Notes under the pieces: model-generated | What the model was told of the DNA's origin: nothing | What the model saw: the letters and a program-made list of their open reading frames with translations, nothing else | Database searches by the model: none | In this document: positions 1 to 42,256 of the stretch, piece after piece | Numbering within the stretch: position 1 is the first letter of the stretch | Layout: every line of letters begins with the position of its first letter | From: a virus | DNA: 42,256 bases | Strand: one strand, 5' to 3' | IMG/VR virus record: IMGVR_UViG_3300024520_000164 | Span: 1 to 42,256 of that record | Made by a program: the position numbers and the translations under genes

Positions 1-408
1 CAGCGTGGTCGGCGCCGCTACCACCTCGTGTTGCTGTCGGCCGCTCCACTCCGCCTTGTCCCTGTTGTTCAGCCAGTACTGTGCCGCGGCGGTGTCCGGG
101 GGCTGCGTGCGCTTGATCACCTTCCGCAGATGCAGGTCGCCGGCGGCGTCGGGCTCGTAGTACTCCTCATCGTACCGGTACCCTGTCGCCCGCCGGAACA
201 GCGCGCTCTGGACGAGGGCGTTGGCCTGTGCCCTGGGCCCTTCCGAGATCTGCCTGAGCATCTCGTTGTCTTTCCGCAGCTTGCCCCAAGCGTACGGCGA
301 GATCCCGATCTCGGCGGCGATCTGCTGTTCGGTCGCCCCGGTGCCGTACATCTCCACGATGCGTCCCAGCTTCGGGAGCACCAATCTCTCAAAGGTCGTG
401 TCTTCCAT
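1..408 (-). CDS. terS: Terminase small subunit, 3' end cut by window edge
   Basis: This would be the DNA-recognition subunit of the packaging motor. The visible 136 codons start at an ATG at 408, preceded by a GGAGG site, and run to base 1 without a stop. Residues 15-50 hold a helix-turn-helix with the ATEQQIAAEIGIS segment, typical of phage small terminases that bind pac or cos DNA. A region with YRYDEEYYE and a short AAQYWLNNR segment follows, as is common in this family just before the oligomerisation part. It is leftward, and the large subunit is leftward at the other end of the window, so the two would be adjacent on a circular map. The C-terminus is missing. Confidence 0.8.
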   Translation of the reverse strand, partial: MEDTTFERLVLPKLGRIVEMYGTGATEQQIAAEIGISPYAWGKLRKDNEMLRQISEGPRAQANALVQSALFRRATGYRYDEEYYEPDAAGDLHLRKVIKRTQPPDTAAAQYWLNNRDKAEWSGRQQHEVVAAPTTL

Positions 409-413
409 GCCGC

Positions 414-704
414 CTACTCCTCCCCTTGGCCCTGCAGTACTCTTTCCACCTGCACGGCGTCCAAACATACGTCCGCTTCCTCCAAGGCTTCCGCTGCCTG
501 TTTCTCACGATGCCGCCTCCCCTGGCGATCCTGCCCCCGCGGTGGGTCCGGAGTCAAGCCCTCAGATCGACGGTCGGCTGAGAGTGAGCGCCAAACTGTC
601 GCGGCAAGGTGACGCAGTCCCCGCGACAGAACGGCGCGATTCTCGGCCTTTCTGTAGGAGAGGGAGGGTACTGGGTACAAGATATCGCAATCGGTTTCTG
701 GCAC
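414..704 (-). CDS. Possible small leftward protein upstream of terS
   Basis: An open frame from a GTG at 704 to a TAG at 414 would give 96 residues. Its stop lies inside the ribosome binding site of terS, five bases before the terS ATG, which is the spacing of coupled operon genes. The last 35 residues look like a charged amphipathic helix. Against it, third-position GC is lower than in neighbouring genes, the start has only a weak AAAGG site, and the frame crosses the inverted repeat at 596-629. A competing basic 39-codon frame (389-508) has a better GGAGG-spaced GTG but overlaps terS. I do not recognise either product. Confidence 0.3.
   Translation of the reverse strand: MPETDCDILYPVPSLSYRKAENRAVLSRGLRHLAATVWRSLSADRRSEGLTPDPPRGQDRQGRRHREKQAAEALEEADVCLDAVQVERVLQGQGEE
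596..629. repeat. Inverted repeat, 9-bp arms with 16-base spacer
   Basis: The arms CTGTCGCGG (596-604) and CCGCGACAG (621-629) are perfect complements separated by 16 bases. No T run follows on either strand, so an intrinsic terminator is unlikely. The position in the divergent region and the arm length fit an operator for a dimeric DNA-binding protein, but that function is inferred from context only. Confidence 0.5.
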
Positions 705-714
705 GCTCTCTGCT
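699..714 (+). promoter_or_regulatory. Sigma-54-like -24/-12 promoter candidate
   Basis: The sequence TGGCACG, four bases, then CTGCT matches the sigma-54 consensus TGGCACG-N4-TTGCW at all but one position, and the invariant GG and GC are exactly ten bases apart. Transcription would begin near 725 and read rightward into the early genes. Phage promoters of this class are rare and a chance match is possible. Confidence 0.3.
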
Positions 715-803
715 ACCTTTAAGAAGTCGTGGGGGAGGGGTCAAGGAGAGCCTCCCGCAGACTAGCTCTCCTGAAGGACCGAGACCTCTCCCCTGCAAAA
801 GCA

Positions 804-1097
804 ATGAAACGAAGACCCAGAATCTGTAAGGACGACATCGAACGGGACCAGGTCCTCGACCAGGTTCCTGAAGACCAGATCCTTGAGGCGGCGGCAATCA
901 ACGACCTCTTAGTGAACGCGAAAGGACGGCGGCAGATGGCGGAAGCGCGGCGCAAAGCCCGACAGTTCGTTCAGCACAACAAGGGGGAAGGGTGGAAGGA
1001 AGTGGACCGCGGCCAGCTGCGGCAGGTCGTCTCCTTGGTCCCGTCGGCGAAAGTGACCTCGCTTCTGGATACGATACCGAAGAAGGAGCGAACATGA
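804..1097 (+). CDS. Hypothetical early protein, first rightward gene
   Basis: This 97-residue protein is unrecognised. It is highly charged, with an acidic stretch near residues 10-30 (DDIERDQVLDQVPEDQ) and a basic helix at residues 45-60, and it has no membrane segment. I chose the ATG at 804 because the protein character begins there, although no good ribosome binding site precedes it; an in-frame GTG at 729 would add 25 residues of low-quality sequence. Its end overlaps the next gene by four bases, so it heads the early operon. The first position after the control region suits an early regulator, but nothing in the sequence proves that. Confidence 0.55.
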   Translation: MKRRPRICKDDIERDQVLDQVPEDQILEAAAINDLLVNAKGRRQMAEARRKARQFVQHNKGEGWKEVDRGQLRQVVSLVPSAKVTSLLDTIPKKERT

Positions 1098-1204
1098 TCG
1101 GGATCCTCTGCACTACCATCGCCCTCGGCTGCGTCCTCGGCCTCGTCCTCGGGCTCCTGACCGCGAAGAAGATCGCCGACATCGACCCGGAGGGCAGGAA
1201 ATGA
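1094..1204 (+). CDS. 36-residue single-pass membrane peptide
   Basis: An AAGGAG site five bases before the ATG supports this start. Residues 2-22 form one hydrophobic helix (ILCTTIALGCVLGLVLGLL), followed by a short charged tail ending IDPEGRK. The stop overlaps the next start as ATGA. The last 25 bases recur exactly at 2214-2238 at the end of another tiny reading frame. Function is unknown; small membrane peptides in early phage operons often act on the host envelope. Confidence 0.65.
   Translation: MIGILCTTIALGCVLGLVLGLLTAKKIADIDPEGRK
1180..1204 (+). repeat. 25-bp direct repeat, copy 1
   Basis: These 25 bases are identical to 2214-2238. They encode the C-terminus IDPEGRK, contain a GGAGGG ribosome binding site and end with an ATGA stop/start junction. 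The two copies bracket the glycosyltransferase-like pair at 1201-2191, so the unit looks like a translation-initiation junction duplicated when genes were inserted or copied. Confidence 0.85.
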
Positions 1205-1698
1205 ACGACCGCGAGGCATGGCTCTTCGGCAAGGGACCGAGCATAGATACCTACGATTTCAGCAAGGCCAACCGTTTCCGCTTCTGCGTCAACGAGGCCG
1301 TGCTGGTCGTACCCGAGCCCTGCGGCGTCTTCACAGTCAACCTGCGTGTGATGGAGACCCTCCGGAGGGAGATGGACCCCGCTGTCCCCGTGTACCTGTC
1401 CGAGCGCCGGCCCGACATCGTGTTCCCTATCACGAAGCGCTTCGGAGGGCAACAGCCGGGCTCCACAGCCTGTGCCGTCCGAGAGATCTCCCGCCAAGGC
1501 TTCAAGACCCTTCATATGGTGGGGTTCGACTCCCTGGCCGGCGAGTACGCCTACGCCGACCGCTTCACCGGTAAGGGCTGGGTGACGCCGACGTGCGCTG
1601 CGAACTTCGACTCGATGAACGTGCATGTCCGCAGAGTGATAAAGCAGACCGGCATCCGGGCGCTGTTGCCCTCGGGGGAGGAGGTCCGCTGTGATTGA
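1201..1698 (+). CDS. Glycosyltransferase-like protein (GT42/DUF115-type), copy 1
   Basis: This 165-residue protein begins NDREAWLFGKGPSIDTYDF. The G-x-GPS-[LI]-x-x-x-[YF]-D pattern near residues 9-19, a VNEA segment near residue 30 and GFDSLAGEY near residue 108 match the three-block layout of GT42 sialyltransferase-like and DUF115 proteins, in which the first blocks bind the nucleotide sugar. The same three blocks occur in the next gene and in the N-terminal domain of the 669-residue protein at 34641-36650. At 165 residues it is shorter than a full GT42 enzyme, so it may be a minimal or inactive domain. It starts inside the ATGA junction with the upstream membrane peptide and overlaps the next gene. 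The substrate is unknown. Confidence 0.55.
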   Translation: MNDREAWLFGKGPSIDTYDFSKANRFRFCVNEAVLVVPEPCGVFTVNLRVMETLRREMDPAVPVYLSERRPDIVFPITKRFGGQQPGSTACAVREISRQGFKTLHMVGFDSLAGEYAYADRFTGKGWVTPTCAANFDSMNVHVRRVIKQTGIRALLPSGEEVRCD

Positions 1699-2191
1699 CA
1701 ACGAGGCATGGATCTTCGGCAAAGGGCCCGGGCTCGACTGCGAGCCCCTCGTCGCCCTCGCTGGCAAGCGCAGGATCTGCATCAACGAGGCCACGTTCGC
1801 CGTCCCTGGCTGTACCGAGGCGGTCGCGGCGGACGCGGTTGCGTGCGAGAAGATCCTCCACGACGCCTTCCCCGAACTGCCTGTGTACACGAGGAAGGGT
1901 GTCCTGGACGACGACCCTGCACGTAATCTGCTCCACGTTGACTGTCCCCCCTCTTCGCCTGCGCTCGCTGTCCTCGTGGCGCGTATGATGGGCTTCACCA
2001 CCCACAACTTCATCGGCTTCGAGTCCCTGCGCGGCGACTACTCCTACGCTAAATGTATGCAAGAGATCGGCGCCGCCCCCAAGGTACCCGCCAAGTTCCG
2101 CGGCCCGACCGGTCACCTGTTCCGGCAGCTTGGGCTTTGCCGCATCCGCGCCGTGTTCCATTTCGCGGACACATACAAAGGAGGCGAGTGA
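1691..2191 (+). CDS. Glycosyltransferase-like protein (GT42/DUF115-type), copy 2
   Basis: The start is a GTG six bases after GGAGG, overlapping the end of copy 1. The 166-residue product is a diverged paralogue: it begins IDNEAWIFGKGPGLD, carries INEA where copy 1 has VNEA, and has GFESLRGDYSY where copy 1 has GFDSLAGEYAY. The serine of the GPS block is glycine here, so its nucleotide binding may differ. Tandem placement and shared motifs imply a local duplication followed by divergence. It may act as a second specificity or as a partner subunit. Identification rests on motifs only. Confidence 0.5.
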   Translation: MIDNEAWIFGKGPGLDCEPLVALAGKRRICINEATFAVPGCTEAVAADAVACEKILHDAFPELPVYTRKGVLDDDPARNLLHVDCPPSSPALAVLVARMMGFTTHNFIGFESLRGDYSYAKCMQEIGAAPKVPAKFRGPTGHLFRQLGLCRIRAVFHFADTYKGGE

Positions 2192-2238
2192 TGAACTGGC
2201 TCGCCCTCGTCGTCATCGACCCGGAGGGCAGGAAATGA
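2191..2238 (+). CDS. 15-codon leader-like reading frame
   Basis: The ATG shares its A with the stop of the previous gene (TGATG), and a good GGAG site lies upstream. The peptide MNWLALVVIDPEGRK ends with the same seven residues as the 36-residue membrane peptide at 1094-1204. It looks like a deleted copy of that gene keeping only a stub of the hydrophobic part and the repeated junction. It probably serves to couple translation to the next gene rather than to make a stable protein. Confidence 0.4.
   Translation: MNWLALVVIDPEGRK
2214..2238 (+). repeat. 25-bp direct repeat, copy 2
   Basis: This is an exact copy of 1180-1204, again ending in an ATGA junction and again supplying the GGAGGG ribosome binding site for a small membrane protein. 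The identity covers coding sequence and initiation signal together. Confidence 0.85.
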
Positions 2239-2333
2239 GTCCGTTTGCTTGGGCAGTCCTGACCCTCGCTTCCTGTTTCCTTGCTTGGCTCGGGTTCAAG
2301 GCCTTCCTGGAGGGGGATGACGACGATGACTGA
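2235..2333 (+). CDS. 32-residue membrane peptide with acidic tail
   Basis: The start lies seven bases or fewer after the GGAGGG of the repeated junction. Residues 3-24 (PFAWAVLTLASCFLAWLGFK) form a single hydrophobic helix and the protein ends GDDDDD. It is the second tiny membrane protein in this early cluster. The stop overlaps the next start. Function unknown. Confidence 0.6.
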   Translation: MSPFAWAVLTLASCFLAWLGFKAFLEGDDDDD

Positions 2334-2520
2334 GCCCCGCCTCCCCGTCAACCGGAAAGCCCTCACCGAGTACCTGCAGAACGGCATTACAGCGTGCCTA
2401 ACGAACATCTCGGAGTCCCTGGGGGAAAAGGACTACTCCGAGTCCGGGAGGCTCTCAGAGCGTCTCAGTACGCTCCGGGACACCGCCCGCACCTTCGAGA
2501 TCGACCTGGAGAGCAAATGA
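2326..2520 (+). CDS. Hypothetical 64-residue protein
   Basis: I chose the ATG at 2326 because an ATG at 2317 sits too close to the GGAGGGGG site. The protein is soluble and mostly helical (SERLSTLRDTARTFEID near the end), with no recognised motif. It overlaps the upstream membrane peptide by eight bases and the helicase by four, so it is translated with them. Its position just before the helicase may mean a replication-related role, but this is only inference. Confidence 0.6.
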   Translation: MTEPRLPVNRKALTEYLQNGITACLTNISESLGEKDYSESGRLSERLSTLRDTARTFEIDLESK

Positions 2521-4133
2521 GACTCCGTATCCCATCCCCTACCCGCCTCGGCCTCCCGGCCAAGTTCACGTCCTGGCGCCCGAACCAGGAGGCCGCAATC
2601 GGAGACCTTCTCGAGCAGAGCGGCGACATGGTCATCGCCCACGCTCACCCGACCGGGGCAGGCAAGAGCCTGATCTACATGGCGGCGGCCCGCGTGATCC
2701 CCGAGATCCGGACCGTCATCCTCACCTCGACCAAAGCCCTCCAAGACCAGCTTGCGAGTGAGTTCGCCGGCATCGCGGCAGATATCCGGGGCCAGAACGC
2801 CTACAACTGCAAGGCGGTGAACGGCGTCTCCTGCGCCGACGGCCCCTGCCGATCGGGCTTCGTCTGCCCGCACAAAGAGAGCAAGGACTGCCCGTACCAG
2901 TACGCCCTCGAGAAAGCCCGCAGCTCCCAGATCGTCGTCACGAACTACTCCTACTGGCTCTACTCGAACCGGTACGGCGACGGCCTCGGGCCCGTGGACC
3001 GGCTCGTGCTCGACGAGGCGCACGACGCCCCCCGGGTGCTGGCCGACTTCCTCACCGTGACCCTCACCGAGGAGGATCTGCACAAGACACTGCGGGCGGA
3101 CCTGCCCAAGTACCGGACGATTCAGAACTGGAAACGCTGGGCGCAGATCACGGCCACCGATGTCGAGGAGGCGCTCGCGTCCGTCACCAAGATCCTCTCG
3201 AAGGGGACGATGTCCGCTGGCGCCCTCGAATCCGCGGCCCGTCTGCGCCGCCTGCTGCACTCCCTTGAATCCCTCTGCAGCGAGGTCGGCAACGACTGGG
3301 TGTTCAAGCGGGACCAGCGGGGCGTCAGGTTCGGCGCGGTCACGATGACGGCCGGGCAGACGAAGCGCTTCCTGTTCGGGCCCGTGGACTCCGTCTACAT
3401 GACCTCGGCGACGATCTCCCCGACCACGCTCCAGCTGCTCGGCAACGTGAGCGTGCGCTTCCGCGAGTTCCCCGAAGTGTTCCCGAAAGAACGGCGGTGG
3501 GTGACGGCAGTCTCCTGCCCCCGGCTGCGGCACGATTCCACGGAGGCGGACCTGTCCGAGTGGTGCGAGCGGATCGACAAAGTGCTCGAGAACCGTCTCG
3601 ATCGCAAGGGCATCATCCACTGCCACGCCTACTCGCGCCGGGACTTCCTCGCCGAGCGGAGCCGCTTCCGGGACCACTTCTTCACGAACTCTCGGCACAA
3701 CACGCGCGATGTCCTGGCCGAGTTCAAGAGAGCGAAACCCCCGGCGATCTTCGTCTCCCCGTCCCTCGTGGCCGGCTACGACTTCCCGCACGACGAGTGC
3801 CGGTTCCAGATCGTCGCCAAGCTCCCGTTCCCGAACATGCAGGACGCCCTGTTCAAGGCTCGGATCGACCGCGTCCCCGAGCTGCTGCACTACCTCACCG
3901 CTCAGTCGGTCGTACAGGCTGCCGGCCGCGGCGTGAGGTCCGTAGACGATTACTGCGAAACCTTCATCATGGACGGCAACTTCGGCGCCTGGTGGTGGGA
4001 GCAGAATCGATACCTGACTCCGAAGTGGTTCAGGGAGTCCGTCCGCTTCTCGCGAACGGTCCCGTTCCCGGAGCAGGCGTTGCCCATGAGCGGCGACGAA
4101 CACCCTAAGAAGGAGGACGAGATCAATGGTTGA
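2517..4133 (+). CDS. DinG/XPD-type superfamily 2 DNA helicase with iron-sulfur cysteines
   Basis: This 538-residue protein unwinds DNA 5'-3' if it behaves like its family. Visible motifs are Walker A HPTGAGKS (near residue 43), DEAH-box VLDEAHD (near 164), motif III MTSATIS (near 297) and motif VI QAAGRGVRS (near 466). Between Walker A and the DEAH box lies a cysteine cluster (YNCKAVNGVSC, then CADGPC, FVC, KDC) in the place where XPD/DinG enzymes hold a [4Fe-4S] cluster. It is the only helicase in the window and I see no primase, so it may be the replicative or recombination helicase. The ATG at 2517 overlaps the previous stop. Confidence 0.9.
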   Translation: MRLRIPSPTRLGLPAKFTSWRPNQEAAIGDLLEQSGDMVIAHAHPTGAGKSLIYMAAARVIPEIRTVILTSTKALQDQLASEFAGIAADIRGQNAYNCKAVNGVSCADGPCRSGFVCPHKESKDCPYQYALEKARSSQIVVTNYSYWLYSNRYGDGLGPVDRLVLDEAHDAPRVLADFLTVTLTEEDLHKTLRADLPKYRTIQNWKRWAQITATDVEEALASVTKILSKGTMSAGALESAARLRRLLHSLESLCSEVGNDWVFKRDQRGVRFGAVTMTAGQTKRFLFGPVDSVYMTSATISPTTLQLLGNVSVRFREFPEVFPKERRWVTAVSCPRLRHDSTEADLSEWCERIDKVLENRLDRKGIIHCHAYSRRDFLAERSRFRDHFFTNSRHNTRDVLAEFKRAKPPAIFVSPSLVAGYDFPHDECRFQIVAKLPFPNMQDALFKARIDRVPELLHYLTAQSVVQAAGRGVRSVDDYCETFIMDGNFGAWWWEQNRYLTPKWFRESVRFSRTVPFPEQALPMSGDEHPKKEDEING

Positions 4134-5001
4134 TCTCAACCCGGAGAGTTACGTCGAGTCTTCCGGACTCCTCGACGACGTCGATGTCGCAATCGTCGAC
4201 GCGAGGTTCGTGCCGTTCGACTACGGCGGCAAGTCGGTATCGGGAGCGGTTCCCGCTCTCCAGATCAAGATGCAGCCCCTGGCGGGCGGGGAGGTGGCCA
4301 CGGACCACTTCTCGATGGGGGCGGCGAAGGACTGGGCGCCCTCGGCGGACCAGACCGAGTTGGTGGCGGTGGGCAAAGCGGCGAGGCTGAACTCGAGCTC
4401 GAACGGCGCTTACTTCCTGCGCTCGCTCGTCGAGGCAGGCTTCCCGTCGAACCTGCTGGACTCGGGCAAGTCCACGGTGCTGATCGGGCTCCAGTGCCAC
4501 GTCAACCAGATCCCGGCGCCCAAGCGGCAGGGATTGGCCCAGAAAGAGGGCAGAACCATGCTCTCCGTGTCGCGCATCATCGCGATGCCGGGTCAGGGGG
4601 CCCCGGTTCCGACAGCGGCCCCGGTGGCCCAGCCCACGGCGGCTCCGGTCGCCCCGGTCGCGGCCCCGGCGCCAGTCGTTCCCGTGGTCCAGCCCCAGAT
4701 GGCGAAGGCTCCCGTTGCCGCTCCAGTGGTTCCGGCGGCAGTTCCGGCAGCGGTCCCCGCGGCGGTGGCCGCTCCGGCTGCGGCGGGAGGCGACGACATC
4801 GCTGCTCTGACGACCAAGGCGGTGCAGGAAGTGCTGGCGCAGCAGAAGCAGATCGCCAAGAACGCTCTGCCGGCGGCCATCTTCGAGAAGATCGCGGACG
4901 CGAACCAGCGACAGCAAGCGGCGGTGCTGGCTTTCGACGATGCCTTCCTCTCGAGCGGTCCCTGGACCTACGCCAACGGCATCGTGACCGCAGGGGGCTG
5001 A
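4126..5001 (+). CDS. Replication-module protein with Ala/Pro linker, possible ssDNA-binding protein
   Basis: The 291-residue product has three parts: a compact, beta-rich N-terminal domain (1-150), a low-complexity Ala/Pro/Val linker (about 155-225) and a helical C-terminal segment (225-291, with ALPAAIFEKIADANQRQ). A folded domain followed by a flexible linker and a short tail resembles single-strand DNA-binding proteins, and the location between helicase and nuclease fits, but the tail is not acidic as in bacterial SSB and I see no diagnostic motif. The start overlaps the helicase end and has a GGAGG site. A structured gap follows it. Confidence 0.6.
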   Translation: MVDLNPESYVESSGLLDDVDVAIVDARFVPFDYGGKSVSGAVPALQIKMQPLAGGEVATDHFSMGAAKDWAPSADQTELVAVGKAARLNSSSNGAYFLRSLVEAGFPSNLLDSGKSTVLIGLQCHVNQIPAPKRQGLAQKEGRTMLSVSRIIAMPGQGAPVPTAAPVAQPTAAPVAPVAAPAPVVPVVQPQMAKAPVAAPVVPAAVPAAVPAAVAAPAAAGGDDIAALTTKAVQEVLAQQKQIAKNALPAAIFEKIADANQRQQAAVLAFDDAFLSSGPWTYANGIVTAGG

Positions 5002-5046
5002 CCGGGTGGGCGGCTCGACTTCCCGACACGAGGGGAAGCGGCCGTA

Positions 5047-5085
5047 GTCGGGAGGGGGGTGCTTGGGTGCGTTCCCCCTCCCGAC
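5047..5085 (+). terminator. Strong 12-bp hairpin between replication genes
   Basis: The arms at 5047-5058 (GTCGGGAGGGGG) and 5074-5085 are perfect complements with a 15-base loop. No T run follows, so it is not a standard intrinsic terminator; it could attenuate transcription or protect message ends. A shorter stem (CTTCCC with GGGAAG) lies just upstream. It precedes the ribosome binding site of the nuclease gene. Confidence 0.5.
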
Positions 5086-5104
5086 ACCTTTCCAGGAGAA
5101 TGCT

Positions 5105-5680
5105 ATGGAGATCGCTCTCAAAACCACCGTGATACCGGCCGTAGGAAGCGGCCTGCCGCGCTCTCCCGGCCTCCACCTGTCCGACGTGCTCGAATACGTG
5201 GGCAAGGAGCTCGGGCTCGTCAGAGGGCGCGGAAACGGCGCACCGAAGGAGAACTACTGGGAGACGGGGTTCATGTTCGAGGACGTTCTGTCGCTGGTCC
5301 TCGGAGATCGACTCGGCCAACGCCCGGAGGAAGTGACCCTCGACAACATCATCGGATCCCCCGACGGGATCGGGTTCTGTCCCGACCGCGGCATCGTTCT
5401 CGAGGAGTACAAAGCGACCTGGAAGAAGATGCCGATGCCGCAGGACCTGGATAACTGGCGCTGGCAGATCCAGATCAAGAGCTACATGAGGATGTGCGGC
5501 ATCACGTCCGGCTACTGCCTGCTGCGAGTTCTCTGGCTCAACGGCGATTACCGGCCCCCGGCCCCCCAGTACCGGGAGTACTGGCTCTCCTTCACCGAGG
5601 AGGAGATCGAGAAGAACTGGGAGATGATTCTGCAAAACAAGGAGGCGGCGGATGCTGCAAGGCTTCGAGCCAGTGAGTAA
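5105..5680 (+). CDS. Cas4/RecB-like PD-(D/E)XK exonuclease
   Basis: The 191-residue protein shows the ordered motifs of this nuclease family: an acidic residue in TGFMFEDVL (near residue 57), SPDGIGF (near 82) and EEYKATW (E-x-K, near 100), followed by a QIQIKSYM segment matching the QxxxY motif. These residues bind metal and cut DNA ends. I see no four-cysteine cluster, so it is closer to a lambda-type or RecB-type exonuclease than to an iron-sulfur Cas4. It lies directly before the Sak4-like ATPase, a pairing typical of phage recombination systems. The ATG follows AGGAG. Confidence 0.8.
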   Translation: MEIALKTTVIPAVGSGLPRSPGLHLSDVLEYVGKELGLVRGRGNGAPKENYWETGFMFEDVLSLVLGDRLGQRPEEVTLDNIIGSPDGIGFCPDRGIVLEEYKATWKKMPMPQDLDNWRWQIQIKSYMRMCGITSGYCLLRVLWLNGDYRPPAPQYREYWLSFTEEEIEKNWEMILQNKEAADAARLRASE

Positions 5681-6377
5681 CACAGTGCGACGGCGGCTGA
5701 TCGTGGGCGTGGACGGTCATGAGAAGTGCGGCAAGAGCTCGTTCGGGCTCTCGGCCCCGGCCCCGATCGCGTTCTTCGACACCGACATCGGGTCCGAGGG
5801 CGTGGTCCACAAATTCGCGAACAAGCCGATCTACCGGACCACGCTCGGGATTCCCGACAACCTGGCCTCAACGACTCGCGAGGAGTGCGCCGGCCTGCTG
5901 GCAACGCTCAAGCAGAAGATCCAGCTCGCCCTCGAGAGTCCCGAGGTCCGCTCGATCCTGCTCGACACGCAGACCGACGTCTGGGATCTCTTCCGTATGG
6001 CGCGGCTCGGCAAGCTCTCGCAGGTGATGCCGACCCAGTACACCGAGGTCAACAACGAGATGCGGGCATTCATCCGCTCCTTCTACCGGTACGACAAGAA
6101 CGTGATCATGACCCACCGGCTCAAGAAGCAGTACGTGGGCTCGGACTGGAGCGGGAACTGGGAGCGGGCCGGCTTCGGCGACTCCGAGTACCTCGTCCAG
6201 GTCAACCTGACCGCGGCGTACGATCCCGCGCTGGGGTTCTCGGTCACCGCGACCGGATCCGGACCCCCGCGGCCGAACCCGAACCTCTGGGGGTTCCAGT
6301 GGAGCGGCGAGAACTGCAACTTCGCTATGGTGGCGGCGACCCTGATGCCGGAGACGAAGGTGGAGGACTGGCAATGA
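5652..6377 (+). CDS. Sak4-like RecA-fold ATPase (single-strand annealing/recombination)
   Basis: The 241-residue protein has a Walker A motif DGHEKCGKSS near residues 21-30 and a Walker B-like SILLDTQTD near 100-108. Its size and simple RecA core fit the phage Sak4 family, which works with a nuclease and SSB in homologous recombination. The start overlaps the nuclease gene by 29 bases and is supported by AAGGAGG six bases upstream. A general NTP-binding role is certain; the Sak4 assignment rests on size and neighbours. Confidence 0.75.
   Translation: MLQGFEPVSNTVRRRLIVGVDGHEKCGKSSFGLSAPAPIAFFDTDIGSEGVVHKFANKPIYRTTLGIPDNLASTTREECAGLLATLKQKIQLALESPEVRSILLDTQTDVWDLFRMARLGKLSQVMPTQYTEVNNEMRAFIRSFYRYDKNVIMTHRLKKQYVGSDWSGNWERAGFGDSEYLVQVNLTAAYDPALGFSVTATGSGPPRPNPNLWGFQWSGENCNFAMVAATLMPETKVEDWQ
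6362..6377 (+). repeat. 16-bp ribosome-binding-site repeat, copy 1
   Basis: GGAGGACTGGCAATGA at this place is identical to 6571-6586. It holds the ribosome binding site, spacer and start codon of the following gene. The two copies flank exactly one small gene. Confidence 0.8.
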
Positions 6378-6571
6378 AGAAGGTAATCGTGAAACTGCAC
6401 AAGGCGTACGCGCCTCGTCCTTGGTATGCGTCCTTTCGCGCGACGATAGGTGGGCGCCGAGTGCGTCTCGTCACAAGCCTTTACGGGGACACGAGCGCTG
6501 TCCTGTTAGCGGTGCGCGATGTCCTCAAGAAGATCTACGGAAGAGAGAAACTCGACATCGACGTTAGGTAG
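6374..6571 (+). CDS. Hypothetical 65-residue basic protein
   Basis: The protein is basic and beta-rich (KKVIVKLHK at the start, RPWYASFRATIGGRRVRL in the middle) and has no catalytic motif. Its base composition is less GC-biased at third positions than its neighbours. It is bracketed by two copies of a 16-base initiation sequence, which suggests it was inserted as a unit. A small fold of this kind could bind nucleic acid, but I cannot name a function. Confidence 0.6.
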   Translation: MKKVIVKLHKAYAPRPWYASFRATIGGRRVRLVTSLYGDTSAVLLAVRDVLKKIYGREKLDIDVR

Positions 6572-6586
6572 GAGGACTGGCAATGA
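6571..6586 (+). repeat. 16-bp ribosome-binding-site repeat, copy 2
   Basis: This is identical to 6362-6377 and again supplies GGAGG, a seven-base spacer and the ATG for the next gene. Confidence 0.8.
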
Positions 6587-6810
6587 GCAGACAATGCATT
6601 GAGATCGCGAAACGGATCCTCGGGGACGAAACGGTCGTCTTGCCGAAGGAGCTGGTGAGGAGACTGGTGCGGGTGGACGATCTCTGTGCGGCGTACGCGG
6701 GGCACCTCCGGAGCAGGCAAGCGGTGGCGACGATCAGCGAGCAGTACGAGAGAGAGCAGAGGGTCGAGAAGGCATACAGGGCCTTGAAGCGCTCAGGAGG
6801 CGGCAAATGA
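6583..6810 (+). CDS. Hypothetical 75-residue helical protein
   Basis: The protein is largely helical and charged (VLPKELVRRLVRVDDL in the first half, EQYEREQRVEKAYRALK in the second). No domain is recognised. Its end overlaps the SMC-like ATPase by four bases, so it is made together with it. It may be a small partner of the recombination proteins, on context alone. Confidence 0.6.
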   Translation: MSRQCIEIAKRILGDETVVLPKELVRRLVRVDDLCAAYAGHLRSRQAVATISEQYEREQRVEKAYRALKRSGGGK

Positions 6811-8042
6811 AGATCATCAAGCTTGAAGCGGAAAACGTGAAGCGCCTGAAGGCGATCACGATCACCCCCGAGGGCAACCTCGTCGTCGTCGGCGGCGAGA
6901 ACGGCGAGGGCAAGTCCTCGACTCTGGACTCGATCGCCTACGCCCTCGGCGGCAAGGACGCGATCTGCGACGAGCCTCTGCGGCGCGGCGCCGGGAAGGG
7001 GAAAGTGGTCTGCGAGCTCGACGACGTTGTCGTCACCCGCACATTCACCGAGAAGGGAGGAACGCTGACGGTACGCGACCGCGAGGGGGTCAAGCAAACG
7101 AGTCCCCAAACGATGCTGGACGCACTGGTGGGCAAGCTCACGTTTGACCCTCTCGCCTTCTCGGCAATGGACCCGGTCAAGCAGCGGGCAACTCTCCAGG
7201 ATCTCCTCGGGGTCGACTTCACCGGGATCGACGCGCGGCGGGAGGCGGCGTACGCTTCCCGCACCGAACACAACCGGGACGCCAAGAAGACGCGGGCGCA
7301 GCTCGACGCGAACCCGGAGGCGCCGCCGGACACGCCGAGCGTAGAAGTTTCGGTTATGACGCTGGTGGACGAGTTGAAGCGGCGGCAGGGCGTGAACGGG
7401 GAGAACGCCGTAGTTCGGGCGAATGTCGATCAAGCGGACCAGATCGCTGTCGGCGCCCTGAACGAGGTCGAGCGTCTCAAAGAGGCACTTGGCCTTGCCC
7501 GGACTCGTTCCGACCAAGCGATAGCGCGCCGAGACGAATTGGTTCTCGCTACCTGCAATCTCGAGGACCAGGACGAGGCCGAGATCACGACACAGATCGA
7601 GAACGCGGAGCAGACGAACCTCGACGTGCGCCGGAAGCGCGTACGCGAAGCCCTCCAGGGCGAGTGCTCCCGGGACAAGCTCGCGGCCGAGGCCAAGACC
7701 AAGGAGATCGAGGACTGCGACCGGACCAAGTCCGAGATCCTGTCTGCGATCGAGTACCCGGTCGAGGGTCTTGCTCTCGGCGACGACGGTGTTACCTTCA
7801 ACGGCCTCCCGTTCGCGCAGGCCTCGAGCGCAGAGCAGCTCCGGGTCTCGGTGGCGATGGGGCTGGCGATGAACCCGAAGCTCAAGGTGCTCCTGATTCG
7901 CGACGGCAGCCTGCTCGACGACAAGAGTCTGGCTCTGGTGGCGCAGATGGCCGAGGAGGCCGATGCCCAGGTCTGGCTCGAGAGGGTGGGCAAGGGCCAG
8001 GAGTGCTCGGTCGTGATCGAGGACGGGGAGGTGGCGCGGTGA
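6807..8042 (+). CDS. SMC/Rad50/RecF-like ATPase
   Basis: The 411-residue protein starts with a typical RecF/Rad50 N-terminus (IIKLEAENVKRLKAI) and a Walker A GGENGEGKSS near residue 32. A central charged, coiled-coil-like region (about 140-290) follows. Near the C-terminus ASSAEQLRVSVAM stands where the ABC signature lies, and LKVLLIRDGSLL is the Walker B position, with a glycine after the aspartate instead of the usual glutamate. No zinc-hook CxxC is present and no Mre11-type nuclease lies beside it, so it is a short single-gene version. It probably acts on DNA ends in recombination. Confidence 0.8.
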   Translation: MKIIKLEAENVKRLKAITITPEGNLVVVGGENGEGKSSTLDSIAYALGGKDAICDEPLRRGAGKGKVVCELDDVVVTRTFTEKGGTLTVRDREGVKQTSPQTMLDALVGKLTFDPLAFSAMDPVKQRATLQDLLGVDFTGIDARREAAYASRTEHNRDAKKTRAQLDANPEAPPDTPSVEVSVMTLVDELKRRQGVNGENAVVRANVDQADQIAVGALNEVERLKEALGLARTRSDQAIARRDELVLATCNLEDQDEAEITTQIENAEQTNLDVRRKRVREALQGECSRDKLAAEAKTKEIEDCDRTKSEILSAIEYPVEGLALGDDGVTFNGLPFAQASSAEQLRVSVAMGLAMNPKLKVLLIRDGSLLDDKSLALVAQMAEEADAQVWLERVGKGQECSVVIEDGEVAR

Positions 8043-8323
8043 CCGAGCCCAAGCTCACGGACTGCATCGCCCTCGAGCAGGGCCTCGCGGCAGACCTCCT
8101 GCTCATATACGCGATCCTGTCCCGCGCCCTCCTACTGCCGGACTCGGATGCGATCCAGCGGATGGCTACACACTCCGCTGCCTTGTTCCACAAAAAGCAC
8201 GGGGCGGTGCTGCATGAACTGGCCGAGTACATTGCACGCAGCCGTGTGCCTGTAGAGACCGAGTTGATGAAGATCTATACCGTCGTCTTCGCCGCCACCG
8301 AAGGGGAGCTCCCACCCAAATGA
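8039..8323 (+). CDS. Hypothetical 94-residue protein, GTG start
   Basis: Translation starts at a GTG inside the stop of the SMC-like gene (GTGA), with GGGGAGG seven bases upstream. The protein is helical (LAADLLLIYAILSRALLL near residues 17-34) and could be weakly membrane-associated or a soluble helical bundle. No motif was recognised. It overlaps the following zinc-ribbon gene. Confidence 0.6.
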   Translation: MTEPKLTDCIALEQGLAADLLLIYAILSRALLLPDSDAIQRMATHSAALFHKKHGAVLHELAEYIARSRVPVETELMKIYTVVFAATEGELPPK

Positions 8324-8517
8324 TTGCTACGCGACGGGTCATGTACTGCACAGATTGTGGTCGCTACGGACCTACAGGACAGACGGATCCCGAAGTAATG
8401 CGCAAGGCTAAGGCTTGGGACTGGAAAGTGGACACTACAGGTAAACTGGGGCCGGACCATAACACAGATCTCTGTCCCAGGTGCTGGTCGAGGAGACAGG
8501 AGATGGACCGCAAATGA
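8320..8517 (+). CDS. Small zinc-ribbon protein
   Basis: The 65-residue product has two CxxC pairs, YCTDCGRYG near residue 10 and CPRCWSRR near residue 53, which is the usual layout of a single zinc ribbon. Such proteins bind nucleic acid or partner proteins. It lies between the SMC-like ATPase and the ERCC4-type nuclease, overlapping both neighbours by four bases. The ATG at 8320 is used; an ATG seven codons later is also possible. Confidence 0.65.
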   Translation: MIATRRVMYCTDCGRYGPTGQTDPEVMRKAKAWDWKVDTTGKLGPDHNTDLCPRCWSRRQEMDRK

Positions 8518-9230
8518 TCTACCTCGATCGCAGAGTCGGGTCCAAGGAACTCCTCCGTTACCTGCGCGGCGCCGAGCTCTGCGACCTCGAGTTCGGGGAC
8601 GCCGCCTTCGTCGGCCAGGGCCCCGAGACTCCGGTCTACGTGGGCGTGGAGCGCAAGACGGTGCGGGACTTCGTCAACTCCACCATCTCCGGGCGCTTCT
8701 CAACGCACCAGCTGCCAGGACTGTTCGCCGCTTACCATTACGTCTACATCGTCGTCGAGGGTCTCTGGCGCGCGAACCCGGAGGACGACTCTCTCGAGAT
8801 GCGCAAGGGGCCCCGGTGGGCGACCCCCAAGGGAATGGACAACGTGCTCGGCTCCGATCTCATTGCTATGGTAAACTCGTTACAGGTTTGTGCTGGAGCA
8901 ATAGTTGTTACGACATCGGGTTTGAGAGAAACCGCCCAGTTTCTCCGGGCGATCCACCGCTGGTGGAACCGGGACTGGCGATCCCACCGCAGCCACAAGG
9001 ACGTGCGCCGCGAGCGATTCCCGACCGCGATGCTGTCCAAGCCCTCGCTCCGGCGGCGGGTGGCGGCCGAGCTCCCCGGCATCGGCTTCGAGCGGTCGGG
9101 GGCGGCGGAGGCGAGGTTCGCGACCGTCCACGGGATGGTCAACGCAACGCCCGCGGCCTGGGCATCGGTGAAGGGCGTCGGCAAGACTACCGCAGAACGA
9201 GTCCACGAGGCGATAAGGAGACCGGAATGA
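8514..9230 (+). CDS. ERCC4/XPF-type structure-specific endonuclease with helix-hairpin-helix
   Basis: This 238-residue protein contains VGVERKTVRDFVNS near residues 43-56, the ERKxxxD catalytic core of Mus81/XPF nucleases, followed by a GRFSTHQLPGL helix and YIVVEG. The C-terminal part (about 180-238) holds two helix-hairpin-helix elements, LPGIGFERS and VKGVGKTTAERV, which grip branched DNA. It would resolve branched or flap intermediates during replication or packaging. The start overlaps the zinc-ribbon gene. Confidence 0.85.
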   Translation: MIYLDRRVGSKELLRYLRGAELCDLEFGDAAFVGQGPETPVYVGVERKTVRDFVNSTISGRFSTHQLPGLFAAYHYVYIVVEGLWRANPEDDSLEMRKGPRWATPKGMDNVLGSDLIAMVNSLQVCAGAIVVTTSGLRETAQFLRAIHRWWNRDWRSHRSHKDVRRERFPTAMLSKPSLRRRVAAELPGIGFERSGAAEARFATVHGMVNATPAAWASVKGVGKTTAERVHEAIRRPE

Positions 9231-9526
9231 AACTGCTGTCGGACTACCAGATCGTATTGGACGGCAAAGAGAAACTCACGCCGGAAGCGGTCGCTGCTGT
9301 GGATCAGTACAACCGCGCGATTGAGGGCCGCAATTTCGCCTGCAAGCACGGTGTCCTCGTAGTTGCCCAATACTTTCGCGCGATCCAGGGCGCGGTAGCC
9401 GTGCTCGTCGGCGGCTACAAGGACGGCTACGATCACGGGTACGAGGTAGGGCATGAGGAAGGGGAGGAGACGGGGTTCGAGAAGGGACGCCAAGACGCGA
9501 TAGGAGAATACGGTGAGACTCATTGA
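9227..9526 (+). CDS. Hypothetical 99-residue protein with Gly-acidic tail
   Basis: The first 60 residues look helical; residues 60-95 are a run rich in glycine, tyrosine and acidic residues (GYKDGYDHGYEVGHEEGEE). That repetitive tail resembles the G-x(3) helices of some phage scaffold-like or membrane-associated proteins, but I do not recognise a family. The gene overlaps the polymerase start by 14 bases. Confidence 0.6.
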   Translation: MKLLSDYQIVLDGKEKLTPEAVAAVDQYNRAIEGRNFACKHGVLVVAQYFRAIQGAVAVLVGGYKDGYDHGYEVGHEEGEETGFEKGRQDAIGEYGETH

Positions 9527-12347
9527 CTGTTCCGAATGCACTCTGCGCAAAGGGGCCACCGCCCCCGTTCCCGGCCAAGGGGACATCACCTCCCCCGTCT
9601 TCCTGATCGGGGAAGCGCCCGGCTATCACGAGGACAAGAAGGGCAAGCCGTTCGTGGGTCAGGCCGGCCAGGAGCTGAACAAGTACCTCTCCGACGCCGG
9701 TCTCGATCGCAGCCGCTGTTACGTCACCAACACCGTGCGCTGCAAGCCCCCGATGAACCGCAACCCCGGCCCGGTCGAGATCCAGGCCTGTCGGCGGTGG
9801 CTCGTCGAGGAGCTCCAGCAGTGCAAGGCCCTCGCGCTCGGGGTCATGGGCGCCGTGGCCGGCCGCGCTCTCATGGGCCCGGACTACGACGTCGAGATGC
9901 AGCACGGGATCCCGCTCTGGGCCAGGGACGTCGTCCAGCAGGAGATCCTGGACGAGATCGGGGTCGCTCCCCTGGACAACGTCAAGCTGGTCCCGATGTA
10001 CCACCCCGCCCTCGGTCTCCACGAGACCCCCCGCATGGGGCGGATCCAGGAAGACTTCGCCGCCCTCGCGGCCGTTGTCCGGGGCGATCTCAAGCCACGG
10101 GAAGCGCAGATCAAAGAGGAGAACATGTACCTCGCCGTCTCGGAGGACAGCCCCGAGGCGTACACGTTCCTCGAGCACGCCCTCCAGGCCCGAGAGACCG
10201 GCATCGTGTCCATCGACACAGAGGCTCACTGGGACGGCAGCCCCCAGTGCCTGTCCCTGTCTGCGGTCCCCGGCAGCGCGATCGTTATCATGCAGGAGCA
10301 GACCAACCTCCTCCAGGCGGTACACGACCTCGTCAACGAGGACCAAGTCCTGACCGTCCTCCACTTCGCCGCCTACGATCTCCCGATGTTGCTCAAGATG
10401 GGGATCGAGCCCGCGCACACCGTCGATTCGATGGTCGGCGCCTACCAGCTCCAGACCCTCCCCCAAGGCCTCAAGGCGCTCGCCTACCGCCTCTGCGACA
10501 TGAGAATGAGCTCCTACCAGGACATGATCCGGGGAGTGCAGCACGAGAAGGCGACCCAGTTCCTCGCCGTCGCCTCCTGCTTCCCTTGCCCGCCCCCGCC
10601 CCCGGAGACGATCTGGGATCCCAAGCCCAAGATGGAGTGGATCGTCGCTGAGGTCACGAAGCCCTGTACCAAGAGGCACAAGCTGGCCGAGCCCTGTCCC
10701 ACCTGCACCTCGAAGTCTGCGGAGACGGCAAAGGGCTGCGGTACCTGCGACGGGCGCCGGTTCGTCCGGAAAGAGACCAAGCGCACGGGCAAGGAGCAGG
10801 TTCTCGGGACCGACGGCGGCCACTGGCGGACCAAGCAGCCCCACGGGGCCCAGAAACGCATTCAACGGATTCTGGGGGACTTTACCACGAAACAGGACGT
10901 AGACCCAGTCGAGCGCTGGTTCAAGCTGGACGGGGCCTCCAGGGCGTTCCTTGAGGGGCTGGCCGGTCCCTTTCCCGAGGTCGATCTCTCGGACATCCCG
11001 CAAGACGAGTTCATTCAGTACTCTGCGCGCGATGCCGACGCCACTCTCCGTGTCTGGCTCGTGATCCGGGGCCAGATCGACAAGATGGGGCTCTCGAAGT
11101 CGTTCCAGCTCGACATGGCGGTCCTGCCCTTCGTCCTTGAGATGGAGAAGGCCGGGATCCGGGTGGACAAGAGGGGGCTCTTGGCGCTCTCGGTCTCCTG
11201 TGGCGAGCGGCTCGACGATATCTGCAACGAGATCGACAAGCTGATGAAGTGCCGGACCAACCCCGCTTCCCCGAAGCAGGTCCAGCAGATCCTCCTCCAC
11301 TGTGGTCTCAAGCCCGCGAAGACGACACCGACCGGGGAGATGTCCACCGACGCCGAGGCCCTGCAGGCGCTGATCGGCAAGCACCCGGTGATCGAACTCC
11401 TTCTCGAGTACCGTAGCCTGAGCAAGATCAAGAACGCCTTCGCGGACAAGCTGCCGGGGAAGGCGGACAAGAACGACCGGATCCACACCTCGTTCCGGAC
11501 GACGCGAACGAACACCGGCCGTCTCTCCTCGGCGAACCCGAACCTGCAGCAGGTCCCGACCCGCACCGAGCTCGGGCGCCAGATCCGGGACTGCTTCATC
11601 GCCGACGAGGGGAGTGCGCTGGTCTGCATCGACTACTCGCAGATCGAGATGCGGATCGCCGCGCACGAGAGCCAGGACGGGAACATGATCGAGGTCTTCG
11701 AGAACGATCTCGACATCCACGCCGCGACGGCGAGCAAGGTGTTCGGTCTCCCGATCGATCGCCTGGACGACAAGAAGCACCGCTACCCGGCCAAGCGCAT
11801 CGGGTTCGGGATCCTGTACGGTCTCACGCCCGAGGGTCTCCTCGACCAGCTGATCCTGGCCGGCTGCGAGGGCTGGAACCTGACCAAGTGCAAGCAGCTG
11901 ATCGACGACTGGTTCGGGGTCTACCCGGGAGTGAAGGTCTACTTCCAGAACACGTACGCCGAGGCCCGTCGCCAGGGTTACGTCTCCGATCTCTTCGGCC
12001 GCATCCGTCGCATCCCCGAGATGAAGAGCGCGATCAAGAGAGTGAGAGCGGCCGGCGAACGGCAGGCGGGCTCGATGAAGATCCAGGGCGGCGCGGCTGG
12101 CGTGATGAAGGTCGCGATGCGGGACCTGCTCCCGGTCTACAAGACGTTCCAGGACTGGGACACGAACTGCCGCCCGCTGCTGCAGGTGCATGACGAGATC
12201 GTGAGCGAGGTCTCGCTCGAGATCCTGCCCCAGTTCATCGCCGAGGCGAAGCGGGTGATGGAGAGCGCGGTCGAGTTGAGAGTCCCGCTCAAGGTGGACT
12301 GCGAGTGGGGGTTCAAGTGGGGGACAATCCAGGAATGGGAGGCGTGA
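9513..12347 (+). CDS. Family 4-like uracil-DNA glycosylase fused to DNA polymerase A
   Basis: The 944-residue protein copies the phage genome. Residues 1-190 are an iron-sulfur uracil-DNA glycosylase: cysteines C6, C9, C77 and C93 keep the CxxC and 16-residue spacing of family 4, with GEAPGYHED (33-41), GKPFVGQAG (44-52) and MYHPAL (162-167). Residues about 225-560 are a 3'-5' exonuclease (SIDTEAH with D235/E237, FAAYD, YSARDAD), interrupted near 385-415 by a four-cysteine zinc-ribbon-like insert. Residues about 600-944 are the polymerase: motif A IDYSQIEMR (D707), motif B AKRIGFGILYG (K761) and motif C LQVHDEIV (H893/D894). The residue equivalent to E. coli Phe762 is phenylalanine. A glycosylase-like N-terminus is known in SPO1-type polymerases. 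Confidence 0.92.
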   Translation: MRLIDCSECTLRKGATAPVPGQGDITSPVFLIGEAPGYHEDKKGKPFVGQAGQELNKYLSDAGLDRSRCYVTNTVRCKPPMNRNPGPVEIQACRRWLVEELQQCKALALGVMGAVAGRALMGPDYDVEMQHGIPLWARDVVQQEILDEIGVAPLDNVKLVPMYHPALGLHETPRMGRIQEDFAALAAVVRGDLKPREAQIKEENMYLAVSEDSPEAYTFLEHALQARETGIVSIDTEAHWDGSPQCLSLSAVPGSAIVIMQEQTNLLQAVHDLVNEDQVLTVLHFAAYDLPMLLKMGIEPAHTVDSMVGAYQLQTLPQGLKALAYRLCDMRMSSYQDMIRGVQHEKATQFLAVASCFPCPPPPPETIWDPKPKMEWIVAEVTKPCTKRHKLAEPCPTCTSKSAETAKGCGTCDGRRFVRKETKRTGKEQVLGTDGGHWRTKQPHGAQKRIQRILGDFTTKQDVDPVERWFKLDGASRAFLEGLAGPFPEVDLSDIPQDEFIQYSARDADATLRVWLVIRGQIDKMGLSKSFQLDMAVLPFVLEMEKAGIRVDKRGLLALSVSCGERLDDICNEIDKLMKCRTNPASPKQVQQILLHCGLKPAKTTPTGEMSTDAEALQALIGKHPVIELLLEYRSLSKIKNAFADKLPGKADKNDRIHTSFRTTRTNTGRLSSANPNLQQVPTRTELGRQIRDCFIADEGSALVCIDYSQIEMRIAAHESQDGNMIEVFENDLDIHAATASKVFGLPIDRLDDKKHRYPAKRIGFGILYGLTPEGLLDQLILAGCEGWNLTKCKQLIDDWFGVYPGVKVYFQNTYAEARRQGYVSDLFGRIRRIPEMKSAIKRVRAAGERQAGSMKIQGGAAGVMKVAMRDLLPVYKTFQDWDTNCRPLLQVHDEIVSEVSLEILPQFIAEAKRVMESAVELRVPLKVDCEWGFKWGTIQEWEA

Positions 12348-12348
12348 G

Positions 12349-12501
12349 ATGGAAGACGAGATTACAATCAAGGTCTCTGAAAGCAAGCTTACGGAGGCGC
12401 TCGACAAGATCCTCGATGTCCGCGAGGACATGACGGAGGTGGCGTTGGCTGTATCAGATCTTGCGGCGCTGCTTACCGAGAGTGTGGTAGAGGAGGTGTG
12501 A
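12349..12501 (+). CDS. 50-residue acidic hypothetical protein
   Basis: A short acidic helical protein (TEALDKILDVREDMTEVA in the middle) is encoded two bases after the polymerase stop. The ribosome binding site GGGAGG lies in the polymerase end. The stop is two bases before the next start, and the frame exactly fills the gap, which supports it as a real gene. No function is evident. Confidence 0.6.
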   Translation: MEDEITIKVSESKLTEALDKILDVREDMTEVALAVSDLAALLTESVVEEV

Positions 12502-12502
12502 C

Positions 12503-12877
12503 ATGGAAGGCGAGACGGCACTGGCAGAGATTGGGAACGCGGCCCTACAGAACGAGGTCAAGGGGCTGATGCAGCTCCGGGACACGCTGCGCAGGGACGA
12601 GGACCGGCTCAAGAAGATGAAGACCGAGGTCCAGGCCCGGGTCGTGCAGATCTTCGAGGAGCTCGGGGTCGGCAAGATCGACGGCGGGGAACTGGGAACG
12701 TACGCCGCGACCGCGGGCCGGGTGACGAGAAAGGTTGACACGGACAAGCTCAAGCTGTCACTGTTGGGGGCAGGAATCGAGGCCAAGAAGGTGACGGAGC
12801 TCATCTCCAACGCCACCACCGTTTCGACTGGGGAACCCTCGGCGAGGTACACGCCGTGGAAACCGAAGAAAGGATAG
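12503..12877 (+). CDS. Hypothetical 124-residue coiled-coil protein
   Basis: Residues 18-55 form a charged coiled coil (LRDTLRRDEDRLKKMK), followed by a beta-rich part (IDGGELGTYAATAGRV) and a C-terminal helix. The design resembles small phage recombination or host-inhibitor proteins of the Gp157 type in general outline, but I cannot confirm the family. GAGGAGG lies nine bases before the ATG. The stop is followed by a 195-base stretch without a clear gene. Confidence 0.55.
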   Translation: MEGETALAEIGNAALQNEVKGLMQLRDTLRRDEDRLKKMKTEVQARVVQIFEELGVGKIDGGELGTYAATAGRVTRKVDTDKLKLSLLGAGIEAKKVTELISNATTVSTGEPSARYTPWKPKKG

Positions 12878-13072
12878 CGCTTGGGGTTGCGGCCGCCGCC
12901 CGCAGGACAACCGATGGGGATCGGGAACCGGCGCCGACTGCGGCCCCAAGACATACTGCGCTCGAGGGGGCCTTGCCAAGCCCGCTCACAAGCCCTACCA
13001 CACAGCCCGCCTGGCTATCGCCAGCCAAACCCTCAAGCGGGACGCCCCCTCGACGCAGGCAAAGGAGATCTC
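12878..13072 (+). other. Gap holding an open frame without a start codon
   Basis: No gene starts here with a normal codon. In the +1 frame relative to the upstream gene, a protein-like stretch runs from about 12825 to beyond 13072 (with NRWGSGTGADCGPKTYC and KPYHTARLAIASQ) and has the GC-rich third positions of real genes in this genome, but it lacks ATG, GTG or TTG. It may be the remnant of a broken gene, a frameshift extension, or the product of a sequencing indel. Confidence 0.35.
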
Positions 13073-13486
13073 ATGCAGACTATCGTCGTAGCCAAAGTCC
13101 GCAAGGACTGTCCCCTGCACCTGGACTTCGGAAGGTTCGCCAGGGACCCGTGGCTGGAGCTGAGGGCGTCCGAGACAACGGAGCTGGAGAGCGGCGTCGT
13201 AACCTCGGTCCGGTGCAACTTCGCTGTACTGCTGCCGCGCGAGCACTGGGCTGTCGTGCTCGGGAACCCGGAGCTGCTTGTGCATGGCCTCTTTGCCACA
13301 CCGATGACGGTCCCTAATGAGGCTCGGTACGAGATCGCAGTATACTTGTTCAATAACTGCGACCAGATGCAGTACGTGAACGAGGGCGAGTCCGTTGGCC
13401 ACATGTTCCTGATGCCCGCCAAGCACCCGATGGTCCGCTTGGCGGGGGCGCTGCCAGAGGAGGGGGAGAACCCGTGCAAGTCCTGA
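13073..13486 (+). CDS. dUTPase-fold-like protein
   Basis: The 137-residue protein has the size and late-motif layout of trimeric dUTPase/dCTP-deaminase proteins: LLPREHWAVVLGN, then a motif 3-like EARYEIAVYLFNN (near residues 83-95), then EGESVGHMFLMPA (near 104-116), where dUTPases have G-x-R-I-A-Q-x-x-F. The catalytic aspartate expected before the tyrosine of motif 3 is not present, so it may be inactive or have a different substrate. AAAGGAG precedes the ATG. The presence of a uracil-DNA glycosylase domain in the polymerase makes a dUTP-related role attractive but unproven. Confidence 0.45.
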   Translation: MQTIVVAKVRKDCPLHLDFGRFARDPWLELRASETTELESGVVTSVRCNFAVLLPREHWAVVLGNPELLVHGLFATPMTVPNEARYEIAVYLFNNCDQMQYVNEGESVGHMFLMPAKHPMVRLAGALPEEGENPCKS

Positions 13487-13584
13487 TCGCGGCAACACTC
13501 CTCTGGCTCGCGTGGCCGCAGTATGTGGATCCCGATCTGCGCCCGCCGGTCGAGGAGATTCACCCACCGGAGAGGGTATCGTGA
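13474..13584 (+). CDS. 36-residue membrane-anchored Pro-rich peptide in lysis cluster
   Basis: A GTG start follows GGAGGGGGAG at good distance and overlaps the previous gene. Residues 2-15 (QVLIAATLLWLAWP) are hydrophobic, and the rest is proline-rich and acidic (DLRPPVEEIHPPERV). It lies before a lipoprotein and an endolysin. A short membrane anchor with a Pro-rich outer part recalls spanin components or a tiny holin, but the match is only in overall character. Confidence 0.45.
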   Translation: MQVLIAATLLWLAWPQYVDPDLRPPVEEIHPPERVS

Positions 13585-13623
13585 ACACGCTCGGATTCGA
13601 TTTCGATATACGGAGGTGGAAAC

Positions 13624-13860
13624 ATGTGGAGAAGACTGCTGACTTTCCTATGCCTGCTCCTGCTCCTGGGGAGTGCCTGCACTCATGCGAAGGGTCACGG
13701 GATAACATACTGGAGCCTGCTCCAGCACAAGTCCCTGAGACTGAAGATCGTCTACCCGGACGGTGTGGAGGTGGAGGGGGAATACGGGACTGATTCCGAT
13801 CCCGCCGTGCAGCTCGCCCGCGAGGTGAGTAAGCTGGCGGAGAAAGTGGGAGGACCGTGA
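13624..13860 (+). CDS. Small lipoprotein of the lysis cluster
   Basis: The 78-residue product begins with a basic n-region (MWRRLL), a hydrophobic core and a lipobox-like LLGSAC, giving a mature protein with N-terminal Cys19. It would be anchored in a membrane after signal peptidase II cleavage. Its size and place directly before the endolysin fit an outer-membrane spanin (Rz1-like) or a superinfection-exclusion lipoprotein, though the mature part is not Pro-rich. GGAGG lies seven bases before the ATG. It points to a host with an outer membrane. Confidence 0.65.
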   Translation: MWRRLLTFLCLLLLLGSACTHAKGHGITYWSLLQHKSLRLKIVYPDGVEVEGEYGTDSDPAVQLAREVSKLAEKVGGP

Positions 13861-14228
13861 TGGGTGACCTAACAGAGAACTTCTCGAAGGAAGAGTTCCG
13901 CTGCCCCTGCTGTGGGATAGCGGACGTGGAGATGGGGCTGGTGACGCAGCTCCAGGTGCTGAGGAACCAACTCAGTCTACCGATCAAGATCCTGAGCGGG
14001 TTCCGCTGCGCGAAGCACAACCAGGCGATCGGATCGAAGCCGACGAGCCAGCACGTCCAAGGTAAGGCGGCCGACATCACGGTCGGTGGGATGCACGGGA
14101 TCGATCTCGCGGCGCGGGCTCGGGTAGTGCTGGCGTTCCGCGTCGGCGGCATCGGGCTCTACTCGAAGAACGAGAACATGGTCCATGTCGACGTGCGGGC
14201 AGGGGGAACGTCGAGGTGGATTCATTGA
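13860..14228 (+). CDS. Endolysin, peptidase M15 family
   Basis: The 122-residue enzyme cuts peptide bonds in peptidoglycan. It begins with a typical M15 N-terminus (NFSKEEFRCPCCG) and shows SGFRCAKHNQAIG, SQHVQGKAADI and MVHVDV, which provide the zinc ligands His, Asp and His. No signal peptide is visible, so it needs a holin or equivalent to reach the wall. The ATG at 13860 shares a base with the lipoprotein stop, and GGAGG is six bases upstream. Confidence 0.85.
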   Translation: MGDLTENFSKEEFRCPCCGIADVEMGLVTQLQVLRNQLSLPIKILSGFRCAKHNQAIGSKPTSQHVQGKAADITVGGMHGIDLAARARVVLAFRVGGIGLYSKNENMVHVDVRAGGTSRWIH

Positions 14229-14253
14229 CTCGCGCGGCGAAGGAGGAAGAGTG

Positions 14254-14640
14254 ATGTACACCTGTACCGGGACGGAGGAACATCGGCACAGCGAGGTCGT
14301 GTACGACAGCACGCTAATAGACTGTCCTGTGTGCGCGATGACAGGACGCCTGCGCAAAGAGCGCGACGAGGCAGGGGACGCGATCGAGACACTTACACTG
14401 AATCTTGAAGCAGCCGAGTCCGCGCGCGACGACCAGCGCGAGGGCGAGAGGCGGAAATCCGAGCGCCGCCGATTTGGCGTTATGGCAGACGATCTCGGGC
14501 TGCGCAGGCGCTCAAGAGTAGAACACCGCAAAGAATGGGCGAACCGCCGCCGCGAAGACAGTGGCCGCGCCGCGCGGAAGGTCACCCCTCCCGCACTGGA
14601 TACCCAAACGCCTCGAAGTCCCGAGCGTAAACGAGATTGA
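14254..14640 (+). CDS. Hypothetical protein with N-terminal cysteine motif and charged coil
   Basis: The 128-residue product starts at an ATG preceded by AAGGAGGAAG. It contains CTGTEEHRHS and a CPVC motif (near residues 4 and 25), suggesting a small metal-binding head, followed by a highly charged helical region rich in Arg and Glu. It is the last rightward gene, and its final 59 bases overlap the end of the leftward sulfotransferase gene. Base composition is less biased than in the replication genes. Function unknown. Confidence 0.55.
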   Translation: MYTCTGTEEHRHSEVVYDSTLIDCPVCAMTGRLRKERDEAGDAIETLTLNLEAAESARDDQREGERRKSERRRFGVMADDLGLRRRSRVEHRKEWANRRREDSGRAARKVTPPALDTQTPRSPERKRD

Positions 14641-15250
14641 CTATCTTGACATCCTCCGGGCTCAGCTCTTCCTCGGGCCCGTTCGTGTACTCCCCCGGGA
14701 ACGAGAGAGCACTGTCCTTCGCCGGCCAGGACTCGGGCTGCCCGCTGTAGAACGGCAGCTTCTTCCAGTCCTCGGCCAGGTTCTCGAGCCTCAGAACCGT
14801 TTGCAGCCTCTCTAAAGGCGCCAACTGCTCGACCTGGGGCTTTACGGCTGCGTAGCTCCGTTTCGTTGTGAGAGCCCACGAGATGAAGTTCTGGAGGGTG
14901 TTCTTGCCCGGTACCTTGCCCTCGAAACGCCTCCCGGGGCCCGTCATCGAGCGCCAGGCGGACACGATCCGGGTGTAGGGGTCGCGCACAACACTGAACT
15001 TGAAGTGCTTAGGGGTAGCGAACTCCTTAGGGACGATGTTAGGGTGGCCAGCAACGTACCGCGGGTGCTGGACAGCGGCGCCGATCTCCCTCTTCCACTG
15101 TTTTCCGTACTCCTGCCGGGGCACTATCCGGAGACCGACCTTGCACACAGCGCTGCCGCCGTAGAACGTGGTGAGGGCCCAGTGGACCGAGTGGGTGCCG
15201 CACTTCGCGTTCGAGATGAAGACGTAGGGGGGGTCGTGGCAGACGATCAT
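14582..15250 (-). CDS. Sulfotransferase, copy 2
   Basis: This 222-residue protein would transfer sulfate from PAPS. It has the 5'-phosphosulfate loop NAKCGTHS at residues 14-21 and the 3'-phosphate motif FSVVRDPYTRIVSAWRS with R89 and S97. The C-terminal part repeats the pattern of the neighbouring paralogue: NGPEE, LSPEDV and YARDFEAFGY. The ATG at 15250 overlaps the stop of copy 1 as ATGA, so both are made together. Cys17 stands in the loop where copy 1 has alanine. The acceptor is unknown. No PAPS-synthesis gene is seen, so PAPS must come from the host. Confidence 0.85.
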   Translation of the reverse strand: MIVCHDPPYVFISNAKCGTHSVHWALTTFYGGSAVCKVGLRIVPRQEYGKQWKREIGAAVQHPRYVAGHPNIVPKEFATPKHFKFSVVRDPYTRIVSAWRSMTGPGRRFEGKVPGKNTLQNFISWALTTKRSYAAVKPQVEQLAPLERLQTVLRLENLAEDWKKLPFYSGQPESWPAKDSALSFPGEYTNGPEEELSPEDVKIVNLVYARDFEAFGYPVREG

Positions 15251-15903
15251 GGGTCCTGCATCCTGTAGTCGAAAGCCTCGAAGTCGGCGGCGTAGAACTT
15301 GTTGACGAGGGCGACGTCGTCCGGGGAGAGCGTCTCCTCGGGACCGTTCGAGTACTGCCCGGGGAGGGTGAGAACGGACTCCCTGCCCGGCCACTTCTTC
15401 GGCCGCCCGTCCCAGAAGGGGAGGGAGCAGAACTCGGCGGCGAGGCTCTCGAGGTGCAGGATCGCGTCGTACTGAGAGACCGGTCGGAGTTGATCGACCT
15501 GGCGCCGCACCGCAGGGTGGTAGTGCTTGACCGCCGTCGCCCACTTGAGCCAGAGCGAGAGGTTCTCCGGGTTCGGGCACTGCTTGAGGATGTGTTTGCC
15601 GGGGAGCGTTGTCGAGCGCCAAGCCGAGACCGCTCGGGTGTAAGGGTCCCGGACCACGGAGAACTTGAAGTAGTCGCGGCACTCGGGGGGGATCTCGTGG
15701 GGGTGGTGGGGAACGCAGATAGGCCCGGACCCGTAGCGCTCGATCCAGAGCGGGTGCTTGTCCCGCTTCGGGGGCTCGTACTGTCCCGTCTTCCTGTTGT
15801 GCCAGAGGCCCCCGTAGAACCTGGACAGGACGTAGAACATGGTGTGCGTCCCGGCCTTGGGAACGCTAACGTACACGTAGCGGAGGTCGTGGTTTACGAG
15901 CAT
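15247..15903 (-). CDS. Sulfotransferase, copy 1
   Basis: The 218-residue protein shows the sulfotransferase signature: VPKAGTHT at residues 14-21 (5' loop) and FSVVRDPYTRAVSAWRS with R85 and S93 (3'-phosphate binding). Length fits a minimal phage or bacterial Sulfotransfer_2-type enzyme. It follows the tail fibre and two small coiled-coil genes in the late operon. A late, tail-adjacent position suggests the acceptor is a virion part or a host surface sugar rather than a replication product. It and its partner are clearly duplicated and then diverged in the middle region. Confidence 0.88.
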   Translation of the reverse strand: MLVNHDLRYVYVSVPKAGTHTMFYVLSRFYGGLWHNRKTGQYEPPKRDKHPLWIERYGSGPICVPHHPHEIPPECRDYFKFSVVRDPYTRAVSAWRSTTLPGKHILKQCPNPENLSLWLKWATAVKHYHPAVRRQVDQLRPVSQYDAILHLESLAAEFCSLPFWDGRPKKWPGRESVLTLPGQYSNGPEETLSPDDVALVNKFYAADFEAFDYRMQDP

Positions 15904-15909
15904 CCCGGA

Positions 15910-16092
15910 TCAGGAGCCTTCCTCTTGCGGGGGAGGCTCGACCTTCTGGGGTGGGGGCGGTCTCTTCTCGATCGTCTGGATCGCGTTGAGCACCGCCTGC
16001 TTCTGTTGTTGGATCCGCTCCTCGGTGCGGAGCAGGTCGAAGAACTGCGCCTTCAGTTTGGTGAGGTCGCTGCCGCCGTCGTTCTCGCTCAT
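15910..16092 (-). CDS. 60-residue coiled-coil protein with Pro-rich tail
   Basis: The ATG at 16092 follows an AAGGGG site. Residues 8-43 form a helix (LKAQFFDLLRTEERIQQQKQ), followed by a proline-rich tail (RPPPPQKVEPPPQEE). It lies between the fibre and the sulfotransferases and pairs with another small coiled-coil protein upstream. It could be a fibre assembly chaperone or a fibre-tip component; this is inferred from location. Confidence 0.6.
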   Translation of the reverse strand: MSENDGGSDLTKLKAQFFDLLRTEERIQQQKQAVLNAIQTIEKRPPPPQKVEPPPQEEGS

Positions 16093-16099
16093 GGTACCG

Positions 16100-16321
16100 T
16101 TACCCCTTCGCAATGAGATCGCTGTCCTTGCCCTCGTGGGCGTCCAGCGCTTCCTGTACTCCGAAGAGAGCATTGACGATGCTCGCGTGCCTTGCCTCGA
16201 GCGCGCCGAGCACTGCACGCTTGGCGTCGATCTCGCTGCGCAGGGTCTCGCAGGACGCGATCACCTTGAACTCCTCGGCTTCCAGGTCCGTCTTACGGGT
16301 TTCGATGTCTGTGACCGGCAT
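16100..16321 (-). CDS. 73-residue coiled-coil protein
   Basis: The whole protein is a charged helix (TDLEAEEFKVIASCETLRS in the first half, ALEARHASIVNALFGV in the second). A GGGAGAG site precedes the ATG. It directly follows the fibre gene in the same operon, so it may help fibre trimerisation. No domain name can be given. Confidence 0.6.
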   Translation of the reverse strand: MPVTDIETRKTDLEAEEFKVIASCETLRSEIDAKRAVLGALEARHASIVNALFGVQEALDAHEGKDSDLIAKG

Positions 16322-16331
16322 TGTTCTCTCC

Positions 16332-17534
16332 CTATGTGTGGGTGTAGGTAGCGACCCAGACCGCTGCGCCGCCGATGTCCATCAGTGCCATGTTGTGGTG
16401 CCGCCAACCGTCCGAGTAGTCGGGCCCGGGCACCTGGCCCCCGGTGCTTTCTTCTGCGTTGCCTTGCGTAGTGAGGTTCTTCGACAGATCGGTGTCCGTG
16501 GTCCCGTCGAGGCGAATGAAGGGCTGGTCCTCGTCGTCCTGTTGGAGACGCAGGGCGGGGATTCCGTCTGCGGTGCCCATGTCAATGTGCAGCCGGGCTG
16601 CGGCAGAGGTAGCGGCGATGCCCATCCCTACCCTGCCGTTGTCCAGGTCCATCGTCAGGATGTTGAGCTCGTGGTTCGTCAGGTCGTCGTTCTGGGACAG
16701 GAACTGCGCAAAGTCATTGTTGACAAAGAGCCCGAGAATCTTCGTGTCGGCGGACCCGCCGGTGTCGATCAGGTACAGACCGGCGCCGTCGCCCTCTGTG
16801 ATGTTGCGGGCGATGTTGGCGGTCAGGATGTGGACGCCGTCTCCTGTATAATCGGCCGTTCCCCCGGCGACGTTCTCGAGCGGGGCCGAGGTGCCGAGGC
16901 CGGCGCTGTCCCCGGAGAACGACCACAGGTTCGTCGACCACGAGGACCAGGCCCCGTTGTCGTAGGCGTACATCAGGTCCTCGTCGTCGACCAGGACAAG
17001 GAAGCCGTCCGCGGGCTCGGAGAAGTCCCAGGCTACAGTGGCCGCGTTCCAGACTGCGAGGTAGTCCTCGTACCCGAACCAGAGGTCCCCCGAGGCAACG
17101 GAGGCGGTGACGAGGTACTGGTCCCCGTCCGAGAGACCGGTGCCGGGGGCGGCGTTCGTGCGGTCGATCACCATCCCCATCCACGTCGTGCCTTGGGCGA
17201 GAGCGTTGTCGATCAGACGCATCGCTCGGGAGTAGATGTCAGCGAACCGCAGGTCGCCCTGGTTGACGAGCGGGAGACCGTAGGCGGCGGTGAAGTCGCG
17301 GAAGACGATCCAGGTGGTCTCGTTCGTTCTCGTGGTCGGGTAGTTGGCAGTCAGCGTCATCGCGGTGTCGGAAGCGACGGCGTCGATTGTGTAGGAGACC
17401 GTGTCGTCTCCGATGAGGATCTCGTCGCCGGCTGAGACGTTCGCAAGCCAGGAGGTGTCGGTGCCGGTGAGCGTGTTCGCTCCCGCTGTGGTGGAGATCG
17501 TGCCCCCGTCTGTGGTCGATGTGTACTGTGCCAT
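16332..17534 (-). CDS. Tail fibre / receptor-binding protein with DUF2793-like domain
   Basis: The 400-residue protein has a Thr/Ser/Gly-rich N-terminus (residues 1-80), a DUF2793-like middle (about 110-200, with SDGDQYLVT, VWNAATVAWDFSEPADGFL and LMYAYDNGAW) and a beta-rich C-terminal shaft and tip (about 210-400). DUF2793 proteins are phage tail fibre or minor tail proteins. It is encoded next to the tail tip protein and just before the sulfotransferases. It is the best candidate for the receptor-binding fibre. Confidence 0.75.
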   Translation of the reverse strand: MAQYTSTTDGGTISTTAGANTLTGTDTSWLANVSAGDEILIGDDTVSYTIDAVASDTAMTLTANYPTTRTNETTWIVFRDFTAAYGLPLVNQGDLRFADIYSRAMRLIDNALAQGTTWMGMVIDRTNAAPGTGLSDGDQYLVTASVASGDLWFGYEDYLAVWNAATVAWDFSEPADGFLVLVDDEDLMYAYDNGAWSSWSTNLWSFSGDSAGLGTSAPLENVAGGTADYTGDGVHILTANIARNITEGDGAGLYLIDTGGSADTKILGLFVNNDFAQFLSQNDDLTNHELNILTMDLDNGRVGMGIAATSAAARLHIDMGTADGIPALRLQQDDEDQPFIRLDGTTDTDLSKNLTTQGNAEESTGGQVPGPDYSDGWRHHNMALMDIGGAAVWVATYTHT

Positions 17535-17543
17535 GATTCCCTC

Positions 17544-20500
17544 CTACGGGGTAACGATTTCCCGCTCCGAAGACCAGTTGCTGCCAGCGGTGCCGAAAGA
17601 GTCGATGGCAGCCGACCTCACGTACCATGTACCAGAAGTGAGCCCGTCTTGGTAGTGACTTATCTCACGACCGCCGAAGTCGACCCTGGGGCTGGACCAG
17701 TCCTCGGTGCTGAGCCTACGCTGGATTACGTAGTACTCGAAGTCGATCGGCTTCGGGCTCAGGTCGTTCCAGTTGGCGTTGTAGGTCGTGGCTGTGTTCA
17801 AGATTACGTACTGCGGCAGGGCTGCGGGCGCGTCGTTGGTCACATACAGAGAAGCGTAGTTCTCCGAGACTTGGTTGAACTTGTCGTAGGCCCAGACCGC
17901 GATCGTGAACGCTCTAATCGGTACTCCCTCGTTGTCGATCGCGTTCTTGTCGAACGTGTACAGGTACCGGTTCTCGGCAACGAACTCGGTGCGGCGGAGA
18001 GCGCCTGTATTGTCCCAGATCTGGACGATGTAGCCTTGGAAGTAGCTGCTGCGGACGCCTGCCCCGGCGCCGGTCTCCTCTTCGCCGGCGGGCGGATCCT
18101 CGTCCAGGGCCCCGACCTCCCGCCAGGAGAACTCGACGTGCTTGCCTACGAAGGTCTGGTCGTTGCCCTGCCCCGAGATCTCAAGCCCCTTCACGTCCTC
18201 GGGCTTGGTCGGGAAAGCGACGACGACGCTGGTGGTGGGCGCGTTGGAGAGATCGGGCTTGATCCCCTGCGCTGTCGAGGAGAGCGCCCGGAGGTAGATC
18301 CGCTCTCCCGGCACCATGTTGCGGAGGATGTGCGTGTTCCCTGTAACGGAGAGCTCGTACTTCCAGGTCTCGTTGTCGGTGCTGGTGAAGATGTCGACGT
18401 GGTTGTGCCAGCCGTAGCCGACCTCGGCGTCTGGGACATCCCAGGAGAGGTAGACGGCGGCGACGTAACCAGGACCGGAGAACGCTGTGAGGCTCTCTAC
18501 ATGCTTCGGGGGCCGGTTGGGGGTTGGGAGGCCTGAGTACTCCTCGACAGGCAGTACGGACCCCGAGAGGTCGTACACGGCAGCGCTGTACTCCGTCGCG
18601 GAGATCTGAACCTCGGTGTCGCTGGTCCTCTCCATCTCCATGACGCGGAACGGTTTCTTCTCGACGTTCGTGTACCCGATCGAGAAGACGTCGAACGCGA
18701 CCGGTTCTACGGACCAGGGTGCGGCGATGTTGATCGCGGTGCCAGCGGCGATATCGCCCGTGTCGGTGATGGTAGCTTCTTCCAGCGCATCGTCGGCTGT
18801 CTGGCGCACGAGGATCTTGTAGGTGCGCCCGGAGACCAGGGGCAGGGAGACGGGCTCTTTGAGGGTGACGGTCTGGGCGGCGCCCGCCTTCACGCGCCCG
18901 CTGGCGATGCCCCAGATCGGCAGGTCGTGCGCAACGTAGATCACGTCTCCCGGTACGCAGGTAACGGCGTCGATGCCCGCCTTGAAGCTGACGACCTTCG
19001 TCGAGAGCCTCTGCTTCTGCAGCGACTGGATCCCCACCCGGATCGCTTCCGACAACCTGTGTACGCCAAGCAGGAACGAAGTGTCCTTCCGGATCGGGTC
19101 CCCATTCGAGTAAGCGGTCGCGTCCCGGATCATTGCAGTGTTGCGCTGGTAGTAGTTCGCGTCGTCGGCGAACTGGATCTCGAGAGTGTTGGTGGAGTCT
19201 CCCGTCGCGACGTACTCGATCTGGAGCGAGTTCTCTACAACGTTCCCCATCGTGAAGAGCTGGGTGGCGGTGGTCGCCTTATCGAAGACGAACTGGATTG
19301 TGTTATTCCTCCAGACAGCCCAGGCGTTGATGGAAGCGCAGACGTTGGCGACGACGTCCAGGGCCGGGGTGAAGGCATCGAGAACGAAGCCGAAAACGTG
19401 GCGGGTCTCGGTGTCGCCCGCGCCCCCCTCGATGAACTCGGCCGCGTCACAGTAAGCGGCTGCGGTCGCGTAGTCCGCGAGCGGCATATGCTCGGCGGAG
19501 ATGTACTGCCCAGCGCCGTAACGGGTGTTGAGGAACAGCTCCCGTAGACAGTAGATCGCGTTCTCGGAGAAGATGTCGGGGTTGCCTGCGGTCTCGACTT
19601 TGCGTCCCTCGACCGCGACCGTGATATTGGGGAGGGACCCGGAGAGCTGGCTGGTCGCGAGGACTTTGAGCCCGAGGAGCGCGGTGAACGGGTAGACGTG
19701 CTTGTCGTAGCGAACCTCGTCCCAGGCGTAGAGGAAACAGTCCTTGACCCAGACCTTGTTGTTGTCGGTGCGCGCTTCGCCCCCGTACATCTCGATCTTG
19801 ACCTCGTAGCGCCCGGGGGTCAGGTTCGAGATCGTGTACGACCTCCGGATAGCCGACATCGAGAGGGCCGGGCCCATCATGAAGTCCTGCCCGACGTTGT
19901 AAGAGCCCCCGACCACGCGCCAGTAGATCTTCATCGGGATGAAGGTGCTGTGGATCCCGCTCTTGTTCGTCTTGTACATCGAGGGGCACTTGAAGTGGAG
20001 AACGATCTCCTCGACATCGTCGCCGGTCGTCGTGCGCTCGTAGCCCTCTGGGTACTCGTCATTGTTGGGGTTGCCGACCCAGTCGAGCTGAATCGTGTCG
20101 CCGAACGAGAGGAGGTCGTGGATGTCGGTGAAGCCCGGGACCACAGCTTGGCTCTCGTTACCGAGGCGGATGAAGATGTCGATGTCGTCGTAGTTGTCGA
20201 CCGGGTTGCCGTCGACGAGGATCTTGTCGGCGATCGCGTCCTTGTCCCCGGCATCGGTGTCGGCGGTGATCCCGGCGATGCTCTGCAGGGGTCCTTCGCC
20301 AAGACCGATGAGTATGTTGAGGAAGTTGTCGTTCTCGTTGGACTCGATGTACGTGTTGAGGTAGTTGCCCCCCATCCGCACAGTGCCGTACGGGACCGCG
20401 ACGGGAACATCGACGTCCATCGTGTTCTGGACCCCGTCCCAGCCATAGGTCGGAGAGGAGTCGGCGCCGCCTTCTTGGCTGCCTGTAGAGGGGGACTTGG

Positions 20501-20861
20501 CGGTGAGGAGCATGATCCCCTGCGTGAGGAGCGAGGCCACTGCGAGGTAAGGAGCCGCGGCCACGATAGCGGCGCCGACGGCCTTCAGCCCTACCATGAC
20601 CATTCCGCCGATGACCGCCCACTCGATGCCCTCGATTACAGGCAGCACAGTGATCTCGTGTCCGTCCTCGACGTAGAAGGTCTCCCACTCGTCCTCGGGA
20701 ACCTTGCCTTGACGGCTACTCACCACGACGGCGAACTGCCCGTTGAGGTACCTTGCCGGAACGTAGTCCGAGATCCGGGAGCCTTGCCGCACGAACTCCT
20801 GCTGAAACGTCTCCTCTTCCCGGTTGCCGAAAGGGTTCTTGATGACGTGGACGGAGATCAT
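17544..20861 (-). CDS. Tail tip protein J-like (central host-specificity protein)
   Basis: At 1105 residues this is the large tail tip protein that closes the tail and carries the fibre. It has a hydrophobic segment near residues 85-115, as lambda-type J relatives often do, then the conserved J core (about 150-700, with IGLGEGPLQSIAG, ILVDGNPV and GDVIYVAHDLP) and fibronectin type III-like repeats towards the C-terminus (about 770-1105, including SLTAFSGPGYVAAVYLSWD). Its start overlaps the NlpC/P60 gene as ATGA, giving the lambda order M, L, K, J without a separate I. Confidence 0.85.
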   Translation of the reverse strand: MISVHVIKNPFGNREEETFQQEFVRQGSRISDYVPARYLNGQFAVVVSSRQGKVPEDEWETFYVEDGHEITVLPVIEGIEWAVIGGMVMVGLKAVGAAIVAAAPYLAVASLLTQGIMLLTAKSPSTGSQEGGADSSPTYGWDGVQNTMDVDVPVAVPYGTVRMGGNYLNTYIESNENDNFLNILIGLGEGPLQSIAGITADTDAGDKDAIADKILVDGNPVDNYDDIDIFIRLGNESQAVVPGFTDIHDLLSFGDTIQLDWVGNPNNDEYPEGYERTTTGDDVEEIVLHFKCPSMYKTNKSGIHSTFIPMKIYWRVVGGSYNVGQDFMMGPALSMSAIRRSYTISNLTPGRYEVKIEMYGGEARTDNNKVWVKDCFLYAWDEVRYDKHVYPFTALLGLKVLATSQLSGSLPNITVAVEGRKVETAGNPDIFSENAIYCLRELFLNTRYGAGQYISAEHMPLADYATAAAYCDAAEFIEGGAGDTETRHVFGFVLDAFTPALDVVANVCASINAWAVWRNNTIQFVFDKATTATQLFTMGNVVENSLQIEYVATGDSTNTLEIQFADDANYYQRNTAMIRDATAYSNGDPIRKDTSFLLGVHRLSEAIRVGIQSLQKQRLSTKVVSFKAGIDAVTCVPGDVIYVAHDLPIWGIASGRVKAGAAQTVTLKEPVSLPLVSGRTYKILVRQTADDALEEATITDTGDIAAGTAINIAAPWSVEPVAFDVFSIGYTNVEKKPFRVMEMERTSDTEVQISATEYSAAVYDLSGSVLPVEEYSGLPTPNRPPKHVESLTAFSGPGYVAAVYLSWDVPDAEVGYGWHNHVDIFTSTDNETWKYELSVTGNTHILRNMVPGERIYLRALSSTAQGIKPDLSNAPTTSVVVAFPTKPEDVKGLEISGQGNDQTFVGKHVEFSWREVGALDEDPPAGEEETGAGAGVRSSYFQGYIVQIWDNTGALRRTEFVAENRYLYTFDKNAIDNEGVPIRAFTIAVWAYDKFNQVSENYASLYVTNDAPAALPQYVILNTATTYNANWNDLSPKPIDFEYYVIQRRLSTEDWSSPRVDFGGREISHYQDGLTSGTWYVRSAAIDSFGTAGSNWSSEREIVTP

Positions 20862-21259
20862 ACCATCACCCCTTCGACCCAGTAGTACCCAATCAGCTTG
20901 GACTGGTAGCGGGCTTCCCCGACGTGGGACGCCGCCACGCCCATCTTGCAGGTCGCGTGCAGGAACAGGTCATCTTCCAGCATCACACCGAGGTGGTCCG
21001 GAACGCTATCTCTGCCGAAAAGGACAACGCATCCCGGCACTGGGGCCGGAATCTTTTTCGTCATCTCGGAGAGAAGGTCGAGCGCGATGCCGGGATTCTC
21101 CTGCGCCTCCTCAAGAGAGTACGGGAAGTCGGGGATCGCCGCCCCGAGCTTGTGAAGCACGCGCATCACGAGCCCGTAGCAGTCGATGCTTTCCCCCCGC
21201 CCCTCCGACTCCCAGGGAGTCCCGAGCATGTCCTCGGCGATCTGTGTCAGCTTGCTCAT
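20858..21259 (-). CDS. NlpC/P60-type cysteine peptidase, tail tip (lambda K-like)
   Basis: This 133-residue protein has a catalytic Cys27 in SIDCYGLVM, His89 in PDHLGVML and His101 as third residue, the pattern of NlpC/P60 endopeptidases. In lambda-like phages this domain sits in gpK and helps cross the cell wall or assemble the tip. The ATG at 21259 overlaps the upstream stop as ATGA, and the stop overlaps the J start the same way. It lacks the N-terminal Mov34-type domain of lambda gpK. Confidence 0.85.
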   Translation of the reverse strand: MSKLTQIAEDMLGTPWESEGRGESIDCYGLVMRVLHKLGAAIPDFPYSLEEAQENPGIALDLLSEMTKKIPAPVPGCVVLFGRDSVPDHLGVMLEDDLFLHATCKMGVAASHVGEARYQSKLIGYYWVEGVMV

Positions 21260-22785
21260 GAGATCGCCAAGTTCCTGAACGGCACCGAGGGGAAGCCCCC
21301 GAAGCGTTCCGAGTTCTGGTGCGCCTTGCAGTTGCGCAGTGTGTGATCGCACGCGTCGGCGGTAGAGAAGAACGCGTTACGGAAGTAGACGGCGAGGGGC
21401 GCGCTCCCGTACTGGTACCAGCGGATCCGGGAGACGGCTCTGATGTCGAAAGTCCCGACCTCGGTGAAATCGCTGAGCGCGATCTGGAACGTCTGCCAGG
21501 ACGCGGTGATCGTCGTCCCGACAGCGCCGTAGCCTCCGGTGACCCCCATGTTGTCCCCGAGAGCGGAGATGTAGATCTCGTTCGTGTCGGGGACGTCGCT
21601 GCCGATCTCGAGTTGGCTGAACTCGCCCGAGGCCTCGGACATGTCGAGGGGATCGGAGACGCGCAGGTCGATGAAGAGGTACTGGTCTCCGGCCGTGATG
21701 TCGAGACCGCGGCAGTCCACCGCTCTGTCGAAGTAGCGCTCCGCGATCGAGAGGTCCGTTGCTCCCCAGCGCACCATCGCGTTGCGCCAATGGATCGAGC
21801 AGGGCGCGGACTGGAAGTTGTACCAGGAGACGCGCTTCATCGCTGAGACAGTCGGGGCAGGCGCCGTGGCCGAGAAGGCGCTGAGCGGGATCTCCATCGT
21901 CTGCCAGGCGGTGGTGACCGACTTGCCGCTGAGTTCATCGCCGGAGAGGCCGGTGAGATCGGAGTAGTACCACTCGTTCGTGTCTGCGGAGGCCGAGGAC
22001 GAGAGCTCGAGCTGTCCATTGGAGGTCAGCCTCGCTGGGTCCGAACACTTGAGGTCGATCACGAGAACCCCGTCCCCGACCCCGAGACCCGTACAGTCTA
22101 CCGCGTCGAAGACTTTCTCGGCCCGATCGGTCTGGACTTGGTTCGCCTGCCGGTCCTGCTGCACGCCATAGAGAGCGACGTCGCCCCCGGTGACGACGAC
22201 GTCCTCGGCCATCAGGCGCTGCTTCGCGGCCTCGAAACCGGACGGGGCCACGTACGCCCCTCCCGACCCGGTGGCGGTCCAGCAGCCGTAGCCCTTATAG
22301 GTCCACTGACAGTGGTTCCGTGCATAGCGTCGGAGCGGTAGGCGGACCTTGAGAATGTCGAGTTTGGACGAGAGACGGAACACGGCAGCGGCGTCGGTCA
22401 CCGTCACCGACTTCACGTAGAACGTGTCCTCGATGTACGCAGCCGCGTCGGCGAGAAGATCCGAGAAGACCTGCTTGATGACGACCTTCCTGTTGCGGAG
22501 GCCGTCGCTGGACTCCAGATAAGACTGGATGTACCGGGTGACGTTGGCGACCGTGACCTCGACCACATCGACCTTGCCGTCGGAGGAGCTCTCGAGGCCG
22601 CTGTGTGTGACAGGGAAGGCTTGGTAAAGGTCCCCGCCCGAGGCTGGGTAAACAACGTCCACGTCCCACTCCGCGAGCAGGAGGTCGTTGGCGGGGTTGC
22701 CGTCGGTGTCGATCCGGTAGAGCCAGATCGGCGCATTGACCTCCAGGTTCTTCTCGGCGATGAAGGGGTCGGTTCCGCGGGGCAT
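21256..22785 (-). CDS. Lambda gpL-like iron-sulfur tail tip protein with inserted tandem beta-sandwich modules
   Basis: The 509-residue protein is a gpL relative at its ends. C159 and C168 (CQWTYKGYGC, C-x8-C) and C479 and C486 (CDHTLRNC, C-x6-C) keep the two cysteine spacings of lambda gpL, which bind a [4Fe-4S] cluster, and the C-terminus has the usual RFGGFP. In lambda the pairs are about 22 residues apart; here 310 residues separate them. The insert holds two similar modules (about 225-340 and 350-475), each with D-C-x-G-L, VIDL or FIDL, TNE, a WQT and a W-x-x-I/L-YF-RNA stretch, like carbohydrate-binding beta-sandwiches. The ATG at 22785 shares a base with the upstream stop. Confidence 0.8.
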   Translation of the reverse strand: MPRGTDPFIAEKNLEVNAPIWLYRIDTDGNPANDLLLAEWDVDVVYPASGGDLYQAFPVTHSGLESSSDGKVDVVEVTVANVTRYIQSYLESSDGLRNRKVVIKQVFSDLLADAAAYIEDTFYVKSVTVTDAAAVFRLSSKLDILKVRLPLRRYARNHCQWTYKGYGCWTATGSGGAYVAPSGFEAAKQRLMAEDVVVTGGDVALYGVQQDRQANQVQTDRAEKVFDAVDCTGLGVGDGVLVIDLKCSDPARLTSNGQLELSSSASADTNEWYYSDLTGLSGDELSGKSVTTAWQTMEIPLSAFSATAPAPTVSAMKRVSWYNFQSAPCSIHWRNAMVRWGATDLSIAERYFDRAVDCRGLDITAGDQYLFIDLRVSDPLDMSEASGEFSQLEIGSDVPDTNEIYISALGDNMGVTGGYGAVGTTITASWQTFQIALSDFTEVGTFDIRAVSRIRWYQYGSAPLAVYFRNAFFSTADACDHTLRNCKAHQNSERFGGFPSVPFRNLAIS

Positions 22786-23132
22786 TAGCTCAGACCGTCC
22801 TCGTTGCAGGTAACGCACTCGAATTCGGCGAAGAAGTGGCCGAGGGCTGCGGTCTCCCGGTACGAGCCCTGCTCCATGCGCACGGAGACTATCGCGTCGT
22901 CGGTCTCGTCGGTGATGTCGAACTTCTCGAGGGACCCGGTGCGGGCATCGAAGAACGCTCTCCAGTTGGCGAGGCCGGCCGCGTTCAGGGCAGGGCTCTT
23001 GATCCGGTACCGGGCGACCACCCGGGACGCTTTCTGGCGCCGCTGCTCCATCTGGTTCTCGAACGTGGTGACGAGGTTCGGGTACGAGCGGGTGACTTCC
23101 GAGGATCCGATGTCAAGGGTGAAGGTTGCCAT
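22785..23132 (-). CDS. Minor tail protein M-like
   Basis: The 115-residue protein resembles lambda gpM in length, position and ending: a beta-rich start, QMEQRR near residue 27, a WRAFFDARTGSLEKFD middle and a final FFAEFECV similar to the FSAEFEQV of gpM. It connects the tape measure end to the tail tip. It lies directly before the gpL-like gene, as in lambda. Confidence 0.7.
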   Translation of the reverse strand: MATFTLDIGSSEVTRSYPNLVTTFENQMEQRRQKASRVVARYRIKSPALNAAGLANWRAFFDARTGSLEKFDITDETDDAIVSVRMEQGSYRETAALGHFFAEFECVTCNEDGLS

Positions 23133-23133
23133 G

Positions 23134-26127
23134 TCAGGCTCCAGCTCTCCGGATCGTTCTCCGGGTGACGCCGTTCTCAAGCGAGTCGCGGTTGACGGCG
23201 TTGACGATGACCCCCCGCCCCTCCCGGGACTGCATCGAGGCAGCGACGGCCTCGTTGGTGATCATGTTGTAGATCACAACCGGCTGCTCCTTTGGGGTCT
23301 GAGAATTGACCCCAGGACCTCCAATGCCGTCCGTAGGCTGAAAGGCGTCCGGGTATTGGGCTATGTTAGTCGGGCCGAGACCGATCGTTCCTCCGATCGG
23401 ACCCCCGCCCCCGCCCCCGCCGGCGTTGAACCAGCTGCCCATACCCCCAAGGACCCCACCGAGGGACCCGAGGAGCCCGACGAGACCGAGCCAGTTGAAC
23501 CCGCCGCCCCCGCCCCCTGCGCCCTGCTTCCCTGTGAGGGCAAGCATCATCTGCTGCGCCGCCATTTGGGCGACCGTCTTGCGCCACGCGCTGAGGATAT
23601 CGAGGGCGAACTGCCGGAAGTGGTCCCCGAACGAGTCCAGGTCCGACATCGAGTTCTCGAAGAAGGAGCCCCAGGCCGTCTCCATGTCCTGGTAGGCCCG
23701 GACCGCGACCTCGGCGCCTGACTTCATCTCCTCCTGGGATTTCTGGGCCTGAAGGCGAAGACCCTCGAAGAAGGTGCCGGTCCCGAGGGTGTGGCGGCGC
23801 CGCTCCTGCTCTTTCCTATACGCTCCGATCTGCCCGACCAATCCGGGGTCCAGACCCAGCTTCCGGTAGCCGTCGAGCTGCAGTTCGATCAGGCGCATGT
23901 TGAACTCGTGGCTGGCCTGGGACTTCTCGTCGATCTCGTTGTAGAGCTGGGCCGCGATCCGAACCCGCTGCATGGCAGCTTGGCGGGCGGCCTTTTCAAT
24001 GCGGTCGGCGTTCTTCTTCTCGCGCTCGAGGCGCTTCCTCTCGAAGTCCTCCTCAGCCTGGTCAACGTCCTCGAGAACGAGTAGGTACCCCTGCTGCGCC
24101 TTCGCGTAGATCTTGACGAGCGTCTCCTGCGTCCCCTCGGCGTCCCGGATCGTGTTCTCCATCGCTTGGCGGGCAGCGATGCGTTGCTGGTCGAACTGGT
24201 CCTCGGTGCCGAGGATCTCGACGCGCTGCGAGATCTCCCGGAGAGTGTCCGCGCCGGTGGTCTCGATACGGATCTGCTCTTCCATTGCCGACTTGCGCTC
24301 ACGAAGGTACTTCTTCAGTGCGGCGGCGGATTTCTTCTCGGCCTTCTCCCGATCCTTGGCCTGGTTCTCAAGGAGCTTGTCGAGATCCGCCTGCGCTTTC
24401 CGGGCCCCAATCTGGAGATCGATCTTCTTCAGATCGTCCGCCTTGTCGGGGTAATCGGCGATCAGCTGCAGGTAATCGCTGAGGGCTTTCTTGGCAGTCT
24501 CGATCGCGGTGCGGGCCTGCTCCATCTCCTGTGCTGTCGTAGCAATGCCGGCGGTGACCGCCGCCCGGACGCTGGCGGCGTCGTACTCCTCGGGGGTGAG
24601 TCGGATAGGCTGCTTCCCCCCAGTCTTGCCGACCTCGCCGAGCACCCTGCGCAGGCTACGGACGACCGAGAGCCGATCCCGCAGCGCCTTCGTCTCCTCC
24701 GTGATGCGCTTTGTCATCTCAGCGTGCGCCCAGCTGCCCTCGCGGAGTTTCTCGTACACCTCGTAGTCAAGGCGGACCATCTTCGTCTTCTCAGCTATCT
24801 CGTTCTTGAGGGCGGTGGTCTCTGCGTTGATGTTGGCGACCTGCGCAGAGTACATCTCGTCCACGACGCGCTGGAGATCCACCCAGTCCTGGATCAGGAT
24901 GCCCTCCTTGGCCAGCGTCGTGATCAGCTGCTCTTTCACCTTGGTCAGGTCGGCTGTGAGCGTCTTGGCTTTCTCTGTATCGAGAGCGTACTTGGCGATG
25001 AGTCGCGTGACGTTCTCGTACCTTCTTGTGAGGTCGAGCACAGCGTTCATGTTCCCTACAGCAGACTTCGCCGCCGCCGCCATCTCGTTACGAGCCGCCC
25101 GCTGCTCCGCCTTGAATGCGACGATGACGCCGATCAGGGCTGTGAGTGCAGCAGCAACGCCGCCGACAGCGACCCCCCAGCTGAAGAACCCGGCCTGCCA
25201 CAGTTTCACGATACTGGTGACCGAGGGGGCGATCGCCATGAACGTCCCCATCGACAGTGTTGCTGCGGAGAGAGCGGCGCCTACCGACACGATGGCGAAG
25301 GTGAGCGTTCTATTCTCCTTGCCGAACGCGACAACGGACTTGGTAACGGCCCCCATAGCGTCGTCGATCTCCTGCAGCCCCGCCTTGGCCAGCTCCCACA
25401 TCCCGGTCTCTTGCATGAAAGCGTCCCGGAACTGGAACCACTTGTCCTCGATCATGGACATGATGCCTGTCCAGGTCGTGGCGAGGGACTTGGCCGCGCC
25501 CTTGAACTGGGAATCCATCTTCGTCCAGGACTCCATCAGCACCTTACGGGTCTCTTCGGCAGTATACTGTACTCCGCCCTTGAACCCAAGCATGGCTGAG
25601 ATGCCCCGCTCCCGGAAGCGGTCGGCTGCCTGGGCCCCGGCGGAGTACATTCTCGCAATCTGCGCCGTCGTGACCTCGATGGAGAGTCCCACTGCCGCAG
25701 AGAGGTCGGCGATGAGCGGCATCCACTTGATGACGTCGTCGGCGCCGTCCTCCATGATACCCGAGAGGGCGGTGGCCGACTCCATGATCTTCTCGTAGGT
25801 GAACGGGACCTGGGCAGCGTAGTCCGCCATCTCCTTGAAGAGACGAGCGCCCTCGGCCTGGGTGCCGAGCAGGGCGCGCAGACGGAGCTCGTACTGCTCG
25901 ATCGCGTTCGAGGCCTTGATGAAGCTCTTGGCGAGCATGACGCCGGTCGCGGTGGCGGCGGCGCCTGCGGCGGCGATGGCGATGCCCAGCTTACGAATGT
26001 GCTCGCGGTTCTTCTCGACCCGCTTGCCGAGAGAGTCGACTCCCCCCTTGAGGTCGTCGACGCCCTTCTTCGCCTTCTTGGTCTCGATATTGATCCAGCC
26101 TATTGCTGCGCCGGCGTCGAAAGCCAT
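23134..26127 (-). CDS. Tape measure protein
   Basis: The 997-residue protein sets tail length; at roughly 0.15 nm per residue this would be a tail of about 150 nm. It has a conserved tape-measure N-terminal half (about 60-300, with AAQVPFTYEKIMES and SAGAQAADRFRERG), hydrophobic segments near 45-65 and 280-330, a long charged coiled coil (about 340-780) and a Gly-rich hydrophobic part near 880-930. Its ATG shares a base with the stop of the chaperone T frame, giving translational coupling. Confidence 0.9.
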   Translation of the reverse strand: MAFDAGAAIGWINIETKKAKKGVDDLKGGVDSLGKRVEKNREHIRKLGIAIAAAGAAATATGVMLAKSFIKASNAIEQYELRLRALLGTQAEGARLFKEMADYAAQVPFTYEKIMESATALSGIMEDGADDVIKWMPLIADLSAAVGLSIEVTTAQIARMYSAGAQAADRFRERGISAMLGFKGGVQYTAEETRKVLMESWTKMDSQFKGAAKSLATTWTGIMSMIEDKWFQFRDAFMQETGMWELAKAGLQEIDDAMGAVTKSVVAFGKENRTLTFAIVSVGAALSAATLSMGTFMAIAPSVTSIVKLWQAGFFSWGVAVGGVAAALTALIGVIVAFKAEQRAARNEMAAAAKSAVGNMNAVLDLTRRYENVTRLIAKYALDTEKAKTLTADLTKVKEQLITTLAKEGILIQDWVDLQRVVDEMYSAQVANINAETTALKNEIAEKTKMVRLDYEVYEKLREGSWAHAEMTKRITEETKALRDRLSVVRSLRRVLGEVGKTGGKQPIRLTPEEYDAASVRAAVTAGIATTAQEMEQARTAIETAKKALSDYLQLIADYPDKADDLKKIDLQIGARKAQADLDKLLENQAKDREKAEKKSAAALKKYLRERKSAMEEQIRIETTGADTLREISQRVEILGTEDQFDQQRIAARQAMENTIRDAEGTQETLVKIYAKAQQGYLLVLEDVDQAEEDFERKRLEREKKNADRIEKAARQAAMQRVRIAAQLYNEIDEKSQASHEFNMRLIELQLDGYRKLGLDPGLVGQIGAYRKEQERRRHTLGTGTFFEGLRLQAQKSQEEMKSGAEVAVRAYQDMETAWGSFFENSMSDLDSFGDHFRQFALDILSAWRKTVAQMAAQQMMLALTGKQGAGGGGGGFNWLGLVGLLGSLGGVLGGMGSWFNAGGGGGGGPIGGTIGLGPTNIAQYPDAFQPTDGIGGPGVNSQTPKEQPVVIYNMITNEAVAASMQSREGRGVIVNAVNRDSLENGVTRRTIRRAGA

Positions 26128-26402
26128 CAGCCTCGCCTCACCTTCCGGAGCTCGGCCCAGTTCTCGGCAACGACCTGCTGTCTCGTTCTGCCGATACCGA
26201 ATCTGAGTGTGTTGATCTGGTTACGCACTCTGGTCAGCTCCTTCGCTGCGCCGCCGAATCCCGCATTCACCGCCATGATCGTGCGCCGGTAGTCCTCGAG
26301 GGAGGCGATCTCCGCCTCACGGCGCCAGAAGCTCAGCTCTCTTGCATCGAGGTCGAGCAGCTCGTCTCGCGTGAACAGTCCAGGGAAAGCGGCCGCTATC
26401 TC
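26127..26402 (-). CDS. Tail assembly chaperone T part, read by -1 frameshift
   Basis: This open frame overlaps the end of the G-like gene in the -1 phase and ends at the tape measure start. It has no good start codon at its beginning, but the protein is clearly real in character: FPGLFTRDELLDLDARELSF followed by WRREAEIASLEDYRRTIM and a basic helix. The position matches the T domain of the lambda G-GT system, where a small share of ribosomes slip to make a G-T fusion that binds the tape measure. An internal ATG at the IMAV segment would give a shorter product. Confidence 0.65.
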   Translation of the reverse strand, partial: EIAAAFPGLFTRDELLDLDARELSFWRREAEIASLEDYRRTIMAVNAGFGGAAKELTRVRNQINTLRFGIGRTRQQVVAENWAELRKVRRG

Positions 26403-26743
26403 CGCGGCTTGGTGGCGGCTTTCCCTTTCTGAGGGTCCATGCCCCCGCCCGTGAGCTGCTTGTTGATCTCCCCTCGCACGTAGTCCTCGGCCGCCATGAG
26501 AACGCGGATATCGTGCCCTTCCCAGGCCCTGACCGGGATACCACAGTAGATCTCAAGACGCCTGGCGAAGACGTTCGAGGGGTCTTTGCCATCGAAGTCC
26601 TTCTGCTTGAGGATATCGAACTGCGCGTCCGCCTTCTCGATCATCTGGCGCGTAAGCGGTTCCGGCACCGCATACGTCTTGCCGTCGAGGAGGACCTCGA
26701 TCGGCTCGAAACTCTTTGCCGCCGTGTCTGCGTTGAAAACCAT
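26396..26743 (-). CDS. Tail assembly chaperone G-like protein
   Basis: The 115-residue protein lies between the tail tube and the tape measure genes. The ATG at 26743 follows GGAGAG. It carries FEPIEVLLDGKTYAVPEPLT, a start typical of G-type chaperones, and then a helical region. Its last codons overlap the T frame, and the run AAAGGGAAAG lies shortly before the stop. It would coat the tape measure during tail assembly. Confidence 0.7.
   Translation of the reverse strand: MVFNADTAAKSFEPIEVLLDGKTYAVPEPLTRQMIEKADAQFDILKQKDFDGKDPSNVFARRLEIYCGIPVRAWEGHDIRVLMAAEDYVRGEINKQLTGGGMDPQKGKAATKPRR
26419..26425 (-). other. GGGAAAG purine run near the expected frameshift site
   Basis: GGGAAAG is the heptamer used by lambda for G-GT slippage, and it lies in the G/T overlap. 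However, it stands in a different codon phase here (read GGG AAA G rather than G GGA AAG), so classical tandem slippage does not work. It is recorded as a candidate only. Confidence 0.3.
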
Positions 26744-26769
26744 GATGCTCTCTCCTTCACAAAGATTCA

Positions 26770-26789
26770 GGGGGCGTCCTGGCGCCCCC
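26770..26789 (-). terminator. Hairpin after the tail tube gene
   Basis: Arms GGGGGCG and CGCCCCC (7 bp, 6-base loop) lie between the tail tube stop and the chaperone start. No clear U run follows, so it probably attenuates transcription or protects the abundant tube message. Confidence 0.45.
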
Positions 26790-26801
26790 ATCGGTCCCGG
26801 C

Positions 26802-27332
26802 TTAGACGCTGCCGAGCTTCCACATCGCGTTGCGCGGAACTCCGGACACCTCCCCGGACGTTACCGGGTAGGCGACGAAGATCACTTCTGCGACCCGCTG
26901 GCTGTCCACATCGAACGTCCAGCTGTAGTTCGGACGCGGGCTCGCCTTGAACATCGTGAGCCACTTCGTCGTGTCCGCCGTCGCGACTCCGGCGTCCAGG
27001 GGTTTGACGAGGATCTGCTGAGCGTTGTCGCGCAACGAAGTGCCGACGTCGCTCTTGACCATCATCTGATTCCCTGAAGTGCCGGAGGTCCCGGACGCTC
27101 CCGGCGTGATCGTCGTCAGCTCGGCCAGCGAAAAGCGCGTAAGCTGCAAGCGCAGTTCCGCTCGACCTCCAATGACAATCTCGTCGACGGGGGCGGTTCC
27201 GTTCCGCGAGGTATTGACTTCGGCCGTCGAGATCTCGAAAGAGAACTCCGCCTCGATGTTCTCCTGGAGCACGGTTGCTCCAAACGTGACCTCACACGGG
27301 CCGAGGTCCTTGAACGGGGACATCACACCCAT
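26802..27332 (-). CDS. Major tail (tube) protein
   Basis: The 176-residue protein is encoded right after the tail terminator and before the chaperone genes, the usual place of the tube protein. It is beta-rich, with a start MGVMSPFKDLGPCEVTFG, and a middle ISTAEVNTSRNG typical of tube proteins. GGAGGAGG eight bases before the ATG gives one of the strongest ribosome binding sites in the late region, and a hairpin follows the gene; both fit a highly expressed structural protein. Confidence 0.75.
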   Translation of the reverse strand: MGVMSPFKDLGPCEVTFGATVLQENIEAEFSFEISTAEVNTSRNGTAPVDEIVIGGRAELRLQLTRFSLAELTTITPGASGTSGTSGNQMMVKSDVGTSLRDNAQQILVKPLDAGVATADTTKWLTMFKASPRPNYSWTFDVDSQRVAEVIFVAYPVTSGEVSGVPRNAMWKLGSV

Positions 27333-27348
27333 TTCGGAATCCTCCTCC

Positions 27349-27768
27349 CTACAGAATCTGGGCGTGCAGAATGAAGTTCGTCGAGAAGTTGTGTCTCAGC
27401 TTCTCGTCCTGCCCCAGGTCTTGCGGCGTGGTGACGGCTTCGGCACTGTCGATGTGCCACTGCACGCCCGATGTCACCACAGGCAGGTCCTCCCCGGCGA
27501 TGCCGTGAACCGCGTCGTGAATCTGACTGGCCAGATCCCGAGCGGCGTGGTAGTCGCCGGCCCTCACGAAGATTTGAAAGTGCTTCTCGAAGGCGTCGAT
27601 CTCCGGGGCGGTGCGCCGACTCGGCATCCGCGCCGGACCCCCAGTGTCCTTGATGGTCGCGATCGCCGTGCGCTCGGGGGCGCTCTGCGGCGTGAAGCCC
27701 GCAAAGAGGTCGGTCCCGACCGTGAGCGAAGTCTCGTCTTCGAGAAACTCTGCGAATTCTTTCAGCAT
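27349..27768 (-). CDS. Tail terminator (tail completion) protein
   Basis: The 139-residue protein follows the gp10-like neck protein and precedes the tube protein. It has a mixed fold with FAEFLEDETSLTVGTDLF at the start and FQIFVRAGDYHAARDLA in the middle, the pattern of small siphophage tail terminators that cap the tail and join it to the head. The start shares one base with the previous stop (TGATG). Confidence 0.65.
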   Translation of the reverse strand: MLKEFAEFLEDETSLTVGTDLFAGFTPQSAPERTAIATIKDTGGPARMPSRRTAPEIDAFEKHFQIFVRAGDYHAARDLASQIHDAVHGIAGEDLPVVTSGVQWHIDSAEAVTTPQDLGQDEKLRHNFSTNFILHAQIL

Positions 27769-28340
27769 CAGTCCATCCGGGTCGCGGCGGCGTGGATCGC
27801 TCTCGTCTTACCCTTGAGAGCTTTGCGCGCTGCCCGGACTCCTCTCTCCTTCTTGAGCTGCTTGCGAATGTGCTCGACCACGATCTGCATGTAGGTCCTG
27901 GCGTTGTTCGCCAACTTGTACTCCAGGTACTTCGCCCCCGAGCCGGGCTCCGAGAACGTGATATCGAGCCCCTCATGTAGCCAGGAAGCGTAGTGCGTGT
28001 TGAAGCCGACGACTCCCCTGACCATAGTCTTGGACTTCGGCATCCGGAACGTCTTGTTCGGCTTCGGGTTCAGGTTCGGGGGTCGATCCGGCTGCAGGTA
28101 CTGGGCCGCGATCCCCTCGGAGGTCGTGACCAACTTCGAGTTCACAAAGACCGAGCCCGAGTTGCGGGTGATGCCCCACTTGAGCGGCACCGTGGGCGTT
28201 TGCATGATCGAGTCCGTGAGCAGTTGCAGGCTGGCGGCGCCCACGCCCTCGACAACGCCCCGGCGAACGGCGGCGATGTAGAGGTCCAGCCCCTCGAGCA
28301 GAGGAGTGAGGTCCAGGCGCATGTCGCTCGTCCGAGTCAT
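27768..28340 (-). CDS. HK97 gp10-like neck/tail completion protein
   Basis: The 190-residue protein contains NTHYASWLHEGLDITF and AKYLEYKLANNARTY, the Y-A-x-x-x-x-x-G pattern and C-terminal helix of HK97 gp10-type proteins. These act at the head-tail junction. The start overlaps the adaptor gene as ATGA. Confidence 0.75.
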   Translation of the reverse strand: MTRTSDMRLDLTPLLEGLDLYIAAVRRGVVEGVGAASLQLLTDSIMQTPTVPLKWGITRNSGSVFVNSKLVTTSEGIAAQYLQPDRPPNLNPKPNKTFRMPKSKTMVRGVVGFNTHYASWLHEGLDITFSEPGSGAKYLEYKLANNARTYMQIVVEHIRKQLKKERGVRAARKALKGKTRAIHAAATRMD

Positions 28341-28636
28341 CTGACCATCACCCTTTTCGCGAGTCCGGCGAAGTCGCGGTCCTCCTCGATCGCCAGGACC
28401 GTGTGGTCCCTCCCGTCGAAGGTAAGCAGGTCCGTGTGCTCGATCGCAGTCGAGTACTTGACCAGGACCTCGGCCGAGGAGAGCACGTCCTCCCCCTGAA
28501 AGTCAACCACGGTCCGGGTGCGGCGCTTGATGCGGCAGCGGACATTGCGCTTGGTCGTGGTCGCGGTCGTGGTCTCCCACTTGTCCTTGGTGGGACTCTT
28601 CACGCTCATGCTGTCGATCAGGTAGGCGTCGATCAT
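28337..28636 (-). CDS. Head closure / head-tail adaptor protein
   Basis: This 99-residue beta-rich protein lies between the minor head protein and the gp10-like protein, where head closure proteins stand. It ends with EEDRDFAGLAKRVMVR, similar to the end of head closure proteins. Both ends overlap neighbours as ATGA. Confidence 0.6.
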   Translation of the reverse strand: MIDAYLIDSMSVKSPTKDKWETTTATTTKRNVRCRIKRRTRTVVDFQGEDVLSSAEVLVKYSTAIEHTDLLTFDGRDHTVLAIEEDRDFAGLAKRVMVR

Positions 28637-29589
28637 GAGAACAGCTCCTGATAGGCTGCAATCCCACCAGAGAAGCCCTCTGAGCGCTTCGAGAAGCGGG
28701 AGAGGGTTTCATACTCCCCCCGGACCTTGAGAGCCGTCAGCGTCTGCGTAAGCAGTCTATGGCGGCAATTCGGGTGGTAGGGCGGGGTCCGCTCGGCGGT
28801 GAGGACTGGGAAGTCCGGGTTCCGGCCCGAGATCGAGTAGACGCGGCCGGCGAACATCGGGCAGCGGTCGCCCTTCTTGTCGTCGTGAACGTGTACCGAG
28901 ACCTGGACCAGGTCCTCGCCGAACGCGGCCGTGGCGTTGATCGCCGCCTGGGAGGCTGCCTCGGAGATCCGGACCCGGGCAACGATAGCGGCGTAGTCTT
29001 CGGGTTTGTAGTGCTTCGACCCGACTCTTATGAGTTGTCCGTTGCCGATACGGGTCCGGATCTCGTTGGCTACCCTCTGAACAGTAGTCCTGATGGGAGC
29101 CCCCTCGACCATGCCCTGGGCGATGAGGCGGTTGAGCGTGACCTCCTCGACGGCGGACTGTCGAGTAAGCCTAAGAAAGGTACGAGACTCCCGGCGCACA
29201 CTCCCCGCGGCGACCAGTAGGTCATCAGCCATCTGGTCCGCGATAACGGCAACGGCGCCGACGTTGATCTGTGAGAAGGCTCCCTGCAGACCGACTCGGG
29301 GCTGAGCTCCGAAGTCTGAGAGGCGTCTTCCGGCCACGTCGAGCTGGTGGGCGAAGACATCGTCAATCGCCTCCTTGGCATTGTTGCGGATCGCCGTCGA
29401 GAGCCGTTCGAGCTCGCGGTCGATCTGGGCGATGATCTGCCGGTCCGAGGTCCCGCCGTCGTCGGCGAGGGCCAGGGAAGCCATCAGCCTCTTCCGACTC
29501 GCCAGGAAGATGGACGAGAGCGCGGCGACCTTCTTCTCGAAGAACAGTTCGAGCTCCGGATCCGGGAGTGCGTTGTGCTCGGGACTCAC
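28633..29589 (-). CDS. Minor head protein (Mu gpF / SPP1 gp7-type)
   Basis: The 318-residue protein carries the family hallmark near its end: GDRCPMFAGRVYSISG, then PPYHPNCRHRL. The rest is helical, with an IATFLRLTRQS-like central region. Members of this family enter the head with the portal or scaffold and are needed for DNA delivery. The start is a GTG nine bases after GGAG, four bases after the previous stop. Confidence 0.8.
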   Translation of the reverse strand: MSPEHNALPDPELELFFEKKVAALSSIFLASRKRLMASLALADDGGTSDRQIIAQIDRELERLSTAIRNNAKEAIDDVFAHQLDVAGRRLSDFGAQPRVGLQGAFSQINVGAVAVIADQMADDLLVAAGSVRRESRTFLRLTRQSAVEEVTLNRLIAQGMVEGAPIRTTVQRVANEIRTRIGNGQLIRVGSKHYKPEDYAAIVARVRISEAASQAAINATAAFGEDLVQVSVHVHDDKKGDRCPMFAGRVYSISGRNPDFPVLTAERTPPYHPNCRHRLLTQTLTALKVRGEYETLSRFSKRSEGFSGGIAAYQELFS

Positions 29590-29593
29590 TCTC

Positions 29594-29848
29594 TCATACT
29601 CCGTTATTGATCTTGGTGAAGATGCGGTTCAGGGACTCTTTCGTGTCCGCGAACCCCGAATCGACCTTCCGCTCCAGCCCATCGATCTTCTGGTCGGTCG
29701 TCACCCGTCTCTCCTTGCAGAGGTCGTCGGTGACGTTCTTGTCCCCGTTCCTGCGACTGGGGAGCGCCTTACTCCACGGCATCTTGATGATAGCCGCAGT
29801 GATGACGCCGCAGACCCCGATGAACGCTATCGCGAGTTCCGTACTCAT
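29594..29848 (-). CDS. 84-residue protein with one membrane segment and coiled coil, possible holin-like
   Basis: Residues 4-23 form one membrane helix (ELAIAFIGVCGVITAAIIKM), followed by a charged region and a coiled coil (QKIDGLERKVDSGFADTK). It lies among neck genes. Its topology is the reverse of XhlA-type hemolysins (coil then membrane). It may be a holin, an envelope-insertion component, or a minor virion protein; the sequence does not decide. No holin is obvious near the endolysin, which is why it is noted. Confidence 0.5.
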   Translation of the reverse strand: MSTELAIAFIGVCGVITAAIIKMPWSKALPSRRNGDKNVTDDLCKERRVTTDQKIDGLERKVDSGFADTKESLNRIFTKINNGV

Positions 29849-30576
29849 CAGTCGTCCTCCTCGTCGCTGACATCGATGACGTAGGCTCCCTTGGAAGCCT
29901 TGGCCAGGCCCCGCAGCGCGCCCGCCGCCAAGGGAGCGATTGGGATCTCCCCCCCAGCGGCCCCGCGGTAGGTCTCCCCGACGAGGTCGGCTTTGATCAC
30001 ACCCTGCGCCAAGAGAGCGGCGCGGCGCCCGGACCCCTCGTCGATCAGGAGAAACAGAGCCTGCTCGTACGCGGCCTTCTTCATGTTCGCCGTCTGGGTC
30101 GCCGTCGGCGAGTCCGGGATCGAGAACTTGTTCGAGAACTCGATCTGGTTCTGCGCCGTCGTGAGCGCGGCCTCCTTCTCGACGTCGGTGGTCCAGTAGT
30201 CCGCAGCCCCGAGGCGGGTGGCGAAGTAGGCGTTCGCTTCCTCGACCGTGGCCCAGTTGCCGGTCACGGCGGTGGCGATCGCGTCCTTGACGAGGATCAG
30301 GATCGAGTCCTGGAACTTCTCCCCGCCAGCGGTCTCGGTCCGGAGGCGACAGGTGTAGTAGTTCGGCTCGGTCCCGCCGACGATCTTCTGCGTCACCGTA
30401 GTGCCCGAGATCGAGGCCGAACCCGAGACCATTGCCGCCTGGTCCGCGTCGTCGGCGTCGAGCACGGTGACGGCCGCAGCGGAGATCGTGTCGCCGGAAG
30501 CGAGGGCCTCCGAGAGATCGAAAGCGACGTTCAGCTCGTCGTACGAAGTCTTGGTGAGCATCTTGGGGTCAGCCAT
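29848..30576 (-). CDS. Head-tail adaptor (gp6/DnaT-like) with N-terminal Ig-like domain
   Basis: The 242-residue protein has two parts. Residues 5-98 are a beta-sandwich (LNVAFDLSEALASGDTIS, YYTCRLRTETAGG) like the small Ig-type domains in phage structural proteins. Residues about 105-220 are helical, starting ATVEEANAYFATRLGAADYW, the signature of the DnaT-like/gp6-type connector that binds the portal. The C-terminus is acidic (DVSDEEDD). Position among neck genes agrees. Confidence 0.7.
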   Translation of the reverse strand: MADPKMLTKTSYDELNVAFDLSEALASGDTISAAAVTVLDADDADQAAMVSGSASISGTTVTQKIVGGTEPNYYTCRLRTETAGGEKFQDSILILVKDAIATAVTGNWATVEEANAYFATRLGAADYWTTDVEKEAALTTAQNQIEFSNKFSIPDSPTATQTANMKKAAYEQALFLLIDEGSGRRAALLAQGVIKADLVGETYRGAAGGEIPIAPLAAGALRGLAKASKGAYVIDVSDEEDD

Positions 30577-30841
30577 TGTCCGGGCTCCTCTCGACCGTAA
30601 AGTCTCGCGCTCTCTCCGCCGCGAAGGTACGAGAACGCTCTACCACAATGTCGCGGTCCCGTTCAACAGTGAAGGTTGCGAGACCAACGAGGGCGGCGGG
30701 GGCCGCAGCCGGAATGCCCCGGTAGATCCAGACTACGGCCTGACGCTCCGCCTGACTCACGCCGACGCCGCCGGGGAACACCCCCGGTAGTGGAAAGCGC
30801 GTCATGGCCGAGTGTCGTTTTGCCGCAGTGTCGATCGCCAT
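30569..30841 (-). CDS. Small head-associated protein with charged repeats
   Basis: The 90-residue protein begins MAIDTAAKRHSAM, a start seen in small proteins of many phage head modules, and contains QAVVWIYRGI. Its C-terminal third is a short repeat of the type TVERDRD / VVERSRT / AAERARD / TVERSPD. Related proteins carry similar short repeats of unknown role. The stop overlaps the next gene. Confidence 0.6.
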   Translation of the reverse strand: MAIDTAAKRHSAMTRFPLPGVFPGGVGVSQAERQAVVWIYRGIPAAAPAALVGLATFTVERDRDIVVERSRTFAAERARDFTVERSPDNG

Positions 30842-30842
30842 C

Positions 30843-32147
30843 TTACGGCCCCGTTTCCAGTTCGGTCTGCGTGAAGGTGGTGCCGTCGTCGGACAGGGTG
30901 GCCTTCTGGTCCACGGTGCTCGCGTCGTCGTTGAACAGGTTCAGCGCCGTCGCAGTCGTCGTCTTCTTGTTGCGCAGCATCTTGTACAGGTACCCGAGCT
31001 TGGCGGCAAGGGAAGCGGTTGCGGCAGGCGTTCCCTGACCGGGCTCGGCGTAGGTGTCGGTCGCGAGGGCGTCCACGACCTCGGCGTTCACGTCGGCGGC
31101 ACTGAGATCGTTAAGGGCGGCGATCAGGGCGTCCGTTGTCACGTGTACGGCATCCATCTCCGCCTTCGTGGGCGGGTCGTAGGTCGCGAAGGCTGCGTCA
31201 CACGCGGCCTCTGCCTGGGCGTTGGAGAGGTCGTTCAGCGCTGCAATCAGGCCCGGAACGTCGTCGGTCTGGAGTTCGTTCGTGTCGGCGAGGATCGCAT
31301 CGATGTCCGCCGGCAGGTTCGCGGCGTCGAGTTCGGCGAGACGCGCTTCGGTGCAGACGCTTGCGAGAGCGAAACCGGTCGCGGTTGCCCAGGCACCTTG
31401 ATTGGTCTGGAGTTCGCCTGTATCCGCCAAAACGTCGTCCACGTCGGACGGCAGGTTCCCGGCATCTAGCTCGGCCAGACGCCCCTCCGTACACACGCTC
31501 GCGAGCGCAAACCCCGCAGCGGTTGCCCAAGCGCCCTGATTCGTCTGCAGCTCGCCTGTGTCGGCGAGGACATCGTCGACATCAGAGGGGAGGTTAGCGG
31601 CATCGAGCTCGGCGAGGCGTCCCTCAGTGCAGACGGAGGCGAGGGCGGCGCTGTCGGTTCCCACCATATCCGTGTTCGTCGTGCAGGTGTCGGCGAGCAC
31701 CACACCCTGCACCTTGTTGGTTGCGGGATCGTAGCCCTCGTCCGCGAAGTCTTTGAGGTCTGTGGCGCTCTGCACGACCCCTCCCATCTCGACGAGATTG
31801 GATTCCACTGGGGTGAGCTCGACCCGCAAGTGTTCGGTGAAGGAGCTCGCCAGCTTAACCGAGAGAGTCACTTCACGTACTCCGGCGGCGAAGGCGGCGT
31901 CGGGCCAGTCCACACGGTACAGTCCCGGCTGATCGGTAGCGTCGATCTCGATGGCTTGGTTGTCCCCGTGTGCGGAGTCCGTCGCTGCGAGCGCTGTAGC
32001 GTCCACCTTTGCAGCGGGCTCGGCGCCGCTTCGACAGTACTGGAGATCGATGTCGGTGATCGTAGCTCCTGTGGTAGCGGTGCCGTCCGCGGCGGTGCGG
32101 AGGACGAAGTATGTGGAAACGTCCGTGGAACCCGGTGTGACTCTCAT
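30843..32147 (-). CDS. Head-fibre-like protein with Ig-like domain and tandem repeats
   Basis: The 434-residue protein has an N-terminal beta-sandwich (1-115, with TYFVLRTAADG and GLYRVDWPDAAF) and a region of 46-residue repeats (168-213, 214-259, and a shortened third copy 260-294), each with SVCTEGRLAELDA-NLP and DVLADTGELQT. The remainder is helical and acidic. Such repeats form extended rod-like parts. The location between a beta-helix protein and the adaptors suggests a capsid or neck fibre. Cysteine recurs at the same place in each repeat. Confidence 0.6.
   Translation of the reverse strand: MRVTPGSTDVSTYFVLRTAADGTATTGATITDIDLQYCRSGAEPAAKVDATALAATDSAHGDNQAIEIDATDQPGLYRVDWPDAAFAAGVREVTLSVKLASSFTEHLRVELTPVESNLVEMGGVVQSATDLKDFADEGYDPATNKVQGVVLADTCTTNTDMVGTDSAALASVCTEGRLAELDAANLPSDVDDVLADTGELQTNQGAWATAAGFALASVCTEGRLAELDAGNLPSDVDDVLADTGELQTNQGAWATATGFALASVCTEARLAELDAANLPADIDAILADTNELQTDDVPGLIAALNDLSNAQAEAACDAAFATYDPPTKAEMDAVHVTTDALIAALNDLSAADVNAEVVDALATDTYAEPGQGTPAATASLAAKLGYLYKMLRNKKTTTATALNLFNDDASTVDQKATLSDDGTTFTQTELETGP
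31266..31646 (-). repeat. Tandem 138-bp coding repeats
   Basis: Three copies lie at 31509-31646, 31371-31508 and 31266-31370 (last one shortened). The first two differ at few amino acids, the third more, so the first two are the latest duplication. Codon-level differences show that the copies are not an assembly artefact. Confidence 0.85.
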
Positions 32148-34144
32148 TCTCGTATACCTCCTGCTAGTTCATGGAGCGGGTAGGGGTACGGGACGAACCC
32201 GCCTGCCGAAACGTACTCGTCCGCCCCCACGTCCCATGTCCCCGATCGCGTGTCCGCGTCGATGTCGTCGGAGAAACCGATGTCGCCCGCCGAGAGGTCC
32301 GTCCCTTGATCGAGCGCACCCGTGTCCCCGGAAGCCAAGTGATAGTCGTCAGACCCCGAGTCCTCGTAAGTGAAGGAGACGTTGTACCCGCCGTTGCTGC
32401 CAATCGCGACCTCGCCCACGTTGTCTTCGCTGATGAAGTTGTAGTCGTTGACTGCGTCGTTGTCGACCCAGGTGCCGTAGAAGGCGTCCGTACAGTCGAG
32501 CAGGCAGTTGAACGCGCTGATCGAGTTCGAGTTCGCGTTCCGCAGACCTCGCCCCGCCCCCGTCGTGGTCACAACGGTGACGTTCTGGATGTAAGCGTCG
32601 ATGTCGGCGTCGTCGATCGTCACAGCTTCTTCCATATCGTAGAAGAGGCTGTTCCAGATCTTCACAGACGACCCGGCAGCCCCTGTGTAAGCGTAGATGG
32701 CGGCAGTGCTTACGCCATTGCCGTCGAAGATGCAGGAATCCACCTCGTAGTCGGCAACGTCAGCGATCGCGCGCAGGTACAGCGCATAGCTCGTCGCGGA
32801 CATCAGGAACTGCACGCCCTCTACGTGGACGGCGCCCTCAAGAGCGTAGATGTTGTAGTTGCCGACGACCTCCATCCGATAGGCGCTCGCATCCCACTTG
32901 CCGTCGTGTCTCACGTCCTGGTCGACTACGATATGGATGTAGTCCCCCGCGTCCGTGGTCCAGCCCGAGATCAAGGTGTAGCCTGTGTCGGCCGCCGAGC
33001 CCTCGCAGTGAACGGTGTGGACCATGCTGGCGGCTACGAGGTCGGACTGCTCGGCCGCCTCCCACTCTGCGAGACTTGCGTAGGCGCGGTCGTCGCCCGC
33101 CGTAGCGTTCGTGCTGCCGTTGCCGCCCGCCGAGCTCGCCGTGTTGACGTAGCGCTCCGGTCCGATTTGCCCGACAGAATCCTGATCCGCGCCGATGTCC
33201 CAGAGCCCGCTCCGCGTTTCGCCGTCGATGTCGGTCGTGAACGTCCCACTAAGATCGGTGCCCCAGAGACGAGCCCCTAAGTCTGCGACCGTGAGATGGT
33301 AATCGCCCGAGGCGCTGTCCACGAACAAGAAGGTCTGACTGATGCGATTGCCCGCGCCCCCGTTGTCGTCGGCGGTCGCGTCTTCGCTGGCGCAGTACGT
33401 GGCCGTCATCGTGCCCGAGAAGTCGGTGGAACCCGAACCGGTCGCCAAACAGTTCGTTGCCGTAACGGTCCCCGAGGTGCGCCGGATACCCCGGTAGAAA
33501 CCGTCCGTGGTGCAGTTGTAGACGTTGGCCACCGAGACCTCCATCACGATGCCGGAGTTGTTGTTGTGGGTCACGGTCCCGTCGCCGCCGTAGGCAACAC
33601 AGTTGTACACGGTTACGGTGAGGTCCGCATCCCGCAGCCGGAACCCGGGCTCCCGATAGCTCGCGTTCCCCGCCTGCTTGGCGATGCAGTTCGTGATCGT
33701 CACTTGGCTGGGGGACCCGATACTTGTAATGTAGAAGCACCCCTGGTCATTCGCGCTCGAACCTGTCTTCTCGCTCTGCAGTCCGTCAAGAGCGACATAG
33801 TCTTCGTTGACGGTCAGGATGTGGGAGTTCGCCGCACTCAGGCGGTAAGCCGTTGTGTCCCACGCCCCGTTGTGGCGCACGTCCTGATCGACTTGGATCG
33901 TGATGTCGTTCGACGCGCCGGTTGTCCAGCCCGTCACGGTTACTGTGGTCGTGTCCGCTGCCGTGCCGCTGCCCGTCGAACAGTGTACAACGTGGACGTC
34001 CCCATCGCTCACGAGATCTGTCTGCTCAGCGGCCTCCCACTCCGACTGCGAAGCGTAGGCGCGGTTCGCCCCCGCCTCGGCGTTCGTCGTACCGTCCCCG
34101 CCGGGGGTGCTCGCTGTGTTGACGTATCTTTCGACGGTCGCCAT
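32144..34144 (-). CDS. Duplicated beta-helix protein (head or neck spike-like)
   Basis: The 666-residue protein consists of two homologous halves (about 5-325 and 330-655). Each begins ERYVNTAS, passes a RAYAS-x-x-EWEAAEQ-x-DLV segment and VDQDVRH, runs through irregular beta-helix turns with repeated N-C or N-S steps, and ends TRSG-WD-GAD. The fold is of the right-handed parallel beta-helix (pectin-lyase-like) type. Such domains bind or cut polysaccharide in tail spikes, but this gene lies in the head/neck module, so it may be a capsid-attached spike. No lyase active site could be assigned by eye. Confidence 0.65.
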   Translation of the reverse strand: MATVERYVNTASTPGGDGTTNAEAGANRAYASQSEWEAAEQTDLVSDGDVHVVHCSTGSGTAADTTTVTVTGWTTGASNDITIQVDQDVRHNGAWDTTAYRLSAANSHILTVNEDYVALDGLQSEKTGSSANDQGCFYITSIGSPSQVTITNCIAKQAGNASYREPGFRLRDADLTVTVYNCVAYGGDGTVTHNNNSGIVMEVSVANVYNCTTDGFYRGIRRTSGTVTATNCLATGSGSTDFSGTMTATYCASEDATADDNGGAGNRISQTFLFVDSASGDYHLTVADLGARLWGTDLSGTFTTDIDGETRSGLWDIGADQDSVGQIGPERYVNTASSAGGNGSTNATAGDDRAYASLAEWEAAEQSDLVAASMVHTVHCEGSAADTGYTLISGWTTDAGDYIHIVVDQDVRHDGKWDASAYRMEVVGNYNIYALEGAVHVEGVQFLMSATSYALYLRAIADVADYEVDSCIFDGNGVSTAAIYAYTGAAGSSVKIWNSLFYDMEEAVTIDDADIDAYIQNVTVVTTTGAGRGLRNANSNSISAFNCLLDCTDAFYGTWVDNDAVNDYNFISEDNVGEVAIGSNGGYNVSFTYEDSGSDDYHLASGDTGALDQGTDLSAGDIGFSDDIDADTRSGTWDVGADEYVSAGGFVPYPYPLHELAGGIRE

Positions 34145-34147
34145 AGC

Positions 34148-34555
34148 CTACCTCGGAGCCACTGCCGCCACAGTCTTCGTTGTCTTCCTTGCGCCGAACT
34201 CCGCTTCAGTGAGCGCAATCTTCCCATCGACCTCGGAAGTTCCCGCCAAGTCTATCCGGTGCTTGCGCTTCGCTTTGAGGACGTCCCCATCCAGAAGAGA
34301 CTCCTCGAGAACCTTCGCGTCCTTCAGCGCCAGGTGCGGGAGGTGAACGATCTTGAAGGGGCGACCGGGCGCGACGGGCTCCCCCGCCGCCTCTTCCTCT
34401 CTGTAGACGCAGACGACGTCGCCCTCCTGGCTGCGGGCATCGTACTTCTCCTGGAAGTGCGCGTGCGCAGCCGCCCGATCCTTGACCTGTTGCGGCGTCA
34501 GCGCATCCATCCAATGCGGCCCGGTGTAGACCAGCGCTTTCACAATCTCGCTCAT
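34148..34555 (-). CDS. Hypothetical 135-residue late protein
   Basis: The ATG at 34555 overlaps the stop of the tiny membrane peptide upstream as ATGA. The protein has a start SEIVKALVYTGPHWMDALTP, a helical middle, a VVCVYREEEAAGEPV strand and a basic end. VKALVYTG and similar early residues recall small phage head proteins of unknown role. No catalytic motif is visible. It is read with the sugar/methyl-transferase fusion and the beta-helix protein. Confidence 0.6.
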   Translation of the reverse strand: MSEIVKALVYTGPHWMDALTPQQVKDRAAAHAHFQEKYDARSQEGDVVCVYREEEAAGEPVAPGRPFKIVHLPHLALKDAKVLEESLLDGDVLKAKRKHRIDLAGTSEVDGKIALTEAEFGARKTTKTVAAVAPR

Positions 34556-34641
34556 CGTCCTCTCCCTCTCAGAAACTGGGCCAGGAGCAGCAGCGCAATC
34601 ACTGCAACGAGTCCTGCCCAGTCGTATGCATGGGGGCCCAT
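34552..34641 (-). CDS. 29-residue membrane micropeptide
   Basis: The ATG shares its A with the stop of the large fusion gene (TGATG), and the stop lies inside the next start (ATGA), so the reading frame exactly fills the gap. Residues 9-23 (AGLVAVIALLLLAQF) form a membrane helix with a positively charged end (RGRGR), giving a likely N-out, C-in orientation. It may anchor or partner the neighbouring enzyme at the membrane. Its small size leaves doubt, but the double coupling favours a real gene. Confidence 0.6.
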   Translation of the reverse strand: MGPHAYDWAGLVAVIALLLLAQFLRGRGR

Positions 34642-36650
34642 CACGCGCGCCAGCAAGCGAACGGCGGAACCTTTTCCACACTCCCCTCCTGGATTGCGTC
34701 CACGAAGCGCACGGTCCGGTGGTCGTGATTCGACCCCGGCCGGTAGTCGTGGAAGATGATCGTCTTCGCCCCCGTGTCGTGGGCGGTCTTGAAGTTCGCG
34801 CTCACGGACTCGTAGGAATGGTTCCCGTCGACGAAGACGAGATCGGGACGGAGACCGAGGTGCTTGATCGCCCCGTCAAGGGCGTCGTCGCTGTCGATGA
34901 TGAAGGCCGCGATCCGGTCGCGCACCTTGAACACCTCCCAGACTGAATTACGGGCGGGCTGCAGGAGGATATCGAACGTGACCACCATCTCTGCGTGCTG
35001 GGCCATGATTGACGACGACACGCCCTGGAAGGTGCCAATCTCAAGGGCGATGGTGGGCTTGGCGTCCGCGAGCAGTTTGCGGAAGATCTCCTCTCCGTTG
35101 TACCCGAGCATCGACCAGCGCACAGCCTCCTCGCCAAGGGTGTCGATAAGCTCGCGCGTGACGCCGATGCTGAAGTCGTACTCCGCGGTCGAGACGCGCT
35201 GTTGCTTGCAGCAGGCGAGGGAGGCCTGGGTCTGCTCCCGGATCGGCGTCCCCTGACCGCGCACGGGGGCGATCAGACTCTTGAACCGGCGCGAGACCTG
35301 GGTCTGTTCGATGACGGGCTCGCCAGCCTCGACCATGAGGTCGAAGATCTGGCAGTAGGTAGCGGGGATGTTGTGGACGTCGACACCATCTGGATGCACG
35401 AGGACCTCCTGTAGGTTCTTCTGCTCCCACTGAGGCTTAGGCTTCGCGCCCTCTTCCCGGTTACGACGCACCCAGCGATCAAGAAGGCTGCGCACCGAGG
35501 CGGTGTTCTTGAGGTACATCACCGCGCTGTCGAGCTCCTGCTCGGTGCAGCCCGCGCGCCTCTTGTACTGAGACCAATCGATCGAATGCACCCCCAGATC
35601 GTGCGGATAGTCCTGGAACAGAGCCGGGTAACGGCAGACACGGGAGTCCACGTCCACCCAAACGACGTCGCGTCCCCCGTGCTCGTCCAGAGACGTGCGC
35701 AGGAACTCCGCCTTCTTGTATGTATTGAGGTCCCAGCTGCCCTCGTTCGGGATTCCTTTGATCGAGTGCTCCAGCGAGAACTTGCGCAGTGTACCCTGCA
35801 GTTTCGGTACTTCATCCTCATACGGCGTCCCTTCCGTGTAGAATGAAACGAAGACCGGCCTACGCACTTGGGGGACATCGGCGAGCTTTCCTTTCTCGAA
35901 GCACTCGAGGGCGCTCTCCTCACTCAGGTTGATCACCCGGGTCCGTTCCTTGATCCAGGGAGCAGCCTTGTCGAAGAAGCCGCGGAAGTTCTCGTACACC
36001 CTCGACCCCTGCACCGAGGGGTAGCCGTCGTGGAACCAGACCTGGCTGTCGCCCTCGCCGTGCATGTCGTAGCCGAGCAGGTAGATCGGATTGGCGCCGA
36101 GGCAGATCGCCAGGTTGAGGGCGGCGAACCCGGAGTTCTGTCCGTGTCCGAGCCCCTCGACGATCGAGGGCGACATGCCGTTCGGGTTCGGGTGGCACTT
36201 CAGGTAGTAGATCTCGGGTGCGAGGTCGTAGTCCGAGGTCCGGAGCCACGTCTTCATCGCCGTCGAGCGCAGGAACGCTTCACGGGAACGATCCCCCAGC
36301 TTGTTGGACTCGATCCAGCCCCAGAGACGGTAGTCCATCGAGAAGAGGATCGTGGGGTCGTAGTACTCGAACGCCCGGTTGATCCCGATCGAGAGCTCGT
36401 ACTTGAGGAAGTCCCAGTCGAAGTTCTTGAGGCTGGGACCGCCGCCGACGAGGAAGGCGCGACCGCCTTTCCAGGCTCCCTGCGGCAGATGGCGCCAGAG
36501 CAGTTGGCGCTCCCCGTGAGGGGATTGGATGTCTTCCACGCCCTCAACGTCGAGAGCGTGCCGCCATTCCGGTTTATTGATGATTCGTTTTTCGGGAAGT
36601 CCGCGCCGCCGTCTGCGGAGACGCTCCGCCCTTACCTTGTCGAGAGGCAT
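34641..36650 (-). CDS. Three-domain fusion: GT42/DUF115-like, GT-A glycosyltransferase, SAM methyltransferase
   Basis: The 669-residue protein joins three enzymes. Residues 60-250 are GT42/DUF115-like: VGGGPSLKNFDWD (68-80), INRAF (90-94) and GYDMHGEGD (193-201). Residues 265-440 look like a GT-A nucleotide-sugar transferase, with a D-x-D in VVWVDVDSRV (329-338) and an EQKNLQEVL segment near 409. Residues 500-669 are a class I methyltransferase of the Methyltransf_24 type: LEIGTFQGVSS (536-546), LVFVDGNHSYESV (604-616) and IIFHDYRPG (631-639). The N-terminus is basic. The gene has AAAGGAG upstream and follows the capsid gene after a hairpin. A role in making or methylating a glycan on capsid or host surface is inferred. 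Confidence 0.75.
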   Translation of the reverse strand: MPLDKVRAERLRRRRRGLPEKRIINKPEWRHALDVEGVEDIQSPHGERQLLWRHLPQGAWKGGRAFLVGGGPSLKNFDWDFLKYELSIGINRAFEYYDPTILFSMDYRLWGWIESNKLGDRSREAFLRSTAMKTWLRTSDYDLAPEIYYLKCHPNPNGMSPSIVEGLGHGQNSGFAALNLAICLGANPIYLLGYDMHGEGDSQVWFHDGYPSVQGSRVYENFRGFFDKAAPWIKERTRVINLSEESALECFEKGKLADVPQVRRPVFVSFYTEGTPYEDEVPKLQGTLRKFSLEHSIKGIPNEGSWDLNTYKKAEFLRTSLDEHGGRDVVWVDVDSRVCRYPALFQDYPHDLGVHSIDWSQYKRRAGCTEQELDSAVMYLKNTASVRSLLDRWVRRNREEGAKPKPQWEQKNLQEVLVHPDGVDVHNIPATYCQIFDLMVEAGEPVIEQTQVSRRFKSLIAPVRGQGTPIREQTQASLACCKQQRVSTAEYDFSIGVTRELIDTLGEEAVRWSMLGYNGEEIFRKLLADAKPTIALEIGTFQGVSSSIMAQHAEMVVTFDILLQPARNSVWEVFKVRDRIAAFIIDSDDALDGAIKHLGLRPDLVFVDGNHSYESVSANFKTAHDTGAKTIIFHDYRPGSNHDHRTVRFVDAIQEGSVEKVPPFACWRA

Positions 36651-36672
36651 GGGGAATCTCCTTTAGGAAGTT

Positions 36673-36704
36673 GGGGGAGGGGCGCGGCGGCAAACCCCTC
36701 CCCC
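36673..36704 (-). terminator. 10-bp hairpin after the capsid gene
   Basis: Arms 36673-36682 and 36695-36704 (GGGGGAGGGG with CCCCTCCCCC) are perfect complements around a 12-base loop. Read leftward it lies between the capsid stop and the fusion-enzyme start, without a U run. It probably lowers read-through after the highly expressed capsid gene. Confidence 0.55.
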
Positions 36705-36736
36705 TTACCGCTGCCAAACCCAGCGCCCAGGAACGC

Positions 36737-37771
36737 TTAGGAAACCGCACAGCGGCGTAGCTGTCTCGGTTCCGCGAGCGCTCCGCCGAATCGCATCCAG
36801 CCGACTGCGATATCGGTGTAGGACTCGGGGTCGAAGCTGCCGAATACCGACAGCTCCTGGCGGATCCCGCCCTTGAGCTTCGCCTTCGGGGCGATGACGT
36901 AATACGAAGTCGTCGTTGCGAGCATGTTCGTTACGACGATATCGATATTCCAGTTCAGGCCCTGAAAGCTCGTGCCCGCGATGCCGGCGTTCAGAACCCC
37001 GACCGCTCTGCGCATCCGAGCATAGAGCTGGAGCGGGCAGAGCAGGACGAAGTTCGTCTGCATCGAGATGCCGAGACCGAGCGCCTCGCAGGCGTTGATG
37101 ATCTGCCTGCAGGACTCGTTGATCGTGTTCATGTCCCGGATCGCGTCGTAGTTCGCGTCGGTGTTCGGCAGGTTGGTCGGTGTGACCGCCTGCCACGTCA
37201 CGTTGTACGTCGCCGACAACGCCTCGATGAGAGCGTAGAACACGCTCGCTCTCTTGAAGTAGGCGTTGTTCCGAAATGCCACGACCTGATCCTCGACGGC
37301 GAGCCACTCGCGGTCGTCGAGCATCGTGCGGTCGATTCCGAGGCCCCCGCCATACCGGACGAAGTTGATCTGCGTCCGGGTGCCGGTGAACTTGTAGATG
37401 TCCACCTTCTGGCCGATGGGGATCTCGTCGAACGTCAGGCCTTCGGTCACATCGCTGATCAGAAAGCCGGAACGGTCCGAGTTTGTGTAGTCCCGGATGT
37501 CGAACACTCGCTCGTAGCCAGTGTCGTAGGCCGGGACTTGGTTGTACTTCGCCAGCATCCGGAGAACCGGATCCGGGAAGTCGCCCGCGGTCGTGAAGTG
37601 CTGGATGACCTTCGGGTCTTGAAGAACCTGCCCGAGCGCCGCCGTCATGTCATTGTCCTTGGTAGGACCCTGCATGTAGTGGGTGAGCGCTCCGATGAAG
37701 GCTCTCCGGCCAAGGGGCGTGTTGAGATCCACCTTGGACCAGTCGCTGATCACGCTTCCTTTGCCGTACAT
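36737..37771 (-). CDS. Major capsid protein (HK97-fold)
   Basis: The 344-residue protein stands in the classical place after the protease/scaffold and decoration genes. It has a helical N-terminus, a central GGLGIDRTMLDDREWLAV and a long helix AFRNNAYFKRASVFYAL, then a beta-rich C-terminal part ending in YTDIAVGWMRFGG. This layout fits HK97-fold capsid proteins, including those paired with DUF2190 decoration proteins. AAGGAG precedes the ATG. No obvious large cleaved N-terminal domain is visible, although a protease is encoded. Confidence 0.85.
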   Translation of the reverse strand: MYGKGSVISDWSKVDLNTPLGRRAFIGALTHYMQGPTKDNDMTAALGQVLQDPKVIQHFTTAGDFPDPVLRMLAKYNQVPAYDTGYERVFDIRDYTNSDRSGFLISDVTEGLTFDEIPIGQKVDIYKFTGTRTQINFVRYGGGLGIDRTMLDDREWLAVEDQVVAFRNNAYFKRASVFYALIEALSATYNVTWQAVTPTNLPNTDANYDAIRDMNTINESCRQIINACEALGLGISMQTNFVLLCPLQLYARMRRAVGVLNAGIAGTSFQGLNWNIDIVVTNMLATTTSYYVIAPKAKLKGGIRQELSVFGSFDPESYTDIAVGWMRFGGALAEPRQLRRCAVS

Positions 37772-37831
37772 GATTGTGTCTCCTTGCTGCAGTGTGCTCG
37801 ACGCCTCATGCGCCGAGGAAGAGGGGATCGC

Positions 37832-38191
37832 TTACGAGGTGATCCCCAGGCGACCGTCGAAGTTGATGTTCACTTCGGTGGCGCCTACAACAGAGGCCAC
37901 ATTCACGGTACCGCAAAGGGTGGCGCCGCTTGCCGTTTCGGTGATCTGCGTGCCGTCGTAGTAGACCTTCTCCCCGACGGCGTAGCCCGCCGTAGCGGCG
38001 GCTGCGCAGGCCAAAACGATCTTCGGCGCCTTGATGAAGACTGCGGCGAGTGCGGCGGCGGCGGTGGCCGTTGCCACAACGCCAATGCAGTCGTTCAGCG
38101 TAACCATCTCGCCGGCGACGTACCCTCCCGAGGGAGCGGTCACCGTCACGGCCTCTGTGGATGCAACAGGGCATCTCAGCTTCAGTGCCAT
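37832..38191 (-). CDS. Capsid decoration protein, DUF2190-like
   Basis: The 119-residue protein has the DUF2190 pattern: a start ALKLRCPVASTEAVTVTAP, a GGYVAGEMVTLNDCIGV segment, then an alternation of Ala-rich strands and GYAVGEKVYYDG, and an ending with VNINFDG. Such small beta proteins sit on the capsid surface or on fibre bases. AAAGGAG precedes the ATG. Confidence 0.8.
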   Translation of the reverse strand: MALKLRCPVASTEAVTVTAPSGGYVAGEMVTLNDCIGVVATATAAAALAAVFIKAPKIVLACAAAATAGYAVGEKVYYDGTQITETASGATLCGTVNVASVVGATEVNINFDGRLGITS

Positions 38192-38232
38192 CGTTCCTCT
38201 CTCCTTTCATGGGGTGCCCGCGGCGGCAAACG

Positions 38233-38787
38233 CTACGCGGGGATCAGATCGTTGTTCTTCGGATCTGTAAGGTCCGACCCGTCCACGGCGCCAGTACCGT
38301 CTCCGGCCGGACTCGCTGATGTGTCGTCTTCCTTGCCGTCTCCCGTCTTCGCCCCGAAGAGGTCGGCCATCTTGCCGAACTCGACCAGCTCCTTCGTGAC
38401 GTGCTCCTTGACGGCCACCTGGAGCTCGTCCGCGTTCTTGGCGTCGGACGAGAAGGTCTCGAGCCGCCCCTTCATGAATTTGAGTTGGGGATCGGTGACC
38501 TCTTCCTCCCCAGCCACCTTCTCGAGGACCTCGGTGGTCTTCGAGAGCACGACCCGGGTCTGGAGACCCTCGAGCTCGTCGTCCTTCGCCTTCATCTTCT
38601 TCTGGAAGTCCTCGCGCGTCGTGTCGAGCTTCTCCTGCAGTCCCTCCGCCGCCGCGAAGCCCGCCTGCTTCTGCTCGGACACGTACACCTTCACCGTGCC
38701 GTCCGCAAACAGGTCGTCCTCGCCGAACAGATCCGATGGGGAGAGTTTCAGTTCCTTGACCGCCGCCTTCACCTCGTTCTTGTCCAT
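38233..38787 (-). CDS. Nested scaffold protein (Nu3-like internal start)
   Basis: Within the protease-scaffold gene, in the same frame, an ATG at 38787 follows a perfect AAGGAGG with seven bases between, exactly at the junction of the Gly-rich linker and the scaffold part. It would make a 184-residue scaffold without the protease (MDKNEVKAAVKELK...). This mirrors lambda C and Nu3. A site of this strength inside a gene is unlikely to be chance. Confidence 0.7.
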   Translation of the reverse strand: MDKNEVKAAVKELKLSPSDLFGEDDLFADGTVKVYVSEQKQAGFAAAEGLQEKLDTTREDFQKKMKAKDDELEGLQTRVVLSKTTEVLEKVAGEEEVTDPQLKFMKGRLETFSSDAKNADELQVAVKEHVTKELVEFGKMADLFGAKTGDGKEDDTSASPAGDGTGAVDGSDLTDPKNNDLIPA

Positions 38788-39357
38788 GCCGCCGCCTCCT
38801 TGGTGCTGCGCTTTGTCGATGAACGCCTGTACTGTGCCAAGCAGGGTAGCCCCAGCAAAGCCAGGCTGTTCGATGTCGCCGTCTCCCAGGGCGAGACCCG
38901 TGACCCGGTGAACGTCGAACACCCGGTCCTCCTCGCCCGTCACCTCCGCCTCGATCGAGGCCACGTCCAGCTTATGGTCCCGGAACTCGGGGTAGATGTA
39001 CACGGCCGCGAGGGCGCTCACCTTACCCTTGAGCTCCCGGACCGCCGTCGCGACCACCTCCCCGACCCGGAGCCGGCCACCGTGCTCGTTGGTACCCGTC
39101 GCGTGGCCGGCGAAGGCGGGGGTCCCGGAGAAGAGGTGCTCGGCGATAGCCCGGACGGCGCCTTGCATGTACTGCAGGACGCGCTTCCCGGCGCCGAGCA
39201 GCATACCCTCGGCCTTGCCCTCCTGCCCCACCGCGAACACCTTGAAGACGGGATTGGGATCCTTCTCCTTCAGCCAAGCGATCTCGCTGTCGGGAATAAG
39301 AGCTCTCAGTTCAGATTTCGCCAAATGTTGGATCTGGAGCGCAATTCGGGTTCGCAT
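38233..39357 (-). CDS. Prohead protease fused to scaffold
   Basis: I chose the ATG at 39357, which follows GGAGG, although a TTG at 39408 would add 17 residues of poorer quality. In the 374-residue product, residues 1-185 are protease-like: LFSGTPAFAGHATGTN with the conserved His near residue 81, GRLRVGEVV, and DVASIEAEV with the likely catalytic Ser near 138. After a Gly-rich link comes a charged coiled-coil scaffold (about 190-374). The layout matches lambda C/Nu3, and an internal start supports this (see 38233-38787). Confidence 0.8.
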   Translation of the reverse strand: MRTRIALQIQHLAKSELRALIPDSEIAWLKEKDPNPVFKVFAVGQEGKAEGMLLGAGKRVLQYMQGAVRAIAEHLFSGTPAFAGHATGTNEHGGRLRVGEVVATAVRELKGKVSALAAVYIYPEFRDHKLDVASIEAEVTGEEDRVFDVHRVTGLALGDGDIEQPGFAGATLLGTVQAFIDKAQHQGGGGMDKNEVKAAVKELKLSPSDLFGEDDLFADGTVKVYVSEQKQAGFAAAEGLQEKLDTTREDFQKKMKAKDDELEGLQTRVVLSKTTEVLEKVAGEEEVTDPQLKFMKGRLETFSSDAKNADELQVAVKEHVTKELVEFGKMADLFGAKTGDGKEDDTSASPAGDGTGAVDGSDLTDPKNNDLIPA

Positions 39358-39422
39358 TCGCCAACCCTCCGTGAGGGTAGCAATGCAGACCCAACCTTGC
39401 GCTGTCAAGCCAAAAAGTGACG

Positions 39423-40826
39423 CTATTCGCCAGCCGGGGTCGAAGGCTCGAGCGGAGGCAGGGCCTCGATCAGCGCTTTCTCGTCCGTAACGTCAACGTC
39501 TGGAATCTTCGACAAGAAGGTGTCCAGGCTGATCCCGTTGGCCATATAGATCGGCAGCCAGACCGTTGACAACTCCGCCAACTTGACAGAAGTCACCTCC
39601 GGGATCTCGGCTTTGACCTTCTCGGGGTTGAGGCTGCCCCCACCGAACTCGTTCAGCTTCCGGATCGCGTTGCGGAAGATCTCGGTGTAGCCCCCCTGCC
39701 AGAGGAGACGTTCCTGGCGGGTAGCTGCGGCGACGAGCTCCATCGTGTTCTCTGCCACGGCACGGTTCGAGAGGATGTCGGGCCACCCCAGGAACTGGGG
39801 CGGGATCCCGGTGTGCATCGAGATCGTCTTGAGGACCTGCTGCCCCTCCTTCTCTAGAGAGGCGCAGTCGCCCTCCATGCCCACGAGCCGGTAGCGACCG
39901 GTGACGACGAGCAGGTTCCCGATCTTCCAGCGGATCGTTCTCAGGCCCTGGTAGACCTCCTCGGCCTGCTCCCTATCGTCGCACTGCACCGTCGGGGTCG
40001 GGGAGGCGAAGAGGTTGTTGATCTTCCGCCAGTTGTCCATGAGCTTGTGCAGGGACTCGAACTCCAGGAGCACGGTGGCGCACTTGGGCGGGGTCTCGTT
40101 GATCTTGTGGACGCGCCCGGACAGCTTCACGTAGACGAAGTCCTCGGGCTTGAGGGTGACGGTGCTCTTGTCGATCTGGTAGGTCGCGCTCTTGATCACG
40201 CCGTAGTCGTCGTCGGCGGTGTTGACGGTGTACCCCACTCCGCCCTCGCCCCACGGCAGCAAGCGCGCGACCACCTGCTCAAGCTTCTTGTCCCAGAACA
40301 TCTTGACCAGAGCCTTGCCCTCGAGCTCGCCCTCCCGGGCCCACTCCTGAGGCATGTCCTGGTCGAGCCTGTTCTGCTCCATGAACTCGCGAATGTAGGC
40401 GACCTCGGGAGCGTCTCCCACGACCTTGATGCCCGACCCGATCGTGAAGGCGGCGCGCAGGTCGACGCAGGGCTTGGCAGCCTGGACGCCCCAAGTCGCG
40501 ATCCCCTCGTACTTCCGGGAGAGTTCGAGAACCTGGCCGTCGTAGGAACGGTACGGGTTGCCGGCATCCGTGTCGGTGACGGTCAGCTCCAGGTCGCCGA
40601 GGGAGATGTCGCGGATCGTGTAGTGCTGGTAGACCTGCCGCGCGATCTGTTTCCGTGCCGCCTCGGGCAGGCCCTCGTACACCTCCCGGCTGGCGATGTC
40701 CCCGGCAAGGGCCACCCGCTCGGGTTCCGGCAGCGAGCGCACGCCCCCGTTGCGGGTCAGGTGCTGCACCGCGAGCCGCTCCACGCGGGAGCGTACGGCG
40801 CCGGGAATGATAGAGAGCATGTTCAT
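39423..40826 (-). CDS. Portal protein
   Basis: The 467-residue protein forms the ring through which DNA enters the head. It lies directly after the large terminase, and AAGGAG precedes its ATG. Typical features are LRAAFTIGSGIKVVG (near 125), a DMPQEWAREGELEGKALVKMF helix region, FVYVKLSGRVHKINETPP, and the C-terminal clip and wing with GIPPQFLGWPD and NRAVAENTMELV. It ends in an acidic, Pro-rich tail. Confidence 0.9.
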   Translation of the reverse strand: MNMLSIIPGAVRSRVERLAVQHLTRNGGVRSLPEPERVALAGDIASREVYEGLPEAARKQIARQVYQHYTIRDISLGDLELTVTDTDAGNPYRSYDGQVLELSRKYEGIATWGVQAAKPCVDLRAAFTIGSGIKVVGDAPEVAYIREFMEQNRLDQDMPQEWAREGELEGKALVKMFWDKKLEQVVARLLPWGEGGVGYTVNTADDDYGVIKSATYQIDKSTVTLKPEDFVYVKLSGRVHKINETPPKCATVLLEFESLHKLMDNWRKINNLFASPTPTVQCDDREQAEEVYQGLRTIRWKIGNLLVVTGRYRLVGMEGDCASLEKEGQQVLKTISMHTGIPPQFLGWPDILSNRAVAENTMELVAAATRQERLLWQGGYTEIFRNAIRKLNEFGGGSLNPEKVKAEIPEVTSVKLAELSTVWLPIYMANGISLDTFLSKIPDVDVTDEKALIEALPPLEPSTPAGE

Positions 40827-40836
40827 GGTCTTCTCC

Positions 40837-42256
40837 TTACGGTATCACGTTGAAGGGGCGGCCGACGAAGGCGCCCGCAGTGAGCTTGGGAAAGAATGTC
40901 GAGACGAAGGAATCGGAGAAGTCGGGCGATCGCCCCAACACGTCCTTGACCTCGTCCTTTTCACGGATCAGGATCCTGCCGTCCGCTTTCCGCGTCTTCC
41001 AGCGGTGGGCGCAGAGATCCTGTTTCAGTTCCTGACACGGGGGCAGCATCGCCTTCGAGTTGTAGGTCGGGTCCAGCCAGTCGCGGGCCGCCCAGTAACA
41101 GTAAGCGCGCATGTTCCAGAAGGAGCGCTCGCCGGTACGGTCGGTCAGGAGCTCCTTGCGGTTGTTGCGCGCGGCGTACGAGAACTTGGCCGAGATCACG
41201 TCCTGCTTCAGCTCCTTGAGCCTCGAGAAGACGCCGGCGCCCTCGCCGATCGTGTCGATGAACCCCGTACCCCGCTCCTCGGACAGGACCATGAGCACGG
41301 AAGCGGCGACCTGCATCGGGTCCTTGCGGCCGTAGACGACGAGGTCCTTGACCACGTCCCCGTAGCGGCGGCAGAGGACGGTAGAGTCCACGCCCATGCC
41401 GGCGACGTCGACCCCGAGCTTGAGGGGCTCCTTCTCGCACATCTTCGGGAGCGTGCCGTTCTTCATCGCCTCCACCCAGCGCAGCTCGGCGGCCTCTACC
41501 CACGCGCGCGGTATAAGGGAGTCGTCGCCCTCGATCGCGAATTCGCCCAGCACCTTGATGAGAAAGAGGTCGGTCGGGCGGTACCACTTACCGTTCCATT
41601 TGAAGTCCCGCTTCTCGGGATCCACCATCTCGGGCGAGATCGCGATCGTCCAGCCGGGAGCGCCCACCTTGTCGTCTACCCACTCGTAGTTGACCTGGCC
41701 CGGGATCAGGATCTTCTTGGCGACGACGTTGGGCGCGTCCAGGCAGGAGAGAGCGAACTGCGAGTACCGCTTATCGTAGAAAGACTCGTAGAAGGTGCCG
41801 TCGGTCTGGTTCGGGTTCCCGACCATGAGGAGACGGGTGCGGACCCCGGTCAGGTTGCCCTCGATGTCATTGTAGATCTTGTCGGCGAGCCCCGAGGCCT
41901 CGGTGACGACAAAGAGGACGTGAGGGGCGTGGAGACCGGTCCAGGACTCCTGAGAGTTCTCGCCCGCCTTGAAGACCTCAAGGAACCAGTTGGGGTCGGC
42001 ATCGAACTTGATCCCCTCGGACAGGAGGCGCCCCCCGAGGCCGGGCAGACCTGCGTTGCGCAGGCCAGCGTTCGCGTTGCGCCAGAGGGTCGCGACCTCC
42101 GACATCATGATCGAGGTGCATTGGCGGAACGTGGGGGCGGTGCCGAAGACCTTGGAGGGGTAGCAGAGGTAGAGGAAGCAGAGCATCGCGACCGCAGCGA
42201 CGAAGTCCTTGCCGCGGGCGTGTCCGGAGCGCACGATCGTCCGGGGGTTCTTCTGG
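40837..42256 (-). CDS. terL: Terminase large subunit, 5' end cut by window edge
   Basis: This is the packaging ATPase and nuclease. From the edge the frame reads QKNPRTIVRSGHARGKDF, so the window starts just before the Walker A-like loop and lacks roughly the first 40-60 residues. The loop has aspartate after GK, where Ser/Thr is usual. LFVVTEASGL occupies the Walker B position and LLMVGNPNQTDGTFYES is the coupling motif. The nuclease domain shows LGVDVAGMGVDST with its catalytic aspartates and FIDTIGEGAG further on. It is followed by the portal gene after ten bases. Confidence 0.9.
   Translation of the reverse strand, partial: QKNPRTIVRSGHARGKDFVAAVAMLCFLYLCYPSKVFGTAPTFRQCTSIMMSEVATLWRNANAGLRNAGLPGLGGRLLSEGIKFDADPNWFLEVFKAGENSQESWTGLHAPHVLFVVTEASGLADKIYNDIEGNLTGVRTRLLMVGNPNQTDGTFYESFYDKRYSQFALSCLDAPNVVAKKILIPGQVNYEWVDDKVGAPGWTIAISPEMVDPEKRDFKWNGKWYRPTDLFLIKVLGEFAIEGDDSLIPRAWVEAAELRWVEAMKNGTLPKMCEKEPLKLGVDVAGMGVDSTVLCRRYGDVVKDLVVYGRKDPMQVAASVLMVLSEERGTGFIDTIGEGAGVFSRLKELKQDVISAKFSYAARNNRKELLTDRTGERSFWNMRAYCYWAARDWLDPTYNSKAMLPPCQELKQDLCAHRWKTRKADGRILIREKDEVKDVLGRSPDFSDSFVSTFFPKLTAGAFVGRPFNVIP

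Follow-up and report, generated by a model that had tools for sequence, protein, structure and literature searches.

A gpL-type phage tail-tip protein with a tandem pair of carbohydrate-binding-like modules between its conserved cysteine pairs

In phage lambda, the iron-binding domain of the tail-tip protein gpL lies on the outer surface and its ligands, resolved by cryo-EM, are Cys173, Cys182, Cys205 and Cys212, while what the iron-sulfur cluster of the tail tip does remains to be characterised (PMC10721106). Other hub proteins carry a domain inside the corresponding region. The ion-binding segments of RcGTA gp13 (residues 143-167 and 250-263) flank an oligosaccharide-binding domain at residues 168-249 (PMC7296036), and the Fe-S domain of the R4C hub is likewise split by an oligosaccharide-binding domain (PMC10276861). 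In JBD30 gp50 the ligands are Cys147, Cys156, Cys238 and Cys245, with 81 residues between the pairs. The RcGTA, R4C and JBD30 hubs all coordinate one site despite the domain between their cysteine pairs. Evolved distal tail (Dit) proteins with carbohydrate-binding module (CBM) insertions, as well as CBMs of lactococcal phages, are described in two further papers (PMC6669499, PMC10688798).

The window considered here is a whole stretch of 42,256 nucleotides from a virus record (IMGVR_UViG_3300024520_000164). It contains an open reading frame of 509 amino acids (P0001; 21256..22785, minus strand) that begins with ATG, overlaps at its start with the stop of a gpM-like gene (TAATG) and at its end with the start of an NlpC gene (ATGA). 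The protein matches Pfam Phage_tail_L (PF05100; 1.1e-16, 61.2 bits, above the cut-off of 25) and PHROG 18 (1.1e-26), and its gene occupies the position of gpL, between the gpM-like gene and gpK (NlpC), followed by gpJ. The NCBIfam equivalog model TIGR01600 scored 55 bits, below its cut-off of 70.75, indicating a homologue and not a lambda equivalog. The above-cut-off matches to both PF09931 and PF09356 that mark GTA-type hubs are absent: PF09931, the GTA-type hub attachment domain, gave no match at E<=1 in this protein, and Phage_BR0599 (PF09356) reached 17.4 bits against a cut-off of 22.9 (E 0.0057, residues 476-502). The protein is a gpL-type hub protein and a gpL homologue, as the first-pass annotation had claimed.

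The two ends of the protein can each be related to lambda gpL. Residues 1-168 (22282..22785, minus strand) form an HDI-like core that ends with the first cysteine pair; the Pfam and PHROG matches cover residues 51-168. The C-terminal segment (21259..21360, minus strand; CDHTLRNC...RFGGFPSVP) is assigned to the Fe-S domain by the sub-threshold Phage_BR0599 match, a weak match to the lambda gpL C-terminus and alignment with module-free relatives.

The neighbouring genes lie on the minus strand as well. The tape measure protein (23134..26127) matches PHROG 973/339, and the gpM-like distal tail protein (22785..23180) matches DUF2460 at 4.8e-06, under the curated cut-off, with homologues upstream of gpL in relatives. 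On the other side are the gpK-like NlpC/P60 peptidase (20858..21259; Pfam NLPC_P60 2.7e-09) and a gpJ-like tip/host-specificity protein (17544..20861; PHROG 31 (J) 1.1e-106). Residues 42-177 of the latter match PHROG 32 (1e-11), a family of tail assembly proteins, and a gpI gene of its own is missing between K and J. It follows that gpI appears to be fused to the N-terminus of gpJ; the same fusion seems to be present in the relatives L026 and L043. Slightly upstream of the tape measure gene is an Ig-domain protein (26802..27332, minus strand; PHROG 2175, 1.9e-15). Near the tail genes, a sulfotransferase (14582..15682, minus strand; Sulfotransfer_2 3e-09, PHROG galactose-3-O-sulfotransferase 4.8e-08) is possibly a phage-encoded glycan-modifying enzyme. 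A 669-residue two-domain protein (34641..36650, minus strand) matches PHROG alpha-2,3-sialyltransferase at residues 68-259 (2e-25) and a methyltransferase at residues 536-636 (5e-09).

Cysteines are found at residues 159, 168, 231, 247, 329, 358, 479 and 486 of the gpL-type protein. The first pair, C159-x8-C168 (22282..22311, minus strand), is separated by 310 residues from the second, C479-x6-C486 (21328..21351, minus strand), which aligns with that of relatives. The lambda-type gpL of phage DE3 has a spacing of 8/22/6, in agreement with the published lambda ligands, confirming the initial observation that the spacing within the pairs is exactly that of lambda gpL. The ordered pattern C-x8-C...C-x6-C arose in only 0.27% of shuffles of the protein, which rules out a chance arrangement. 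The four cysteines are conserved among gpL relatives. Every complete module-bearing relative retains all four, with x6 kept throughout and x8 in all except L031 (x10).

Between the pairs, residues 169-221 (22123..22281, minus strand) comprise a conserved loop start (GCW...APSGF), common to module-free relatives, and then a low-confidence linker. Two modules follow, at about residues 222-340 (21766..22122, minus strand) and 345-475 (21361..21753, minus strand), with module HMM i-E values of 5.8e-38 and 5.2e-29 in the fetched set. They are a tandem duplication: residues 223-336 and 349-471 share 40% identity (E 3e-22, shuffle z = 31) and their DCxGL, TNE, WQT and RNA strands correspond, as had been noticed from the sequence at the outset. 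A profile built from 10 modules retrieved the CBM30 chains 1wmx and 2c24 at E 0.003, a sequence-based result that is independent of Foldseek. For single modules, the best values were 0.0015 for CBM_11 (with the module of a relative) and 0.0025 for SGBP_B_XBD, both sub-threshold. Pfam CBM30 scored 18 bits on the whole protein, below its gathering score of 27, and no CBM30 or CBM11 model of Pfam exceeded the gathering score. The beta-jelly-roll fold of these families appears in the predicted model (Foldseek probability 1.00 to 1wzx, 2c24 and 1v0a). The insert is thus a tandem module pair resembling carbohydrate-binding domains by profile and predicted fold, which bears out the resemblance proposed earlier; sugar binding is putative.

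AlphaFold2, run with 44 aligned proteins from the window and the loci, gave a mean pLDDT of 78.7 with a pTM of 0.45, against a pLDDT of 32 from the single sequence. Most blocks of the core and of both modules exceed a pLDDT of 85. The weak spots are the stretch just before the first cysteine pair (42-61), the surroundings of residues 142-153 and the linker at residues 197-218 (<50). Given the pTM and the low values before the first pair, the placement of the domains in the model is uncertain. When compared with the PDB by Foldseek, lambda gpL (8iyk_L) ranked top (E 7e-10, probability 1.00), followed by the JBD30 and T1 tip proteins, the RcGTA hub, the R4C hub, CBM30 and CBM11 (1v0a). The CBM30 matches (1wzx, 1wmx, 2c24) had a probability of 1.00, an rmsd of 4.4-5.5 and TM scores of 0.42-0.49 by target length.

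Searches of viral contigs with the protein by itself, or with a profile made from only its two modules, retrieved no relatives. Searching for the motif of the second cysteine pair led to L026 (the same as L032), which has the gene order of the window and one module, and later profile scans yielded about 80 further gpL loci. In 95 gpL-type proteins with a measurable loop, 8 to 462 residues lie between the cysteine pairs. Within the branch that includes the window, the loop holds 22-31 residues and no module in six relatives (L034, L036, L037, L038, L039, L040), 159-162 residues and one module in four (L032, L043, L045, L046), 290-310 residues and two modules in the window, L030 and L031, and 462 residues and three modules in L033. 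Homologues with and without inserts, as sought from the beginning, therefore exist and share the core and the four cysteines. The module-free L034 is 51% identical to the window protein in the core and shares with it the two cysteine pairs and the C-terminal motif. Since such uninterrupted relatives contain both halves, the halves belong to one family and not to two unrelated ones. A frameshift or assembly artefact was ruled out, as the frame is uninterrupted and one to three modules occupy the same loop in seven other contigs. One genome-collection scan returned only a MAG contig whose length and match coordinates are the same as those of L034, and module searches of deposited phages and plasmids gave no match. 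As to whether the module entered gpL once or several times, parsimony counts 6 changes, of which well-supported branches force only 1.

The gpL cysteine loop is thus an insertion hot spot. Loops of other kinds were observed as well. In L014, L021, L022, L023, L027, L029 and 60-odd other loci only 8 residues separate the pairs, against 22 in lambda. Cyanophage loops measure 260 residues in S-CBS4 (L006:1851-3248) and 181 in S-2L (L009:1716-3023), with alanine-rich, probably helical stretches unlike the CBM-like module. In the L066 gpL, the 87-residue loop contains a small domain whose relative is inserted into the N-terminal domain of the L031 protein (L031:1703-3391, about residues 50-125; pairwise E 3e-09). 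The two represent a second small module (VGxGTxF...VGD.I...ITDxTHxxV), unrelated to the CBM-like one.

The CBM-like module is not confined to gpL. The module HMM detected 17 copies in the examined loci and one more in L117. In the gpJ proteins of L039, L043 and L045 it always occupies one site, between ...GLTADTD... and ...GDKIxIxGNPxxNY..., and this site is without a module in the window, whose gpJ-like protein gave no match to the module HMM, and in seven other relatives. L039 combines a module-free gpL with a module in gpJ, and both proteins bear modules in L043 and L045. The module also resides in a glycine-rich protein of L044 (Pfam Gly_rich_2, 4.7e-14), a contig of which L118 and L119 are the two ends, and in a protein of L117 whose sequence reads as fibre-like. 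The copies share 16-55% identity, and the module tree resolves few of their relationships. The occurrence of none to three copies in the gpL loop and the sharing with gpJ and fibre-like proteins indicate a mobile cassette that has undergone copying, loss and transfer between these proteins.

The reading that we favour, with a probability of about 0.62, is a gpL-family hub with a tandem CBM30/CBM11-like jelly-roll pair inserted between the cysteine pairs of its [4Fe-4S] domain. By analogy with lambda and RcGTA, one [4Fe-4S] cluster would close the base of the loop. The modules would then be exposed on the outside of the tail tip, and three gpL copies would carry six of them. They may bind host polysaccharide weakly, sugar binding being the least certain step. 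A tenable if unlikely alternative casts the modules as decorative jelly rolls that bind no sugar and instead reinforce the tip, cover the joint between gpL and gpJ or anchor side fibres. Phage tails contain many Ig-like domains of this decorative kind, and the jelly-roll fold is functionally promiscuous and also serves roles other than sugar binding. The weakness of the CBM matches below the Pfam cut-offs and the low identity among module copies fit this alternative. Nevertheless, carbohydrate-binding modules are among the best structural and best profile matches of the modules, the same module recurs in the glycine-rich and fibre-like proteins, and variation in copy number typifies adhesion more than scaffolding.

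The separation of the cysteine pairs bears on the cluster itself. If the 310 intervening residues had driven the pairs apart, the Fe-S cluster would be lost and the halves would be independent domains on a long tether, a picture to which the low pLDDT around residues 142-153 and 197-218 would lend itself. This is very unlikely, given the four cysteines kept in every complete module-bearing relative and the single site coordinated across an inserted domain in the RcGTA, R4C and JBD30 hubs. These hubs raise the further idea that the insert is a diverged oligosaccharide-binding domain of the GTA type and not an independent insertion. The insertion site is the same, in its C-terminal motif (CDHT..NC...FGGFP) the protein is similar to BR0599 of GTA-type hubs, and the Foldseek matches to the RcGTA and R4C hubs span 325-331 columns. 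However, the closest relatives have domain-free loops of 22-31 residues, the modules match CBM30/CBM11 and the gpJ module instead of the hub domain, and no intermediates that align the two residue by residue were seen, leaving this origin scarcely credible.

For the favoured gpL hub with its inserted jelly-roll pair, the zero to three copies in the loop and the presence of the same module in other tail proteins give the loop the look of an external socket of the tail tip, into which phages fit parts for host recognition. A bolder extension, which we consider unlikely, is that the [4Fe-4S] domain may be a structural clamp and the loop a universal socket, where cassettes of any size would be exchanged with gpJ and fibres, retuning glycan recognition and leaving the hub fold untouched. 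If true, it would supply a reason for the cluster. One module type is common to gpL, gpJ and fibre-like proteins, and the natural series of homologues with zero, one, two and three modules makes it testable whether the cluster acts as a cargo-tolerant clamp and whether tip modules set adsorption.

Compared with known systems, the protein resembles lambda gpL (PF05100; 8iyk chain L) in its HDI-like N-terminal core, its four cysteines with x8 and x6 spacing, the gene order tape measure-M-L-K-J and the GGF-type C-terminus. It differs in having 310 residues and two modules between the pairs instead of 22 residues, and the gpI-like part of the window is fused to gpJ. With RcGTA gp13 and the R4C hub it has in common an Fe-S domain of four cysteines interrupted by an inserted domain, and a similar C-terminal motif, whereas those hubs contain a single domain of about 82 residues and of another type, in place of two CBM30/11-like jelly rolls on a Phage_tail_L-type core and a branch with zero to three copies. 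Sphingobium phage Lacusarx LAV_00021 is likewise a hub in the place of gpL, with a domain of sugar-binding type flanked by C-x8-C and C-x6-C, but it has a GTA-type core (PF09931/PF09356), an F5/8-type-C domain and no tandem. The first-pass statement that no gpL with such an insertion had been described was therefore too strong, since the RcGTA, R4C, JBD30 and Lacusarx hubs precede it. The modules are like CBM30 (1wmx, 1wzx, 2c24) and CBM11 (1v0a) in their predicted jelly roll, and their C-terminal strands give a weak profile match; the identity is 14-18% and the Pfam scores lie below threshold. In the Dit and lactococcal reports, carbohydrate-binding modules decorate tail adhesion proteins too, yet they sit in the distal tail protein or in neck passage structures, and here in the Fe-S loop of gpL. 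The present case contributes a jelly-roll type of module within the lambda-type branch, the copy-number series and the sharing of the module with gpJ.
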